Of a stretch of 64,000 bases of DNA, positions 1 through 64,000 are shown piece by piece (position 1 is the stretch's first letter; the number at the start of each line of letters is the position of its first letter). Made by a program: the position numbers and the translations under genes. The stretch is taken from positions 1 to 64,000 of the forward strand of contig JAPYRK010000010.1 of assembly GCA_029941115.1 (NCBI GenBank), given 5' to 3'. The notes beneath the pieces are model-generated. The model was not told the DNA's origin, searched no databases, and saw only the letters and a program-made list of their open reading frames with translations. This stretch comes from Dehalococcoidia bacterium (GTDB lineage: Bacteria > Chloroflexota > Dehalococcoidia > UBA2979).

Positions 1-1110
1 CCTCTTCAGCATTCCCGCATATCCTGCAATTTCAGTGTTTGCCACTTTATGTTCAACTATATGAACGCAAAGAAAAGCGCCCAGATTAGTAAAGAGATAG
101 GCTCCGACAAAGAACGCCACCGCGCCAGCACCCAACGTAGAGCCAACTGCAAGAGCCGCCAATCCAACTGCAATATTGCCTGCCTGTGCGATCGAAGAGT
201 AGCCTAGCAAACGTTTTGCATCTGTTTGTCGAAGCGCACCTGTATTTCCTATAATCATCGACGCGATCGCCAATATTGAAAAAATCTGACTCATATCATC
301 TGATAAAAAAGAGTCTCCGCCGGCTAGTCCACCGTATAGAATTCTCAATGCGATAGCGAACCCCGCTGCTTTAGAGGCAACCGAAAGAAATGCCCCCACG
401 GGGCTGGGCGCGCCCTGGTAAATATCTGGGGCCCAGCCGTGAAACGGAGCGAGTGCCATCTTGTATCCAACGCCTGCTGTGATAAATATGAATGTAAGAA
501 GGAGTACTAGTTTAAACTCCTCTGGTGAAGAAAGAATAAACTGAGAAATCATATCCAGAGAAGTTGAACCTGATATTCCAAAAAGGAACACGAGACCGTA
601 CAGCAATACCGCCGCCGCTACTGCACCAGTCAAAAGATATTTCAGTCCGGCTTCAGCTCCGCGATCATCCCGTACAACTGCCGTGAGAATATATTGAGAC
701 AGTGAAATAGTCTCGATCGCTATAAAAATGGTGATCAAATCGTTTGCCTGCGTAAGTATTAACATTCCTCCCACTGCAGTCAAGAGCAAGGCATAAAACT
801 CCATCTCATTTTCAAGCTTGGCCGCCCAATCTTGGGTTGCTAATACTACGGCGATTGTGGCTCCAACGATGATCATAGAGAAAAAAATTGAAAATGCGTC
901 GAGTCTAATCGCGCCTGAAAGTCCAACCGAATCGGTTTGATTTAGGTGATGGGCTACAAGCCAGACAAAAGCTAAAACGAGAGAAATACTCGCCCAAAAC
1001 CCAAGGTATCTCTTCTTGATCGGTAAAAGTCCGAGCGTAAGAATAATTCCGGAACCGCAAAACGCCAGAAGAGCTGGGGCTACAAGGTTCAGGTTGTCAA
1101 TGAGCGTCAT
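1..1110 (-). CDS. nuoN: NADH-quinone oxidoreductase subunit N (partial, truncated by window start)
   Basis: Open minus-strand frame from ATG at 1110 to the window edge; hydrophobic proton-pumping subunit-like translation; directly after nuoM with ATGA overlap. Confidence 0.85.
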   Translation of the reverse strand, partial: MTLIDNLNLVAPALLAFCGSGIILTLGLLPIKKRYLGFWASISLVLAFVWLVAHHLNQTDSVGLSGAIRLDAFSIFFSMIIVGATIAVVLATQDWAAKLENEMEFYALLLTAVGGMLILTQANDLITIFIAIETISLSQYILTAVVRDDRGAEAGLKYLLTGAVAAAVLLYGLVFLFGISGSTSLDMISQFILSSPEEFKLVLLLTFIFITAGVGYKMALAPFHGWAPDIYQGAPSPVGAFLSVASKAAGFAIALRILYGGLAGGDSFLSDDMSQIFSILAIASMIIGNTGALRQTDAKRLLGYSSIAQAGNIAVGLAALAVGSTLGAGAVAFFVGAYLFTNLGAFLCVHIVEHKVANTEIAGYAGMLKR

Positions 1111-2582
1111 ACTAGTTCCTCCAGAGCTTCCATCACTTGAGCAATCGGAAGTATTCCGCTCTCAATAGACTCAGCTAGTAGAGCTGGATAAATACCAAAT
1201 AAAACAATCGGTATCAGTAATGCTGCAACGGCTAGCCACTCGTACCATGACGTACTATCACGAAGATGCTCCCACTCTCTTCTAGGCGGCCCTTGAAACA
1301 CTCGTTGTACAGTCCACAAGATATAGCCCGATGAAAGAACCACTCCAAGAACACCCAAGATAGTTGCCACCGGATGGGGCTCAAGAGCCCCCAAAAACAC
1401 AGTGATCTCTGCGACGAATCCAGACAGCCCCGGTAATCCTAATGAGGCAAGACCAGCAATGACCATAATGACCCCGCCCTTAGGCAGATGATGCATTAGA
1501 CCAGACATCTCAGAGATTTGTCGCGTATGGGTCCGTTCATATACATATCCAACCATCACAAACAAAAGACCTGTGATAGTTCCGTGCGTAAACATCTGGA
1601 ACGCAGCACCACTAAACCCAACTGAATTCATGGCGCTAACACCGAGGAGAACATAACCCATGTGCGACACCGACGAGTACGCAATAAGTCTCTTGAGATC
1701 AGTCTGACGGAGTGTTATCACTCCACCCCAAATAATCGTTATTCCGGCTAAGGTGGCAAGAATTGTCTGTGAATCGTATGCGACCTCCGGTAGAAGCGGG
1801 ACTGCGATGCGTAAAATTCCATAACCACCCATCTTCAAAAGTACTCCAGCCAGCATGACCGAAACCGCTGTCGGTGCATCAGTATGTGCATCGGGTAACC
1901 ATGTGTGAACTGGGAATATCGGTAGTTTGACCAGGAATGCAAGCATAATTGACCAAAAGATGAAGCCTAGAGGAATAGCTGCATCAGTGACGGGGGAATC
2001 CGTCAATGTCTGAATATCGAACGAGCCGCCAGCAGCTCCTAGAAGCAGAAAGCCAGCCAACATTAACGCCGAACCGGCCAAGGTATACAGTAAGAATTTC
2101 GTCGCCGAATAAAGTTTACGCCCTGTTCCCCATCGGGATATCAACATAAACATCGGAAGCAGTTCCAGCTCCCAGAAAAGGAAAAATTGTATCAAATCTA
2201 GTGATAGAAACACGCCTGCAACGGCGCTTTCAAGCAGCAACAACCAGCTAAAATACTGGCCAGTTTTCTCGGAAATATTCCAAGAAATCAACACAGCGAC
2301 AACCGAAAGTAATCCCAACAATAAAATCATTGGGGCCGACAAGCCGTCAATTCCAAGTCCAAAACTTAGAGTAAATAAATCAGTTGAAATCCACTCAGTT
2401 GTCTCTACATACTGCAACCCCCCTGCAGTATTGTCATACATCACATACATGATTATCGAGATTAAAAACGCGAGGCTAGTGAAAAATAAAGCGATCCATC
2501 GGGCTTCGCCTTTCCGTGAGTCAGGCAGAAACGCAGTAAGTAATCCTCCTGCGAGAGGTAATAATAGGAACGCAGCTAACAC
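1107..2582 (-). CDS. nuoM: NADH-quinone oxidoreductase subunit M
   Basis: FWELELLPMFMLI, KLPIFPVHTWLPDAHTDAPTAVSVMLAGVLLKMGGYG motifs; operon context. Confidence 0.96.
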   Translation of the reverse strand: MLAAFLLLPLAGGLLTAFLPDSRKGEARWIALFFTSLAFLISIIMYVMYDNTAGGLQYVETTEWISTDLFTLSFGLGIDGLSAPMILLLGLLSVVAVLISWNISEKTGQYFSWLLLLESAVAGVFLSLDLIQFFLFWELELLPMFMLISRWGTGRKLYSATKFLLYTLAGSALMLAGFLLLGAAGGSFDIQTLTDSPVTDAAIPLGFIFWSIMLAFLVKLPIFPVHTWLPDAHTDAPTAVSVMLAGVLLKMGGYGILRIAVPLLPEVAYDSQTILATLAGITIIWGGVITLRQTDLKRLIAYSSVSHMGYVLLGVSAMNSVGFSGAAFQMFTHGTITGLLFVMVGYVYERTHTRQISEMSGLMHHLPKGGVIMVIAGLASLGLPGLSGFVAEITVFLGALEPHPVATILGVLGVVLSSGYILWTVQRVFQGPPRREWEHLRDSTSWYEWLAVAALLIPIVLFGIYPALLAESIESGILPIAQVMEALEELV

Positions 2583-2598
2583 TAAACTTCTCCTCGTC

Positions 2599-4650
2599 CT
2601 ACTTCGGTGGAATCAAATTTTTTGGATTAAGTAATTTAAATGAGTAGTCAATAATTGCATGTACATCGATTCCGATGGAGCTCAACATATCGCCAGACAG
2701 GACTAAAAAGCCTCCGGCAACGGCCACAACGCCCACCATATAAAGAGACGTGTAACTTTGCAATTGTCCTGTTTCAGTCCTCCTCAGAGCTTCGCCTAAG
2801 AGTTTTGTTCCCGAGCCGACTCCGTTGACTACAGGCTCAATTACGCGCTGATCGACGGCCTCTGCCCCTCGCGCAACACCATTAAGCAGTGCCATGCGTA
2901 CCACACCAGTCTCAGCAAATTCATTGACGTAATAAAGTCTTCTTAGAATATTATGTGCTCGGGGAAATCGATCCTGAATAACCGCTGATGAAGGCTGATT
3001 CGCTAAATAAATCGCAGCGGCAGTACCGATTCCGCCTAGCGCCACGATAGTAGAAATAGTCAAGACAAAGCTGTCCATGTGGAAATGAAAATGCTGCATC
3101 TCCTTCGGGAGTGCTCCCTCAACAAATTCGCCAAAGTGAAGCAGCGCAGCAAAACCCAAAATGACTGCCGCCACGGACCCAATTAACATCGGAACTCCCA
3201 TAGCCGGAGGAGACTCTGTAACGTGTCCCTGGTAATTTCCATGGGCTTCATCTTCAGAACTATGATGGACCCCAGACGGATCGCCTCCTTTGTACTCGCC
3301 AAAAAAGGTCATGAAAATCACTCTAAACATGTACAAGGCGGTCATGAATGCCACAATGGTTCCGACAAGCCACAATAACTTATCAACATGCCAGGCCTCT
3401 AGCAAAATTTCATCTTTTGACCAAAAACCAGCGAGTGGGAAAATTCCTGATAAAGACAATGAGCCAATTACAAACGTTAGGAAGGTCAGAGGCATTTTGG
3501 TGCGTAAGCCGCCCATTTTAGGCATTTCGAATGTACCTGTTGCGTGGCTTACCGACCCGGCGCCCCAAAAAAGTAAGCTCTTGAAAAACGCATGTGTGAA
3601 AAGATGAAATATCGCAGCCACGTATCCGCCCAGACCAATCGCCATCACCATATAACCCAGCTGAGAAATTGTTGAGTACGCCAAAACACGTTTTATGTCA
3701 GTCACAACCAACGCCATTGAAGCCGCGAAAATGGCAGTAAAACCACCTACATAAGCTATTGCTGTTGATACTGATGCTGGTGCGGCTTCAATGGTTGGAA
3801 AGAATCTGGCGAGTAAATAAACTCCGGCTGCTACCATGGTTGCTGAGTGCACTATCGATGAGACGGGGGTCGGTCCTTCCATTGCGTCAGGTAACCAGAA
3901 ATGCAAAGGAAATTGAGCGCTCTTACCGGCCGCTCCTGCTAATAAACCAATAGTGAATCCAGTGAGAATTGGTGCCGAAATTAAACCCACATGCGCCATC
4001 TCATTAATTTCACTAATCGAAAATGTTCCGGTCTTGGCCCATATAAGCGTTACAGCCAGAACTAATCCAATATCACCGAATCGAGTAACAATGAATGCTT
4101 TCTTAGCAGCCGCAGCAGCCGAAGGGCGATCGAACCAAAATCCTATGAGTAGATATGACGTAAGGCCCACTAGTTCCCAGTGTATAAAAAGTTGCAAGAG
4201 ACTTGAGGCCATAATTAACCCCAACATCGACGCGACAAATAGCGACATAAACAAGAAAAATCTCGAGTACGCGGGGTCGTGTTCCATGTAACCCATCGAA
4301 TATAATTGCACCAACAACGCGATTGATGTGACTACGAAAATCATTACTGCCGACAAGCCATCAATTCCAAGGCCGAAGCTGATCTGAAGATCAAAAATAG
4401 AAAGCCATAAGTATTCGCCAAGCCCAATATCTGCGCCATGATGCCCGATGGACATATCCAGCGTCCACAGACCTAATACCCATGACAAGACCGCAAATAC
4501 TATGGCTATATTTCCTGCCCTATTTTCCGGCAAGACATTAGCCAAACGAGTTCTTCTAGCAAATATTGATACCGCTATAACCCCTGCGGATCCAAGTGGA
4601 GCCAGGTATATCAGCCAAATAAGAAATTCAGGGATATCAGGTAAAAACAT
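2599..4650 (-). CDS. nuoL: NADH-quinone oxidoreductase subunit L
   Basis: HWELVGLTSYLLIGFW, PLHFWLPDAMEGPTPVSSIVHSATMVAAGVYLLAR motifs. Confidence 0.96.
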   Translation of the reverse strand: MFLPDIPEFLIWLIYLAPLGSAGVIAVSIFARRTRLANVLPENRAGNIAIVFAVLSWVLGLWTLDMSIGHHGADIGLGEYLWLSIFDLQISFGLGIDGLSAVMIFVVTSIALLVQLYSMGYMEHDPAYSRFFLFMSLFVASMLGLIMASSLLQLFIHWELVGLTSYLLIGFWFDRPSAAAAAKKAFIVTRFGDIGLVLAVTLIWAKTGTFSISEINEMAHVGLISAPILTGFTIGLLAGAAGKSAQFPLHFWLPDAMEGPTPVSSIVHSATMVAAGVYLLARFFPTIEAAPASVSTAIAYVGGFTAIFAASMALVVTDIKRVLAYSTISQLGYMVMAIGLGGYVAAIFHLFTHAFFKSLLFWGAGSVSHATGTFEMPKMGGLRTKMPLTFLTFVIGSLSLSGIFPLAGFWSKDEILLEAWHVDKLLWLVGTIVAFMTALYMFRVIFMTFFGEYKGGDPSGVHHSSEDEAHGNYQGHVTESPPAMGVPMLIGSVAAVILGFAALLHFGEFVEGALPKEMQHFHFHMDSFVLTISTIVALGGIGTAAAIYLANQPSSAVIQDRFPRAHNILRRLYYVNEFAETGVVRMALLNGVARGAEAVDQRVIEPVVNGVGSGTKLLGEALRRTETGQLQSYTSLYMVGVVAVAGGFLVLSGDMLSSIGIDVHAIIDYSFKLLNPKNLIPPK

Positions 4651-4850
4651 TAAATTTTATTCAAAACCTCCCGAGCAACGTGCGTTTTTCCATCGGGGAT
4701 CCAAAGTTCACGAGGGTCACTCATCCCAGTTGTCTCAATCGGGGGGATTATACGAACAGCAAGTGCCTCCTGATTGAAAAGTTCGCGCCACATCTCAGCT
4801 GAGTATCCGTCCTCAACATCCATAAACTTAACCCACATATGACACCCCAA
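4650..4850 (-). CDS. Small uncharacterised protein (66 aa) within the nuo operon, weakly DUF2007-like
   Basis: ORF fills the gap between nuoK and nuoL exactly (adjacent to 4851, overlapping 4650); pattern AEMWRELFNQEALAVRIIPP resembles DUF2007-like proteins (inference). Confidence 0.65.
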   Translation of the reverse strand: MGCHMWVKFMDVEDGYSAEMWRELFNQEALAVRIIPPIETTGMSDPRELWIPDGKTHVAREVLNKI

Positions 4851-5201
4851 TTACCAACGCATCAAATTGATTCGGTCGAGATCAACTGTTTCGCGCTTTC
4901 GATACACCAAAACGGAAAGCGCAAGAGCAACTGCTGCTTCCGCTGCAGCTACACTCAAAATAAATACAACAAATACGTGGCCATCCACCAAACCTGCTTC
5001 ACTCGACGTATTCTGCGGAAATCGTGAAAATGCTAACAGCGCCAAAATCGAACCATTGAGCATCAGCTCAATCCCCATTAATACGGCAATGGCGCTGCGT
5101 TTACCAAGCGCGATAGCAGTCCCTAAACCGAAAACAGACCCCGATACAATCAGATAATGCACAAGGCCGATCTCGAATATTAGTTCAGAAATTCCGGTCA
5201 C
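4851..5201 (-). CDS. nuoK: NADH-quinone oxidoreductase subunit K
   Basis: IAVLMGIELMLNGSILALLAFSRF and VFVVFILSVAAAEAAVALAL motifs. Confidence 0.95.
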   Translation of the reverse strand: MTGISELIFEIGLVHYLIVSGSVFGLGTAIALGKRSAIAVLMGIELMLNGSILALLAFSRFPQNTSSEAGLVDGHVFVVFILSVAAAEAAVALALSVLVYRKRETVDLDRINLMRW

Positions 5202-5716
5202 CTGCCCTCGCCCTCCTCTGGATCTGAAGGCGAAATCTGCACAAGCATGATTGCGCCGATAAGCGCGAATAGCAGCAGCACTGACGCGATCTCGAAAGCC
5301 AAAACATATTTACCTAACAGTAAATTTCCAATTAAATCAATCGTAGTAGTGAAATCAGTCGCCGGACCAGACCAACTAGTGTCCAGGGCTAAAAAGCCCA
5401 CAAAGGTGGCAATACCTCCTGCAGCAAGCAGTCCTGGTAAAACGTATATCGTATTTCCATTATCGCGGGAGGCCAGCGGAGTCAACATAACCGCAAACAC
5501 CATAAGAACTGAAATGGAACCGGCATAGATAAGAATTTGTGCCATCGCTATGAAGTCTGCCGATAATGTCAGAAATAATCCTGCCATGCCCAAAAACGAA
5601 ATGACTAAGAAAGCTAAAGCGTGCAATAAGTTTCTTGCAAGGAATACCAAAGTCCCAGAACCTAGTACCAGGCCCGCCATCATATAAAAACCGATAACAA
5701 TTCCAGGAGAATCCAT
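5198..5716 (-). CDS. nuoJ: NADH-quinone oxidoreductase subunit J
   Basis: ADFIAMAQILIYAGSISVLMVFAVMLT motif; operon position. Confidence 0.94.
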   Translation of the reverse strand: MDSPGIVIGFYMMAGLVLGSGTLVFLARNLLHALAFLVISFLGMAGLFLTLSADFIAMAQILIYAGSISVLMVFAVMLTPLASRDNGNTIYVLPGLLAAGGIATFVGFLALDTSWSGPATDFTTTIDLIGNLLLGKYVLAFEIASVLLLFALIGAIMLVQISPSDPEEGEGR

Positions 5717-5724
5717 CTAAATCA

Positions 5725-7155
5725 TCATCCCCTTAGTACTTTTGCTGCTTGCAGACCGCCCATTTTTCGTGTCAAAATCGGAGCTGGTGGCGCCGAAAGA
5801 TCAGTATCCCTAAATAGCACTCTCATCCACACGAAAGTAAGACCTACTGCTGCCGCTACATTTACAAGCGCAATAAGTCCGAGAGACAAGAAGCTGGGAG
5901 CGTCCCACCGTACGAGGATTGAACTCTCAATGGCTGTCAAAAACATTAACGCAATTGATACAGGTATGAGAAACTTCCACGCGAAGCCCATTAATTGATC
6001 TAACCTAAATCGTGGTAGCGTCGCCCGTATCCAAACAAATAAGAAGTACACCAATCCAATCTTAGTAGCCAAAATCAGGTAGCCTGGAATCCAAGTCTCT
6101 AGACCAAAAAACGTGTACCCGCCTAGGAAAAATGTCGACATCAGGGCCCCTACAAGGATTGCGTTGCCCAGTTCGACAGCCATAAATAGTCCGGCCTTCA
6201 TACCGGAATACTCTGTGTAAAAGCCAGCCACTATCTCGGATTCTGCTTCTCCAATATCATTCGGTGTCCGGTTTATTTCAGCGGTTGACGCAAATAGAAA
6301 GGCTAACGCCGCGAAAGGAATCAGCATAATCAGCCATACTCCCTGTTCTGATTGCCACATAACTATCTCAGAAAGCTTCGTCGAGCCCGTTAAAAGGACT
6401 ACTGCTAAAAGCGAGACCGATATCGGGATTTCATACGAGATCATCATTGCTATCGTACGCATGGCTCCAAGCAATGAATAATGATTATTTGAGGCCCACC
6501 CAGCCATGAACACTGCTAGCACTCCTAACGACGAAATGGCAATCACAAACAACACACCCACGTCCAAGTCTGCGTAGGACATCTTTGGTGACCATGGGAT
6601 CGGAGCCCATCCAAGAATGGCTGGGATAAATACAGCAATTGGTGGTGCGAAATACAAAAAACGGTCAGCTCCGCGAGGTATAATTATTTCCTTCTGCATG
6701 AGCTTTAAAGCATCTGCTAGGCTTTGGAGAAGGCCAAAAGGACCAGTTCTATTCGGGCCCTGTCGAATCTGAAATTTTGCGAGGAGTCGCCTTTCCGCCC
6801 AGGGACCTATAAGCAACCATCCTCCCACAACAGAAACAATCCCCGTCGCGCCCAACAACGTCGGAATCAAATATGTAAGCGTAGACGCGATCCTAGAATC
6901 CATTCCACTACTGTTAATAGCATCGGACAGACTGACCATCGCATTCCCAAAATCGCGGATGTCATACCACTTGCCGTCTAGTTGGCCTGAAACCACCATA
7001 TATCCTATCAATATCTGGGAAATAACAAAGCCAATTAGGGCAACTGAAAGCGCCACCAATACAAGCTTTGGGAGACCGAGGGCTCGATCCAGAAGAGAGC
7101 GATGTTCTGCTATCTGACGGGACATTGGCGTAGCTGGTCGCGTATCGCTACTCAT
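5725..7155 (-). CDS. nuoH: NADH-quinone oxidoreductase subunit H with long N-terminal extension
   Basis: KFQIRQGPNRTGPFGLLQSLADALKL, EINRTPNDIGEAESEIVAGFYTEYSGMKAGLF, WIRATLPRFRLDQLMGFAWKFLIP motifs. Confidence 0.95.
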   Translation of the reverse strand: MSSDTRPATPMSRQIAEHRSLLDRALGLPKLVLVALSVALIGFVISQILIGYMVVSGQLDGKWYDIRDFGNAMVSLSDAINSSGMDSRIASTLTYLIPTLLGATGIVSVVGGWLLIGPWAERRLLAKFQIRQGPNRTGPFGLLQSLADALKLMQKEIIIPRGADRFLYFAPPIAVFIPAILGWAPIPWSPKMSYADLDVGVLFVIAISSLGVLAVFMAGWASNNHYSLLGAMRTIAMMISYEIPISVSLLAVVLLTGSTKLSEIVMWQSEQGVWLIMLIPFAALAFLFASTAEINRTPNDIGEAESEIVAGFYTEYSGMKAGLFMAVELGNAILVGALMSTFFLGGYTFFGLETWIPGYLILATKIGLVYFLFVWIRATLPRFRLDQLMGFAWKFLIPVSIALMFLTAIESSILVRWDAPSFLSLGLIALVNVAAAVGLTFVWMRVLFRDTDLSAPPAPILTRKMGGLQAAKVLRG

Positions 7156-8255
7156 CTATCAATCTCCCCCACAACAATGTCTAGTGACCCCAGAGTCACA
7201 ATCGCGTCTGATAATGCGGCATCACGTCCCAGTTCATTCAACAGCGATAAATTAATCAGGCTAGGCGCACGCAAGTGAAAGCGGTACGGAAATGGGCCTC
7301 CATCCGATACGAGAAAAAACCCAATCTCACCTCGTGGGCTCTCGATACGTGAGTAAATCTCGCCCTCATCTGGCCGAAGAGCCAAGGGAATATCTGTTTT
7401 ATGAGCCCCAGATGGGATTTGTGAAATTGCTTGCTTAATAATCTTTACAGATTGATAGAGTTCGCTCATTCGCACCATGAATCGGTCGTATACATCACCG
7501 GATTTTCCAACTACCACATCGAAATCCATTCGATCATAAACGGAGTATGGATCTGCCTTCCTTAAGTCCCATGGAATGCCGCTCCCTCTCAGTACCGGAC
7601 CGGTTAACGACGCGTTAACTGCATCTTCGGGGGAAATAACACCCACTCCTCGTGTTCTGGCCAAAAATACCTCATTAGACACTAGAAGTTCGTGGTACTC
7701 ATCAATGCGATCGGGCAGCTCATCGACCAATTCTTGAAGTGCGGGCCAGAATTCTACAGGTGGGTCAAAGGCAACGCCACCAATTCTCATATAGTTGGTT
7801 GTTAATCGAGCTCCGCATGTCATCTCAAAGAGGTCAAGTATCTTTTCTCGTTCGCGAAACATATAGAGAAGTGGTGTCTGCCAGGCGCCGGCATCAGAAA
7901 TTAATGTGCCATTAGCCATGGCATGAGATGCGATTCTCTGTAATTCAGAAAAAATCACTCGAAGATATTCAGCGCGCTCTGGTACTTCTACACCGGCCAA
8001 TCGCTCAACCGCGATGGCCAGGCCTAAGTTCCCCGTCATGGCTGCTAAGTAGTCGGCCCGATCAGTGAAAGGAATATTCTGGGTGAATGTTCGTTCCTCA
8101 GCCAATTTCTCCATCGAACGATGTAAATATCCAACAATCATGTCTAGATCTTTTATTTTCTCGCCATCCATCACAACCCGTAAACGAAATACTCCGTGAG
8201 TTGATGGATGCTGCGGTCCAATATTTAAGACATATGGCTCTGTGGAGGTGGTCAT
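7152..8255 (-). CDS. nuoD: NADH-quinone oxidoreductase subunit D
   Basis: NIGPQHPSTHGVFRLRVVMDGE; C-terminal TLGSLDIVVGEIDR. Confidence 0.96.
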   Translation of the reverse strand: MTTSTEPYVLNIGPQHPSTHGVFRLRVVMDGEKIKDLDMIVGYLHRSMEKLAEERTFTQNIPFTDRADYLAAMTGNLGLAIAVERLAGVEVPERAEYLRVIFSELQRIASHAMANGTLISDAGAWQTPLLYMFREREKILDLFEMTCGARLTTNYMRIGGVAFDPPVEFWPALQELVDELPDRIDEYHELLVSNEVFLARTRGVGVISPEDAVNASLTGPVLRGSGIPWDLRKADPYSVYDRMDFDVVVGKSGDVYDRFMVRMSELYQSVKIIKQAISQIPSGAHKTDIPLALRPDEGEIYSRIESPRGEIGFFLVSDGGPFPYRFHLRAPSLINLSLLNELGRDAALSDAIVTLGSLDIVVGEIDR

Positions 8256-8264
8256 ATCCTGTGA

Positions 8265-8897
8265 TCAACCTCTACCTTCACTGAGATCAGTCTCAGCTCT
8301 ATTCTCATCTGTTTCACCCGTAACAACATAAGCTACGCCGGCCTCAACGTTTTCCTGATTAATTGGCCGAATCGGTTTGTCCTTATCTTCAAATGGGAAA
8401 CCTTCTAAACCTGGAGTAATTCTCCCCGGCATCGCCAAAAAGTCCTTACGAAGAGGATGACCAGGAAACCCATCCCACAAAAATAGTCTACGCAAATCAG
8501 GATGCCCTTCAAATCGCACACCCATAAGATCGTAAACTTCCCTTTCCTGCAGTAAAGCTCCTTTGTAAACCGGATATGCACTCTGAACAACTGCCGGATC
8601 CATACCATGAGTTCTCGTCTTGACTACCAGTTGATGATTCAAGTCTAGGCTTTGTAGATGGTAAATAACTTCGATGTGTGTATGTCTGTCAACTGCAGTT
8701 AAATTAGACAACTGAGCCGCATCAAATTCATCCGAATCAAGCAACCACCGCAAGGCCTCAATCACTCGATCCGGAGCGACTTCTATCCATTCATCAGTGA
8801 CCGCAGTGACAATGTCTGGTAACGATTTACCCAATACTTGACTCACGAAAATTCCTGATAATTGTGTGGCGGTGCGCATAGTTTTTCCTAACGCCAT
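8265..8897 (-). CDS. nuoC: NADH-quinone oxidoreductase subunit C
   Basis: EREVYDLMGVRFEGHPDLRRLFLWDGFPGHPLRKDF motif. Confidence 0.94.
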   Translation of the reverse strand: MALGKTMRTATQLSGIFVSQVLGKSLPDIVTAVTDEWIEVAPDRVIEALRWLLDSDEFDAAQLSNLTAVDRHTHIEVIYHLQSLDLNHQLVVKTRTHGMDPAVVQSAYPVYKGALLQEREVYDLMGVRFEGHPDLRRLFLWDGFPGHPLRKDFLAMPGRITPGLEGFPFEDKDKPIRPINQENVEAGVAYVVTGETDENRAETDLSEGRG

Positions 8898-9262
8898 TCC
8901 AGAGCCCGTTTACGCCAAGCGTAAACAAGTCCGAGCAGTAGAATTCCAATAAATAAAACGGCCTTCCACAGCACCGTTAGAGCTAGCTCTTGATGCTCTA
9001 CCGCCCACGGGTACAGAAAAATTACTTCAACATCGAAAATCACAAATCCGAGTGCGAAAAGATAATATCGTGCGTTGAATTGGCCCCATGAAGAACCCTC
9101 GGCTTCAACGCCACATTCGTATGTCGCGAGTTTGATCGGGTTGGGGTTTTCGGGTCGAATCTTTAATTGGTAAAGCAGGAAAGACACCATTATTGGCAAC
9201 ATCGGGAATGCAATTGCCAAAGTGAACAAGATTCCCACTCGACCAAATACTTCGGGGATCAC
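8888..9262 (-). CDS. nuoA: NADH-quinone oxidoreductase subunit A
   Basis: YECGVEAEGSSWGQFNARYYLFALGFVIFDVEVIFLYPWA motif. Confidence 0.95.
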   Translation of the reverse strand: MIPEVFGRVGILFTLAIAFPMLPIMVSFLLYQLKIRPENPNPIKLATYECGVEAEGSSWGQFNARYYLFALGFVIFDVEVIFLYPWAVEHQELALTVLWKAVLFIGILLLGLVYAWRKRALEWR

Positions 9263-9362
9263 GTGCGCCTCCGTATGTACCCTATCCAGCCTTAACGGCG
9301 AGGTTATCTTGCCTGATAGATGCGAGCAACTGTAAATTGATTTATTTTAGTATTTAAAAATT

Positions 9363-9845
9363 CTAAGACAGTTCAGTGACCCCTCCGTTCTCCATCCCCT
9401 TTGCCGTGTCTAATGTTTTAGCAGCTACGACAATAAACTCTAAATCCAGCGAGCCCGTGTTTCGGATCTGATGAGGAATCGCCGCCGGAAAAAACAAAAA
9501 GTCACCAGCCTCTACGTCCTTACGCCAGGGGCCGCAGTCAATTTCCGCACTTCCAGTGATGAAGTAATAAATCTTCTCCACGTCATCATGAACATGCCTC
9601 ACATTTGTTTCCCCTGCCGAGAGTTTGTTGAACAAAGAAAACTGAAATGAGCTCTCAAAAATACCTTCACTCTCCTGAAACATTCGTCGAATTGCAAGGT
9701 TACGAGTTATTACGGGCTCAACCGATTCTTTTGAGCGCGTCACAAATCGTGCATCCGTAGGAGGAGAAGTTATCTCTCCTGTAAACTCAGGAACCGCCGG
9801 TGGTAAGTTATTTTCACTGGGACTATCAGGTGCATTTTCAGTCAT
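9363..9845 (-). CDS. Cupin-domain protein
   Basis: NVRHVHDDVEKIYYFITGSAEI...GDFLFFPAAIPHQIRNTG cupin motifs. Confidence 0.85.
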   Translation of the reverse strand: MTENAPDSPSENNLPPAVPEFTGEITSPPTDARFVTRSKESVEPVITRNLAIRRMFQESEGIFESSFQFSLFNKLSAGETNVRHVHDDVEKIYYFITGSAEIDCGPWRKDVEAGDFLFFPAAIPHQIRNTGSLDLEFIVVAAKTLDTAKGMENGGVTELS

Positions 9846-9919
9846 CTCGGCCTCTCTTATTACTACTTAGGTGAGAAGAGAATCATAGCGTCTGATGATG
9901 AAAATTCAAAACCTCTCAC

Positions 9920-9958
9920 CATAGGTGGTTGACCTGCACCTATGATTGGCAATACATT
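9920..9958 (+). promoter_or_regulatory. Putative promoter with 8-bp inverted repeat (CATAGGTG...CACCTATG) flanking a -35-like TTGACC
   Basis: Inverted repeat 9920-9927/9937-9944; TTGACC at 9929; weak -10 TACATT at 9953; between divergent genes. Confidence 0.35.
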
Positions 9959-9965
9959 GCCCGTT

Positions 9966-9994
9966 GTCAGTAAAAAAACTTTTTTTTTACTGAC
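9966..9994. other. 13-bp perfect stem, 3-nt loop hairpin (GTCAGTAAAAAAA / TTTTTTTACTGAC)
   Basis: Direct reading; in the leader region before the DUF35 gene. Confidence 0.6.
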
Positions 9995-10041
9995 CGAACA
10001 AAACGTGACGTCTAACGTCGAATTATTTTAAGGAGCGGAAA

Positions 10042-10470
10042 TTGACCGACTATAACAAGCCAATTCCTGATCCCGACCCGTATACCTCTGGTCCATTCTG
10101 GGAGGGTGCGAAGGAAGGGAAATTAATGCTGCCTCGTTGCAACGATTGCAACCGTGTGCACTGGTATCCGAGAATCTTATGCCCCTTCTGTTACTCACGG
10201 AGTATTTCGTGGTTTGAGGCATCAGGTGAGGGAACACTCTATAGCTTTGCAGTCCAACAGAGAGCATTCGCTCCAGGCTGGGCGGAAGAAGGCCCTTACG
10301 TCACCTGCTTCATTGACTTAAATGAAGGCGACCGTATGTTCGGTGTCCTTTTAGATGTTGATGTTTCAAAGCCCGAAGACATTTTTGCAAAAATCGGTTC
10401 GAAAGTCTCGATTGAATTTGTGAAGGCAAACGATGATGTACACGTGCCGTATTGGAAATTAGCAAGCTAA
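10042..10470 (+). CDS. Zn-ribbon/OB-fold (DUF35-type) acyl-CoA associated protein
   Basis: CNDCNRVHWYPRILCPFCYS zinc ribbon; TTG start preceded by AAGGAGCGG. Confidence 0.88.
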   Translation: MTDYNKPIPDPDPYTSGPFWEGAKEGKLMLPRCNDCNRVHWYPRILCPFCYSRSISWFEASGEGTLYSFAVQQRAFAPGWAEEGPYVTCFIDLNEGDRMFGVLLDVDVSKPEDIFAKIGSKVSIEFVKANDDVHVPYWKLAS

Positions 10471-10515
10471 AAGCTTCGAAAATACTGAATCATGATTTTC
10501 AGAAAGGAAGTCTAG

Positions 10516-11733
10516 ATGACAAATCCATCAATGGCTGCCGCGATAGTAGGAGCTGCAGAGTCTGACGAGATCGGCTTTGCACTCTCTGAAAAAGGCACCA
10601 CAAATACACAGCTTCATATCGAAGCAATCAGCAATGTGTGTAAACAAGTCGGAATCTCTCCAAGTGAAATTGAAGGAGTCTTTTCTGCTGGTTTCACTCC
10701 ACAAATTGCTGAATACCTGCATATTCGACCGAAATATATCGATGGGACCGCAGTAGGTGGTTCATCGTTTGAGCTCCATGTACACCATGCGTTGGCAGCT
10801 ATTGCAGCTGGAGTTATTGACGTTGCCCTTGTGTCGCATGGTGAATCCGGCAGATCGGCAAGAAAGAATCAAGGCCGAGGAACTGGCGGACGTGGAGGCG
10901 GAGACCCTTGGGCGCCAGGAGCTGCCTTCAGTGGTGGCCCATATGGCGGCTGGGGAGCACCTTTTAACTATGCACATGCCATGACCCGTCACTTACATCA
11001 GTGGGGGTCAACTAAGGAAGATTTCGCTCAAATTGCAGTCTCTGCAAGAGATTGGGCTACTCTAAATCCGCGCGCAGTTATGCATTCGAAAGAAACTGAT
11101 CCAAATGGTGGTCCCATTACTGTTCAGGATGTATTGGACTCTCGTCTCATAGCCTGGCCATTGAGCTTATTGGATGTGTGCTTGGTTACTGATCACGGAG
11201 GTGCTGTCTTAATCGTCTCGGCAGAGAAAGCTCACTCGTTCAAGACTCCTCCCGTTTGGATAGCTGGTGCTGGTGAAAGCATGGGTCATTGGGATATGCT
11301 CGAGATGGACGATCTGACTCTTACCTCAGCGGTAAATAGTGGGAAAACCGCCTATCAAATGGCTGGCATGGGCCCAGGTGAGATGGAACTGGGAATGATA
11401 TATGATTCATTCACAGTCACCGTCGGAATTACTGTTGAAGCCTTAGGGCTCGCTCCGCGAGGTGGGTTCATGGAGTTATTTGAGGGTGGCAAGTCAGGTC
11501 CTGGCGGATCTGGAATGCCAATCAACACGAACGGTGGAGGGCTTTCGTTCAGTCACTCTGGCATGTACGGAATGATGCTACTGGTAGAAGCCTACAGACA
11601 GCTTTCAGGAACTGCCGAAGACGGAGTAAATGGTATTGCCGGTAAACAAACGAGCGCCCAAACAGCGATCGTTAATGGTACAGGTGGCTCACTGAGCACT
11701 ACAGGTACTCTGGTTTTAGTGGCTGATCAATAA
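10516..11733 (+). CDS. Thiolase-family / SCP-x (non-specific lipid-transfer)-like acyltransferase
   Basis: Thiolase-like organisation, MGPGEMELGMIYDSFTVTVGITVEALG, NGTGGSLSTTGTLVL; adjacent to DUF35 partner. Confidence 0.88.
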   Translation: MTNPSMAAAIVGAAESDEIGFALSEKGTTNTQLHIEAISNVCKQVGISPSEIEGVFSAGFTPQIAEYLHIRPKYIDGTAVGGSSFELHVHHALAAIAAGVIDVALVSHGESGRSARKNQGRGTGGRGGGDPWAPGAAFSGGPYGGWGAPFNYAHAMTRHLHQWGSTKEDFAQIAVSARDWATLNPRAVMHSKETDPNGGPITVQDVLDSRLIAWPLSLLDVCLVTDHGGAVLIVSAEKAHSFKTPPVWIAGAGESMGHWDMLEMDDLTLTSAVNSGKTAYQMAGMGPGEMELGMIYDSFTVTVGITVEALGLAPRGGFMELFEGGKSGPGGSGMPINTNGGGLSFSHSGMYGMMLLVEAYRQLSGTAEDGVNGIAGKQTSAQTAIVNGTGGSLSTTGTLVLVADQ

Positions 11734-11754
11734 TCAGTAAACTAAATTTATAGA

Positions 11755-11791
11755 AAGAAGGGGTGTTGTTTCAACAACACCCCTTCTTTTT
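11755..11791 (+). terminator. Rho-independent terminator
   Basis: 16-bp perfect stem AAGAAGGGGTGTTGTT-TC-AACAACACCCCTTCTT followed by T run. Confidence 0.93.
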
Positions 11792-11836
11792 GTTACAATT
11801 GGGGTGGATAGTGAATAGCACGAGTTTAGATTACCT

Positions 11837-12805
11837 ATGCACCAACTGAACGTGAATCAACTGCAGCACCTCGATGAATACGGCTATCTCGCGCTCGAAA
11901 ACGTTATAGACCCTCGAGAAATCCTGGATCCAATAATGGCAGAATATGAGGCCGTATTGGATTTACTAGCGACAAAACTAAAAGCTGAAGGAAAAATACA
12001 CTCTCTGCACAGCAAACTCCCTTTTGGAGATCGTGTCACTAGAATTTATCAAGAAACCAACATGGTCCATAATCAATATTTTGATTTTTCATTGCCTCAG
12101 AAGGGGATAACAAAAGATACTCCGTTTTGGGCAGGACCGGCCGTCTTCGATGCCTTAACCAATCCAAATTTACTCGACGTTGTAGAATCAGTTGTCGGAC
12201 CAGAGGTCTACTCTAATCCTGTACAGCACGTTCGAGTTAAAGTTCCTGAAGATAAGGCTCCACGTGATTCTGATGGTAATGTAATCTATGGGGCCACCCC
12301 ATGGCATCAAGATTTGGGAGTCGTCACGGAAGAAGCTGATGCGACCAACCTACTTACAGTCTGGTTCCCGCTCATGGATACTGACGTCGAAAACGGTTGT
12401 TTACAAGTAATTCCGGGATCACATCGCGATGAAGTGCTCACACACTGCCCCGGTGCCCAAGGAATTCAAATCCCCGAGTCGCTGCTAGATCCGGGTAAAG
12501 CGAGAGCAATCCCTTTGAAGCGAGGAAGTATCCTGCTCCTACATCGAAAAACAATTCATAGCGCTCTTCCAAATCGAAGTGATCGGATCCGCTGGTCGTT
12601 TGATCTTCGATATCAACCTATTGGACAGCCGACAGGTCGTGAAACCTTCCCGGGATTTATTGCTCGAAGTGCTCAAAAGCCGTTCGAAGAACTTCACGAT
12701 CCTCTAACTTGGTTTGAGATGTGGAAAACGGCAAGAGATTCACTTGCACGTGACGACGATCCTTCCTATAACCGTTGGGATGCAGACCACGCTCTATGTG
12801 CGTGA
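11837..12805 (+). CDS. Phytanoyl-CoA dioxygenase (PhyH) family protein
   Basis: TPWHQDLG HxD motif, GCLQVIPGSHRDE, LLHRKTIHSALPNRSDRIRWSFDLRY. Confidence 0.88.
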   Translation: MHQLNVNQLQHLDEYGYLALENVIDPREILDPIMAEYEAVLDLLATKLKAEGKIHSLHSKLPFGDRVTRIYQETNMVHNQYFDFSLPQKGITKDTPFWAGPAVFDALTNPNLLDVVESVVGPEVYSNPVQHVRVKVPEDKAPRDSDGNVIYGATPWHQDLGVVTEEADATNLLTVWFPLMDTDVENGCLQVIPGSHRDEVLTHCPGAQGIQIPESLLDPGKARAIPLKRGSILLLHRKTIHSALPNRSDRIRWSFDLRYQPIGQPTGRETFPGFIARSAQKPFEELHDPLTWFEMWKTARDSLARDDDPSYNRWDADHALCA

Positions 12806-12884
12806 CGAATTATGGAGCTATACCACCAAATTATTACTTGCAAATCTTAGTGGAAGCTCGTAACGCCACGAGTGCTAACCTCTT

Positions 12885-13700
12885 GTGATGCTTATTGATT
12901 TACATACCCACACGCAGCCACTTTCATATGACTCTTTTCTCCCGCCTGATGAATTAATTGAGAGAAGCAAGCAGGCTGGACTAGACGGGGTTGTCCTATC
13001 TGAGCACGACGCCGCATGGAGTCCTGATGCAGTCAAAACACTTTCTAAACGACATAACTTTCTTGTGATCCCAGGAATGGAAATTAACACCGAGGAAGGT
13101 CACATGCTTGTTTATGGCATGCACAAATATGTATTTGGCATGCACCGAGTCCACGAACTAGCCGAACACGTCGAAAGCGTAAACGGTCTCATGATTCAAG
13201 CACACCCCTATCGACGACAACATCCGTGGAACTGGGAAAGTGAAAAAGAATGGATTCACTCTCTGGAGCGATCTGAAGCCAATAATGCGCTGAATTTCGT
13301 GCGAGGGCTGGAAGTACTGAACGGACGGGGCAAGCTTAATGAAAATCAATTCTCCAAGATTCTTGCGGATCATATGGGCATGCCTGGTACCGCTGGAACA
13401 GACTCTCACATGACTGATGATATAGGCAAGTGTGTCACTTATTTTGATCAGGACATACAAAGCGAAGAGGAGTTGATAGAAGCACTGCGAAATGGACTCT
13501 ATTGGCCAATAGACATGACGAAAGGCGACATTACTCCAGATACTCGTTACTGGGACGTTCCTAGTGATTTGAGGCATATTTTCGAAGACCTTAGCGGTCG
13601 CATGAGACATTCTGAAAAATCGATCAAAGAACAAGAAATACTGCGAAACCAAGCTGCTGCGAAAAGCGTAGAGATAATCAAGTCGCTTAGAAAGCCGTAA
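12885..13700 (+). CDS. PHP-domain metal-dependent phosphoesterase
   Basis: LIDLHTHT, LSEHD, GMEINTEEGH, QAHPYRR, AGTDSH motifs. Confidence 0.9.
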   Translation: MMLIDLHTHTQPLSYDSFLPPDELIERSKQAGLDGVVLSEHDAAWSPDAVKTLSKRHNFLVIPGMEINTEEGHMLVYGMHKYVFGMHRVHELAEHVESVNGLMIQAHPYRRQHPWNWESEKEWIHSLERSEANNALNFVRGLEVLNGRGKLNENQFSKILADHMGMPGTAGTDSHMTDDIGKCVTYFDQDIQSEEELIEALRNGLYWPIDMTKGDITPDTRYWDVPSDLRHIFEDLSGRMRHSEKSIKEQEILRNQAAAKSVEIIKSLRKP

Positions 13701-13795
13701 ATATTTCAGCCTGATAACCGGTTTTGCTAATGTCCTTGACCGCAATGCACTCTTTAACTTACGATTCGTTGCACAAGTAGTTGCAGGGGGTGCAA

Positions 13796-14272
13796 ATGGC
13801 TGAATCAATAATTACGGACGAGTTAAAATCCTTAATCGGCGTTGATGGTCCGGAGAGTGAAGCAGAAGTAACAACCACCGGATGTCGGTTGTTCGCACGA
13901 GCCGTCGGACACACCGACCTAATATTCTATGATGAAGAAGTGGCCAAGGCTCGTGGGTATAAATCGATTGTGGCACCTCCGGGCTTTCTAGGAACAACCG
14001 TTTACAAGCCAGCAGATGCCAAACGTGCAAGCGCCCCTCCCGGTGGATTAAATATCCCATACAAGCGAATACTTAATGGGGGGACCACTTATGAATATTA
14101 TGATTCGATCGTTGCTGGAGATGTACTCACCTCCAGTAGTCATATTACCGAATTCCAAGAACGCGAGGGCTCGGTCGGACCGATGCTAATCACATGGCGT
14201 GAAACAACTTTCCGAAGAAAATCAGACGGGAAAGTTGTAGCAAAAGGGTCCTCGAATATGATCAATTATTAG
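13796..14272 (+). CDS. MaoC/FAS1-like hotdog dehydratase, non-catalytic-type subunit
   Basis: DEEVAKARGYKSIVAPPGFLG motif; ATG at 13796 preferred over the TTG at 13781. Confidence 0.8.
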   Translation: MAESIITDELKSLIGVDGPESEAEVTTTGCRLFARAVGHTDLIFYDEEVAKARGYKSIVAPPGFLGTTVYKPADAKRASAPPGGLNIPYKRILNGGTTYEYYDSIVAGDVLTSSSHITEFQEREGSVGPMLITWRETTFRRKSDGKVVAKGSSNMINY

Positions 14273-14323
14273 TAAATATTAGCAAAATAAGAAGAATACT
14301 TCACACACGTTAGGAGACCGAAA

Positions 14324-14752
14324 ATGAGTGAACAGGTATTTTGGGACGATATCAATGAGGGTGACTCTCTTCCGATTATCAGTCCAGATTGTAGTACGCA
14401 GCAACTAGTTGTATGGGCGGGAGCCTCCGGTGACTTTTATCAGATTCACTACGATATCCCGTTTGCTGAAAACACCGGGTTGGACAACATCATTGTCCAT
14501 GGTGCCTTAAAGCAGGCATTTCTCGGAAGATTACTGCACGACTGGGCGGCACCAGATGGTCGAATCGAACAATTTGGATGTTCGTACAGAGGAATGGATT
14601 ACCCTGCAGAAGACATGTCTGTGAGTGGAACGGTCACTTCCAAATATACTGAAGGCGATCGACACCTAGTGGATGTCGAAGTCTGGACAGAAAATCCAAG
14701 TGGAAGAAAAACTACCCCAGGAACAGCTAGAGTTGCCTTGCCAACTAGATAG
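14324..14752 (+). CDS. MaoC-like hydratase (hotdog)
   Basis: ASGDFYQIHYDIPFAENTGLDNIIVHGALKQAFLG matches GD-x-IH-x-D ... HG hydratase motif. Confidence 0.87.
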   Translation: MSEQVFWDDINEGDSLPIISPDCSTQQLVVWAGASGDFYQIHYDIPFAENTGLDNIIVHGALKQAFLGRLLHDWAAPDGRIEQFGCSYRGMDYPAEDMSVSGTVTSKYTEGDRHLVDVEVWTENPSGRKTTPGTARVALPTR

Positions 14753-14812
14753 CTCTTTGTGTGCGAATCATTAAGCGGTCTTAACGGAGCGCGAACTAAG
14801 GAAAGGTGAGTT

Positions 14813-15790
14813 ATGGGAGTACTAGACGGAAAAGTAGCTGTAGTAACAGGCTCAGGACGTGGCATTGGTCGAGGCATAGCAATGAAGTTTGCCGCTCAAG
14901 GCGCCTCGGTTATCATCAATGACCCGGGCGTAAACGTTGATGGTACCGGTCACGACGCCGGACCCGCAGATCAAGTTGCAGACGAAATTAAGGCCCTGGG
15001 AGGCCAAGCTGCTGCTAATTACGACTCAGTCGCTGAGATGGCTGGTGGTGAAAACATGGTCAAGCAAGCAGTTGATGCTTTTGGCAAGATTGATATTCTT
15101 GTCAATACTGCTGGCATTTTAAGAGATCGAATGGTCTTCAATATGAGTCAAGAAGAGTGGGACGACGTAATAGCAGTTCACTTGAAAGGACATTTTTCAA
15201 CCATAAAACCGGCGTCAATCCTTATGCGCCAGCAACGGTACGGACGAATCATCAACTTTTCCTCAAGCAGTGGAACTATCGGAAATACCGGACAGTTCAA
15301 TTATGGTGCTGCTAAATCAGGTATCGCTGGTCTCGGTCGGGTAGTCGCGAAGGACTTGGGACGCTATGGAGTGACCTGTAACATTATCGCTCCCGGCGCC
15401 GGCACCCGAATGACCGCAACCGTCCCTGACAGTGCGCGAGAACTTCGGGCAGGATCTGGAATTCAAGGCGCAGCATCGAATGCACCTGTGCAAGAAAGCG
15501 CCTATGCAGGTCTCCGAGATCCGGAATTTGTTGCACCCATGGTTACTTACCTGTGCTCTGATGATGCGTGGGACATTAACGGTTGGGTTTTTAATGTGTC
15601 AGGCGGATCGATTTCAGTATCCAGGTATCCGGTTGCGGAAAGAAGTATCTTTAAACCGGGACACTGGACACTTCCCGAATTAGATGATGCTGTGCAAAAC
15701 GTCTTAATGAAAGACATTAATAACCCAGCTCCTCCTCGTGACGATATTGAAGTTCCGGGTCGGGACATCGCGGCACGAGTTCTCAGTTAA
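14813..15790 (+). CDS. Short-chain dehydrogenase/reductase, MFE-type 3-hydroxyacyl-CoA dehydrogenase-like
   Basis: VTGSGRGIGRGIA, INDPGVNVDGTGHDAGPADQVADEIKALGG, NYGAAKSGI. Confidence 0.9.
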   Translation: MGVLDGKVAVVTGSGRGIGRGIAMKFAAQGASVIINDPGVNVDGTGHDAGPADQVADEIKALGGQAAANYDSVAEMAGGENMVKQAVDAFGKIDILVNTAGILRDRMVFNMSQEEWDDVIAVHLKGHFSTIKPASILMRQQRYGRIINFSSSSGTIGNTGQFNYGAAKSGIAGLGRVVAKDLGRYGVTCNIIAPGAGTRMTATVPDSARELRAGSGIQGAASNAPVQESAYAGLRDPEFVAPMVTYLCSDDAWDINGWVFNVSGGSISVSRYPVAERSIFKPGHWTLPELDDAVQNVLMKDINNPAPPRDDIEVPGRDIAARVLS

Positions 15791-15820
15791 AGCAGAATTT
15801 ACAACGAAAGGATATCCAGA

Positions 15821-16774
15821 ATGGGATCATCACTAGAAGGACGAAGCATCGTAGTTACCGGTTCAGGACGAGGTATCGGTGCAGAAATTGCGAAACTAAT
15901 TGGCTTACAGGGTGGAAATGTCATAGTTAACGACCCAGGCGTAAACGTTGACGGTAGCGGCACGGACAACGCGCCTGCCGAAGAAGTAGCTCAAGAAATT
16001 AAAGCTGCCGGCGGGAATGCGATCGCCAATTTTGACACTGTGGCGACCGCAGAGGGCGGCGAAAATATGATTACACAATGCGTCGACGAATTCGGACGCA
16101 TCGATGGAATCGTTCACGTAGCTGGAATCTTGCGAGATCGTATGATTTTTAATATGACCGAAGAAGAATGGGACGATGTCGTGGCTGTCCACTTGACTGG
16201 TTTGTTTAACGTAGTCAAACCCGCGTCAATCTTATTCAGGCAACAACGATTCGGACGCATCATTGGTTTCTCCTCCGGATCCGGAATGAACGGCAACACT
16301 GGACAAGCAAACTATGGCGCTGCGAAAGCAGGAATTACAGGCGGTATCAGGTGTGCGGCGCGTGACTTAGGTCGCTACGGCGTCACATCCAATGCGATCT
16401 GTCCAGGTGCCGCTACTCGGATGACGGCTACCGTTCCTGATGCAGCACGAGATCTTCGGTCTAGTCAAGGAATTCAAGGACAACAGCGGACCGAAAGTAT
16501 TGTCAATCAACTTCGTGCCGGGTCTTATGTCGCCCCGATGGTGGGATATCTTTTGACGGATCAGGCATGGAATGTTAATGGAAAATGTTTCAACGTCTCT
16601 GGCGGACAGGTCTCACTTTCGTCGGAAGAAGTACCGTACCGTTCAATCAACAAGGCAGGCATGTGGGAGCTTGATGAGTTGCAAGCACTTGTTCCATCAA
16701 ACCTAATGTCGGGACTACGAAACCCTGCTCCACCACCAGCAGATCTCAGTATCCCTGGAAGATTAGTGGGGTAA
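15821..16774 (+). CDS. Short-chain dehydrogenase/reductase, paralogue of the upstream SDR
   Basis: VTGSGRGIGAEIA, VNDPGVNVDGSGTDNAPAEEVAQEIKAAGG, NYGAAKAGI; collinear with 14813-15790. Confidence 0.9.
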   Translation: MGSSLEGRSIVVTGSGRGIGAEIAKLIGLQGGNVIVNDPGVNVDGSGTDNAPAEEVAQEIKAAGGNAIANFDTVATAEGGENMITQCVDEFGRIDGIVHVAGILRDRMIFNMTEEEWDDVVAVHLTGLFNVVKPASILFRQQRFGRIIGFSSGSGMNGNTGQANYGAAKAGITGGIRCAARDLGRYGVTSNAICPGAATRMTATVPDAARDLRSSQGIQGQQRTESIVNQLRAGSYVAPMVGYLLTDQAWNVNGKCFNVSGGQVSLSSEEVPYRSINKAGMWELDELQALVPSNLMSGLRNPAPPPADLSIPGRLVG

Positions 16775-16813
16775 CCGTAAAGAACTTGATCGCTTTATAG
16801 TAATTTTTTAGAA

Positions 16814-16851
16814 ACGACCGAGTGTGTTGAAATGCACTCGGCCGTTTTTTT
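16814..16851 (+). terminator. Rho-independent terminator
   Basis: ACGACCGAGTG...CACTCGGCCGT stem with one mismatch, followed by T7. Confidence 0.85.
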
Positions 16852-17438
16852 CAGGGCAGCAATCGTTCCATACGATAATAAGATCTGCCGGCACGAACTA
16901 CTTCACCAACTCTCGTGAAACCGCTAGCAACAAATGATCTCTGCGCTCTCTCATTCCATGTAAGTGTATGCAAATATATCTTTACCAAAGAAAGTTGACT
17001 GCCCATCACCTCGACCATTAAATCAATAATCTCTCGCCCATAGCCTTTACCCCAAAAATCTTTGTTGCCGATGGTGATTCCAAGCTCGGCTTCCTGGCGC
17101 AACGGATCATATCCGTAGTACATGACATTTCCTATATGCTCTGAAGTCTGCTTGGATAGTACCGCGTACGTCTTTCTGTAAATCGTAGTCTCGCGCAAGT
17201 CACGCTGGATGTTACCTCTAAACGTCTGAAATGTTCCAATATACGGTGTGGCTCCATCGAATGCTGCAAGTTCCTTATCACGCTTCCAGGAATAGTCATT
17301 CGTCGCATCATCAATATGCTTGTTGCGCAATTGCACGAGACATCCCTCTGCAACGACAGCTAGTTCGCCGGTTGACCCGAATTTAGAGTCCAAATTACTC
17401 ACCCATCTAGTCCGTTCTAAGTCGGTATCTAGAGTCAA
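16851..17438 (-). CDS. GNAT-family N-acetyltransferase
   Basis: AELGITIGNKDFWGKGYGREIIDLMVEVM ... LHTLTWNERAQRSFVASGFTRVG. Confidence 0.9.
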   Translation of the reverse strand: MTLDTDLERTRWVSNLDSKFGSTGELAVVAEGCLVQLRNKHIDDATNDYSWKRDKELAAFDGATPYIGTFQTFRGNIQRDLRETTIYRKTYAVLSKQTSEHIGNVMYYGYDPLRQEAELGITIGNKDFWGKGYGREIIDLMVEVMGSQLSLVKIYLHTLTWNERAQRSFVASGFTRVGEVVRAGRSYYRMERLLP

Positions 17439-17865
17439 TCACGGCGAGTGCCATATCCAGTACCTCTCTCTGATTTTGGTACGTCAAGAGCTTTACTGCC
17501 TCATCTACCTGAAACCAGTCAACCTCGTCAAATTCAGTATCATGACCAGAAAAACTTCCTCCAAGATGTCTCATTAGAAAAAAATGAACCGTCTTGTATT
17601 TTAAAGGATGGGAAGTTCGTTTTACTGAATATTCAATATTCATCAAAGGCCGGTCTATCTCAACTATAAGACCCGTTTCCTCACGTACCTCACGTAAAGC
17701 TGCACTAGTTACAGATTCTTCAGCTTCTAATCTGCCCTTTGGAAGAGCATACAAATCCTCCGATCCATATGCCCTAAAACGATGGCATAGCACAACTTCA
17801 ACCTGATCAGCAAGCCTTCTTAACACCACTCCCCCGGCAGCAATTTCGGTTAACTCCACATCCAT
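17407..17865 (-). CDS. NUDIX hydrolase
   Basis: GRLEAEESVTSAALREVREETGL Nudix box. Confidence 0.92.
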   Translation of the reverse strand: MDVELTEIAAGGVVLRRLADQVEVVLCHRFRAYGSEDLYALPKGRLEAEESVTSAALREVREETGLIVEIDRPLMNIEYSVKRTSHPLKYKTVHFFLMRHLGGSFSGHDTEFDEVDWFQVDEAVKLLTYQNQREVLDMALAVIDSRYRLRTD

Positions 17866-17879
17866 CTATTCTTACCAAA

Positions 17880-18896
17880 CTACTCGTCGTCAGAACTCAT
17901 TGACTCTAGAAGTCCTCCAGAGTTAATCTGCAACGAGTCAAGCGCAGCTTCCAAGTCATCTGCGAGTTCAGGTTCGCGCCCATCGCGCGCAATCCTTTCG
18001 AGAATACGCTCTGCATCAAGCGAGCCTATTTCAGCTAACGCTTTGATAGCCGCACGGCGCACATCTATCTCTGGGTCTTCCTCAAGCAACATTGTCAATG
18101 GCTCCAGCGCGCCATCCGTGACTAAACCACCCGCAGCTTCTGCAACTGCTTCTCTGACATCAGGATCTTCATCATCAAAATGGTAAATCAACAAGTCGAG
18201 CCAGGTTGGAGACGCGCTTCTACCCATCGCTCTCAAGGCGGCTAGCTGCATCTGATTCCCTCCTGTCTCGTATTGATCTGTAATCAATTCTGAAATCAAA
18301 TCGCCACTCAGTGCACCGAGTGACTCAAGTGCGCCTGATCTTACGTCTGTTTCTTCTTCAATATCGTCCACTAGTTCTCGAAGGGCCGTGATAAGCACTT
18401 CGCCATCCTCGGTGGACAAGACCCCGAGCTCGGCTGCGACAACCCAAGGTGCTAAAGCACTTGTCAACTCGCTTCGAACAACATGTGATATCTCCTCTTT
18501 GAGACGCGCCAAAAAGAGGTGCATGATCTCGGGTCTATCCTCATCCTTCAATCCTCTTATCGAAAAGATACGAGTCGGAATATCATCTATACGAATACCG
18601 GAAAGGAAAATAGCTTGATAATCCAGATTTCGATCAGTTGCGTTCATCTGCACCATCTTTTCGATGATTTCACGAGTTCGGTCGACTGGCATTTCGGACC
18701 ATAATAAAACTAATGCCTGTAGTGTTTCCATCGTCGGGCGAGAGAGACTCTCAAGCGCTGGCTTAGATATAGAATCTTGCGAATCAATACTCTTTAAGAC
18801 CTCAGTCACAGAGTAAGGCTGCTCTAATTCATCGATCACAGCCTCTAAACCAAAAACACCGTCTATATCTTCTGGTACTACTTCTGGGTCTATCAT
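17880..18896 (-). CDS. HEAT-repeat domain protein
   Basis: Repeats such as DEDPDVREAVAEAAGGL and EEDPEIDVRRAAIKALAEIGS. Confidence 0.82.
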   Translation of the reverse strand: MIDPEVVPEDIDGVFGLEAVIDELEQPYSVTEVLKSIDSQDSISKPALESLSRPTMETLQALVLLWSEMPVDRTREIIEKMVQMNATDRNLDYQAIFLSGIRIDDIPTRIFSIRGLKDEDRPEIMHLFLARLKEEISHVVRSELTSALAPWVVAAELGVLSTEDGEVLITALRELVDDIEEETDVRSGALESLGALSGDLISELITDQYETGGNQMQLAALRAMGRSASPTWLDLLIYHFDDEDPDVREAVAEAAGGLVTDGALEPLTMLLEEDPEIDVRRAAIKALAEIGSLDAERILERIARDGREPELADDLEAALDSLQINSGGLLESMSSDDE

Positions 18897-18917
18897 TACG
18901 AGCTATCCTCACTGAGC

Positions 18918-19934
18918 TTATTCAACAATACTGTCAACTATTGGCCCAACATTTACATCTCTGCTAATCAAACTTGTTAGTGCTTCTCTCGCGCTCTTTC
19001 GTCTGGAAATTATCGAATCAAGTTCCTCGCAAATTGGGAGCTCTACTCCGGTCGCTTTTGCCAATACAAGAGCTGCTGTAAGGGAATGAAGTCCCTCAAC
19101 CGTTTGTCCTATTTCAGCCAATGCACTTGCGGCATCTAAACCATTTCCGATCTTCTCTCCAAATAAACGGTTTCTAGACAGAGGGCTATATGCCGTGGCA
19201 ATCAAATCTCCAGCCCCAGCTAAGCCTTGAAATGTCAACGGGTTAGCACCAAAGGCTTGTCCAAGTCGTGTCATCTCGGCCAATCCTCGAACCAATAATG
19301 CTGCCTTCGCGTTGTCTCCAACAGTCAAGCTATCAGCGATACCGGCCGCAATTGCTATTACGTTCTTCATCGCACCACCAAACTCTGCACCCACCAAGTC
19401 ATCTTCGAGATACACACGGAGGCTCTCCGAATGAAAGGCACCAAGCAACAACTCACTTCGGGTGGATTTCGTCGCGATCACCGTGGCTCCCGGTAACCCT
19501 TTACTGAGCTCTATAGATAAATTTGGCCCAGTCAAAACTGCGACCTCATTATCCGGCAATATCTCGTTAACTAACTCCGACATACGCTTGGGTTGGCCAG
19601 CGGAAAAACCTTTAGTTGCTGACAAGATTAATGTGCTTGGTAAAATAAATGACTGAATCGAATGCAGATTTTCAATCATTGTTGCCGAGGGTACTGCAAC
19701 GCATAGGAGCGGTACATCTAATACACTAGCCGCCACGGTCATGACTTTCAGGCGGTCTGGAAAGGCAATCTCAGGTAAGGTCAAGTGACTCCTATTTTCT
19801 TGTAATCTAGCAGCCTCCTGATCGGATCGGGCCAGCAGGCTGACGTTGACTCCGTTGCGAGCTAGTAGAATTGCTAAAGTAGTACCCCAAGACGTCGTGC
19901 CTAAAACTGCGGCTCGTTGAATCGATTCAGTCAC
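18918..19934 (-). CDS. gpsA: NAD(P)H-dependent glycerol-3-phosphate dehydrogenase
   Basis: VLGTTSWGTTLAILLARNG, VLTGPNLSIELSKGLP, NVIAIAAGIADSLTVGDNAKAALLVRGLAEMTRLG, LAGAGDLIATAYSPLSRN. Confidence 0.95.
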   Translation of the reverse strand: MTESIQRAAVLGTTSWGTTLAILLARNGVNVSLLARSDQEAARLQENRSHLTLPEIAFPDRLKVMTVAASVLDVPLLCVAVPSATMIENLHSIQSFILPSTLILSATKGFSAGQPKRMSELVNEILPDNEVAVLTGPNLSIELSKGLPGATVIATKSTRSELLLGAFHSESLRVYLEDDLVGAEFGGAMKNVIAIAAGIADSLTVGDNAKAALLVRGLAEMTRLGQAFGANPLTFQGLAGAGDLIATAYSPLSRNRLFGEKIGNGLDAASALAEIGQTVEGLHSLTAALVLAKATGVELPICEELDSIISRRKSAREALTSLISRDVNVGPIVDSIVE

Positions 19935-19943
19935 TACGCTGCC

Positions 19944-20591
19944 TCACACAGATCGCTTCTCTCCACCTTTTCCAAATTTAGGCTCATCACCCGAAAGAAG
20001 ACGGCGAAAATTAGGTAGATGTTTGAACTCAATTACTCCAAATAATACTAGCGATAATATCCAGAACGGGGTCCCCAATTCCTTGAAATACGGGTCTCGC
20101 GAATAATTCTCTGTAAGTGACATAACGGCAACATATGCACACCCTGCTAAAACTCCCATCATAGTCATCAAGGAAACATATCGAGTCAAAACCAAGATTA
20201 ATAGGCAAACTAACAAAACTATCCCTGCTGCAGCAGGCGACAAAGCCACAAAAATACCGAAGGCAGTCGCGGCACCTTTACCTCCTCGAAATCCTGTGGT
20301 TGCCGGCCACACGTGACCAATAACTGTTGCTGTACCCCCCAAAGCTATTGCTGCTGTCGAGTCGCTTACTTGGCTTAGAATAAGTATAGGCAAGGCCCCT
20401 TTTGCCACGTCAATTATAAGTACTAATACTGCCCAACGTGCGCCTAGTGTTCTGAGTACATTTGTCGCACCGGTTGCTCCGGATCCGTACTCACGTACAT
20501 CCCGTAGGCCGGCTATTCTTCCGACAATTAGTCCTACGGGAATCATCCCAAATAAATAACCTAGAATTATTCCTATGATTATTTCCATCAC
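19944..20591 (-). CDS. plsY: Acyl-phosphate glycerol-3-phosphate acyltransferase
   Basis: GSGATGATNVLRTLG, HVWPATTGFRGGKGAATAFG. Confidence 0.95.
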   Translation of the reverse strand: MMEIIIGIILGYLFGMIPVGLIVGRIAGLRDVREYGSGATGATNVLRTLGARWAVLVLIIDVAKGALPILILSQVSDSTAAIALGGTATVIGHVWPATTGFRGGKGAATAFGIFVALSPAAAGIVLLVCLLILVLTRYVSLMTMMGVLAGCAYVAVMSLTENYSRDPYFKELGTPFWILSLVLFGVIEFKHLPNFRRLLSGDEPKFGKGGEKRSV

Positions 20592-20609
20592 GAATCCAAT
20601 CAGGTAGTC

Positions 20610-22013
20610 CTACTCGCTTTTATTCTCAAATCTATCCTCCGAACGTTTACGAAATATGAGACGTATTGCAGTTCCGGTATAGTCGAAATTTTCACGGATC
20701 TGATTTTCCAAGTATCTCTGGTATGAAAAGTGCACGAGCTCGGGATCATTAACAAAGAATACAAAAGTAGGAGGCTCTATTTCGGCCTGAGTTGCATACA
20801 TAACCTTCAACCGTTTTGTTCCCACCATAGGAGGTGGATGTGTCGTCATAGCCTGTCGGATAACTCTGTTAAGTTCACCTGTGGTAATGCGTCTGCGCCG
20901 CACATGATAGGCAGTAACCACTAGTTCTAAAAGTTCTTGAATCCCCTCACCTGTTTTTGCAGAAACAAACATCACCGGAGCCCACGGTAAAAAACGATAG
21001 CGATAATCAATAGACTTCACGAGTTCAGGTCTGCTCGATCTATCTTCGGCTAGATCCCATTTATTGACCCCAATAACTAAGCCCTTGAAATTCTCATTCA
21101 CATAGCCTGCAATATGAGTGTCTTGCGAGGTGAGTAACTCCTTGAAGTCCAAGAGTAGTATCACTACATCTGCTCGGGCCATAGCTGATTCAGCACGCTG
21201 AACTGAGTGTCGTTCAACACCTCTATCCACTCTCCCGCGTCTACGAATTCCAGCCGTATCAACTAGGAGCACTGAGTTTCCCTCAAAATTAAACCTAGTA
21301 TCGATCGCGTCTCGCGTAGTCCCCGGTATATCCGAGACGATAACTCGATTTTCGCCAAGTATCGCATTTGTCAGTGACGACTTTCCAACATTAGGACGAC
21401 CCACGATCGATGCTCGAATAAGCTCAGACTTGACTTGAAAGTCGTCACTCTCATTCGTAACGTGGCTAAAGAGATTAACTTCATTAACTATCGTGTCCAG
21501 TAATGTACCTATTCCTCTTCCATGAAGTGCAGATATTCCAACCGGAGCGCCAAGACCCAGCGAATAAAATTCTGCAGCTAATAGTTGTTGATCTGAGGCC
21601 TCGGCCTTATTCATGACAAGAATTATAGATTTGTCTCTTGCCCGAAGGCGTTCGGCAATGATAGCGTCGGCAGGATTTAATCCAGATCTCCCATCAACTA
21701 CGAAGAGTATTAACGCAGCTTCGGCTAAAACCATATCAACTCCACCGTGTATTAGTTCAGCAAAAGGATCGTCACTGTATCCTTCCACCAAACCACCGGT
21801 ATCAACCAAACGTAAGACCTGTCCTCGCCATTCAAACGCCCGATAAATACGATCTCGGGTCGTTCCTGCAAGATCCTCCACTAGCGCAGTGTTCGATCGA
21901 GTCAAACGATTAAATAAAGCGGACTTGCCCACATTAGGCCGGCCAACAATAGCCACTACTGAGTGATCTAAATTACTCGACTGATCAAGTTCAGTTTGTT
22001 TCTTCTCGTTCAT
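20610..22013 (-). CDS. der: Ribosome biogenesis GTPase Der
   Basis: Two tandem G domains (GRPNVGKSALFNRL; GRPNVGKSSLTNAIL) plus KH-like C-terminus. Confidence 0.96.
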   Translation of the reverse strand: MNEKKQTELDQSSNLDHSVVAIVGRPNVGKSALFNRLTRSNTALVEDLAGTTRDRIYRAFEWRGQVLRLVDTGGLVEGYSDDPFAELIHGGVDMVLAEAALILFVVDGRSGLNPADAIIAERLRARDKSIILVMNKAEASDQQLLAAEFYSLGLGAPVGISALHGRGIGTLLDTIVNEVNLFSHVTNESDDFQVKSELIRASIVGRPNVGKSSLTNAILGENRVIVSDIPGTTRDAIDTRFNFEGNSVLLVDTAGIRRRGRVDRGVERHSVQRAESAMARADVVILLLDFKELLTSQDTHIAGYVNENFKGLVIGVNKWDLAEDRSSRPELVKSIDYRYRFLPWAPVMFVSAKTGEGIQELLELVVTAYHVRRRRITTGELNRVIRQAMTTHPPPMVGTKRLKVMYATQAEIEPPTFVFFVNDPELVHFSYQRYLENQIRENFDYTGTAIRLIFRKRSEDRFENKSE

Positions 22014-23305
22014 TCAGCCACCACTAGTTCAATCACGACAGTACTATTCTTTTCCGCGGTCAACCCGTCCGGCAGTGTAACGACAACCGAGACGGTGTGG
22101 CTCCCTGCAGTCAGTTCAAACAAATCCACAGTGGCAGTGACAGCCTGAAGCGATAGATCTGAGACCAGTTCGATTGGTCCAATTACATCAACTAGAACGC
22201 GAGGCGGCTCGGATACGTTCAGCTTTTCTCCTAAATTCTCCAAAGTCACTTCTAAATCAAGCGTGGCAGTCACTATTATTGGGGTAATATCGATTGCCAC
22301 TGTAACAAAGCTTTTCACGTTTGGATCTCCTCCTAAAATAGTCACTCCAGATGGCAAAATAAGCGCGACGCGTTTGCTCCAATTCTCAAACTCACCCTCT
22401 AAATCAATATCTTCGGTATATAGCTTATTCACTTCGTTAATGAATCGTTGAGGTCCTGAAATTTCAACGACAGTGGGGTACGTCCGAACGTCTGTAACCC
22501 TGTAGCCGCTCTTGGGAATTCCCGAAACTGAAATACTCACAGGAACCTGTCGAATACTAAGATTTCTGGTAATTTCTACATTCACCTCAGTCGACGGAGG
22601 TGATATCGAAATACCTCCGATTTCAGAGCCATTCATATCAAATGCATGAAAAGATAAAAAGCGTGAGGAGGTTGCCTGCATATCGCTGACATCTAACCGA
22701 ACTGCCACGGAATCAATCAGGTCAATGCGCGATTTTGGACCTGATACGCTAACTTGGGAAGATGAAAATTCTATAGCACCAAGCTCGAATCCGCTTGCCA
22801 GTGATCCAGTCAGTCGGCTTCCTGGAACAACTGTTTTCGTTATCCTCGGTTCCAGGATGATCACAATTTGCGGTGGGTCCACTTCAACCAATCGAACCGA
22901 AGTCTTATTACCAAAATTGATATGAGGGGTGATATCTATGAGGTGTTCCCCTTCGCCATAATTACTAAGATCAAGACTCGCCTGAAAATCAGCAGCCGTT
23001 AATGATTCCCATCTGTCCGACGTAGCAGCTGCGTAAATCTTCACACCAGAAGGAACATTAACAACTGCTAAATCCGAGGCAACATTAACTGGACTGACGG
23101 ATACGAGTCCGGGAACACCGTCGACGCGTCTCGAGTTTTCTGAATCGGTAACAAATATCCACAAGGAAAGACTCAGAAGAAAAGAAATAATCAATAAGCT
23201 CGGTGAAGATTTCGCTGCGCTGAAGATCCTATTCCACAGCCCCTTTACAAGCTCCAATGCCTCTTCACGACTTATTTCCTCGTCAAGATCGAATCTATCG
23301 CGCAT
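22010..23305 (-). CDS. YbbR-domain (CdaR-like) protein
   Basis: N-terminal TM segment, YbbR-like repeats (VPVSISVSGIPKSGYRVTDVRTYPTVVEISGP), follows cdaA. Confidence 0.85.
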   Translation of the reverse strand: MRDRFDLDEEISREEALELVKGLWNRIFSAAKSSPSLLIISFLLSLSLWIFVTDSENSRRVDGVPGLVSVSPVNVASDLAVVNVPSGVKIYAAATSDRWESLTAADFQASLDLSNYGEGEHLIDITPHINFGNKTSVRLVEVDPPQIVIILEPRITKTVVPGSRLTGSLASGFELGAIEFSSSQVSVSGPKSRIDLIDSVAVRLDVSDMQATSSRFLSFHAFDMNGSEIGGISISPPSTEVNVEITRNLSIRQVPVSISVSGIPKSGYRVTDVRTYPTVVEISGPQRFINEVNKLYTEDIDLEGEFENWSKRVALILPSGVTILGGDPNVKSFVTVAIDITPIIVTATLDLEVTLENLGEKLNVSEPPRVLVDVIGPIELVSDLSLQAVTATVDLFELTAGSHTVSVVVTLPDGLTAEKNSTVVIELVVAE

Positions 23306-24144
23306 CAGAGAGCCTCACTCAGATCTGAGTTGATAGACCGCGGCTCTGGAGGGTCGGCCTCTTGTAAATCTATTTCAAATAATGTTTCTAACTGAAGTCG
23401 AAGTTGTCGCTCATTCACCGGACTCACTAATCGACCATTCGCTGCTAAGGAAATTTCTCCACGCTCCTCTGATGTGATCAACACGACCGCATCAGTCGTC
23501 TCAGTAAGGCCAAGTCCTGCTCGATGTCGCGTACCAAATCGACTAGCCATCACTCTGCTAGATAAAGGCAGGGTGCAACCTGCCGCAAGAATTCGACCAC
23601 GTTGGATGACCACCGCTCCATCATGCATGGGCGTGCCCGGAAAAAAGAGTGTTTCTAGTAATTCGCCGCCGACCCGCGCATTCACACTTATCCCTACTTC
23701 AATTACATCCGCCAAGCCCGTGTCCCTTTCGAGTACGACTAAAGCTCCCACATTATCTCGGGCGAGCTTTAGAACTGAACCAATAATTAGCTCCAACACA
23801 TGTGGCTCAATTCTCCTGTTACTAGCTAGTCCCCAGACACCTGTTCGGCCCAGTTTTTCCAAAGCCCTACGAATATCACTCTGGAAAATAATCACAACGG
23901 CCAGTACCAGCCCCGTCAAGGCGTTCCGCAACAACCAATTTAAAACTACTAAATCAAAAATCCGTGCGAGTAGAAATGCGACCACTAAAAGAACCGCAGC
24001 TCCTCGAAGCACCGACATCGCAGCGGTACCTCGAAGCAACAGCAGTAGCCAGTAAAGCGCACCCCCAACAATCACGATATCAACCACCGATGAGACATCA
24101 AAGTTCGCCACTAAGTCAACAAGTTCACCTGAAAAATCGAACAC
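23305..24144 (-). CDS. cdaA: Diadenylate cyclase (CdaA-type)
   Basis: N-terminal TM helices; DAC motifs DGAVVIQRGRILAAGCTLPLS and GTRHRAGLG. Confidence 0.94.
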   Translation of the reverse strand: MFDFSGELVDLVANFDVSSVVDIVIVGGALYWLLLLLRGTAAMSVLRGAAVLLVVAFLLARIFDLVVLNWLLRNALTGLVLAVVIIFQSDIRRALEKLGRTGVWGLASNRRIEPHVLELIIGSVLKLARDNVGALVVLERDTGLADVIEVGISVNARVGGELLETLFFPGTPMHDGAVVIQRGRILAAGCTLPLSSRVMASRFGTRHRAGLGLTETTDAVVLITSEERGEISLAANGRLVSPVNERQLRLQLETLFEIDLQEADPPEPRSINSDLSEAL

Positions 24145-24228
24145 CCGTAATACTCCTAGTTACCATCACCACTCAGTAATCCTAAGCCAAAGGCATCAGT
24201 GACGGAGCCTGCGGACAAAGAGAACTAA

Positions 24229-25140
24229 TCAGTTCACGTTAAACATGTACTTTAAAGCTGCTTGAGTCGTAAACAATCTATTCTCGGCCTGATCAAAAAT
24301 AATCGAGTTTCGCCCCTCGAAAACATCACGGGTTATCTCCTCACCATGATGTGCCGGCAAGTCATGCATCACTAGGGCATCGGGTGGGGCCGCTGACATA
24401 AGTTCCGAATTGACTTGATAACTAGCGAAAGCCTCCGCTCTTACTGCTATTTCGTCCTCCTGACCCATTGATGCCCATACATCTGTATAAACTGCAGCAA
24501 CATCAGTTACAGCCTCATAGGGATCAGTTAGTTGAAAAACTGTCCCGTCTCCAGCCAGTGAATTAGCTAATTCAACAACCGACGGGTCAAGTTGATACCC
24601 AACTGGCGACGCAATCTTAATGTGCATTCCGCTCATAACCGAGGCATACGCAAGTGAGCGAGCGACGTTGTAGCCGTCGCCCACGAAAGCAATACTAATG
24701 CCCCGCAAAGATCCGAATTTTTCTTTCAACGTGAGGAGATCGGCTAGCGCCTGACACGGATGCTCTAAGTCGGACAAGGCGTTAAGAATCGGAATGTCAC
24801 TAACTTCACAAGCTGACAAAATAGTCTGGTGAGAAAAGACACGTAGAGCTATTCCATCAGCCATTCTTGATACCACTCTTGCCACATCTTCAATAGGCTC
24901 TCGCTCACCAATCTGAACCTCATGCGCACCAAATGCCACAACATGTCCTCCCAGAAGCTGAGCTCCAATCTCTAACGAGGCCTTGGTTCTAAGCGACGGT
25001 TTTTCAAAAATAGTTGTCAATACTTTTCCGGACAAAGATTGGTCGGGGCCGTTTCGTTTTAATAATTCTGCAGAATTGAGCAAATCCGATATGGAATCCG
25101 GACTCAAATCAGCAATAGCAACTAAATTACGACCACTCAC
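24229..25140 (-). CDS. argF: Ornithine carbamoyltransferase
   Basis: FEKPSLRTKASLEIGAQLLGG, DLEHPCQALADLLTL, MHDLPAHHGEEIT. Confidence 0.93.
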   Translation of the reverse strand: MSGRNLVAIADLSPDSISDLLNSAELLKRNGPDQSLSGKVLTTIFEKPSLRTKASLEIGAQLLGGHVVAFGAHEVQIGEREPIEDVARVVSRMADGIALRVFSHQTILSACEVSDIPILNALSDLEHPCQALADLLTLKEKFGSLRGISIAFVGDGYNVARSLAYASVMSGMHIKIASPVGYQLDPSVVELANSLAGDGTVFQLTDPYEAVTDVAAVYTDVWASMGQEDEIAVRAEAFASYQVNSELMSAAPPDALVMHDLPAHHGEEITRDVFEGRNSIIFDQAENRLFTTQAALKYMFNVN

Positions 25141-25244
25141 GATGATACCTTCCCACTTAATGTTTCAGGGGACTAAATTATAAACCTAGAGGCCAATTCA
25201 GTCCCAATTCAAAATCTTCTTCCAAAGTTACAGTTTGTCCAGTC

Positions 25245-25622
25245 TCAAGAATCATCAGACGGCATGACAATCAGAGCTAAATATGCCTCTTCTTTATGGT
25301 TATTCACGATTGCCCAAGCTCCTCTTATCTTTGTTTCTATTTTAAGTAGATCTCCAGGATTCAGGGTTACTGCTGAGCCCTGGCTTCCACTGACAGTGAC
25401 TTTCCCTAGGAGATTTATCGCAACACCGGGAGCGGCTCTGTGAAGCGGTAGTTCTATTTCTTGCTCGATTCGTAGCATCATTAACCGTGATGCGCTTCCC
25501 AAAATAGTGCCACCCAAACCTTTAAATGCACCTGGTCCAATTTCAAAAGGGAGATCTTTTATTGAGTAAGAATCAATCCAAGTCTCACCTTCTTCATTCT
25601 CCATTAATATATAAGCTGACAT
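25245..25622 (-). CDS. Cupin-like hypothetical protein
   Basis: ORF with weak cupin pattern (LPLHRAAPGVAINLLGKVTVSG...LNPGDLLKIE). Confidence 0.55.
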   Translation of the reverse strand: MSAYILMENEEGETWIDSYSIKDLPFEIGPGAFKGLGGTILGSASRLMMLRIEQEIELPLHRAAPGVAINLLGKVTVSGSQGSAVTLNPGDLLKIETKIRGAWAIVNNHKEEAYLALIVMPSDDS

Positions 25623-25719
25623 GTACGCACCTCTTTTGGTAGTCTCAAAGATCTTAAACTCATAAACGTATAAGAATAGTGTCTTCGCGAACGATGCTAT
25701 CTAGAAAGTGCAGATTCAG

Positions 25720-26442
25720 ATGGGAATTCACCGGAGTAACAGTCGAACTACTAACGAACTAAGAAACATAATCATTGAGACCGATGTTAGTAAGCATGCC
25801 GAAGGATCAGTCCTTGTGAGCTTTGGTGATACAAAGGTACTCTGCACGGCTACCGTAGAGCGCGGAGTTCCACGGTGGAAACGCGGAGATAATTCTGGTT
25901 GGCTTACCGCAGAGTATGCCATGCTACCAAGAGCTACAAACACCAGATCCAAAAGAGGCCAAAATGGCAGAGCAACTGAAATTCAACGACTGATCGCGCG
26001 AGCTCTACGATCATCTATCGATCTGGCGAAACTCGGTGAAGAAACGATCACCCTGGATTGCGACGTAATTCAAGCAGATGGAGGAACCAGAACAGCCTCA
26101 ATTACAGGAGCATGGACAGCTTTAGCAATGGCGATTGAGAGACTACAAAGTACTGCTAAGCTCTCCACCTCGCCAATCACGTCACAAGTGGCCGCAATCT
26201 CCTGTGGCATGGTATCTGGGGAATTTTTGCTCGACCTCGACTACCTTGAAGACTCGGCAGCTGATGTCGACTTTAATGTTGTGATGCTCTCCACTGACCA
26301 ACTAGTAGAAGTACAAGGAACTGCCGAAGGTAAGGCTTTCAGTCGGCCGGATCTAGATCGCATGGTGAGCCTAGCGACTACTGGTATCGAACAATTATTT
26401 GTGGCCCAGCGACAAGCTCTTGATGAATGGCGAAGTAAGTGA
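25720..26442 (+). CDS. rph: Ribonuclease PH
   Basis: GSVLVSFGDTKVLCTATVERGVP, GWLTAEYAMLPRAT, DCDVIQADGGTRTASITGA; first ATG at 25720, ORF track uses GTG 25708. Confidence 0.95.
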   Translation: MGIHRSNSRTTNELRNIIIETDVSKHAEGSVLVSFGDTKVLCTATVERGVPRWKRGDNSGWLTAEYAMLPRATNTRSKRGQNGRATEIQRLIARALRSSIDLAKLGEETITLDCDVIQADGGTRTASITGAWTALAMAIERLQSTAKLSTSPITSQVAAISCGMVSGEFLLDLDYLEDSAADVDFNVVMLSTDQLVEVQGTAEGKAFSRPDLDRMVSLATTGIEQLFVAQRQALDEWRSK

Positions 26443-26449
26443 CTATTCT

Positions 26450-26785
26450 ATGAATGACGATCTGGGACTCTATGCCGTACTGACAAAGCTCGAGAGATCC
26501 ATTCAGGAGTACCCCACACTATTGGGAGCGATTGCCGCAACAGCTAAGGCGCATTGGGTGATAACAGACAGCACATGCCTGGTGCTGTCTGAACTAACAG
26601 CAAAAGAAATCCGAGACAGCATTTCCGCCGCCGTTGAGGAAAGTGCACTGATTTTTGTATTGCCTGCTGATATGATCGACGCACACTGGACTCCGATGGG
26701 AAGCAATCGGTATGGTCGAGAGTTCGTGAAACAGGCTTTTATCGCCTCAGAGAAGGTGCGAAACAGTAATCGGCGGCGGTTTTAG
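26450..26785 (+). CDS. Hypothetical protein
   Basis: ORF downstream of rph, convergent with HIT gene; no recognised family. Confidence 0.45.
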   Translation: MNDDLGLYAVLTKLERSIQEYPTLLGAIAATAKAHWVITDSTCLVLSELTAKEIRDSISAAVEESALIFVLPADMIDAHWTPMGSNRYGREFVKQAFIASEKVRNSNRRRF

Positions 26786-27105
26786 GCATACTCTCCGAGA
26801 AAGTGCCCTCCGAGTATATGCACGTGCGCGTGATTTTGACTTTGCATTCCATCATACCCAAAATTTGAAATTAAGCGGAACCCGTTTGGGCACTGCTCTT
26901 CAGCAACTAGCGTGGCTGCACGACCGACCGCATCCATGTCAGACCAAAGTTCACTTTGGGTCAAATGTTCCTTCGGAGCGGCTAATAACATCACTGGTGC
27001 CCACCTAAGCCTGTTACGAAACACAATAGCATTTTCATCCTCATAAAAAATCTCAGCCGGTTCACGGTGAGCAATTATTTCGCAAAAAACACAAAACCCC
27101 GCCAT
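26782..27105 (-). CDS. HIT-family protein
   Basis: FCEIIAHREPAEIFYEDENAIVFRNR...NHAHVHILGG. Confidence 0.88.
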   Translation of the reverse strand: MAGFCVFCEIIAHREPAEIFYEDENAIVFRNRLRWAPVMLLAAPKEHLTQSELWSDMDAVGRAATLVAEEQCPNGFRLISNFGYDGMQSQNHAHVHILGGHFLGEYA

Positions 27106-27196
27106 GATAGCCTCCGTCTGCGAACTATTTTAGATTTGCCGGTAGCTGCTACAGTTCAGTCATGAAATTATAGGGCAACGACATTTAAAAAATAGA

Positions 27197-28558
27197 GTGA
27201 AAGAAATTATTCAAGTGCCGGAAATCCAAGCCTTCTACGGTCTTCGATACAATCCACAACTCATCAGGGGCTCGGAGGTCATTTCGCCGCCCTACGACAT
27301 CGTCAAATCGGACGACCTACGCTCGTTAAGAAGCTCAGCCTCAGTAACCGAGTCCGATCGAAAATATAATGCCTCAATACTTGAGAATCCCAGCCCAACA
27401 GCTATTGGTTACGCTAGCGTATTAACAAATATCAAAGCATGGACAGAAGCAGATGTACTAATAAAGGAGTCATATCCGTGTCTCTATCTATATGAACAAA
27501 TCTTCAAACTACCTGACAATGACGCTGCTAATAAAAAAAACTCTACCTACCGGCGCAGAGTCCTACTTGCGGCGACGCGTCTTTCAAAGCCAGAAGATGG
27601 TGTAATACGGCATCATGAAAGCACAATGGCCGGACCTCGACAAGATAGACTGAAGCTCTACACTGCTGCGAGACATGCAATAAGTCCAATACTCGCGTCG
27701 GTCGAAGATTCTAACTCGGAATTTCTTAGCCTGTTAAATGAGGATTACGGACCAGAAATATTTGGTGGAACCGATTTATCAGGAGTTGAACATAAACTCT
27801 GGAAGATATCTGAAAACACTCAGGTCGCCAAGTTTCGGAAAGTTGTTCACGATCTCCCTGCGACAATTGCAGATGGGCACCATCGAACCATGACGGCACT
27901 AGCTTATTTAGACGAAGCTGGCTCGACCAAAAAACTAACACGCCACGCTGCTGAGCGTTTTGCTCTAATGGGACTGGCATCTGATCAGGACAAAAGTCTA
28001 TTGATTTTACCAACACATAGGATTCTCCTTAAGGATTCGGCGCCCGAAGATATCCTCGACAGGCTTTCGGGGCTGTACCAAATCAATGAATTGAACTCAC
28101 TCGACTCTGCATGGGAAACCGTTAGAAGAAATGCGACCGGGCCGGTAAGTTTCGTTGCACTAGGCCTAACAGAACAAGGTGAAAACTATTCAATTCACTT
28201 ACTAACCGCCAAAGACGCAAACCAAATCCGTTCAGCAATGCCCAGCCAATTAGGAGCTGCTGCTAGGGATGTGGATATTCTTATCCTTACATCCACTATT
28301 CTTCGACCTCTATTCAACATCGATAGTGCTTCTCTGGCGGCTGGCACCCAAGTTGGTTTCGAGGAAAGTATTCATATGGTGGAAAATGCTATAAAAAGCG
28401 GGGATGCAAAAGTTGCATTTTTGGCTAATCCAGCGACAATAGAGCAAGTACAAGCCGTTGCAGCCGCCGGGGAGGTGCTACCCCAAAAAACTACCTACTA
28501 CTACCCAAAACTCGGAACAGGTATGGTGTTTTACCCGCTTACGGGGCGTGTGAACTAG
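27197..28558 (+). CDS. DUF1015 family protein
   Basis: LRYNPQLIRGSEVISPPYDIV; YLYEQIF; IADGHHRTMTALAY. Confidence 0.88.
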   Translation: MKEIIQVPEIQAFYGLRYNPQLIRGSEVISPPYDIVKSDDLRSLRSSASVTESDRKYNASILENPSPTAIGYASVLTNIKAWTEADVLIKESYPCLYLYEQIFKLPDNDAANKKNSTYRRRVLLAATRLSKPEDGVIRHHESTMAGPRQDRLKLYTAARHAISPILASVEDSNSEFLSLLNEDYGPEIFGGTDLSGVEHKLWKISENTQVAKFRKVVHDLPATIADGHHRTMTALAYLDEAGSTKKLTRHAAERFALMGLASDQDKSLLILPTHRILLKDSAPEDILDRLSGLYQINELNSLDSAWETVRRNATGPVSFVALGLTEQGENYSIHLLTAKDANQIRSAMPSQLGAAARDVDILILTSTILRPLFNIDSASLAAGTQVGFEESIHMVENAIKSGDAKVAFLANPATIEQVQAVAAAGEVLPQKTTYYYPKLGTGMVFYPLTGRVN

Positions 28559-28709
28559 TTACACTTCAAAGCACTCGTATATCGTGCTCACTGTGATCGT
28601 TCGAACATATTTATGGCAACTATTATTGAAACAAGCGTTGACTCTAAGTCAGAGTCGCATGACTATGATTTAGAATGAACAAAATCATCTGTTTAACAAG
28701 GAGTACGCC

Positions 28710-29798
28710 GTGAACCTGAGACTACCTGGGCCTATCCCAGTGCCAGAACCAGTGGCTCAAGCAGGGGCCGCCCCGATGATCAACCATCGTGGCCCTGAAT
28801 TCGCTTCATTAATTCAAGGAACAACCGAGAAAATTAAACAAGTCTACCTAACTAAGAATGATGTACTCACTCTCACTGCGTCGGGTACCGGAGCCATGGA
28901 GGCTGCGGTAGTGAACTTCATGCTTCCTGGCTCTCACGCGCTGATCATCACCATCGGGGTGTTCGGAAATCGATTTAAAGAACTGGTCAACGCATACGGT
29001 GGTGTCGCAACTGTATTAGAATTCAGCTTTGGTTCAGCGGCCGATCTCACACAAATTAAGGGCGCATTAGAAGCAAATTCTGAAATCAAAACTGTGTTTG
29101 TAACTCACAACGAAACTTCAACAGGAGTTACTAATCCGATCATCCCTGATTTAGTTAAGATTGTGCACAAGCACGACGCGTTATTGATAGTAGACGCAAT
29201 ATCGTCGCTGTCATCCGTAGAATTTCGCACGGATGAATGGGAAGCTGATGTGGTCTGTTCAGGATCACAAAAGGGATGGATGACTGCACCAGGCTTATCA
29301 TTTATCTCAGTCAGTGAGACCGCGTGGCAGCGATCCAAAGAAAACCCACAGCCACGATTCTATTTTGATCTCTTACGGCATAAAAAAGCTTTGGCCGATG
29401 GCCAAACACCATGGACTCCAGCAATTTCGGTCTGGTTCTCATTGGATAAAGCGCTTGACATGATGATAGAAGAGGGCCTTGAGGCGATTTGGGCGCGACA
29501 CGCACGAGCAGGCCAGAGAGTTAGGGATGGAGTGAGAGCTATGGGATTAAAACTGTTTTCCCAAGAAGGTGTTGAATCAAATACGGTTACTTCGATTACG
29601 GTTCCTTCAGAATTAGATGGGCTTGAAATATTAAGAATCGCTCGCGAGCGGTACTCCACGGTGTTCGCGGGAGGCCAAGCCTCTCTTAAGGGACAAATTA
29701 TTCGTTTCGGACATCTTGGTTATATGCCTGACTCTGATCTAGACTCTGCACTTGATGCGTTGCGAAATACACTAGCCGATCTCGATTTCAAAGCTTAG
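28710..29798 (+). CDS. Class V aminotransferase (alanine-glyoxylate / serine-pyruvate type)
   Basis: LPGPIPVPEPV, INHRGPEFASL, DAISSLSSVEF, SGSQKGWMTAPGLSF PLP-lysine region. Confidence 0.92.
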   Translation: MNLRLPGPIPVPEPVAQAGAAPMINHRGPEFASLIQGTTEKIKQVYLTKNDVLTLTASGTGAMEAAVVNFMLPGSHALIITIGVFGNRFKELVNAYGGVATVLEFSFGSAADLTQIKGALEANSEIKTVFVTHNETSTGVTNPIIPDLVKIVHKHDALLIVDAISSLSSVEFRTDEWEADVVCSGSQKGWMTAPGLSFISVSETAWQRSKENPQPRFYFDLLRHKKALADGQTPWTPAISVWFSLDKALDMMIEEGLEAIWARHARAGQRVRDGVRAMGLKLFSQEGVESNTVTSITVPSELDGLEILRIARERYSTVFAGGQASLKGQIIRFGHLGYMPDSDLDSALDALRNTLADLDFKA

Positions 29799-29827
29799 AC
29801 CTTTCTGTTTTAACCAAGGAGTCGTAT

Positions 29828-31423
29828 ATGGCAAAAGTCCTAGTCTCTGACGAAATCGCCCAGCAGGGTCTAGACCTCTTGAGAAAAGATCATGAAGTGA
29901 CTGTATTGACTGGCATGACTGAAGAAGAATTGATAATAGCCATCGTTGACTACGACGCGTTAATTGTGCGCAGCCAAACACGTGTTACTAGATCGATAAT
30001 CGAGGCTGGAACCCAATTAAAGGCCATCGCTCGAGCAGGAGTAGGAATCGATAATGTCGATGTGGATACCGCGACCGAGCATGGCATAATCGTAGTGAAT
30101 GCACCCCTGGCAAACACAATTTCCACTGCCGAGCACGCCTTTGCCTTGTTGCTCGCGACTGCCCGAAATATTGCACCAGCTGATGCTTCATTGAGATCCG
30201 GAAAATGGGAACGAAGTAAGTACTCTGGTGTTGAGCTTGCACACAAAACATTAGGCATTGTGGGCTTAGGGCGAATCGGATCTGAAGTTGCAAAAAGGGC
30301 TCAAGCATTTCAGATGAACGTCGTCGCGTATGACCCATTCGTATCAAAAGATAAGGCCGAACGCATAGGAATTGAAATCCGTGAATTAATAAACCTGTTT
30401 GAAATATCTGACTTCGTCACGCTCCATACGACGCTTAACGAAGACACAAAACATCTAATCAATGCTGAGGTTCTTTCCCATGCAAAACCTGGACTTAGAC
30501 TAATTAATGCCGCACGGGGTGGTTTGATTGATGAGAGCGCACTACTTGAGGCAATAAGTCAAGGTTTGGTCAACCAGGCAGGACTGGATGTTTTTTCCAG
30601 TGAACCAGCTGTGGGAAACCCTCTTACTCAACATCAAAATATCACCGTCACTCCGCATCTCGCCGCCTCGACATCTGAAGCGCAGACTCGAGCCGCGGTA
30701 AACATAGCTGAACAGGTTAATCAAATTCTTCAAGGATCTGTCCCCGAATTTCCTGTAAATATCGACACTGTGGATACTGACACTATGCTTACGCTGGCCC
30801 CATTTCTTGAACCTAGTCGCTTGGCCGGAAGTATTGCGTCGCAGCTAGCCTTAGGTACAAGTACCTCAGGAAACATTGAAAGTGCTCATATCAACTATTT
30901 TGGACATTTCACAGGCCTTGAAACTCACCCACTTCGTTCTTCAGCTATCATCGGCATTCTGGGCCCAGCCACCAGTATTCCGGTCAATATAGTAAATGCC
31001 TTGAATATCGCTGAATCTACGGGCTTAATAGTAAAGGAAAAATTCTCTGAGTCGATAGATCCTTATGAAAATCTCGTTCAAGTAACTGTGAATACTGATC
31101 AACTATCCGAAAAAGTGTCGACAACCAGTACCAATGCTGGAGTTGAAATAGTTAGCATTGGCGAGTGGAATATAAACTTCAGACCGGTGTCCAAGATACT
31201 GTTGCTAGTTGAAAACCTCGATCAACCAGGTGAAGTCGGACGTGTTGGGCAGGTTATGGGAGATCTTGGCGTCAACATATCGTCCATGGCGGTGGCGCCA
31301 GGCACCACTATGGACGACCCCGCCTTAATGGTAATTGGAATAAGTCGCCCACTTGACCAATCTGAGGCGTTGAAAATCTCTGATTTGACAGGAATTAGTC
31401 GCGTTCGACAGGTCACACTATAG
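29828..31423 (+). CDS. serA: D-3-phosphoglycerate dehydrogenase
   Basis: LGIVGLGRIGSEVAKRA, ARGGLIDESALLEA, C-terminal ACT-like region (GEVGRVGQVMGDLGVNISSMAV). Confidence 0.95.
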   Translation: MAKVLVSDEIAQQGLDLLRKDHEVTVLTGMTEEELIIAIVDYDALIVRSQTRVTRSIIEAGTQLKAIARAGVGIDNVDVDTATEHGIIVVNAPLANTISTAEHAFALLLATARNIAPADASLRSGKWERSKYSGVELAHKTLGIVGLGRIGSEVAKRAQAFQMNVVAYDPFVSKDKAERIGIEIRELINLFEISDFVTLHTTLNEDTKHLINAEVLSHAKPGLRLINAARGGLIDESALLEAISQGLVNQAGLDVFSSEPAVGNPLTQHQNITVTPHLAASTSEAQTRAAVNIAEQVNQILQGSVPEFPVNIDTVDTDTMLTLAPFLEPSRLAGSIASQLALGTSTSGNIESAHINYFGHFTGLETHPLRSSAIIGILGPATSIPVNIVNALNIAESTGLIVKEKFSESIDPYENLVQVTVNTDQLSEKVSTTSTNAGVEIVSIGEWNINFRPVSKILLLVENLDQPGEVGRVGQVMGDLGVNISSMAVAPGTTMDDPALMVIGISRPLDQSEALKISDLTGISRVRQVTL

Positions 31424-31424
31424 G

Positions 31425-32843
31425 GTGTCTCAACAACCTAGAATTATAGACATGGATACAAATCGTCAAGGCAGCAATAATCCCTTAAGCGGGCTCCCCT
31501 CAACCTCGAAAGTACTAGAGTCCGAAAGAGCTCAGGCCCTGATTGAGAAACATGGACAGAAGGCAATTAGCGACCTTACACGTGAAACCCTGCAAGTAAT
31601 TAGAGACAATATACGAAGTATGGAGGCCAGCCAAATCAGCCTAGACATCATCATAACGACACTTGAGTCAAAAGCAAAAAAACTTGGTGATACTCTTCGA
31701 CCTGTAATCAATGCCACGGGAGTAATCTTACACACGAACCTCGGACGTGCTCCACTTTCTGAAGACACCCGAGCCGCGATGGCAGATGTAACAGAGGGTT
31801 ACTCGAATTTGGAATACGACGTAACCACTGGAAGCAGAGGTTCACGATTCAGTCATCTTCAATCGATTATCCAGCGCCTGACAGGCGCAGAAGACTCGAT
31901 AGTTCTCAACAATAATGCGGGTGCCGTTCTCGCAACCCTCGCCGCGATTTGCAAGGACGGTGAGGTTATCGTGTCCAGAGGTCAACTGGTGGAAATTGGA
32001 GGCGGTTTCAGGGTGCCGGACGTGATGAGTCAGTCTGGCGCGCAATTGAAAGAAGTAGGTACTACGAACCGGACTCGCGCGGCTGACTACGAGAGCGGCA
32101 TATCAGATAAAACCAAGGCTCTGATGCGGGTACATCCATCAAATTTTCTTATTTCTGGCTTCACGGAAGAAACGTCATTACGAGAAATTGTGAAGGTCGG
32201 TCATGAACATAATCTGCCGGTGATCGATGATATTGGTTCAGGAGCGCTACTTGACTTGAGGCCATATGGATTGAAACCTGAACCTTTGCTTAGCGAATGC
32301 ATTGACGACGGCGCAGATCTAGTGCTCGCGTCAGGTGACAAGTTAATCGGTGGACCACAGGCGGGTTTAATAATAGGGAAGTCAACACTTATTGATACCA
32401 TCAGAAAGCATCCGCTCACGCGAGTTCTCCGACCGGACAAAGCGACGATAGCGGGAATCGCCGCAACTCTAAAACATTATGCCTTAGACGAAGCTACTGA
32501 AAAAATACCTATCTGGCAAATGATCTCTATGAATGAGTCAATTCTCCAGCAGAGAGCACAACGATTTGCTGAAGCTTGGGGATCTAGTGCACAAGTCGTT
32601 ACCGGTAAGTCGACCGTGGGGGGTGGCAGCCTACCTGGACAGACTCTCACAACCAGGTTATGTGCAATTAGTCTGTCCCAACAAAAATTAGAGCTAGTTA
32701 GCAAAGAATTACGTGCCTCTGAACTCTCGATTATCTCTAAAATTCAGGATGGTGTGCTACAACTCGATCCGCGTACGGTGCTAATTGACCAAGACATACA
32801 AGTCGTGAACACGCTTGAAAAGATTTCTAAAGGTATGAAATAG
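31425..32843 (+). CDS. selA: L-seryl-tRNA(Sec) selenium transferase
   Basis: INATGVILHTNLGRAPLSE, VLNNNAGAVLATLAA, RGQLVEIGGGFRVPDVMSQSGAQLKEVGTTNRT, SGDKLIGGPQAG. Confidence 0.95.
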   Translation: MSQQPRIIDMDTNRQGSNNPLSGLPSTSKVLESERAQALIEKHGQKAISDLTRETLQVIRDNIRSMEASQISLDIIITTLESKAKKLGDTLRPVINATGVILHTNLGRAPLSEDTRAAMADVTEGYSNLEYDVTTGSRGSRFSHLQSIIQRLTGAEDSIVLNNNAGAVLATLAAICKDGEVIVSRGQLVEIGGGFRVPDVMSQSGAQLKEVGTTNRTRAADYESGISDKTKALMRVHPSNFLISGFTEETSLREIVKVGHEHNLPVIDDIGSGALLDLRPYGLKPEPLLSECIDDGADLVLASGDKLIGGPQAGLIIGKSTLIDTIRKHPLTRVLRPDKATIAGIAATLKHYALDEATEKIPIWQMISMNESILQQRAQRFAEAWGSSAQVVTGKSTVGGGSLPGQTLTTRLCAISLSQQKLELVSKELRASELSIISKIQDGVLQLDPRTVLIDQDIQVVNTLEKISKGMK

Positions 32844-32850
32844 CTTATTA

Positions 32851-33519
32851 CTATTCAGCCGCCGCGGGCGTGACGGAGGCGGTCGCTGTAGCAATCGGTG
32901 TCACCGAGGCGGTCGCTGTAGCAATCAGTGTCACGGGTGGCTGGGTTGCAGTAGGTGAAGGGTTCACAGGAGAAATACTAGTCGCACTTGGGGTAGGAGT
33001 CTTAAGATCGGGACGAGCAGGCGCGTCGATTGACCATGTTCTGCCATCTGAGTGTATTAATCTGATCGGAACGAATCCTCTCTCCACCTCAAAATAAAGT
33101 GTCGTCGAGCAGCTCACTTCCTGACACGATACCTGCTCCAAAAGTGAAATATTGACAGTACCCTTACGCGGTTCAAAAGCCTGAAGGGTAAACAACAGGT
33201 AGCTTTCATTCGGCAGACGTGAATTACCCTCAAATAACAAATCAACCCAGTACGCTTTCGTATTCTTGGAGCTCCAACCAGAGCCAATCACATCAAATTT
33301 AGCCAATACCGTAATGACTTCCTGATCCTCTGTGTCTTCCTCTTCTAATGCCACCGGGGTGATCGTTGGGGTTACCGTAGGAAATTTCAATCCCGACAAG
33401 TCGCTATCGAGCTGTGAGCTCAACGTCACTATTTCTACTAAATCTTCATCACCGGAAAAAGGTGAGCATGCTGCTGCAATCACAAATATAAGCAAACTAA
33501 CGGCTATATTTTTTATCAT
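32851..33519 (-). CDS. Putative lipoprotein with Thr/Ala/Pro-rich repeat tail
   Basis: Lipobox-like LLIFVIAAACSPF; C-terminal ATATASVTPIATATASVTP repeats. Confidence 0.7.
   Translation of the reverse strand: MIKNIAVSLLIFVIAAACSPFSGDEDLVEIVTLSSQLDSDLSGLKFPTVTPTITPVALEEEDTEDQEVITVLAKFDVIGSGWSSKNTKAYWVDLLFEGNSRLPNESYLLFTLQAFEPRKGTVNISLLEQVSCQEVSCSTTLYFEVERGFVPIRLIHSDGRTWSIDAPARPDLKTPTPSATSISPVNPSPTATQPPVTLIATATASVTPIATATASVTPAAAE
32870..32935. repeat. Tandem ~30-bp direct repeat (two units) encoding the lipoprotein tail
   Basis: GTGACGGAGGCGGTCGCTGTAGCAATCGGT / GTCACCGAGGCGGTCGCTGTAGCAATCAGT. Confidence 0.85.
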
Positions 33520-33572
33520 AATAAAAATTAATAAACGTCTGGGCTGCTGGAATTAAGTAAACTGAACAAACT

Positions 33573-35969
33573 ATGACCCACCAATACGACCTAGAAAAAC
33601 TTGAATACTCTGTAATTCTAGACCGTCTCTTGAGTTTCACGCGATCTGATGCTGGGTACAACCTCGCCAAATCGCTTCGACCGAGCTCGAGCCACGACGA
33701 GGTGCTTCGCAAACAGCAAGAAACATTTGAGGCAGTCAGGCTGTTGTCACAGAATATTCAAATGCTATCCGATACCTTCCCCGATATACGCCCGAAAATC
33801 TACGCGGCTCAGCGAGGCGGGCTATTAACAACTTTTGAGTTGCTTGAGGTTAGCCTCGCTTGTCGTGTTGGCAACCAATGTCGAACCAATCTAGGTAAAT
33901 ACAGTGATATCGCCCCATTCACCTGGTCCAAAATCAGCGGTGCTGAAAACTTGAGTTCGACCACAGCCATAATACATGCAGCCGTGGATGATAGTGGAAC
34001 AATTAGGGATAACGCCTCGCCTGAACTTGCTGAAATTAGACTACGAAGAAGAGCAACGCATGATCAGTTACTGAAAAAAATGAACGGAATGGCCAAGTCA
34101 GCGGGATTAAGTCACGCGCTTCAAGAACCCATCGTTGTTATGCGGGAAGGACGATATGTCTTACCTGTCAAGGCTGGTTTCCAATCAAACGTCCCCGGTA
34201 TTGTCCATGACTCGTCAGCCTCAGGGTCAACCATCTTCATCCAGCCCAGCTCGGCGATAGGCCTCGGCAATATATATAAAGAGACTCAGAAGCTGGAAGA
34301 GCGAGAGTTAGAGAAGATACTGAGAAATTTATCCAGTGCAGTCGGACAAGAATTCGATGCATTAGAGTATTTAGTTGCTCAACTTGCAGAAATCGATCTC
34401 ATACAAGCAAAAGGTCTTTTGGCGACCGATTTAGATGCTCTGGAACTTTATCAAGAATCTTCTCCCAGTAGTTGGGTTATGCCTTCAGACAGACCGTTAT
34501 CACTAGTAGAAGCCCGGCATCCCTTGATCGATGGCGACGTAGTCCCGATTTCCTTGCGTGTTACTGCGGATGAACAGAGCGATTCTGATCCTATGGTCTT
34601 ACTTATTACCGGACCAAACACCGGCGGGAAAACAGTCTCACTCAAAACCTGTGGGCTATTAGCTCTGATGAGCCAAGCTGGATTACCCGTGCCAGCATCC
34701 GTCGGAACCCAAATGCCGGTCTTTCAAAACGTTCTAGCGGATATTGGAGATGAGCAATCCATCCAACATTCACTTTCTACCTTTTCTGCCCATGTAGCAA
34801 CAATCAATAGCATTCTATCAATCTCAACGCCCGGATCCCTGATTCTCATTGATGAAATCGGAGCCGGTACCGATCCCCGAGAAGGTGCCGCTCTTGGAAT
34901 AGCGTTGATTGGAGAACTTCTTCAAAAACAAGTTGCTGTGGTCTGCACCACACATCATGCCGAACTAAAAATCTACGCACATACCAATCCCAAAATCGCC
35001 AACGCATCTACTGAATTTAATACTGACACGCTCCAGCCCACGTACCGGCTTCTTCTGGGAATCCCGGGAGAATCAAACGCGATAGCAATCGCATCGCGGC
35101 TTGGTCTTCCTTCCTCGATCATCGATGCGGCTCGACTAGAGCTCGGTGCCAAAGAAAGAGATTTATCTTCAATGCTTACTGAATTAAAAAATGCCTTGCA
35201 AGCTGCGGAAGAAAATGTTCGTGAAACAGAAAATGAAAGATCAGAACTGACGACATTTCGCAATAAAACCGAACGCGAATTGCGAGAAACTCTTGAAAGG
35301 GTTCAGACCGACACCCGTCACGAGCTGGATATGTTAAGACGAGAAAGTGCGCGACTTATGCAGTCTCTCACTAGAGCTAAACGCGAGATAGAAGCAGTCA
35401 AACTCCGTAAAATAGAAAATGAAATTCAAGAGGTCACCGAAGCGGTTGCCGCTGCAGTAAAAGCAAGTATCGAGCAGTCCGAACAATGGGAGCTCGATGA
35501 TTATTTTGAGGAAATTGACCGAAGCCGGTTAGCACCGGGAGTGCAAGTAACAGTGAAAGGATTTGACACACGCGGCGAGGTCAAAAGCTGGCTAGATGAT
35601 GACAAATCACTCGTAGTTATTTTTGGAAATCTGACTTCTAGAATTGAGATATCTTCCATCCTCGAGATCCATGATCCGGCACCACAGGTCCAAGATAGAG
35701 TACCTTCACAACGACGTGTTCAGGTGAACTCTGAATTAGATATTCGCGGAAATAGAATTGACGAAGCCTTACCGCTGCTTGAAAAATATCTCGACCAAGC
35801 AACTGAGGGAAATATGCAAACGGCTAGGATTATCCACGGAAAAGGAACCGGTGCACTAAAAACGGCCGTTAGAGAGTATTTAGTTACTCATCCGTCGATA
35901 ACTGATTTCAGTTCTGCACCAAATGGTCAAGGTGGCGACGGAGTTACTGTAGTCAGTTTTAAAAACTGA
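33573..35969 (+). CDS. mutS2: MutS2-family endonuclease with Smr domain
   Basis: LITGPNTGGKTVSLKTCGLLALM Walker A, LILIDEIGAGTDPREGAALG, C-terminal LDIRGNRIDEAL...IIHGKGTGALK Smr. Confidence 0.95.
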   Translation: MTHQYDLEKLEYSVILDRLLSFTRSDAGYNLAKSLRPSSSHDEVLRKQQETFEAVRLLSQNIQMLSDTFPDIRPKIYAAQRGGLLTTFELLEVSLACRVGNQCRTNLGKYSDIAPFTWSKISGAENLSSTTAIIHAAVDDSGTIRDNASPELAEIRLRRRATHDQLLKKMNGMAKSAGLSHALQEPIVVMREGRYVLPVKAGFQSNVPGIVHDSSASGSTIFIQPSSAIGLGNIYKETQKLEERELEKILRNLSSAVGQEFDALEYLVAQLAEIDLIQAKGLLATDLDALELYQESSPSSWVMPSDRPLSLVEARHPLIDGDVVPISLRVTADEQSDSDPMVLLITGPNTGGKTVSLKTCGLLALMSQAGLPVPASVGTQMPVFQNVLADIGDEQSIQHSLSTFSAHVATINSILSISTPGSLILIDEIGAGTDPREGAALGIALIGELLQKQVAVVCTTHHAELKIYAHTNPKIANASTEFNTDTLQPTYRLLLGIPGESNAIAIASRLGLPSSIIDAARLELGAKERDLSSMLTELKNALQAAEENVRETENERSELTTFRNKTERELRETLERVQTDTRHELDMLRRESARLMQSLTRAKREIEAVKLRKIENEIQEVTEAVAAAVKASIEQSEQWELDDYFEEIDRSRLAPGVQVTVKGFDTRGEVKSWLDDDKSLVVIFGNLTSRIEISSILEIHDPAPQVQDRVPSQRRVQVNSELDIRGNRIDEALPLLEKYLDQATEGNMQTARIIHGKGTGALKTAVREYLVTHPSITDFSSAPNGQGGDGVTVVSFKN

Positions 35970-35994
35970 GCAGTAGCACTCAGCAGCTGACAGC

Positions 35995-36579
35995 CTAAAT
36001 CACAGCCACATTAATCCCTTCAAGTTTAAAAGCCTTAGAATTTCCAGTTACCGTAGTCAACCCACCATTTAAAACCCTCACTCGCGGCCACTCAGTCTCA
36101 TCAAGTTCAAAAATCTCGGCGAGCAACTGAATAATTACTCCACCATGGGTGGCACAAACTACCAACTCATCTACATGGCTATCGGCAATCCTCTTAAAAC
36201 ATTCGTACGAGCGCATACGCAATACTGCGTTGGGCTCCATTTCTGGAATCAAGCTTGCCCAGTCCGTCCCAGGCTTGAGATTCCATTTGGCAGTGGCTTC
36301 CGCCCAGGTTTTGCCCTCGGCGAGGCCCCATCTCTGCTCGCGTAAGTCTGGTTCGGTAATAATTTCAAGATCGTGCTCCTGAGCTATAACTAGACCCGTG
36401 TGATATGCACGCTTAAGTGGACTGGCATAAACAGCTTGTATTGACATCTCAGCGAGCTGAGTTCCAGCTGCCCTAGCCTGTTCCTGTCCCTTGGGTGTGA
36501 GGTCCGTATCAAGCCAGCCCTGAATAATGCCGGCCGCATTCCCTTCAGACTCACCATGTCTCACCAAAATAACCGTCAC
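35995..36579 (-). CDS. Histidine phosphatase (phosphoglycerate mutase-like)
   Basis: ILVRHGESEGNAAG RHG motif; CATHGGVI. Confidence 0.92.
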   Translation of the reverse strand: MTVILVRHGESEGNAAGIIQGWLDTDLTPKGQEQARAAGTQLAEMSIQAVYASPLKRAYHTGLVIAQEHDLEIITEPDLREQRWGLAEGKTWAEATAKWNLKPGTDWASLIPEMEPNAVLRMRSYECFKRIADSHVDELVVCATHGGVIIQLLAEIFELDETEWPRVRVLNGGLTTVTGNSKAFKLEGINVAVI

Positions 36580-36581
36580 GA

Positions 36582-37241
36582 TTAACTTTCCTCAAACAAT
36601 TCAAAAAAATCATTCATTTGCTGCACACCTTCTTCATCTATGTCCTCGTTGGTTGCTAAGTCCAACAGATGGAACAAATTGGTTAATATCCGAGCGGTTG
36701 CCCCCCAAACAAGATACTCAACTCCATCCATGGCGAATGAATACGCGCGTGTTGCCGTTGGCGACCCGCTCTGTTCAACCATATGCCAGACGCGTGACTC
36801 GACTGACATCAAGGTAGCCAATTTCACCACCAAAACGTCACGTACCTCAGCATCTGCTTTGGAGAAGAGTCCGTCCAGGTCAACCCCACGGAGCAACCCA
36901 ACAAAAGGACTTATTCGATAGTTCGAGACGATTGTACAGGTGTCGTCTAAACGACCGATCAGTGCGATTTCATCGGATTCGACACCCATTTCTTCATTAG
37001 TCTCTCTGAGCGCAGTTACAGACAAATCTAAGTCTTCCACGTCACGCCTACCGCCTGGAAAGGATATCTCACCTTTGTGATGGGCCACTGTGTTCGTACG
37101 AACCTGAAGAGCAACATATAACTCGGACTCGGATTCACAAATGAGTATTAAAACAGCACTTTCTCTCATTCTGCCCAGAGGTATCTCACGGGCAGAATAA
37201 TTGCGAACACTATCTTCTAAAAAATCAATCGAGGGAAGCAC
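36582..37241 (-). CDS. NUDIX hydrolase, CoA diphosphatase-like
   Basis: FPGGRRDVEDLDLSVTALRETNEEMGV. Confidence 0.88.
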   Translation of the reverse strand: MLPSIDFLEDSVRNYSAREIPLGRMRESAVLILICESESELYVALQVRTNTVAHHKGEISFPGGRRDVEDLDLSVTALRETNEEMGVESDEIALIGRLDDTCTIVSNYRISPFVGLLRGVDLDGLFSKADAEVRDVLVVKLATLMSVESRVWHMVEQSGSPTATRAYSFAMDGVEYLVWGATARILTNLFHLLDLATNEDIDEEGVQQMNDFFELFEES

Positions 37242-37287
37242 TTTATCCTGCCCTACTTAAGCGTCTATCATCTTATACAGCGTGACT

Positions 37288-37364
37288 GGGGGCTTAGCTT
37301 AGTGGCCTAAAGCTCCGGTCTCATAAACCGGCGAGCCTGGGTTCGAATCCCAGAGCCCCCACCA
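37288..37364 (+). tRNA. tRNA-Met (CAT anticodon; elongator Met or Ile2 not resolved)
   Basis: GGGGGCT/AGCCCCC acceptor, anticodon arm CCGGT-CTCATAA-ACCGG, T arm CTGGG-TTCGAAT-CCCAG, encoded CCA. Confidence 0.95.
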
Positions 37365-37538
37365 TGCTAAATCTTTTCCCCAGCTATACAAAAGATAACA
37401 GGAAATGAAGTCACAAACTGTCATACTATTTGGCATGAGTTCTCGATTCAATCCCAAAAAAACACCATTAGTGGCCTTAAGTCTGACTTCCTCCAAAGAC
37501 TGACGTTAGATAAAAATCCATTGTTTCACTTCCAACAG

Positions 37539-37558
37539 TGACACTGAATTCAGTGTCA
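37539..37558. promoter_or_regulatory. Perfect 20-bp palindrome TGACACTGAATTCAGTGTCA
   Basis: Direct reading; convergent intergenic region between tRNA and PfkB kinase gene. Confidence 0.5.
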
Positions 37559-37653
37559 GCACGGCATCCTAAAAACCCTTACCCATAGGGCTCCTGACTT
37601 CTATATGTCCAGATTTAGTTGTTCATTCGTCCTCTTCTTCGACGAAAGGAGAG

Positions 37654-38613
37654 TTAATCCTGTGATTCGGACAATCGTTGTTCCACCTGATCCCGATCGG
37701 GCATAGAAATCATTGCACCCTCAGCTGTAACGGCGAGGCCGCCACTCACGCGGCCAAATACGACTGATTCCCTGAGTGTCTGACCTTCGGCAAGTGCGAC
37801 CGCCAGTCCAGCCGCAAATGCGTCTCCAGCGGCCACTGTGTCTACGGTGTTGACCTGAAGAGGATTAAAAATAAACACTTCTTCAGCATCGGATTCCAGC
37901 AACAGGCCGCCCTGTCCACCCATAGTTACAACCACCGACTGAGCGCCGAGTTTCATGATTTGTGCGGCTGCAGCTTCCGCTGATGCAAAATCCACAACAG
38001 GAATTCCCGTCAATGCCTCGGCTTCTGTCTCATTGGGGGTGACTACATCAGCAAGTCTCAACAGTTCGAGAAGCACATCATCTATTGATGATGGTGCAGG
38101 AGCCGGATCCCATACAACCGTGATGCCATGATTTTTTGCTTCGCGCGCTAGCTTCAGTGAAATTTCCTGCGATACCTCACGCTGCAGCATCAATACCTGA
38201 CAGGTTGCGAGTATATCAAGCGACTGTTCAATGTCCGTCAGACCTGCCTGCGCGTTCGCGCCCGGTATCTGAATTATATAGTTTTGTTTATCACCATCCA
38301 GCAAAATCATAGCTACCCCAGTGTGGATATCCGGAACCCGCACTATGCCGCTGGAATCAACACCCACGTCCTTGAGATCATTAATAAGTCTCTCGCCGAA
38401 CACGTCGTCACCAACTGCACCAATCATGTGAGTCCAGGCACCGAGTCTCGCGGTCGCAAAAGCCTGATTGGCGCCCTTACCACCACCTGTCTGAAAAAAG
38501 CTATCACCAACGACCGTTTGTCCGGGCCGCGGCATCAACTCACTGGTCGCAAAAAAATCAATATTAATTCCACCAAAGACGCAAATTCGAGGTTGCATAC
38601 TTGTCTCCAACAC
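37654..38613 (-). CDS. PfkB-family carbohydrate kinase (ribokinase-like)
   Basis: GGGKGANQAFATARLGAWTHMIGAVGDDVFG; NTVDTVAAGDAFAAGLAVAL. Confidence 0.92.
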   Translation of the reverse strand: MLETSMQPRICVFGGINIDFFATSELMPRPGQTVVGDSFFQTGGGKGANQAFATARLGAWTHMIGAVGDDVFGERLINDLKDVGVDSSGIVRVPDIHTGVAMILLDGDKQNYIIQIPGANAQAGLTDIEQSLDILATCQVLMLQREVSQEISLKLAREAKNHGITVVWDPAPAPSSIDDVLLELLRLADVVTPNETEAEALTGIPVVDFASAEAAAAQIMKLGAQSVVVTMGGQGGLLLESDAEEVFIFNPLQVNTVDTVAAGDAFAAGLAVALAEGQTLRESVVFGRVSGGLAVTAEGAMISMPDRDQVEQRLSESQD

Positions 38614-38628
38614 AGCCCACTAAAAATA

Positions 38629-39000
38629 CTAGCCTAATGGAGAAAGAGTACTCCCGCCGAGGATATGCATGTGCACGTGTGGCACGGACTGACCTGCATG
38701 TTCACCACAGTTCATAACGAGTCGGTACCCAGAGTCAAGGTTCTCCCGTGATGCTATCTTGGTGGCAACAGATACTAACTGCCCCGCTAATTCTGGATTG
38801 TTTTCCAGGTCTCGTGGTGACCGAAATCCTGATACTTTGGGAATGACCACAATATGGACAGGTGCCGCCGGAGCTATGTCGTGAAAAGCGAGAAATGCCT
38901 CGTCTTCATAGACGGTATTATTGGGAATCTCGCCGGCTAATATCTTTGCAAATACATTGTCCTGATCGTACGGTGCGTTTAATTGTGCGTTGATCGACAT
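38629..39000 (-). CDS. HIT-family (HINT-like) protein
   Basis: FAKILAGEIPNNTVYEDEAFLAFHDIAPAAPVHIVVIPK...QSVPHVHMHILGG. Confidence 0.95.
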   Translation of the reverse strand: MSINAQLNAPYDQDNVFAKILAGEIPNNTVYEDEAFLAFHDIAPAAPVHIVVIPKVSGFRSPRDLENNPELAGQLVSVATKIASRENLDSGYRLVMNCGEHAGQSVPHVHMHILGGSTLSPLG

Positions 39001-39015
39001 CTTTGGCCTCGTCTA

Positions 39016-40245
39016 CTACGTCCGTTTTTCTGCCGAAATGATAAGTTCATCCGCGCCCCGCAGGAGCAGCGTACCACCTCTGGTAAGTCCGCCCTTTACC
39101 GGAGCGAACGAGCTGAATTCTTCGAAAAGTCGCTTGAATGCCGTGCCGGCCTCAACTCTCGCGAGTGGGGCCCCAAGACAAAAATGAATGCCGTGTCCAA
39201 ACGACAAATGGCGCTTCTCTCTCCGATCAAAAAGGAATGTGTCGGGATCGGAATATGCTGCCGGATCACGGTTCGCTGCTCCCAACATACACATCAATAC
39301 ATCACCTTTGGTTATCAGGGTTCCCAGCACCTCCGTATTCCGAGTAGCCACCCGTACGAGACCTTGAACGGGACTGTCGTAACGAAGAGTTTCCTCGATT
39401 ACGGACGGTATAATATCGGGATTCGCCGCGATTTGATCAAGCACGTTGTGGTGATTTAGCAGTGCCAGCATGCCGTTCCCAATTAGATTGGTGGTAGTTT
39501 CATTACCTGCCACGAGCAACAATATAGTGAACGATATTGCCTCATCTCGGGTGAGCTTGTCGCCGGTCTCATCCTGATCATTCACGATGGCAGAAATTAA
39601 ATCGTCTTCTGGGCTACTTAATCTTCTATCAATAATCTCGCCCAGATACGCCACCATTTCCTCGGTTACGACACGTCTGCGCTCTAATTCAGCGGGATCA
39701 GGTACCAGTTTCGTAGCGCTGGCTACTACCGTCGACCACTCTTTAAATCGTATGCGCTCACTTGGAGGTATTCCAAGCATCTCCGCGATAACTATGACCG
39801 GAAGAGGTTGAGCCAGGCCCGCCATAAGGTCAAATTTGGACTCAGTTCGTAACGATTCCACAAGTGAATCCGTTACATCAGTAATATGTTCGTCGAGTGC
39901 AGCGATACGCTTCGGTGTGAACGTTTTGTTCACAATAGCGCGCAGTCGGGTATGGTCCGGTGGGTCACTGGTCAGCACATTGCGCACATATCCCAGAGGA
40001 TTTGCCTCTGCTTCGCGCGCCACCTCATTTGCGATCGCACCGGACGCGTACCGTGGATTAGATGAAAAAATTTCAGGGTCTTTGAGAATCGCGCTACAAG
40101 CCTCGTGAGACGTAATCACCCAGGCATTAAGCGCGTCTGAGTGATATATCGGAGCATAATCTCTTGCACGCGCGTATTGTACATATGGATTGGATTTAAA
40201 TGATGGAATAAAGGGATTGAAAACTGCGGTCTGGCCCTGCGTCAT
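39016..40245 (-). CDS. Cytochrome P450
   Basis: LSFGHGIHFCLGAPLARVE heme motif; AGNETT I-helix; ETLR. Confidence 0.95.
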   Translation of the reverse strand: MTQGQTAVFNPFIPSFKSNPYVQYARARDYAPIYHSDALNAWVITSHEACSAILKDPEIFSSNPRYASGAIANEVAREAEANPLGYVRNVLTSDPPDHTRLRAIVNKTFTPKRIAALDEHITDVTDSLVESLRTESKFDLMAGLAQPLPVIVIAEMLGIPPSERIRFKEWSTVVASATKLVPDPAELERRRVVTEEMVAYLGEIIDRRLSSPEDDLISAIVNDQDETGDKLTRDEAISFTILLLVAGNETTTNLIGNGMLALLNHHNVLDQIAANPDIIPSVIEETLRYDSPVQGLVRVATRNTEVLGTLITKGDVLMCMLGAANRDPAAYSDPDTFLFDRREKRHLSFGHGIHFCLGAPLARVEAGTAFKRLFEEFSSFAPVKGGLTRGGTLLLRGADELIISAEKRT

Positions 40246-40269
40246 AGGATCTACAGTAATACCGATGAA

Positions 40270-41532
40270 CTATAACGTCACTGATATCTCCAGAGCCTTG
40301 GGTCCGCGAGCAAACCAGTCCTCTGTTCGAGGAAGACTACCCGGCTCCATTTGATCAGATAGTCGAAACGAAGACGTTTTTTCTAACAATGACCTAAATA
40401 CTTCTTGTAGAGCAATTCGCGCCAATGGGGCGCCCACGCAGTAATGAGAGCCTCTGCCAAAAGCCAGCGATGGTGGAGCGTCACTGCCTGAATTGGATCG
40501 ATAACGCTCGACGTCAAATATGTCCGGATTTTCAAATACATCTGGATCTCGGTTGGTTCCACCAACCAACACCATGACGACGTCATTCTCCTTCATTTGG
40601 ACTCCTGAAAATAACAGATCCGAGGTTACCCACCGCACCAGAACTTGTTGCGGTGGGTCAAATCTCAATATTTCATCAACAGCCGAATCCAGAAGCTCGC
40701 TATTCTCTCTCAAAGCTGACTGTGCGGTATCGCTGATGGCAAAGGCCAAAATTCCGTTTGTGATGGCTTCTGCTGTAGTAGCGCTTCCGGCCTGAGCCAA
40801 ATCCACCACAAGAGCTAGTAGTTCTTCTGTTGATGGCAGGTCCTCCTCAGTGTTATCACTCGATATTTCTTCTGCACGTGCAATCGACGACAGAACAGAA
40901 TCACTCGCCACGCGCTCGTCATGCGAGACGGATTCCAAGAATTCGGTAAGTCTGACCTTGGCTTCTCGCGCCGCGCGCCGCTTTGCTACGGTCACATCAT
41001 TGAAATTAGTCTGCATTAAGGCAAACGTATCGCTCATCACCTGATCCCGATCATCTACATGAAGTCCGAGCTGGAGACTTAATATAGTCTCTGGCACCTT
41101 CACTGCGAGAGACTGCACTACCTCAACCACCCCACCAGAATGGGCACCTAACAGGTCATCGATCAGCATAGAAACTTCGATCCGTATATCGTTCCGTAGC
41201 TTCTCCAAAATACTGGGGGCAAATCCGCGCGCGACGATTCTTCGAAGACGGGTGTGCGAGAAGGAATCCAACTGAGCCAGTCGTTCAACATTGCCCAAGG
41301 CAGAGTTCTGCCGAACATATGCCAGACTCTCAGATACCTTGGAACTCGCACGGCTTGGATTAGAGGAAAATGTTTCATAGTCCTGCAATACTTCTAACCC
41401 GTACTGATATGAAGTGATGATCCAGGCGTTCACAGTTTCTGAATAATGAACTGGTTCATCACTCCGAAGTCTCGCCAAGGATGAATACGGATCCGCCATA
41501 TAGGACGGTCGAAATGGATTGAAGTACGCCAT
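40270..41532 (-). CDS. Cytochrome P450 (atypical I-helix)
   Basis: LAFGRGSHYCVGAPLARIAL heme motif; AGSATT in I-helix; EILR. Confidence 0.93.
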   Translation of the reverse strand: MAYFNPFRPSYMADPYSSLARLRSDEPVHYSETVNAWIITSYQYGLEVLQDYETFSSNPSRASSKVSESLAYVRQNSALGNVERLAQLDSFSHTRLRRIVARGFAPSILEKLRNDIRIEVSMLIDDLLGAHSGGVVEVVQSLAVKVPETILSLQLGLHVDDRDQVMSDTFALMQTNFNDVTVAKRRAAREAKVRLTEFLESVSHDERVASDSVLSSIARAEEISSDNTEEDLPSTEELLALVVDLAQAGSATTAEAITNGILAFAISDTAQSALRENSELLDSAVDEILRFDPPQQVLVRWVTSDLLFSGVQMKENDVVMVLVGGTNRDPDVFENPDIFDVERYRSNSGSDAPPSLAFGRGSHYCVGAPLARIALQEVFRSLLEKTSSFRLSDQMEPGSLPRTEDWFARGPKALEISVTL

Positions 41533-41632
41533 TCATACAGAGTACCCCGTGATGAGAATTTCAAACTGTTTTTACTGAAATCTACTGGTAAGGTGGATTA
41601 ATATCAAAATTTGCGTCGACGGAGTTAATGCC

Positions 41633-43039
41633 TTGTCCTCAAAAACTTATTCTGCAGAGACTACTGAGCTTGAGTCACCCTTTAGGGGTATAGACCTGTC
41701 GAAGCCCACTTATGGCAAGTTCCGAAGATTAATCCCTCTCGCCTATACCTTGCTCACAGTCTGGTTGAAGTGGAGGACGCTCCGAATTAAGAGACGCCTG
41801 TTTGGGGTCGAGCGGATGGAGGCAGCGACTCACAAATTCCATTCAGATGCGGCGATTTCTGTAGTTCGACTGGCCGTCAAGCAACAGGGCATGATAGTTA
41901 AAATGTGTCAATTTTTGGGTGCACGTGCTGATGTTCTTATGGAGGAATACGTCCGGACACTTTCGCTCGTGCATGATTCTATACCTCCAAGACCTTGGCT
42001 AGAAGTGAAAAATCGAATAGAAGAGGAACTGGGAGCGCCAGTCGAGAACCTATTTAAGTCCATCTCCGAAGAGCCAGTAGCCGCAGCCTCACTGGCACAG
42101 GTACATCGGGGGCGCACACATGATGGGCATGATGTGGCAGTGAAGATTCAGCATGTAGGCATAGACAAAATTGTCGAGTGGGATCTTGAGGCTGTTGACT
42201 TGCTCTCTAATATATGGAGTCGACTTGAAACTATCATCGATTTCCGCCCGATGGTTGCCGAAATGCGTAGAAATGCACCAGAAGAAATTGACTTCGTCCA
42301 TGAAGGACGTGCGGCCGAAGAAATAGCTAATCTTCTCTCAGACAGAAATGATACAACCGTCCCGAAAATTTTCTGGGAGCTTAGCTCATTACGAGTTCTC
42401 ACAATGGACTACATCGACGGCATAAAAATTACTGATACTAAAGCTTTGCGAGAGGCAGGTGTAAACCCGCCCGATGTCGCTGATGTGCTCATTGATTTGT
42501 ATAACAACATGATTCTCAAATACGGCATGTTTCATGCAGATCCGCACCCTGGAAACCTCTTCGTGTTACCGCCTAAAAGTGAAGACGAGTCTCTACGGAT
42601 CGGGCTGGTTGATTTTGGACTTACTAAGTCAATAGAGACTGATTTTCGAGAGCAGTTAATGGTCCTAACCAGCGCCATCATTGAGCAGCAATCAGATGTA
42701 ATTTCAACCACTATGACAGACATGGGATTCAGGACTCGTGAAGACGACCCAGAGACGTATACCGCGCTGGGAGAAGCATTCCTCGGAGATGTGCTTCGTT
42801 CAGGAAAAGCCTATGCTGATCAGGAAATGGTTGCAGAGGTAAATGAAAATCTTGGAAAGCTATTGCGAGCTAATCCTATTCTAGACCTCCCAGGTGACGT
42901 GATCCTGATTGCACGAGTCATGGGATTACTTTCCGGTCTCGGTCGGACTCTGGAATCAGAAACTGACCTACTCATCTCGGTACTACCATACCTTGATCCT
43001 GATAAGGACCAGGCTAGTGATGATGATCTCTTCGCCTAA
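41633..43039 (+). CDS. ABC1/UbiB-family (AarF) kinase-like protein
   Basis: EPVAAASLAQVHRGRTHDGHDVAVKIQHVGI; GMFHADPHPGNLFV; TTG start with GGAG upstream. Confidence 0.93.
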   Translation: MSSKTYSAETTELESPFRGIDLSKPTYGKFRRLIPLAYTLLTVWLKWRTLRIKRRLFGVERMEAATHKFHSDAAISVVRLAVKQQGMIVKMCQFLGARADVLMEEYVRTLSLVHDSIPPRPWLEVKNRIEEELGAPVENLFKSISEEPVAAASLAQVHRGRTHDGHDVAVKIQHVGIDKIVEWDLEAVDLLSNIWSRLETIIDFRPMVAEMRRNAPEEIDFVHEGRAAEEIANLLSDRNDTTVPKIFWELSSLRVLTMDYIDGIKITDTKALREAGVNPPDVADVLIDLYNNMILKYGMFHADPHPGNLFVLPPKSEDESLRIGLVDFGLTKSIETDFREQLMVLTSAIIEQQSDVISTTMTDMGFRTREDDPETYTALGEAFLGDVLRSGKAYADQEMVAEVNENLGKLLRANPILDLPGDVILIARVMGLLSGLGRTLESETDLLISVLPYLDPDKDQASDDDLFA

Positions 43040-43117
43040 CCAATAGAATATCGAGTTAAGTTTGCTCGAATCAATTCACTTACTCTATCGGGTTCTTATC
43101 AATTAAGCTTGCATGTA

Positions 43118-43164
43118 TTCATTTTATACGTTATTGTTCATTTAAATGAATGATAATTCATTTT
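43118..43164. promoter_or_regulatory. Three TTCATTT repeats at 19/20-bp spacing with central 14-bp palindrome
   Basis: TTCATTTT at 43118, TTCATTTAAATGAA palindrome at 43137-43150, TTCATTTT at 43157; upstream of microprotein A. Confidence 0.45.
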
Positions 43165-43189
43165 GTCGGGCAATAGATAGGAGTCTAAA

Positions 43190-43324
43190 GTGATAACCCC
43201 GAAAGAGTACATTAATGGCGTGTTGAGCAAAGGTCGTAAGACCGGACCTCTCTTTGAAGAAGCCAAGAAGGATTACCGAAGATGGCTTCGCGAAGAAAAC
43301 AGCAACTGGCGCTGTACTTTATAA
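43190..43324 (+). CDS. Microprotein A (44 aa, unknown): MITPKEYINGVLSKGRKTGPLFEEAKKDYRRWLREENSNWRCTL
   Basis: GTG start with AGGAG upstream; aligns without gaps to microprotein B; below ORF-track cutoff. Confidence 0.65.
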   Translation: MITPKEYINGVLSKGRKTGPLFEEAKKDYRRWLREENSNWRCTL

Positions 43325-43357
43325 GTACTAACAGCCATAAATGTCAGGAGTAATAAT

Positions 43358-43480
43358 ATGAAACTTACGAATTACGTCAGCTACATTACGCGAAAAAATC
43401 GCGGTGTCGCGCCAAACTATGATGAGGCTAAAAAGGATTTTTTAGCGATGATACGTAGACGCAATATAAGTCACCTTTAA
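43358..43480 (+). CDS. Microprotein B (40 aa, unknown): MKLTNYVSYITRKNRGVAPNYDEAKKDFLAMIRRRNISHL
   Basis: ATG start with AGGAG upstream; shares Y..K.R...P..[FY][DE]EAKKD[FY] with microprotein A. Confidence 0.65.
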   Translation: MKLTNYVSYITRKNRGVAPNYDEAKKDFLAMIRRRNISHL

Positions 43481-43524
43481 CGCTAAAATGCTTAGAAATC
43501 TAAGTATTTAGCTAATGATGATCG

Positions 43525-43582
43525 TTTCCTTACTTTGGGCTAACCTACTCGCGTAAGTATCCCTCAGTCCAAAGTAAGGAAA
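43525..43582 (+). promoter_or_regulatory. 14-bp perfect inverted repeat (TTTCCTTACTTTGG...CCAAAGTAAGGAAA, 30-nt spacer) in the TetR leader
   Basis: Arms 43525-43538 and 43569-43582; right arm contains the AAGGAA ribosome-binding region 10 nt before the ATG. Confidence 0.6.
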
Positions 43583-43592
43583 TTCAATAAAT

Positions 43593-44255
43593 ATGCCACG
43601 CAGGCCCGAGCGATACCTAGAAGAACGAAAACAAGACATCATTCGGGCAGCGAAGCAGATGTTCGTGCAGCAGGGTTATGCATCCACAACAATTAGCCAG
43701 ATAGCAACTGAAGCCGAGATGGCAACCGGTACGCTTTATCGGTACTTTAAGAGCAAAGACGAACTAATTTGGGCCGTTTCACACGAACATATCGAAGAAG
43801 AACTTCAAGCCTTTACGACTTTAGAAAAAGAATCAACATCTGCCGGAGATCAGCTTCTGGAGATTTTATTGAAACCGTATCAAAATACTGATGTCGACCA
43901 GAGCCGACAAGATGCGATTATCAGCCTGGAATCGACCTTGGCTGCTTTGAGAAGCGATGGACTTAAAGAAAAAGTTGCGACAGATATTTCCATGTCGATC
44001 GACGCGTTAACCGAACTAATCCAAAAAGCCCAAGCACAAGGTGAAGTAAACCCTCAATTCAGCCCGTCCGCACTTTCAGCATTGCTCCATGGCACTGCAA
44101 GCGGTTTGGCAAGTCTCAGGCCTCTACTGTCTGAAAATTCGACCTATATCGTGGCCGCACAAGATCTTCTAATTAAACTGGTGGAATCACTCTATAGTCC
44201 TTCTCTTGCGAAACGTTCACAGGATAAAAAAAGCATGCCATCAACACCTGAATGA
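43593..44255 (+). CDS. TetR-family transcriptional regulator
   Basis: IIRAAKQMFVQQGYASTTISQIATEAEMATGTLYRYFKSKDELIWAV HTH. Confidence 0.95.
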   Translation: MPRRPERYLEERKQDIIRAAKQMFVQQGYASTTISQIATEAEMATGTLYRYFKSKDELIWAVSHEHIEEELQAFTTLEKESTSAGDQLLEILLKPYQNTDVDQSRQDAIISLESTLAALRSDGLKEKVATDISMSIDALTELIQKAQAQGEVNPQFSPSALSALLHGTASGLASLRPLLSENSTYIVAAQDLLIKLVESLYSPSLAKRSQDKKSMPSTPE

Positions 44256-44315
44256 GGCGTTTTAACAGTCCAGCCCAAAGTCGAACATAAGACCACTGGT
44301 GCTAATCTATAACTC

Positions 44316-47300
44316 ATGACCACAAGCCACACCTCGCATCGATCGGTAATTTCTGGAGAAGGCGCTCCAACGCATTCCTCCGTCCAAAATGCGCTGAATC
44401 TACTGGAAGGGCCAGACCATCTTCTTCAACAGATTGAGGTGGCTCTAGTAAGCGCACTTGCCGGGGGCGCAGAAGATGTTGATACATCCAGAGCTCGAAG
44501 ACTTCTCTACGCCACAGACGCATCGATCTATGAAATGGAGCCGGTTGCGGTTACTTTCCCTCGAGACACCAGCGATGTTCAAGCAATCGTGCAAGTCGCG
44601 AATACCTTCGGTGTTCCCATTCTTCCAAGAGGAGCCGGTACGAGTTTGGCGGGGCAAGGTGTCAACCATGCAATAGTGATTGACTTCACTCGCTACATGA
44701 ATCAGGTATTGGAGATAGATCCGTCTTCGGTGACCGCACGTGTCCAGCCAGGACTAGTAGTTGACGCACTCAATAAACAAGCCAAAAGGCACCAACTCAT
44801 GTACCCCGTGGACCCGTCCACCAGAAATAGAGCAACTATAGGTGGTGGTATTGGCAACAATTCATGTGGTGCGCACTCGCTCAGACACGGAAAAACGAGT
44901 GACCAGTTAATTTCAGTCACCGTCGTACTCAATGACGGAAGTATTATCCGCACCAAAAATGTCTCGGGTTCAGAATTAGAGGAAAAATTAGACGGCGACG
45001 CACGTGAATCAGAGTTGTACCGATCTATTCGCGAGATTGCGCAATCGCGACAAGCAGAAATAGAGGCATACTTCCCAAAGATACCTAGGCGTGTATCTGG
45101 TTATAACCTTGACACTGTACTTACATACGACGATGGTCGTGGTGAAAGTATGGACATCGGTCAAATGATTGTGGGCAGTGAGGGAACTCTAGGAATTGTC
45201 ACGGAGGCGACTCTCAAGCTTGCCCCACTTGCTGTTAAAACGGGGATAATTGCGCTTCATTTCGAATCTATAGAAGATGCGTGCCGAGCAGCTCCTATTG
45301 CGGTCACACACGACCCCGCAGCGGTCGAACTAGTTGATAGAACAATCATCGAACGCTGTCGCGAAAGCTTTAGCTATAAATCTCTAATTGAGTTCGTAAT
45401 AGGTACTCCAGGAGGCCTGCTATTGGTCGAAGTAGATGGAGAAACTGAGCAAGAAGTCATCGAAAAACTAAATGCACTAAGTAAAGACTTCAGGGGTCGT
45501 GGCCTCACTCAAGATATGGTTGTTACCACTAACTCAGGAGAACAAGCTCGAATGTGGCGAATGAGAGAAGCCGGCCTCGGACTGTTAATGTCCGTGCGGG
45601 GAGATGCAAAACCAGTAGCCTTCGTTGAAGATGGGGCCGTTGAACCTGAATTTTTAGGAGATTACGTCGCTCGATTCGAGGAAATAGTACAACGTTATGG
45701 ACTACCCACCGCGTACTATGGCCACGCTGGTGCAGGATGCCTACACATCAGACCCATGATCAATCTCAAAGAATTAGATGGCCCCGAAAACGCTGAAATT
45801 TTGGCTCAAGAAATCGCCGATTTAATTCTGGAATTTGGAGGCTCACTCAGCGGTGAGCACGGTGACGGGATAGTACGAGGTGCTTTTACGGAGCGTATGT
45901 TTGGACCCGCCTTGGTGGATAGTTTCCGTGATGTCAAATTAGCATTTGATCCGGACTCATTAATGAACCCAGGGAAAATTATTGATACCCCAAGGTTCAA
46001 TGACAATCTGCGACTTTCACCAAAAACCGCCAGCCTCACCCCACCCACGTTTTTAAATTGGGAGGAATGGGGTGGCATTGCACGGGCCGCCGAACAATGT
46101 AATGGGCAAGGAGCATGCCTAAAGGATGTTGGCACGATGTGCCCGTCCTTCATGGTCACGAAAGATGAAGAACACTCCACACGAGGTCGAGCCAATTTAC
46201 TCCGCCAAGTGCTGAATCAGTCGCTGCCACCGGAAGAGCTCACGGGGGATCGAATCCACGATGCACTTGACCTCTGCGTGGAATGCAAGGCATGTAAGAA
46301 CGAATGTCCTTCGGCCGTTGATATGGCTCTCCTGAAGTCAGAGGTACTCGCCCTACGCCACGCAGAACAAGGTGTGCCACTCAGGGATAGAATTTTTGCT
46401 GGTATCGCGAGAGGCGCCAAACTAAATCAGTTGCTAGGTATCAGATCGTTGACAAACTGCGTAAGCCGGATCGGTTTTGTGAAGGTACTGCTTGACCAAT
46501 TTCTCGGAATTCATAAGTCGAGACCGCTTCCTGAATTCGCGCCAATCTCGTTCGTAGAATGGTTTCAAAAAAACCATAGTGTCGGACGCGCAACCACAAA
46601 TGGAACGATCGTACTCTTTGTCGATACGTTTACAAATTATTTTCAGCCTCAGATTGGTAAAGCAGCGGTAATGGTGTTAGAAGCCTTAGGTTACGCCGTT
46701 CAGATAACACAACAAAATGAATGCTGCGGAAGACCTATGATCTCAAAAGGATTACTGGGTGACGCTCGGAATGCCGCTGCTAAGAACTTAAAAAGCTTGG
46801 AAAGTTTTATCGAAGCCGGCATTCCAATTGTAGGCTTAGAGCCATCCTGCTTGCTGACCTTTCGGGACGAATATCCGCTGTTGCTGCACAACTCGCCTCC
46901 CCTTGCAAAACTTGCGGATGCTGCAGCAAAGCAGTCGTTTCTTATCGAAGAATTTATCACTCGCTGTGCCATTGAAAACGAAAGCTCGGTTCGAAGTATT
47001 TTTCAAGGTGGAACGAGCGTTTCCATTCATATCCACTGCCATGAGAAAGCATTGGTTGGTACGGAACAGGCCCTTAAAGTCTTGGATCTCGCCAACATCC
47101 CAGCAAATTTGATTGATTCGGCGTGTTGTGGCATGGCCGGCTCATTTGGTTTTGAAACAGAACACTATGAGGTCTCCCGGGCAATGGCAGAACGAACATT
47201 GATCCCCGCAATTCGTGAAATGCCTGAGTCCGAGCGACTACTAATCACCGGCACTTCCTGCCGACAGCAGCTAGATCATTTCAGCTCAAAAACACCAATA

Positions 47301-47342
47301 CATCTAGTCGAAGCATTAGCTGAATCGTTAATAAATAAATAG
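44316..47342 (+). CDS. FAD-binding oxidase / 4Fe-4S / CCG-domain fusion (GlcD-GlcF-like, D-lactate or 2-hydroxyacid dehydrogenase type)
   Basis: PRGAGTSLAGQGVN, GGGIGNNSCGAHS, CVECKACKNECPSAVDMA, CCGRPMISKG, CCGMAGSFGFE. Confidence 0.93.
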   Translation: MTTSHTSHRSVISGEGAPTHSSVQNALNLLEGPDHLLQQIEVALVSALAGGAEDVDTSRARRLLYATDASIYEMEPVAVTFPRDTSDVQAIVQVANTFGVPILPRGAGTSLAGQGVNHAIVIDFTRYMNQVLEIDPSSVTARVQPGLVVDALNKQAKRHQLMYPVDPSTRNRATIGGGIGNNSCGAHSLRHGKTSDQLISVTVVLNDGSIIRTKNVSGSELEEKLDGDARESELYRSIREIAQSRQAEIEAYFPKIPRRVSGYNLDTVLTYDDGRGESMDIGQMIVGSEGTLGIVTEATLKLAPLAVKTGIIALHFESIEDACRAAPIAVTHDPAAVELVDRTIIERCRESFSYKSLIEFVIGTPGGLLLVEVDGETEQEVIEKLNALSKDFRGRGLTQDMVVTTNSGEQARMWRMREAGLGLLMSVRGDAKPVAFVEDGAVEPEFLGDYVARFEEIVQRYGLPTAYYGHAGAGCLHIRPMINLKELDGPENAEILAQEIADLILEFGGSLSGEHGDGIVRGAFTERMFGPALVDSFRDVKLAFDPDSLMNPGKIIDTPRFNDNLRLSPKTASLTPPTFLNWEEWGGIARAAEQCNGQGACLKDVGTMCPSFMVTKDEEHSTRGRANLLRQVLNQSLPPEELTGDRIHDALDLCVECKACKNECPSAVDMALLKSEVLALRHAEQGVPLRDRIFAGIARGAKLNQLLGIRSLTNCVSRIGFVKVLLDQFLGIHKSRPLPEFAPISFVEWFQKNHSVGRATTNGTIVLFVDTFTNYFQPQIGKAAVMVLEALGYAVQITQQNECCGRPMISKGLLGDARNAAAKNLKSLESFIEAGIPIVGLEPSCLLTFRDEYPLLLHNSPPLAKLADAAAKQSFLIEEFITRCAIENESSVRSIFQGGTSVSIHIHCHEKALVGTEQALKVLDLANIPANLIDSACCGMAGSFGFETEHYEVSRAMAERTLIPAIREMPESERLLITGTSCRQQLDHFSSKTPIHLVEALAESLINK

Positions 47343-47441
47343 ACATCACCAAAATACTAGCCAAACCAAAATGAGACCCATGGTGCAGATGCATATATTT
47401 TAGTTATTCTATATCTAGATATCTGGACGGAAAAAATAACA

Positions 47442-48137
47442 ATGTCGAAACATCATTACAGGAAACAGAAAATCGCAGTCCTCGGACTCGGAAGATTTGG
47501 GTCTACGCTCGCTCGTGACCTCCAAGCAATGGGACACGAAGTCATTGGCATCGATCACAATAGCAACACTATTAAATCGCTCTCGGCAGAGTTATTTCAT
47601 ATTGCCGAAGCCGAGGCATCTGACGCTGACGCTCTAAAATTTTTAGGAATTCCTCACTGTGACGCTGCTGTAGTAGCATTTTCCGCGCAAGATCTCGAAA
47701 CGAGTATTCTCGCTACGCTCACGCTGAAACAAGAGATGCAAATACCCCGAGTGATAGCAAAGGCGGCAAACGCGAGACATGGTGAAATCCTTGAACGGGT
47801 CGGTGCTGATGAAATCAAGTATCCGGAAAGAGAATCAGGCCGCCACCTCGCTCTCGCCTGGTCAGATCAGGGGCATGAAGCTGATAACCTTGAGATAAGC
47901 AATCAGTATCTGATTACAAGAATCAAAGCCCCCTCAAAGTTACATACTGAAACATTCGCGAGTATTAGAAACCAATACCCTAATCTTGACTTTATTATGT
48001 GGATGGACGGTGAAGGCGCATTAACTTTGACGCCATCTGATAATGACATCCTTCGAAAGAATCATCTACTCGTTATCGGAGGAAATCCCAACGAAATTGA
48101 GGACTTCCTAGATGCCGTGCGTGAAGAATCCACCTAG
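47442..48137 (+). CDS. RCK/TrkA-type NAD-binding K+ transport regulator
   Basis: KIAVLGLGRFGSTLARDLQAMGHEVIGIDHN; LTLKQEMQIPRVIAKAANARHGEILERVGADEIKYPE. Confidence 0.93.
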   Translation: MSKHHYRKQKIAVLGLGRFGSTLARDLQAMGHEVIGIDHNSNTIKSLSAELFHIAEAEASDADALKFLGIPHCDAAVVAFSAQDLETSILATLTLKQEMQIPRVIAKAANARHGEILERVGADEIKYPERESGRHLALAWSDQGHEADNLEISNQYLITRIKAPSKLHTETFASIRNQYPNLDFIMWMDGEGALTLTPSDNDILRKNHLLVIGGNPNEIEDFLDAVREEST

Positions 48138-49333
48138 ACTTTCAGATAGAGCGATTTGAAGCCGCGAAGCGTCATAGTGCCACCCCATTCAATCTTTTGG
48201 ATCAGTGGTGGAGTGTCGGTTACTGATAGCATCGCCAGAATAGCCTGTTCTGCTAAACCCATCGCCGCTCCCGCACCAATACAGTGGTGCTCGCCAGAGC
48301 CAAACTGAAGTTGACCACGGAATGAACGATCGAGCAAAAATTCGTCTGGTCGTTCAAATCGTTCAGGGTCTCTGCCAGCCGCCGTAACGACCGCCAATAC
48401 TCCCTCTCCTGGCTTAATAGTGCGATTACCCAAGCTCGTAGTCTCGGTCGCAAAGCGAGGAATAAACTGGGTCGGCCCCTGCCAACGCAAGGCTTCAATA
48501 ACTGCCAAGGCCGTCAATTCAGGCTGTACCTTGAGTCGCTCGAATAGATCGGGAGTTATAGCTAGAATCCAGAGCATTAAGCCTATCAAAAACGCGGTTG
48601 CATTATTCCCAGCAATTGATAAATCAAATAGAAGTTTTGCTGCATCTTCCTCTGATATGCTGCCTACTTCTATGGCATCTCGTAATAACGCAATAGCCCC
48701 ATTTGGAGCAGAATTAGTTGAAACCGCATGCTTGCAAACATCGCGCAATGCGGCCTGCGCTCGAACGCCCTGTGAGCGTACAATCGGACCGGCGCCGCTA
48801 TGTGCACGCCAAGCTTGAATTGTTGTACCCAATGACTCGTAGTTAGATCGTTCGCCGGGAGATGTACCAAGTAACTCATACACAGTCTCGACGACCGCCT
48901 GATTTGCAATTCCAGACATTGCCTCGAACGATTCGCCTTGAGCTGCGCTCACGGCACCGTGTGTCCATTTCCAAGCAATTTCCTTCACTATCTGTCCGTA
49001 ATGATTCACATTATAAGCGGGTGACGCCAACGCTCGTTGATGCTTATGCTCCTCCAGGCCAGTTCGAATAAACGGAACATCACCCTGCCGATTACCGTCG
49101 AGTGTTCCGGTCAATTGTCTTGCTAAAATACTCCGGTTGTGCCGAATCGCAGCGTTTGCATCTGAGGAGAAAACAGAAGGTTGCTTTAATACCGTGTCGC
49201 AGTCTTCGTATTTAGTCAATACCCAGGCCTCAAACTTTGAATCCCAATGGACTGGATCTTCTTTACGTAGGCGTGCTAAAGCCGGATAAGGGTTTTTCAG
49301 ATACGATGGGCGGTCAGGTTTCCAGTCGACCAT
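48134..49333 (-). CDS. Cytochrome P450 (atypical I-helix)
   Basis: LQFGSGEHHCIGAGAAMG heme motif; AGNNAT in I-helix; EALR. Confidence 0.93.
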   Translation of the reverse strand: MVDWKPDRPSYLKNPYPALARLRKEDPVHWDSKFEAWVLTKYEDCDTVLKQPSVFSSDANAAIRHNRSILARQLTGTLDGNRQGDVPFIRTGLEEHKHQRALASPAYNVNHYGQIVKEIAWKWTHGAVSAAQGESFEAMSGIANQAVVETVYELLGTSPGERSNYESLGTTIQAWRAHSGAGPIVRSQGVRAQAALRDVCKHAVSTNSAPNGAIALLRDAIEVGSISEEDAAKLLFDLSIAGNNATAFLIGLMLWILAITPDLFERLKVQPELTALAVIEALRWQGPTQFIPRFATETTSLGNRTIKPGEGVLAVVTAAGRDPERFERPDEFLLDRSFRGQLQFGSGEHHCIGAGAAMGLAEQAILAMLSVTDTPPLIQKIEWGGTMTLRGFKSLYLKV

Positions 49334-49410
49334 ATTCTCTCAATCCTAATTACGTGTCTGCTCTCAGCTACAATACTCACTCTACCAGTAGCTCTTCGAA
49401 AGGAATCAAG

Positions 49411-49890
49411 ATGAGCGACGCCAACTCTAAAGCACTAACTTTGATTGAGGCACACTTTAACACTCTGGAAATAGGTTCGTCACTAGAACTTGACTCTATC
49501 TTCTCAACGGATGACGTTAGGGAATACGCACGTGAAAACAATATCAACTGGCCCGGTCACTACCTAGACCAGAACGGCCAATCTTTAGTAGTGCCAGGAA
49601 TGATATTTTTTCGACCAGCAGTTGGATTTGGTCTGGGTGAACCAAATCCTCCTTTGGCGCGGGCAGGCTTCTTCACTCGAACTAGCCGCGCCTTCCGGCA
49701 ACCTATTCGTGTGAACGAAGCTGTACATTTCAGAGGTCAAATCACCGACAAATATCTCCGCCGAGGCTATTACTATATCGTGGTCGACTGGACAGCAACG
49801 GGTGTTGATGGAGTAGTGGCTGCAACTGGGCGAGAATGGCATACATTGGGCTGGGCCAGATATCCAAAAAACCATCCCAAAGGAGGTTAA
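49411..49890 (+). CDS. Hotdog/MaoC-like protein, possible subunit 1
   Basis: ATG 49411 with GAAAGGA upstream (ORF track start 49237 overlaps the P450); SLVVPGMIFFRP...hotdog-like layout. Confidence 0.65.
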   Translation: MSDANSKALTLIEAHFNTLEIGSSLELDSIFSTDDVREYARENNINWPGHYLDQNGQSLVVPGMIFFRPAVGFGLGEPNPPLARAGFFTRTSRAFRQPIRVNEAVHFRGQITDKYLRRGYYYIVVDWTATGVDGVVAATGREWHTLGWARYPKNHPKGG

Positions 49891-49891
49891 T

Positions 49892-50251
49892 ATGTCGGAC
49901 GCAGTGAATTTAATTGGTTTAGAAATCTCACGCGGACCAATACAAGGCATCTCAACGGTCGGAGGGTCTGATCTGGTCACAAATAACGGACCCGTGGTTC
50001 CAAATGTCTTTCATTTTGCTCAAATGACTGAGCTATTAGTTGGCCAGTTCCAACAAAATTGGTTTACCTCCGGTCAACTTTCTGTTCGATATCTTAAGCC
50101 TCTGCAACAAGGCGAAGAGTTGGTCGTAAAAGCAAAAGTAATCTCATATGATCATGACAATGCTGATCGCGCCAACCTTAGCGTTTGGTGCGAAAATATC
50201 AATGGGGAGCTGCTTGCCGTTGGCGATGCCTCGTGCATCTGGGCACTTTAA
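49892..50251 (+). CDS. Hotdog-fold protein, possible subunit 2
   Basis: LSVRYLKPLQQGEELVVKAKVISYDHD pattern; 1 nt after the previous gene. Confidence 0.65.
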   Translation: MSDAVNLIGLEISRGPIQGISTVGGSDLVTNNGPVVPNVFHFAQMTELLVGQFQQNWFTSGQLSVRYLKPLQQGEELVVKAKVISYDHDNADRANLSVWCENINGELLAVGDASCIWAL

Positions 50252-50265
50252 TTAGCAAAAGGCTT

Positions 50266-51237
50266 TTACAAAAGTAAGCGTGCATATTCAACAGCAAACC
50301 AAAGTACGAATCCACCAGATCGATCATCGTGACCTTCCACAGTTGGCCTCTGAATGTACTCCAGTAGTGTGGACAAAGGTCCGGTGCCCGCGCAGGCGTT
50401 TCGAACCTGTCCAGTTGAATCGATATAGTTCGTAACACCTATCCAAGCTTTCTCTAAGTACGGAGAATAGTCTTGAGAAAGCCAGCCTCCTCTAATGCCT
50501 CGAGCCAAGACGTATCCAAGAATCGCCGTTGATGTCAATTCAAGGTACGTATCTGGATTGTTTATAACTTGTGGCCAGGCACCTGACTCATGCTGATACG
50601 AAATCAACGCGTCCAAATGTGCCCGATGTTTGTTCACAGATTCCTGAAAATCAGGTTCTGTCACTGGTAAGAATGATAAAGCCTCGGCGAATCCCAAAGC
50701 AGCAAAAGCATTCCCTCTTCCCCAATAGTACGGAGAAGAATTTGAATGCCACCAAAGATTTGAATTCGTTTGTGGATTAACTTGTTCTAAATAGTTGAAT
50801 AGAAAATTTGCATAACCTTCTCGGTTAGTAAAGTCATAAGCACGTCCTAATAATGCGCCAACAAAAAAAATGTCCTCGACGCGATTGTCTGGGTCGATAG
50901 GATTTTCATCCGCCAGATACAAGTCTGCAATTTTGACCAGCAAATCCATATATTTCTGGTCAGCGGTCAAATCTGTCAAATCGTGAGCCCAGAGATAGCC
51001 ACTATGGACTGAGCCATCCACAAAGCGAATCGAATCCATATCAAACTGCTTCACAACAGGATCAACCAAATGCTCAATCGAGGAAATTACCCTCTCCTCA
51101 TCGCCAAGTAACCTCGCTAGTCTCAGGCGACCACTAATCGATACTCCACGTACATAATTAACAGGCAGTATTGTATTCCCATATTCACGAGCGAATACAT
51201 TTGCGACGTCAATCAATGAGTCTTTCGAATTCAACAT
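50266..51237 (-). CDS. Glycoside hydrolase family 88/105-like (unsaturated glycuronyl hydrolase type)
   Basis: SPYYWGRGNAFAALGFAEALSFLP; SGAWPQVINNPDTYLELTSTAILGYVLARGIRGGWL; NACAGTGP. Confidence 0.83.
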   Translation of the reverse strand: MLNSKDSLIDVANVFAREYGNTILPVNYVRGVSISGRLRLARLLGDEERVISSIEHLVDPVVKQFDMDSIRFVDGSVHSGYLWAHDLTDLTADQKYMDLLVKIADLYLADENPIDPDNRVEDIFFVGALLGRAYDFTNREGYANFLFNYLEQVNPQTNSNLWWHSNSSPYYWGRGNAFAALGFAEALSFLPVTEPDFQESVNKHRAHLDALISYQHESGAWPQVINNPDTYLELTSTAILGYVLARGIRGGWLSQDYSPYLEKAWIGVTNYIDSTGQVRNACAGTGPLSTLLEYIQRPTVEGHDDRSGGFVLWFAVEYARLLL

Positions 51238-51373
51238 AGCCTCTCAACTTTACGCTAATTCCAATTCTTGAAACAAGTAACTTCTCAGACGAACCCTAGT
51301 TGGAGATAATAACCATTCCTGTTAGCATGAAATTTCGTGAGAATAACTCAAACCAATCCCAGATATTCTTTTA

Positions 51374-51448
51374 GCGGGGGTAGCTCAGTGGTAGAGCGTC
51401 AGTTTTCCAAACTGAATGTCGCGGGTTCGATCCCCGTCCCCCGCTCCA
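51374..51448 (+). tRNA. tRNA-Gly (TCC)
   Basis: GCGGGGG/CCCCCGC acceptor; TCAGT-TTTCCAA-ACTGA anticodon arm; GCGGG-TTCGATC-CCCGT T arm; encoded CCA. Confidence 0.96.
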
Positions 51449-51533
51449 ATTCAACTCATATGCTGACTAACTAACAATATCCGAATAGAATCAAACTACT
51501 AATTAAAACCTAATCGTAGAGAGTCTCACAATC

Positions 51534-52028
51534 ATGCCCGCGCAATATTCAGCCACAGATTCCAACACCGGACTTGAAGTAACCGTAACCGGTGAGTTCC
51601 CAGAAGAAAAAGATGACCGTGTTCGTATTGCTCGAACTACTAATCTGTTTACAAGACTGATGGCTACGATACTTTCAACTGAGTCGACAGAAGAACGCAA
51701 CCAGCGCTTTCGCGCGATCGAAACCCAGCTTGAAATAGCCGACTCACTGATAAAAGGTGATATGCAAGCAGTCGGAGAGCTTGTTAGAGATACGCTAAAC
51801 GATATGGGGGTAACAGAAGATCAAATTCGCGACGCCGAAGAGCAGTGGCGAGAGCAAATTGTTAAGCTAGGAGGAGATCCTGACTCAATTGAAAATATAT
51901 TCCCCTCACAAAACGTAGAAGGAACCGCAAATAACGATCTTCCCTTGGAGGATCTCACGCCGGACGATATAGAAGATCTCTTTAACAGTAATAAGTCAGA
52001 TGACGACGATAAAAGTGACGAGAAATAG
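51534..52028 (+). CDS. Hypothetical protein with acidic C-terminus
   Basis: ORF 5 nt upstream of uvrA; NKSDDDDKSDEK tail; no family recognised. Confidence 0.65.
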   Translation: MPAQYSATDSNTGLEVTVTGEFPEEKDDRVRIARTTNLFTRLMATILSTESTEERNQRFRAIETQLEIADSLIKGDMQAVGELVRDTLNDMGVTEDQIRDAEEQWREQIVKLGGDPDSIENIFPSQNVEGTANNDLPLEDLTPDDIEDLFNSNKSDDDDKSDEK

Positions 52029-52033
52029 TCTAA

Positions 52034-54961
52034 ATGGCTCGTAATGAAATTAGCATCACGGGTGCGAGAGAACACAATCTAAAGAACATCAATGTTTCAA
52101 TACCACGAGACAGTCTCGTAGTATTGACTGGCGTATCCGGATCAGGCAAATCGTCACTAGCCTTCGACACAATTTATGCTGAAGGACAACGGCGATATGT
52201 TGAATCTCTATCGGCGTATGCACGTCAATTCCTCGGTCTTATGGAAAAACCTGATGTTGATTATATCGACGGCCTATCGCCATCGATATCAATTGACCAA
52301 AAGGGCGTGTCGCGTAACCCACGTTCTACAGTAGCAACCGTCACAGAAATTTACGATTACTTAAGACTATTATTTGCTCGGGCAGGAACGCCACACTGCC
52401 CGAATTGCGGACAGAAAATAGAGCGCCAATCACCGCAACAGATTGTTGACTCAATTCTGAACGAACAAATCGACACGAAAGCTATGATTTTGGCACCTGT
52501 CGTAAGGCACAGACGAGGCGAGCATGCTCAAATTTTCGAAATGATTCGAAAAGCGGGCTACATACGAGTCCGAGTTGACGGTCAAATTCTCTCGATCGAC
52601 GATGACATTACACTTAGTCGGCAACAGCATCACAATATCGAAGTTATCGTAGATCGCATCGTTATTCCTCGACTTGACCACGAAAACGGTGATCATGAAC
52701 GCGGCCGTATAGTTGACTCTGTAGAGCAGGCACTTCAACTAGGTGAAGGCATTCTATTTCTAGTCTTGCTTAACAAAGATGGTGAATCGGCAGAGGAAAA
52801 AACTTTTTCGGAGCACTTTGCGTGCACAAAACCTGAATGTGGCGGATATTCCGTTGGCGAAATCGAACCACGTAATTTCTCGTTCAATACGCCACACGGG
52901 GCTTGCCCGGCTTGTACCGGATTAGGCTATCAAATGAAAGTCGACGAGACCTTAGTCGTACCCAACAAAAATCTTTCAGTTGCACAAGGCGGCATTGTTG
53001 GGCTTAAGGGCTTTACCAAGGCTGCCTCTTGGTATCGCAGACGATTGCAAGCTGTAGCACGCTCAACTGGTTTTGAATTAGACACCCCGTTAAATGAATT
53101 GAGCGACCTCCAATGGTCGGCTCTCATGAACGGAACCGGTGACACAGCAATTGATGAACTCGAATTTCGGTCAAGCTCCGACGCAACGTCCGTTAGAAAA
53201 TTTCGTGTCCGATGGGAGGGGGTTCTCAACAATCTCCGACGACGACACCGCGAGACTGACAGCGATTGGGTTCGCAATGAAATAGAGAAATACATGGCTC
53301 GAATTCAATGCGACAGTTGCAACGGAGCACGACTAAAACCAGAAATTCTGTCTGTTTTTATAGATAAACGGTCGATAGTAGACGTAACTGAACTTGCTGT
53401 TGCTGACGTGCTCAACTGGATTCAAACACTACAAGACGAGGAGCAAAGTCCCCTAAGTACGCGTGAATTTGCTATTGGTAGGCAAATACTGAAAGAGATT
53501 CAAGGTCGACTAACCTTCCTGCGCGATGTGGGCCTCGATTATCTTTCATTAAACCGATCTGCGGCGACTCTATCAGGCGGAGAGGGTCAACGAATTAGAT
53601 TAGCCACTCAGATTGGGTCAGCTTTGATGGGTGTGCTATATGTGTGTGATGAACCAAGTATTGGTCTGCATCCCGTTGATAATGAACGTCTTATTTCTAC
53701 GCTCACACAACTGCGAGATCTAGGGAATACGGTTCTGGTAGTTGAGCATGATGAGGCGATGATGCTTGCCGCCGATCACCTGATCGATATAGGACCTGGC
53801 GCCGGGGAACATGGAGGCAATATCGTCGCGACCGGGACACCAAGTCAAGTGGCCAGAAATCGTAAATCGATGACAGGAGCTTATTTGTCTGGACGCAAAA
53901 CTATACCTGTACCTAAGACAAGGCGTCCAGGCAATGGGAAGACATTAAGTATCGTTGGGGCTAAGGAGAACAATCTAAAAAATATAACCGCAAATATCCC
54001 GTTAGGTACTTTTGTTGCTGTTACTGGGGTATCCGGTTCTGGGAAGTCATCACTTATTAACCAAATTCTCGCTCGACAGCTTGCGTACGAGCTCAATGGC
54101 GCGCGAAGTGAGAAGCCTGGTAGTCATGATGAACTCCTAGGAATTGAAAATCTTGACAAAGTAGTGGTAATCGATCAGTCAGCCATAGGTCGAACCCCCC
54201 GATCTAATCCAGCCACGTATACGCAGGTCTTTACGCTAATTCGTGACTTATTCGCTGAAATGCCTGAGGCCAAAGCTCGTGGCTACAAACCCGGAAGATT
54301 CTCATTTAATGTCAAAGGTGGCAGATGTGAATCGTGCCGGGGGGATGGATATAACCTAATCGAGATGCAGTTTCTTCCTGACGTTACGGTGCCGTGCGAA
54401 ATCTGCCACGGTGCTCGATACAATCGAGAAGCATTAGAGATTCTCTTTCGAGGCAAAAATATAGCCGATGTCCTCGGAATGACTGTAACCGAGGCAATTC
54501 ACTTCTTCGACGCATTTCCCAAACCGCGGCGAAAACTTGATACGATTCGCGATGTTGGTTTGGGATATATTAGACTCGGGCAGCCCGCAACCACGCTCTC
54601 TGGAGGTGAGGCTCAAAGAATCAAGCTCGCGACAGAGCTATCGAGACGTGCAACCGGCTCAACTTTGTATATTCTTGATGAACCCACCACGGGACTCTCT
54701 TTCTCCGACGTTGAGTCACTCCTACAAGTACTCCAAAGATTAGTTGATGCTGGAAATACTGTGGTGGTGATTGAGCACCATTTAGATGTGATAAAAAACG
54801 CAGACTGGATCATTGATCTTGGCCCACATGGTGGTGAGAAAGGTGGCCGAATTCTTGCCGAAGGAACGCCAGAACAAATCGCAAAAAGTAAAAAATCGAT
54901 AACGGGTAAGTATCTTAGAATAAATCCAAAAAACGTCCAAAAAAAGAAACCTCGGCGTTAG
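52034..54961 (+). CDS. uvrA: Excinuclease ABC subunit A
   Basis: [65 protein letters not shown] zinc finger; duplicated ABC ATPase. Confidence 0.98.
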
Positions 54962-55020
54962 TCAATCCAAGTTGATCGGAAGCCCGTATGTGAGACCATG
55001 CCTAGAGGTGAAGGGAGCAT

Positions 55021-56223
55021 ATTATTTCTGATAATAATTACACGTACTTAGATTTACATGTGCATTCGGTCGACGGCTCTGATGACGCCGGAGCTCATGT
55101 AGAAGGTTACCTCAAATGGATATCTTCTCGACGAAAAAAAGGATTTAAAATTGACGGGTTTGTGCTTACAGAACATCGAAATTACGACCAATCTCTCAAT
55201 TATGATGAACTCGCATCCCGATATGATGCAATAGTTTTACGCGGGATCGAGGTAGAAACAGATATAGGACATGTTCTTGTATATGGCGCTGGTTCAGCTT
55301 TTTTCGAATCTTTTGATCTATCGGATATTTCTCTACCATACGAAGATGTGTTTAGAGTAGCTTGGGACAGCGGTGGCATTGCTGTTGGGGCGCATGCCGG
55401 CCGACCCAGAATCGGCGCTCTCGAACATGTTGATGAGCGAAATGTGACCCTCAAAGGAGTGGGTGTTCTAGAGACGCTCAATGGGGGTAGCAATGATTTC
55501 GAAAACGCACGAGCACACGAACTCGCGTCAACCAAAAATATACGTGAGATTGGAGGATCTGATTCTCACTTTGTATCAACTCTAGGTGCCTGCTTGACGC
55601 GCTTCGAAGAACAAGTGAGCAGCATATCTGAGCTCGTGAAAATTCTACGAAGTTCGAGTTCGCAATTCGTACCATTGAAACTAGAGGAAACGCTACCCGG
55701 TGCTGACATCCCTGAATCAAGGCCCTCCTCAGAACAGTTAATACCTCATACGAGCGGACAGGGTGAACTCGGCGGAGAAGAACTTGAATATGACCGTAGT
55801 GTTGTAGGCAAGGAAGTATTTGGCGGGAAGCTTGAAGTTACCTCAGACGCGATCAGTAAGTACTGTGACGCGATCGATGAGACAAATCCAATCTATGTAG
55901 ATAGTAACTTTGCTAAAACCGGCCCCTATGCCGGAATTATTGCGCCACCTGGAATTTTACAGACGGCGCAAGTAGGATCTCCGCCCGATCCGGAGGTAAA
56001 ATTTGGGACTACACAGTTCATGGCCGGTTCGCATCAGGAATATCTGTTACCAATTAGGCCGGACGACACCCTTGAAGCGTACGTTCAGGTCAAGGAAGTC
56101 TACGAAAAAACAGGTCGAAGTGGTCGGATGGTTTTTATAGTGCGCCAAACAAGATGGGCCAACCAATTTGGTGAAAATGTAGCGCTACTAGAAACTTCCA
56201 TGGTGATTCGACAAATTCAGTAA
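55021..56223 (+). CDS. PHP-domain / MaoC-like hotdog fusion protein (start uncertain)
   Basis: DLHVHSVDGSDD, LTEH, GIEVETDIGH, GGSDSH (PHP); DETNPIYVDSNFAKTGPYAGIIAPPGIL (hotdog). HVH motif lies upstream of the ORF-track GTG at 55060; open frame back to AUU 55021/55024 after AAGGGAG. Confidence 0.85.
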   Translation: MISDNNYTYLDLHVHSVDGSDDAGAHVEGYLKWISSRRKKGFKIDGFVLTEHRNYDQSLNYDELASRYDAIVLRGIEVETDIGHVLVYGAGSAFFESFDLSDISLPYEDVFRVAWDSGGIAVGAHAGRPRIGALEHVDERNVTLKGVGVLETLNGGSNDFENARAHELASTKNIREIGGSDSHFVSTLGACLTRFEEQVSSISELVKILRSSSSQFVPLKLEETLPGADIPESRPSSEQLIPHTSGQGELGGEELEYDRSVVGKEVFGGKLEVTSDAISKYCDAIDETNPIYVDSNFAKTGPYAGIIAPPGILQTAQVGSPPDPEVKFGTTQFMAGSHQEYLLPIRPDDTLEAYVQVKEVYEKTGRSGRMVFIVRQTRWANQFGENVALLETSMVIRQIQ

Positions 56224-56241
56224 CAGAGATGGGTGAATAAA

Positions 56242-56715
56242 ATGACGGACACAGCTACAGGTGCTCAGAGATACTTTGAAGAAGTTGAAATCGGTGAGGA
56301 ATACATCCAAACTCAGGTCCCGAGTCGAGAAAATGTTCTCGAATTCTTAAGCACCTGGTCGGATCCTGGAGATGAAACTCGTGGTCGGTTCACTGATCAG
56401 GCAGGTGCCGACAAGGATGGACTACAAAAACCAATCGTACCAGGTAATATGTCTGCTTCAATGATTACACGGTTGGTAACTGACTGGGCGGGTCCGTTAG
56501 GACGGATAGTGAGCCTCGATATTTCATTTAGGCGCCCAGTACAACACAACGACCAACTCACGTGTTTAGCTCTCGTAACCGAAAGAGATGATGATCTCGC
56601 CGACGCCGGCGGTCCAGCAATTGTAAGTATTGACGTTTCTTTTGAAAATGAACGAGGAGAAAAGCCTGTTCAAGGCACCGCACAAGTAGAGCTACCACGA
56701 CGTGATGCCGAATAA
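56242..56715 (+). CDS. MaoC-like hotdog protein, degenerate hydratase motif
   Basis: FEEVEIGEEYIQTQVPSRENVLEFLS...DISFRRPVQHNDQLTCLALV...GTAQVELP. Confidence 0.75.
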   Translation: MTDTATGAQRYFEEVEIGEEYIQTQVPSRENVLEFLSTWSDPGDETRGRFTDQAGADKDGLQKPIVPGNMSASMITRLVTDWAGPLGRIVSLDISFRRPVQHNDQLTCLALVTERDDDLADAGGPAIVSIDVSFENERGEKPVQGTAQVELPRRDAE

Positions 56716-57331
56716 TTCTAAGAACCAATTCGAACCGTCTGACTCGTCCTTTTCACAATGGTTGATTACTGAAGCGCGGGTCAGCGAGCCACGACGAATA
56801 GTTAGAACTGACGAAACGACCGTCCTCGTATCCAAGGTTGAATCTGGATTTGCTGTGGAGTTGCACAACACTCTCGACTTATTAGGATTTAAAAGTGATG
56901 ACGATTTTAAACTACAGGTCAGAACGCGCATGTGGGATGCATATCCTGTGAACATGGGCCGCGTTGAAGCTTGGCGATTGAGTGTCAAGGACGTATTTCT
57001 TGAGTCAGGTAAAGAATTTTCAATACCTGTAGCTCGATTGAATGAAATACAAATCGGTGTCGACTCAGTTGCGGCCTTGCTCGACGCAACATTATGGACC
57101 AATCCAGCTCTGGCGGACGACGCCTATCAACCGACAACGGGGGAATCAAAGGCCTATATCGAAAACCTTAAAGCACTAAACAATGGATCAGATATCTTCA
57201 CCCGTTTCTACGGATACTATGCAGGGAAATCCGTAATGAATCACTGTCCGGGAGCCCTATTCGCTAGAGAATTGCTGTCATCAGGATGGGAAATCTGCAC
57301 GGGGGTGAAGACCCCAGATACTAAAAATTAA
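56702..57331 (+). CDS. Hypothetical protein
   Basis: ORF overlapping the end of the hotdog gene by 14 nt; no family recognised. Confidence 0.6.
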   Translation: MMPNNSKNQFEPSDSSFSQWLITEARVSEPRRIVRTDETTVLVSKVESGFAVELHNTLDLLGFKSDDDFKLQVRTRMWDAYPVNMGRVEAWRLSVKDVFLESGKEFSIPVARLNEIQIGVDSVAALLDATLWTNPALADDAYQPTTGESKAYIENLKALNNGSDIFTRFYGYYAGKSVMNHCPGALFARELLSSGWEICTGVKTPDTKN

Positions 57332-58826
57332 ACAGTGATTCGATTACTGCATATCGCTTCAGTTTCCCTGATGCTGTCCTTGGGAGTGGATCCGAAGAAA
57401 TCAACCAAATTCTAGGTACCTTATAGCCTGCAATGCGATCACGAAGATAGCTTGTGAGCTCCTCCTCAGTGACTATCGAATCGGCTTCCACCACAACAAC
57501 TGATGCGATTTTTTTACCCCACTCAACGTCATCTAATCCCACGACGGCTGCTTCAATCACACCTGGATAACGTTCCACGACCTGCTCGACTTCAGCTGGA
57601 TGAACATTCTCGCCACCCGTTACTATCAGATCGTCGGACCTCCCTTGGATAGTAAGAAATCCCGCGTCGTCACGAATTGCCAAATCCCCCGTATGTAGCC
57701 ATCCTTTCCTAATCTTGTCACTGACAGAAGCATTCTCGTGCAGATAACCTGACGTTACCGTGGCACCTTTGACAAGAATTTGACCAGGTTTTCCGAGAGT
57801 AGGTTCCACTCCGTCACTGCTATCTAACCGCACAGTAGCTGCCAAAAGAGGCAACCCAGCACTGCCGGCTCGCTCGAAAGCATTAGAAATCGGAACGGTC
57901 GTCACCTGTGATGTGACCTCTGTTAGACCATACGTCTGTAAAAGTGGCAAGCCTCGTAATTGACCCTGCCTGATAAGTTCCGGTGTTGCGGGACCGCCTC
58001 CCAGCAGTACGGCTCGGATGGTATCTGGGTATCTTATTTTTGTTGGTTGTACCGATAAAATTCTCTCAAGCATTGTAGGCACGAGAGATAAGAGAGTTAC
58101 GTCTCCTGAATTCAGAGCAATATTCACGAGATTTTCGTCGAAACTTTCATGGGTGGTGACCGAGGTCCCATAAATAGCAGATCGCAACAGTATCGAAAGA
58201 CCTCCCACATGAAAGAGTGGCATACACGCGAGCCACAGATCATTATCTCTCACACCTATATTGGCTTCAGACGCAACGGCACTCCAGTAAAAGTTCCGAT
58301 GGCTCAATACGGTTGCTTTTGGGTTTCCTGTTGTCCCAGACGTAAACACTATTGCAAGTGGATCAATAGGTAATAGCTCAGATCTCAGCCCTGATACAGG
58401 AGAGGAAGATTTCTCTCGCAACTCAGATATCCGAATGAGCCGCACTTCGCATATTACTGCTAGTTCCTCCGCAATGACCTTATTACTCTCATCAAATAGC
58501 AAGTAGTCGACTTCAGCATGCTGAAGTTGCCATACCAATTCGTTAACTGTCAGTCGTGTATTTAATGGCAAAATCGGCCGTGATATTCGAATAGCTGAAT
58601 GAAGGGCTATCGCAAAATCAACACCACTCTTTGTTAAGCTCGCGATTGGTCTTGGATTCTTTTCGACAACAGAAAGTAGTCGCCCTGCCGCATGAGATAC
58701 TTCAATTTCAAGTTGCTCGTAGCTCAGAGATTCATCTGAAGAACTAACCGCCGAAACCCCTGCATGGGTCTTGGATCGTAGAGCAATCCAATCTGGTAAA
58801 GCTACGCCTTGTGTGAGATTATCCAT
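57321..58826 (-). CDS. menE: o-succinylbenzoate-CoA ligase
   Basis: VFTSGTTGNPKATVLSHRN, LQTYGLTEVTSQV, WLHTGDLAIRDDAGFLTIQGRSDDLIVTGGENVHPAEVE; men cluster. Confidence 0.9.
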   Translation of the reverse strand: MDNLTQGVALPDWIALRSKTHAGVSAVSSSDESLSYEQLEIEVSHAAGRLLSVVEKNPRPIASLTKSGVDFAIALHSAIRISRPILPLNTRLTVNELVWQLQHAEVDYLLFDESNKVIAEELAVICEVRLIRISELREKSSSPVSGLRSELLPIDPLAIVFTSGTTGNPKATVLSHRNFYWSAVASEANIGVRDNDLWLACMPLFHVGGLSILLRSAIYGTSVTTHESFDENLVNIALNSGDVTLLSLVPTMLERILSVQPTKIRYPDTIRAVLLGGGPATPELIRQGQLRGLPLLQTYGLTEVTSQVTTVPISNAFERAGSAGLPLLAATVRLDSSDGVEPTLGKPGQILVKGATVTSGYLHENASVSDKIRKGWLHTGDLAIRDDAGFLTIQGRSDDLIVTGGENVHPAEVEQVVERYPGVIEAAVVGLDDVEWGKKIASVVVVEADSIVTEEELTSYLRDRIAGYKVPRIWLISSDPLPRTASGKLKRYAVIESLFNF

Positions 58827-59922
58827 ATATTATCTCTTGCCACGGAGCCGTTGCGACCGTCTCTAACATATCAACATCAGGAGAGATGCCAAGTCCAAGT
58901 CCCTTAGGAATCTGAATTTCCCCATTTATCGGGAGAGGCGTTATGGCAACATCATCAAGCATCTGTTCACCAGTGCTCAAACCATGCGCAGCCTGCCATG
59001 GCAATGATGCCGCTGCATGGATTGCCATTGAAACACCAATTGCCGAATCAAATGTTGTAGTTACGTAGCTGTCAATCTCGTATTTACTTGCCCACTCCGC
59101 CAAACCAACCGTCTCACGAATCCCGCCGATTAACATCGGTTTCAATACCAATATATCAACTGCGCGAGCTCTCACGATCTGATTAGTTCTCTCAGAATTT
59201 CTATAAATAGCCTCGTCCGCAGCGATAGGAATTGAACTGATGGTATGCACCTCCGCAAGGCTTTCTAAATCGTCCGGATCGGTTGGTTGCTCTATCAGCT
59301 CAATATCATACGGAAGAAGCTTTTTGACCGCGGTCTTGGCTGTTTCCAATGACCAAGCACCGTTTACATCTAACCGTAATTTTGTATCGGGGCACACAGC
59401 TCGTATCTGACGAATCGTCTCAATATCCTCGTCCAGCGACTTCAAGCCAATCTTGAGTTTCAAAGTTGAATATCCAGAACTGACCAAATCGGCTGCGTGC
59501 GTGAGTGTCCGATCCAAAGTTGAATCAGCTAATAATCCATTCGTACTAATCGCAAAACGAGAGTGTGCTGGTCTCTCTAGGTGCAACGGTAAATCAAATT
59601 TGCGAGCCTCAGCATCCAGGAGTGCCATTTTGCATGCATTCCACGCCAACAAGGAACCTTTGCTCGAAAAATCAAACATGCTCAATCCAAAATTTTCGCT
59701 GTCTAGACAGTTAAACTGCCTACTCACATCGGCAAAGGCAGCGCCCCCCGTATATTCGGGTATTGGATTAACTTCACCGAATCCTTCGAAGCCCTCAGAA
59801 TCCGAAATACTTACCAAAATACCTGCCCGAGACTTTATAGCTCCCCATGAGCTCTCAAATAACTCAGACAGATGTAGCTCGAACGGACGCCACCGCAGTT
59901 TTCTGACTTGAATTTGCTTCAC
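58819..59922 (-). CDS. menC: o-succinylbenzoate synthase
   Basis: Enolase superfamily: LKLKIG, KLRLDVNGAWSLE, ELIEQPTDPDDLE, IAADEA; between menE and menA. Confidence 0.88.
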   Translation of the reverse strand: MKQIQVRKLRWRPFELHLSELFESSWGAIKSRAGILVSISDSEGFEGFGEVNPIPEYTGGAAFADVSRQFNCLDSENFGLSMFDFSSKGSLLAWNACKMALLDAEARKFDLPLHLERPAHSRFAISTNGLLADSTLDRTLTHAADLVSSGYSTLKLKIGLKSLDEDIETIRQIRAVCPDTKLRLDVNGAWSLETAKTAVKKLLPYDIELIEQPTDPDDLESLAEVHTISSIPIAADEAIYRNSERTNQIVRARAVDILVLKPMLIGGIRETVGLAEWASKYEIDSYVTTTFDSAIGVSMAIHAAASLPWQAAHGLSTGEQMLDDVAITPLPINGEIQIPKGLGLGISPDVDMLETVATAPWQEIIYG

Positions 59923-60845
59923 ATGTAAATCCCAAATGATAGTAGAACTCCGAGTCCCAAATGCAAACGTGCGGTTGAACGTAACGCCACGTTGAACGTC
60001 GGTCCAGGTTCATCACGCAAGACAGTACGCACTGGTGAAAGAATGAATGGAAAAGAAAGCCATACTACAAGTAACCACCAGCTCAGATCCGCAAAGAATG
60101 CTGGAAGTAACGTTGGAATCAAGTAGGCAATGAACAACATCATTAAGTACAGATAACGACTCACTTTTGAACCTAAGATAACAGCCAACGTCCGTTTACC
60201 CACTGCTCGATCTAAATCTAAATCTCTGACATTGTTAACGACCAGTATCGCCGTAACAGTCATTCCTACTGGCACAGATAGTAAAAAAACTTCGCTATTA
60301 ATAGAACCTGTCTGTACAAAAAAAGTACCCGATACTGCGATAACACCAAAAAATATAAATACAAACACTTCGCCCAAACCACGATACCCATATGGCCACG
60401 GGCCACCAACATACGTGACACCAGCAATAATCCCAGCCAGCCCTATCACTAATACAATCCATCCCGCACTGATTATCAGATATATCCCGGGAACGGCAGC
60501 CAAGATGAAGATAAATATCACGGCGCGAAATAGTTGTTTTTCAGTTAGTAATCCACTCGCAGCAGCACGGATAGGACCTAATCTTTCTGGACCGTCAGCA
60601 CCTCGTCTGTAATCCGAAAGATCATTTGCAAAATTTGCTGCGATTTGGAGAAGTAAAGCTCCTAGCAACGCCGCGAGTGCGGGTAACAAATTGAATTCAT
60701 ATCCGACTAACCCAGAAGCTGCGGCCCAACCCACAATAACCGGACTCAGAGCGGCAGTGAGTGTTTGAGGGCGTGCAGCAAGTAAGTAAGCTCGGGCACG
60801 GCCCTGGCGCGAAGACTCTCCACCCTGTTTAGAATCGGTACTCAT
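59919..60845 (-). CDS. menA: 1,4-dihydroxy-2-naphthoate polyprenyltransferase
   Basis: ANFANDLSDYRRGADGPERLGPIRA; NNVRDLDLDRAVGKRTLAVILG. Confidence 0.93.
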   Translation of the reverse strand: MSTDSKQGGESSRQGRARAYLLAARPQTLTAALSPVIVGWAAASGLVGYEFNLLPALAALLGALLLQIAANFANDLSDYRRGADGPERLGPIRAAASGLLTEKQLFRAVIFIFILAAVPGIYLIISAGWIVLVIGLAGIIAGVTYVGGPWPYGYRGLGEVFVFIFFGVIAVSGTFFVQTGSINSEVFLLSVPVGMTVTAILVVNNVRDLDLDRAVGKRTLAVILGSKVSRYLYLMMLFIAYLIPTLLPAFFADLSWWLLVVWLSFPFILSPVRTVLRDEPGPTFNVALRSTARLHLGLGVLLSFGIYM

Positions 60846-60868
60846 AAATCGTTGACTACTTCAGATAT

Positions 60869-61699
60869 TCAGCCATGAAATGGGAGTCTTGTAAATTTCT
60901 TAAAATCAGGCTTTCTCTTTGATTCGAGAAATGCGTTTCGCCCCTCTTTTGCTTCGTCGCTGGTGTAATACATCATCGTGAGATCTCCGGCTAGAATCTG
61001 GAGCCCCGTAACACCATCAGTGTCAGCGTGAAATGCATTTTTCAGAAAACGGATAGCGGTTGGAGATTTCTCATTAATCTCGCGTGCCCAGTTCACCCCT
61101 TCTTCTTCCAGCTGATCCAATGGCACAACCGTATTCACAAGTCCCATTTCCAGAGCCTCTTGGGCATCATACTGCCTGCACAAAAACCATATTTCCTTGG
61201 CTTTTTTGGTTCCGACTTCGCGAGCAAGTAAACTCGAACCGTATCCCGCATCGAACGACCCTACCCTGGGTCCAGTCTGCCCAAAACGGGCATTTTCAGC
61301 GGCTATCGTCATATCACATACTACGTGCAAAACATGACCACCCCCTATCGCGTATCCCGCGACTAATGCAATCACTGGTTTTGGCATTTCGCGAATAAAT
61401 CGCTGTAGCGGCAAAACATTCAATCGAGGTCCTTCATCATCCTCATAGCCGGCATGACCACGTACCCGTTGATCACCGCCCGCACAGAAGGAACGACCAC
61501 CCGCTCCGGTAAATAGTACGACGCCAACTTCATCATCCTTCGCAGCATCAAAAAAAGCTTCGCTAAGCTCATCAAGAGTCTGCGGTCTAAATGAATTGTG
61601 TATCTCTGGTCTATTAATTGTGATGCGTGCTATTCCTTCAGCCTTGTCATAAAGGATGTCCTCGTATTCTTTTACTGACTCCCAGTTGATGCTACTCAT
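60869..61699 (-). CDS. menB: 1,4-dihydroxy-2-naphthoyl-CoA synthase
   Basis: [66 protein letters not shown]. Confidence 0.95.
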
Positions 61700-61734
61700 T
61701 ATTCCTCCAGTTCAATTCAGTGTGCTCGCTTCTT

Positions 61735-62562
61735 CTAGAGATTTCCACGATGCTGCAACAAAAAATCCTTAATCACTTTGTGAACTTGTTCCGGCCTTTC
61801 GATATGTGCTGCGTGGCCCGCATCGGCAATGAGTTCTATCTGACTGTCCGGAATCTGCTCACCCATTTCTCTAGCTATTTGACTATATTTATCATCTAGG
61901 CTACCCGCGATCAACAACACTGGCACCCCAATACTTTTCAGGTCTTCGCCTAGCCATGATTGAGCACCAGTTCCCATTCCGCGCAGAGAATTCGCAAGTC
62001 CAATTTCTCGCTGCGCCAATCGCTGAGCGCGAAGAGCTGTCTGTGAAGATTCTGATAAATTACTCTCTTGTGACTTCCACAATGACATCGATTCCCAATG
62101 GCCTACAAATGCCTCAATACCGTCTTCAATAAGTAACTGAGCCAAAGTTTCGTCAGACTGTCTTCGTAAATTTCTCTCTTTGCAAGTTGGAATTCCAGGG
62201 CTTGCACCCTCAAGAATTAGCCCGGAGACAATATCTGGATGCCGCTTCCATACCTGCAACGCTGTTCGTCCGCCCAACGAGTATCCAAGCCACACCGCTT
62301 TTTCAATCCCCATCGACCGCACAGCTGAGACAAGATCATCAACTGCATTATCCATACGATAGTGGTCGATCTCCGATGGAGATCCCGATCGGCTGTGCCC
62401 GATAAGATCAAATGACAACGTACAAAAATTATCCTGAAGTTCACGAACCAGATCTAGCCATGTTGTTCTCGATCCCGTAAATCCATGAAGCATTACCACC
62501 GGGGGGCCAAATCCGTAGCGATCGTAATAAAGAGCCAGTCCGTTAACCTCTGCATATGTCAT
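61735..62562 (-). CDS. menH: Alpha/beta hydrolase, MenH-like (SHCHC synthase)
   Basis: VVMLHGFTGSRTTWLDLV; GYSLGGRTALQVW; GHAAHIERPEQV; men cluster. Confidence 0.85.
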   Translation of the reverse strand: MTYAEVNGLALYYDRYGFGPPVVMLHGFTGSRTTWLDLVRELQDNFCTLSFDLIGHSRSGSPSEIDHYRMDNAVDDLVSAVRSMGIEKAVWLGYSLGGRTALQVWKRHPDIVSGLILEGASPGIPTCKERNLRRQSDETLAQLLIEDGIEAFVGHWESMSLWKSQESNLSESSQTALRAQRLAQREIGLANSLRGMGTGAQSWLGEDLKSIGVPVLLIAGSLDDKYSQIAREMGEQIPDSQIELIADAGHAAHIERPEQVHKVIKDFLLQHRGNL

Positions 62563-62591
62563 AGTTAAATATTAAATACTCCGACCACTAT

Positions 62592-64000
62592 TTATTCCTT
62601 CTCTATCACGGAAACTATGTCTGTAGCCTCTCGCCAATATTGCCTGTGCATCGCCAAATTCTCAGATCTGTCCGTCTTAATCTCAAGAACAGCGAATCCT
62701 GGTTCCGCAAGTAGCTGAAATAGAGCTTCGTGCATGTTTTCATCTACTTCTAGCGCTTTATATTTTCCACGAAATGCCTCTACTAACGCTTCTAGCTTTA
62801 CGTTATGTGGTGCACCCCACCACTCCTCAAAGTCATCACTCGCTATCAATGACTGCTGCGGCAAAAACGAGAAAATTCCTCCACCAGTATTATTAATAAG
62901 GACGATTTTTAAATTGAGATTATAACGATACGCAGCCCACATCCCGTTCGTATCATGAATAAATGAAAGATCGCCCACCACCAGAATTGTAGTAGTGCCG
63001 GTGGCGGCGGTCCCCGCCCCCGCAGACACTACACCATCAATTCCACTTACTCCTCGAGTGCCATAAATTCTGCTAGCGATATTATTGGTTGAAATAAAAG
63101 AATCTGCATCCCGAACCGGCATGCTATTTCCAAGTATTAGAGCAATTTTGGTATCTAATCCTTCGCTCAGAGCAACAAATACGCTCCCCTCGAAACGATT
63201 ACCAAAATCCTCATAAAACTGCTTCGAATATTGTTGAAGACGAGCATTGTTACGACGCCAATCATTCAAATAATCTGTTGTTGTGGGGTTGGTGTCGGAC
63301 AGTTTATGTCTCACTGCATCAGCAAACAGCTTCGGAGTACATCTATATACTTCAGCGGTGCCACCCTCATCTCGAAAGCCCGCGTAAGCTGGAGATGCCT
63401 GATCAATTACTATCTGATCAGCGTCAGAATTTGTCAGCCAGTCGTTCAAAACTTTTGATGTTGGGATCGCCCCAAACCTGATTACAACCTCGGGCTTCAT
63501 CTGCTCCGCAAACCTCGACACGCGGAGCAACGTGTCTGCCGTCGTTATCAGATTACTAAAATCATACGGCCCCCATCGTAGATTACTCATCGGGTCGGCC
63601 ACGATGGGCCAGTTTAACAATTGAGCTAATTCGAAAATTCCTACTGAAGACAAGTCTACTGTCTCAGGACCACAAACTATGACGCCTCGCTCAGTACTGC
63701 GAAGACGATCAAGAATGAGTTCGATTTGATAGTCATCTGGTTGTATCTGTGGCGCCTCGACAAATGTAGACTCCACTACCACCGACGAGCTGGAGTTCGA
63801 TACAGCGCCAGAGATTAATGGCTCACGAAACGGTATGTTGATATGCACCGGACCACTGGGTGAATCAATCGCCACTCCCACCGAACGGCGAGCAGCTGCA
63901 GTCGAAAATTTGGTTACTCTTCCCAATACTGACGCGTCAACCATAGGTAATTGCACATCCCACTTTACGTGATCGCCGAATATGCCTATCTGCTTAGCGG
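62592..64000 (-). CDS. menD: SEPHCHC synthase MenD (partial, runs off the window end)
   Basis: ThDP-enzyme pattern; frame stays open through position 64000 (...AKQIGIFGDHVKWDVQLPMVDASVLG), so the ORF-track start is not the real start. Confidence 0.9.
   Translation of the reverse strand, partial: AKQIGIFGDHVKWDVQLPMVDASVLGRVTKFSTAAARRSVGVAIDSPSGPVHINIPFREPLISGAVSNSSSSVVVESTFVEAPQIQPDDYQIELILDRLRSTERGVIVCGPETVDLSSVGIFELAQLLNWPIVADPMSNLRWGPYDFSNLITTADTLLRVSRFAEQMKPEVVIRFGAIPTSKVLNDWLTNSDADQIVIDQASPAYAGFRDEGGTAEVYRCTPKLFADAVRHKLSDTNPTTTDYLNDWRRNNARLQQYSKQFYEDFGNRFEGSVFVALSEGLDTKIALILGNSMPVRDADSFISTNNIASRIYGTRGVSGIDGVVSAGAGTAATGTTTILVVGDLSFIHDTNGMWAAYRYNLNLKIVLINNTGGGIFSFLPQQSLIASDDFEEWWGAPHNVKLEALVEAFRGKYKALEVDENMHEALFQLLAEPGFAVLEIKTDRSENLAMHRQYWREATDIVSVIEKE

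Follow-up and report, generated by a model that had tools for sequence, protein, structure and literature searches.

A tandem microprotein pair of a previously unnamed Chloroflexota family in a likely TetR-controlled unit

The closest described counterparts of the locus analyzed here are units autoregulated by TetR-family repressors, genes behind the c-di-AMP riboswitch (RF00379, ydaO/yuaA), and the TPR repeat (PF07719), a 34-residue helix hairpin. As in TetR-autoregulated units, the window (the whole stretch of DNA that was analyzed, 64,000 nucleotides from a Dehalococcoidia bacterium) has a same-strand tetR downstream and a palindrome overlapping the promoter, and its relatives share a near-perfect promoter palindrome conserved across genomes, with an MMPL transporter gene downstream. 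It departs from such units in that the first cistron encodes a 38-44 aa protein of no known family and, in the window, is duplicated while the MMPL gene is missing. In three relatives, the microprotein gene is the first gene behind a full-length c-di-AMP aptamer and, unlike other RF00379 targets, it encodes a protein of roughly 50-60 aa. The microproteins resemble the TPR repeat in length, in the shape of a helix-turn-helix hairpin, and in an EA..DY-like second helix, but they form no repeat array and are not members by sequence. We found no description of the microproteins and no named family for them in the literature. A global microbiome small-ORF catalogue exists (PMC11364881), and the family may sit in it as anonymous clusters.

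Two tandem microproteins and their family

A sequence-only reading of the window had proposed that two short, homologous ORFs, each with an AGGAG ribosome-binding site, lie between a UbiB-like gene and tetR. Their coordinates, peptides, and Shine-Dalgarno (SD) motifs are present as described:

41633..43039, plus strand: UbiB/ABC1-type atypical kinase-like gene (Pfam ABC1, 4e-73), conserved upstream neighbor
43190-43324, plus strand: microprotein 1 (ORF1), 44 aa, GTG start, SD AGGAG at 43179-43183
43358-43480, plus strand: microprotein 2 (ORF2), 40 aa, ATG start, SD AGGAG at 43346-43350
43593..44255, plus strand: TetR-family regulator gene (Pfam TetR_N, 4.1e-17), conserved downstream neighbor

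In both ORFs, six to seven bases separate AGGAG from the start codon. Their homology also held: the peptides align without gaps, with 11 identities over 31 columns (about 36 positions had been counted before), a score matched by 0 of 20,000 shuffles, and the codons of the shared EAKKD block differ as claimed (GAA GCC AAG AAG GAT in ORF1 versus GAG GCT AAA AAG GAT in ORF2). A hidden Markov model (HMM) built without the window sequences still detects ORF1 (E 3.5e-7) and ORF2 (E 6.2e-5), which removes the circularity, and finds no further family members in the 64-kb window. Both window copies are divergent, with I/V where 91% of the family has Tyr and L/N at a site occupied by Thr or Ser in most members. 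FastTree groups ORF1 with ORF2 (support 0.81, in a small tree), which argues for duplication in place; such short proteins leave the rest of the tree poorly resolved. Judged by their sequences, ORF1 and ORF2 arose by tandem duplication and belong to a previously unnamed family of Chloroflexota microproteins, and tandem pairs also occur in four other genomes (G035, G013, G028, and G465).

The first search, with each window peptide alone against 149 related genomes, gave weak matches only. Most of the better ones came from the window's own family; they proved to be short ORFs that carry the same motif and a ribosome-binding site. A profile made from them places members in 30 of the 44 genomes of that family, which belongs to class Dehalococcoidia, a few of the weakest matches being doubtful. 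The relatives number about 58 and are 38-61 aa long; an SD-like motif precedes 57 of 58 members, which is supportive only, since the choice of start codon partly used that motif. Absence of EAKKD[FY] homologs from related genomes had been named as grounds for rejecting the pair, and a general form of the motif, [FY]Y-x2-I-x6-8-P-[TS]-x2-EA-x2-D, is present in dozens of genomes. Members were also found in other families of class Dehalococcoidia (G044, G064, and G097) and in distant Chloroflexota families, where they often carry an N-terminal extension of 10-20 residues. Besides the window's own family, those with members are f2, f22, f25, f27, f128, f158, and the distant f138. In f138, they occur in 17 of 21 genomes, including 14 of the 14 good-quality ones; this family contains near-complete genomes in few contigs and may hold cultivable thermophiles. 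In a sample of 400 genomes from the phylum, matches at E 0.001 were obtained in 17, of which a few are weak and doubtful; the family is therefore widespread but patchy. Those named loci in which the gene context matches that of the window come from Chloroflexi/Dehalococcoidia metagenome-assembled genomes.

No orthologs of ORF1 or ORF2 were found in the three sister species of the same genus, whose genomes either do not contain the locus or are not complete enough, so selection was measured on relatives rather than on the window copies. In most close pairs of relatives, pN/pS is 0.17-0.5, with two pairs near 1, and it is 0.20-0.32 among UbiB/TetR-linked copies. The selection on protein that had been read from the synonymous EAKKD codons is thus seen in the relatives, where the family is under purifying selection (pN/pS mostly 0.2-0.5), and amino acid conservation spans the whole protein length. 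The microprotein family is almost certainly real. Small genes are easily overlooked in this phylum, which thereby gains a protein family that is under selection and has no name.

AlphaFold2 predicts two helices in each protein (residues 4-13 and 22-42 in ORF1, 3-13 and 21-39 in ORF2) at moderate confidence (pLDDT 70.8 and 74.7, respectively; pTM ~0.4; six-sequence alignment). We read both, with moderate confidence, as a predicted helix-loop-helix hairpin. In the family, the turn between the two helices holds an invariant proline, and most members are basic (52 of 57 with net positive charge; median pI 9.9). The statement that the shared motif belongs to no recognized family was borne out, with nothing matching in Pfam, NCBIfam, PHROGs, PADLOC, or PDB; a fold search of the ORF1 model against PDB returned one match, which is meaningless. 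Four candidates were rejected. Membership of the TPR repeat reached a best E of 0.045 in 2 of 17 members only, with no repeat array. NF038404 (permease prefix domain 2) scored 18.5 bits in one member only, against a curated cut-off of 35 bits. The Xer/tyrosine recombinase core-binding domain (PF02899), prompted by a T-x6-D spacing, gave an hhalign probability of ~1%. Finally, matches to Sinorhizobium plasmids (E 0.7), which for the most part fall outside annotated genes, were judged to be chance.

Promoter, palindrome, and hairpins at UbiB/TetR loci

Related loci were gathered with the UbiB C terminus as query. In five genomes (the window plus L092, L096, L101, and L104), the order is UbiB, microprotein, TetR, and usually MMPL (setting A). 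In the relatives, a TTGAC-N17-CATNAT promoter overlaps the palindrome TGAACGTTCATTCANNNGAATGAACG between UbiB and the microprotein, which is the first cistron behind this conserved promoter. The corresponding region of the window contains the following elements:

43109..43137, plus strand: putative promoter read from the sequence, TTGCAT (43109-43114), 17-nt spacer, TATTGT (43132-43137)
43131..43156, no strand assigned: putative TetR operator, 26-bp inverted repeat TTATTGTTCATTTAAATGAATGATAA
43482..43512, plus strand: hairpin directly after microprotein 2 (-13.1 kcal/mol, z -5.0; inverted repeat I4)
43525..43582, plus strand: 17-bp stem-loop, 94% paired (-26.4 kcal/mol, z -6.4), whose 3' arm holds the tetR SD

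The window promoter, which a generic promoter scan of the window did not list, matches that of the other UbiB/TetR loci in position and spacing. The window palindrome is placed like the conserved palindrome of the relatives and has no second occurrence anywhere in the genome when up to 3 mismatches are allowed. Two loci (L160 and L167) keep UbiB, the promoter, the TGAACGTTCATTCANNNGAATGAACG palindrome, and TetR, with tetR directly behind, and have no microprotein, which indicates that the microprotein is dispensable to the UbiB/TetR unit. Promoter and palindrome are conserved ahead of the microprotein, or of tetR where the microprotein is absent. From this layout, we consider that the window pair probably belongs to a TetR-autoregulated unit.

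The hairpin after microprotein 2 is a possible 3' end or mRNA stabilizer. The stem-loop that follows buries the tetR SD, which suggests translational control of tetR. An alternative is that the small ORFs are leader peptides, whose sole role is that their translation controls that of the downstream tetR. This would suit the strong hairpin over the tetR SD in the window, and also three relatives (L161-L163) in which tetR starts 2-3 bases past the microprotein stop codon with no SD of its own, i.e., is coupled. However, the window tetR, although in the same direction as ORF2 and the next gene downstream, lies 112 nt beyond it; many relatives have opposite-strand genes downstream (YlxP and ScpB) rather than a same-strand gene; and amino acids are conserved along the whole length under purifying selection. 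We consider leader peptides unlikely.

Neighborhoods and control elements across the family

Two further settings are common. In setting B, which occurs in many genera and also in family f25 (L181), a RimO/MiaB-like radical-SAM gene is followed by the microprotein and then by opposite-strand YlxP (DUF503) and ScpB genes, or by MurJ. In setting C, the microprotein lies near a methyltransferase gene, a class V aminotransferase-like gene, and YibE/F. Settings A, B, and C are the three main ones in the window's family; distant families show other neighbors, and no neighbor gene is constant across the microprotein family. Several large ORFs beside relatives (clusters c0 and c6-c8) resemble antisense artifacts and were ignored.

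These neighborhoods bear on the idea that the microprotein is an accessory subunit specific to the adjoining UbiB kinase, TetR, or MMPL transporter. The order UbiB-microprotein-TetR-MMPL is indeed kept in four relatives, yet no MMPL gene follows tetR in the window, most family members are located elsewhere, and 15 of 19 named UbiB loci have no microprotein. A dedicated accessory subunit is therefore improbable.

Control elements also differ among members. The promoter in setting B is preceded by GTGATTGTGNNCACAATCAC, a palindrome of 20 bp. Of 44 genomes, 20 carry one or two copies, which lie mostly at the microprotein, and the palindrome hardly occurs outside microprotein promoters; following it in G012 uncovered a diverged microprotein missed by the profile. 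Members in f138 share GATATCRCGATATYGTGATATC-like palindromes. We infer that such palindromes could be operators of particular regulators. Extra copies of GTGATTGTGNNCACAATCAC were seen away from microproteins in L218 (near 7718) and L214 (near 8004), and the genes there are possibly under the same regulator. In the L086 8949-9068 and L102 9136-9255 leaders, an ATATACC-containing palindrome, ATATACCC-N5-GGGTATAT in L086, lies near the promoter of one tandem copy and differs from the palindrome of the other copy.

A c-di-AMP riboswitch lies just upstream of microproteins in three genera, all outside the window's family (G465, 1.6e-21; G044, 4.8e-22; and G069, 9e-20), and the riboswitches were mapped as follows:

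L151, 856-984: c-di-AMP riboswitch upstream of microprotein gene
L179, 3087-3217: c-di-AMP riboswitch upstream of microprotein gene
L189, 7691-7812: c-di-AMP riboswitch upstream of microprotein gene

An Rfam search of the window found no c-di-AMP riboswitch at the two copies there, nor any other Rfam element. A weak T-box-like leader match was noted in one relative (L008 59-411, minus strand; E 0.04). A hairpin is present in the leaders of most other members in the window's family (A5 alignment, 5' leaders, 30 members). It covaries well beyond the level of shuffled and slid controls and has a conserved GGG-loop-GGCC core immediately ahead of the SD. Rfam returned no match to it in those members that were searched, and it was not seen in the window; it is a possible new cis-regulatory RNA.

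A putative regulated effector as the best explanation

The family and the operon-like arrangement in the window are well supported, and TetR control is likely. The best reading of the microprotein is a small, mostly basic, two-helix protein that would be the regulated output of several inputs, and its usual site downstream of a recognizable or putative on/off switch suggests a small stress-type effector. Our overall best explanation, a duplicated pair of shared-target effectors in a TetR-controlled unit, stands at about an even chance of being right. The window unit would be microprotein-microprotein-tetR, with ORF1 and ORF2 as its first two cistrons. TetR would bind the putative operator palindrome and repress its own unit; when the TetR ligand appears, the microproteins would be made quickly, whereas tetR output may stay low during induction since a strong hairpin encloses its ribosome-binding site. 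At the weakest step, the microprotein would be a soluble effector, shaped as a helix hairpin, and would bind a common core component; the ribosome, RNA polymerase, a protease, nucleic acid, or a membrane surface are candidates. Since the control elements of the relatives differ greatly and their neighbors are unrelated, the shared element would be the protein and not a pathway partner. We hold the shared-target effector as such tentatively, at somewhat less than an even chance. More doubtful is a Chloroflexota-wide output module, with one microprotein type, many sensory inputs, and one core machine (e.g., ribosome or RNA polymerase), in which TetR-type repressors, c-di-AMP riboswitches, lineage-specific palindromes, and the covarying leader hairpin would have been acquired independently as inputs. 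If the copies do share one target, many signals would converge on a single microprotein fold as their common output. Because one can switch the inputs (TetR ligand, c-di-AMP, and other palindromes), function is testable without knowing the target.

Three other origins were weighed against the regulated effector. A phage- or defense-derived small protein, of toxin-antitoxin or anti-phage type, would be small, multi-copy, tandem, and patchily present, as these proteins are, but PHROG and PADLOC models gave no convincing match to the family, and no member was found in phage records or viral contigs. No UbiB C terminus was found in viral contigs either. A stable location of housekeeping character, next to RimO-like and ScpB genes, likewise speaks against such an origin, which we regard as very unlikely. 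That the pair are RiPP precursors modified by adjoining cytochrome P450s is highly improbable: the genes are short and tandem, with P450 genes close to the window locus, L092, and L101, but the P450 genes are on the opposite strand and missing from the RimO, IleRS, methyltransferase, and riboswitch loci, conservation falls in the helical middle with no conserved C-terminal core, and no exporter or protease was found as a constant neighbor. Chance ORFs in an intergenic region, near whose random-sequence expectation the lengths do fall, are already refuted by the independent HMM detection, alongside relatives across families, SDs, purifying selection, and synteny, and have a negligible probability. 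The P450 genes near the window locus are three in number (39016-40245, 40270-41532, and 48134-49333, all minus strand), and a FAD-linked oxidase/iron-sulfur fusion of 1008 aa (44316-47342) also lies nearby.
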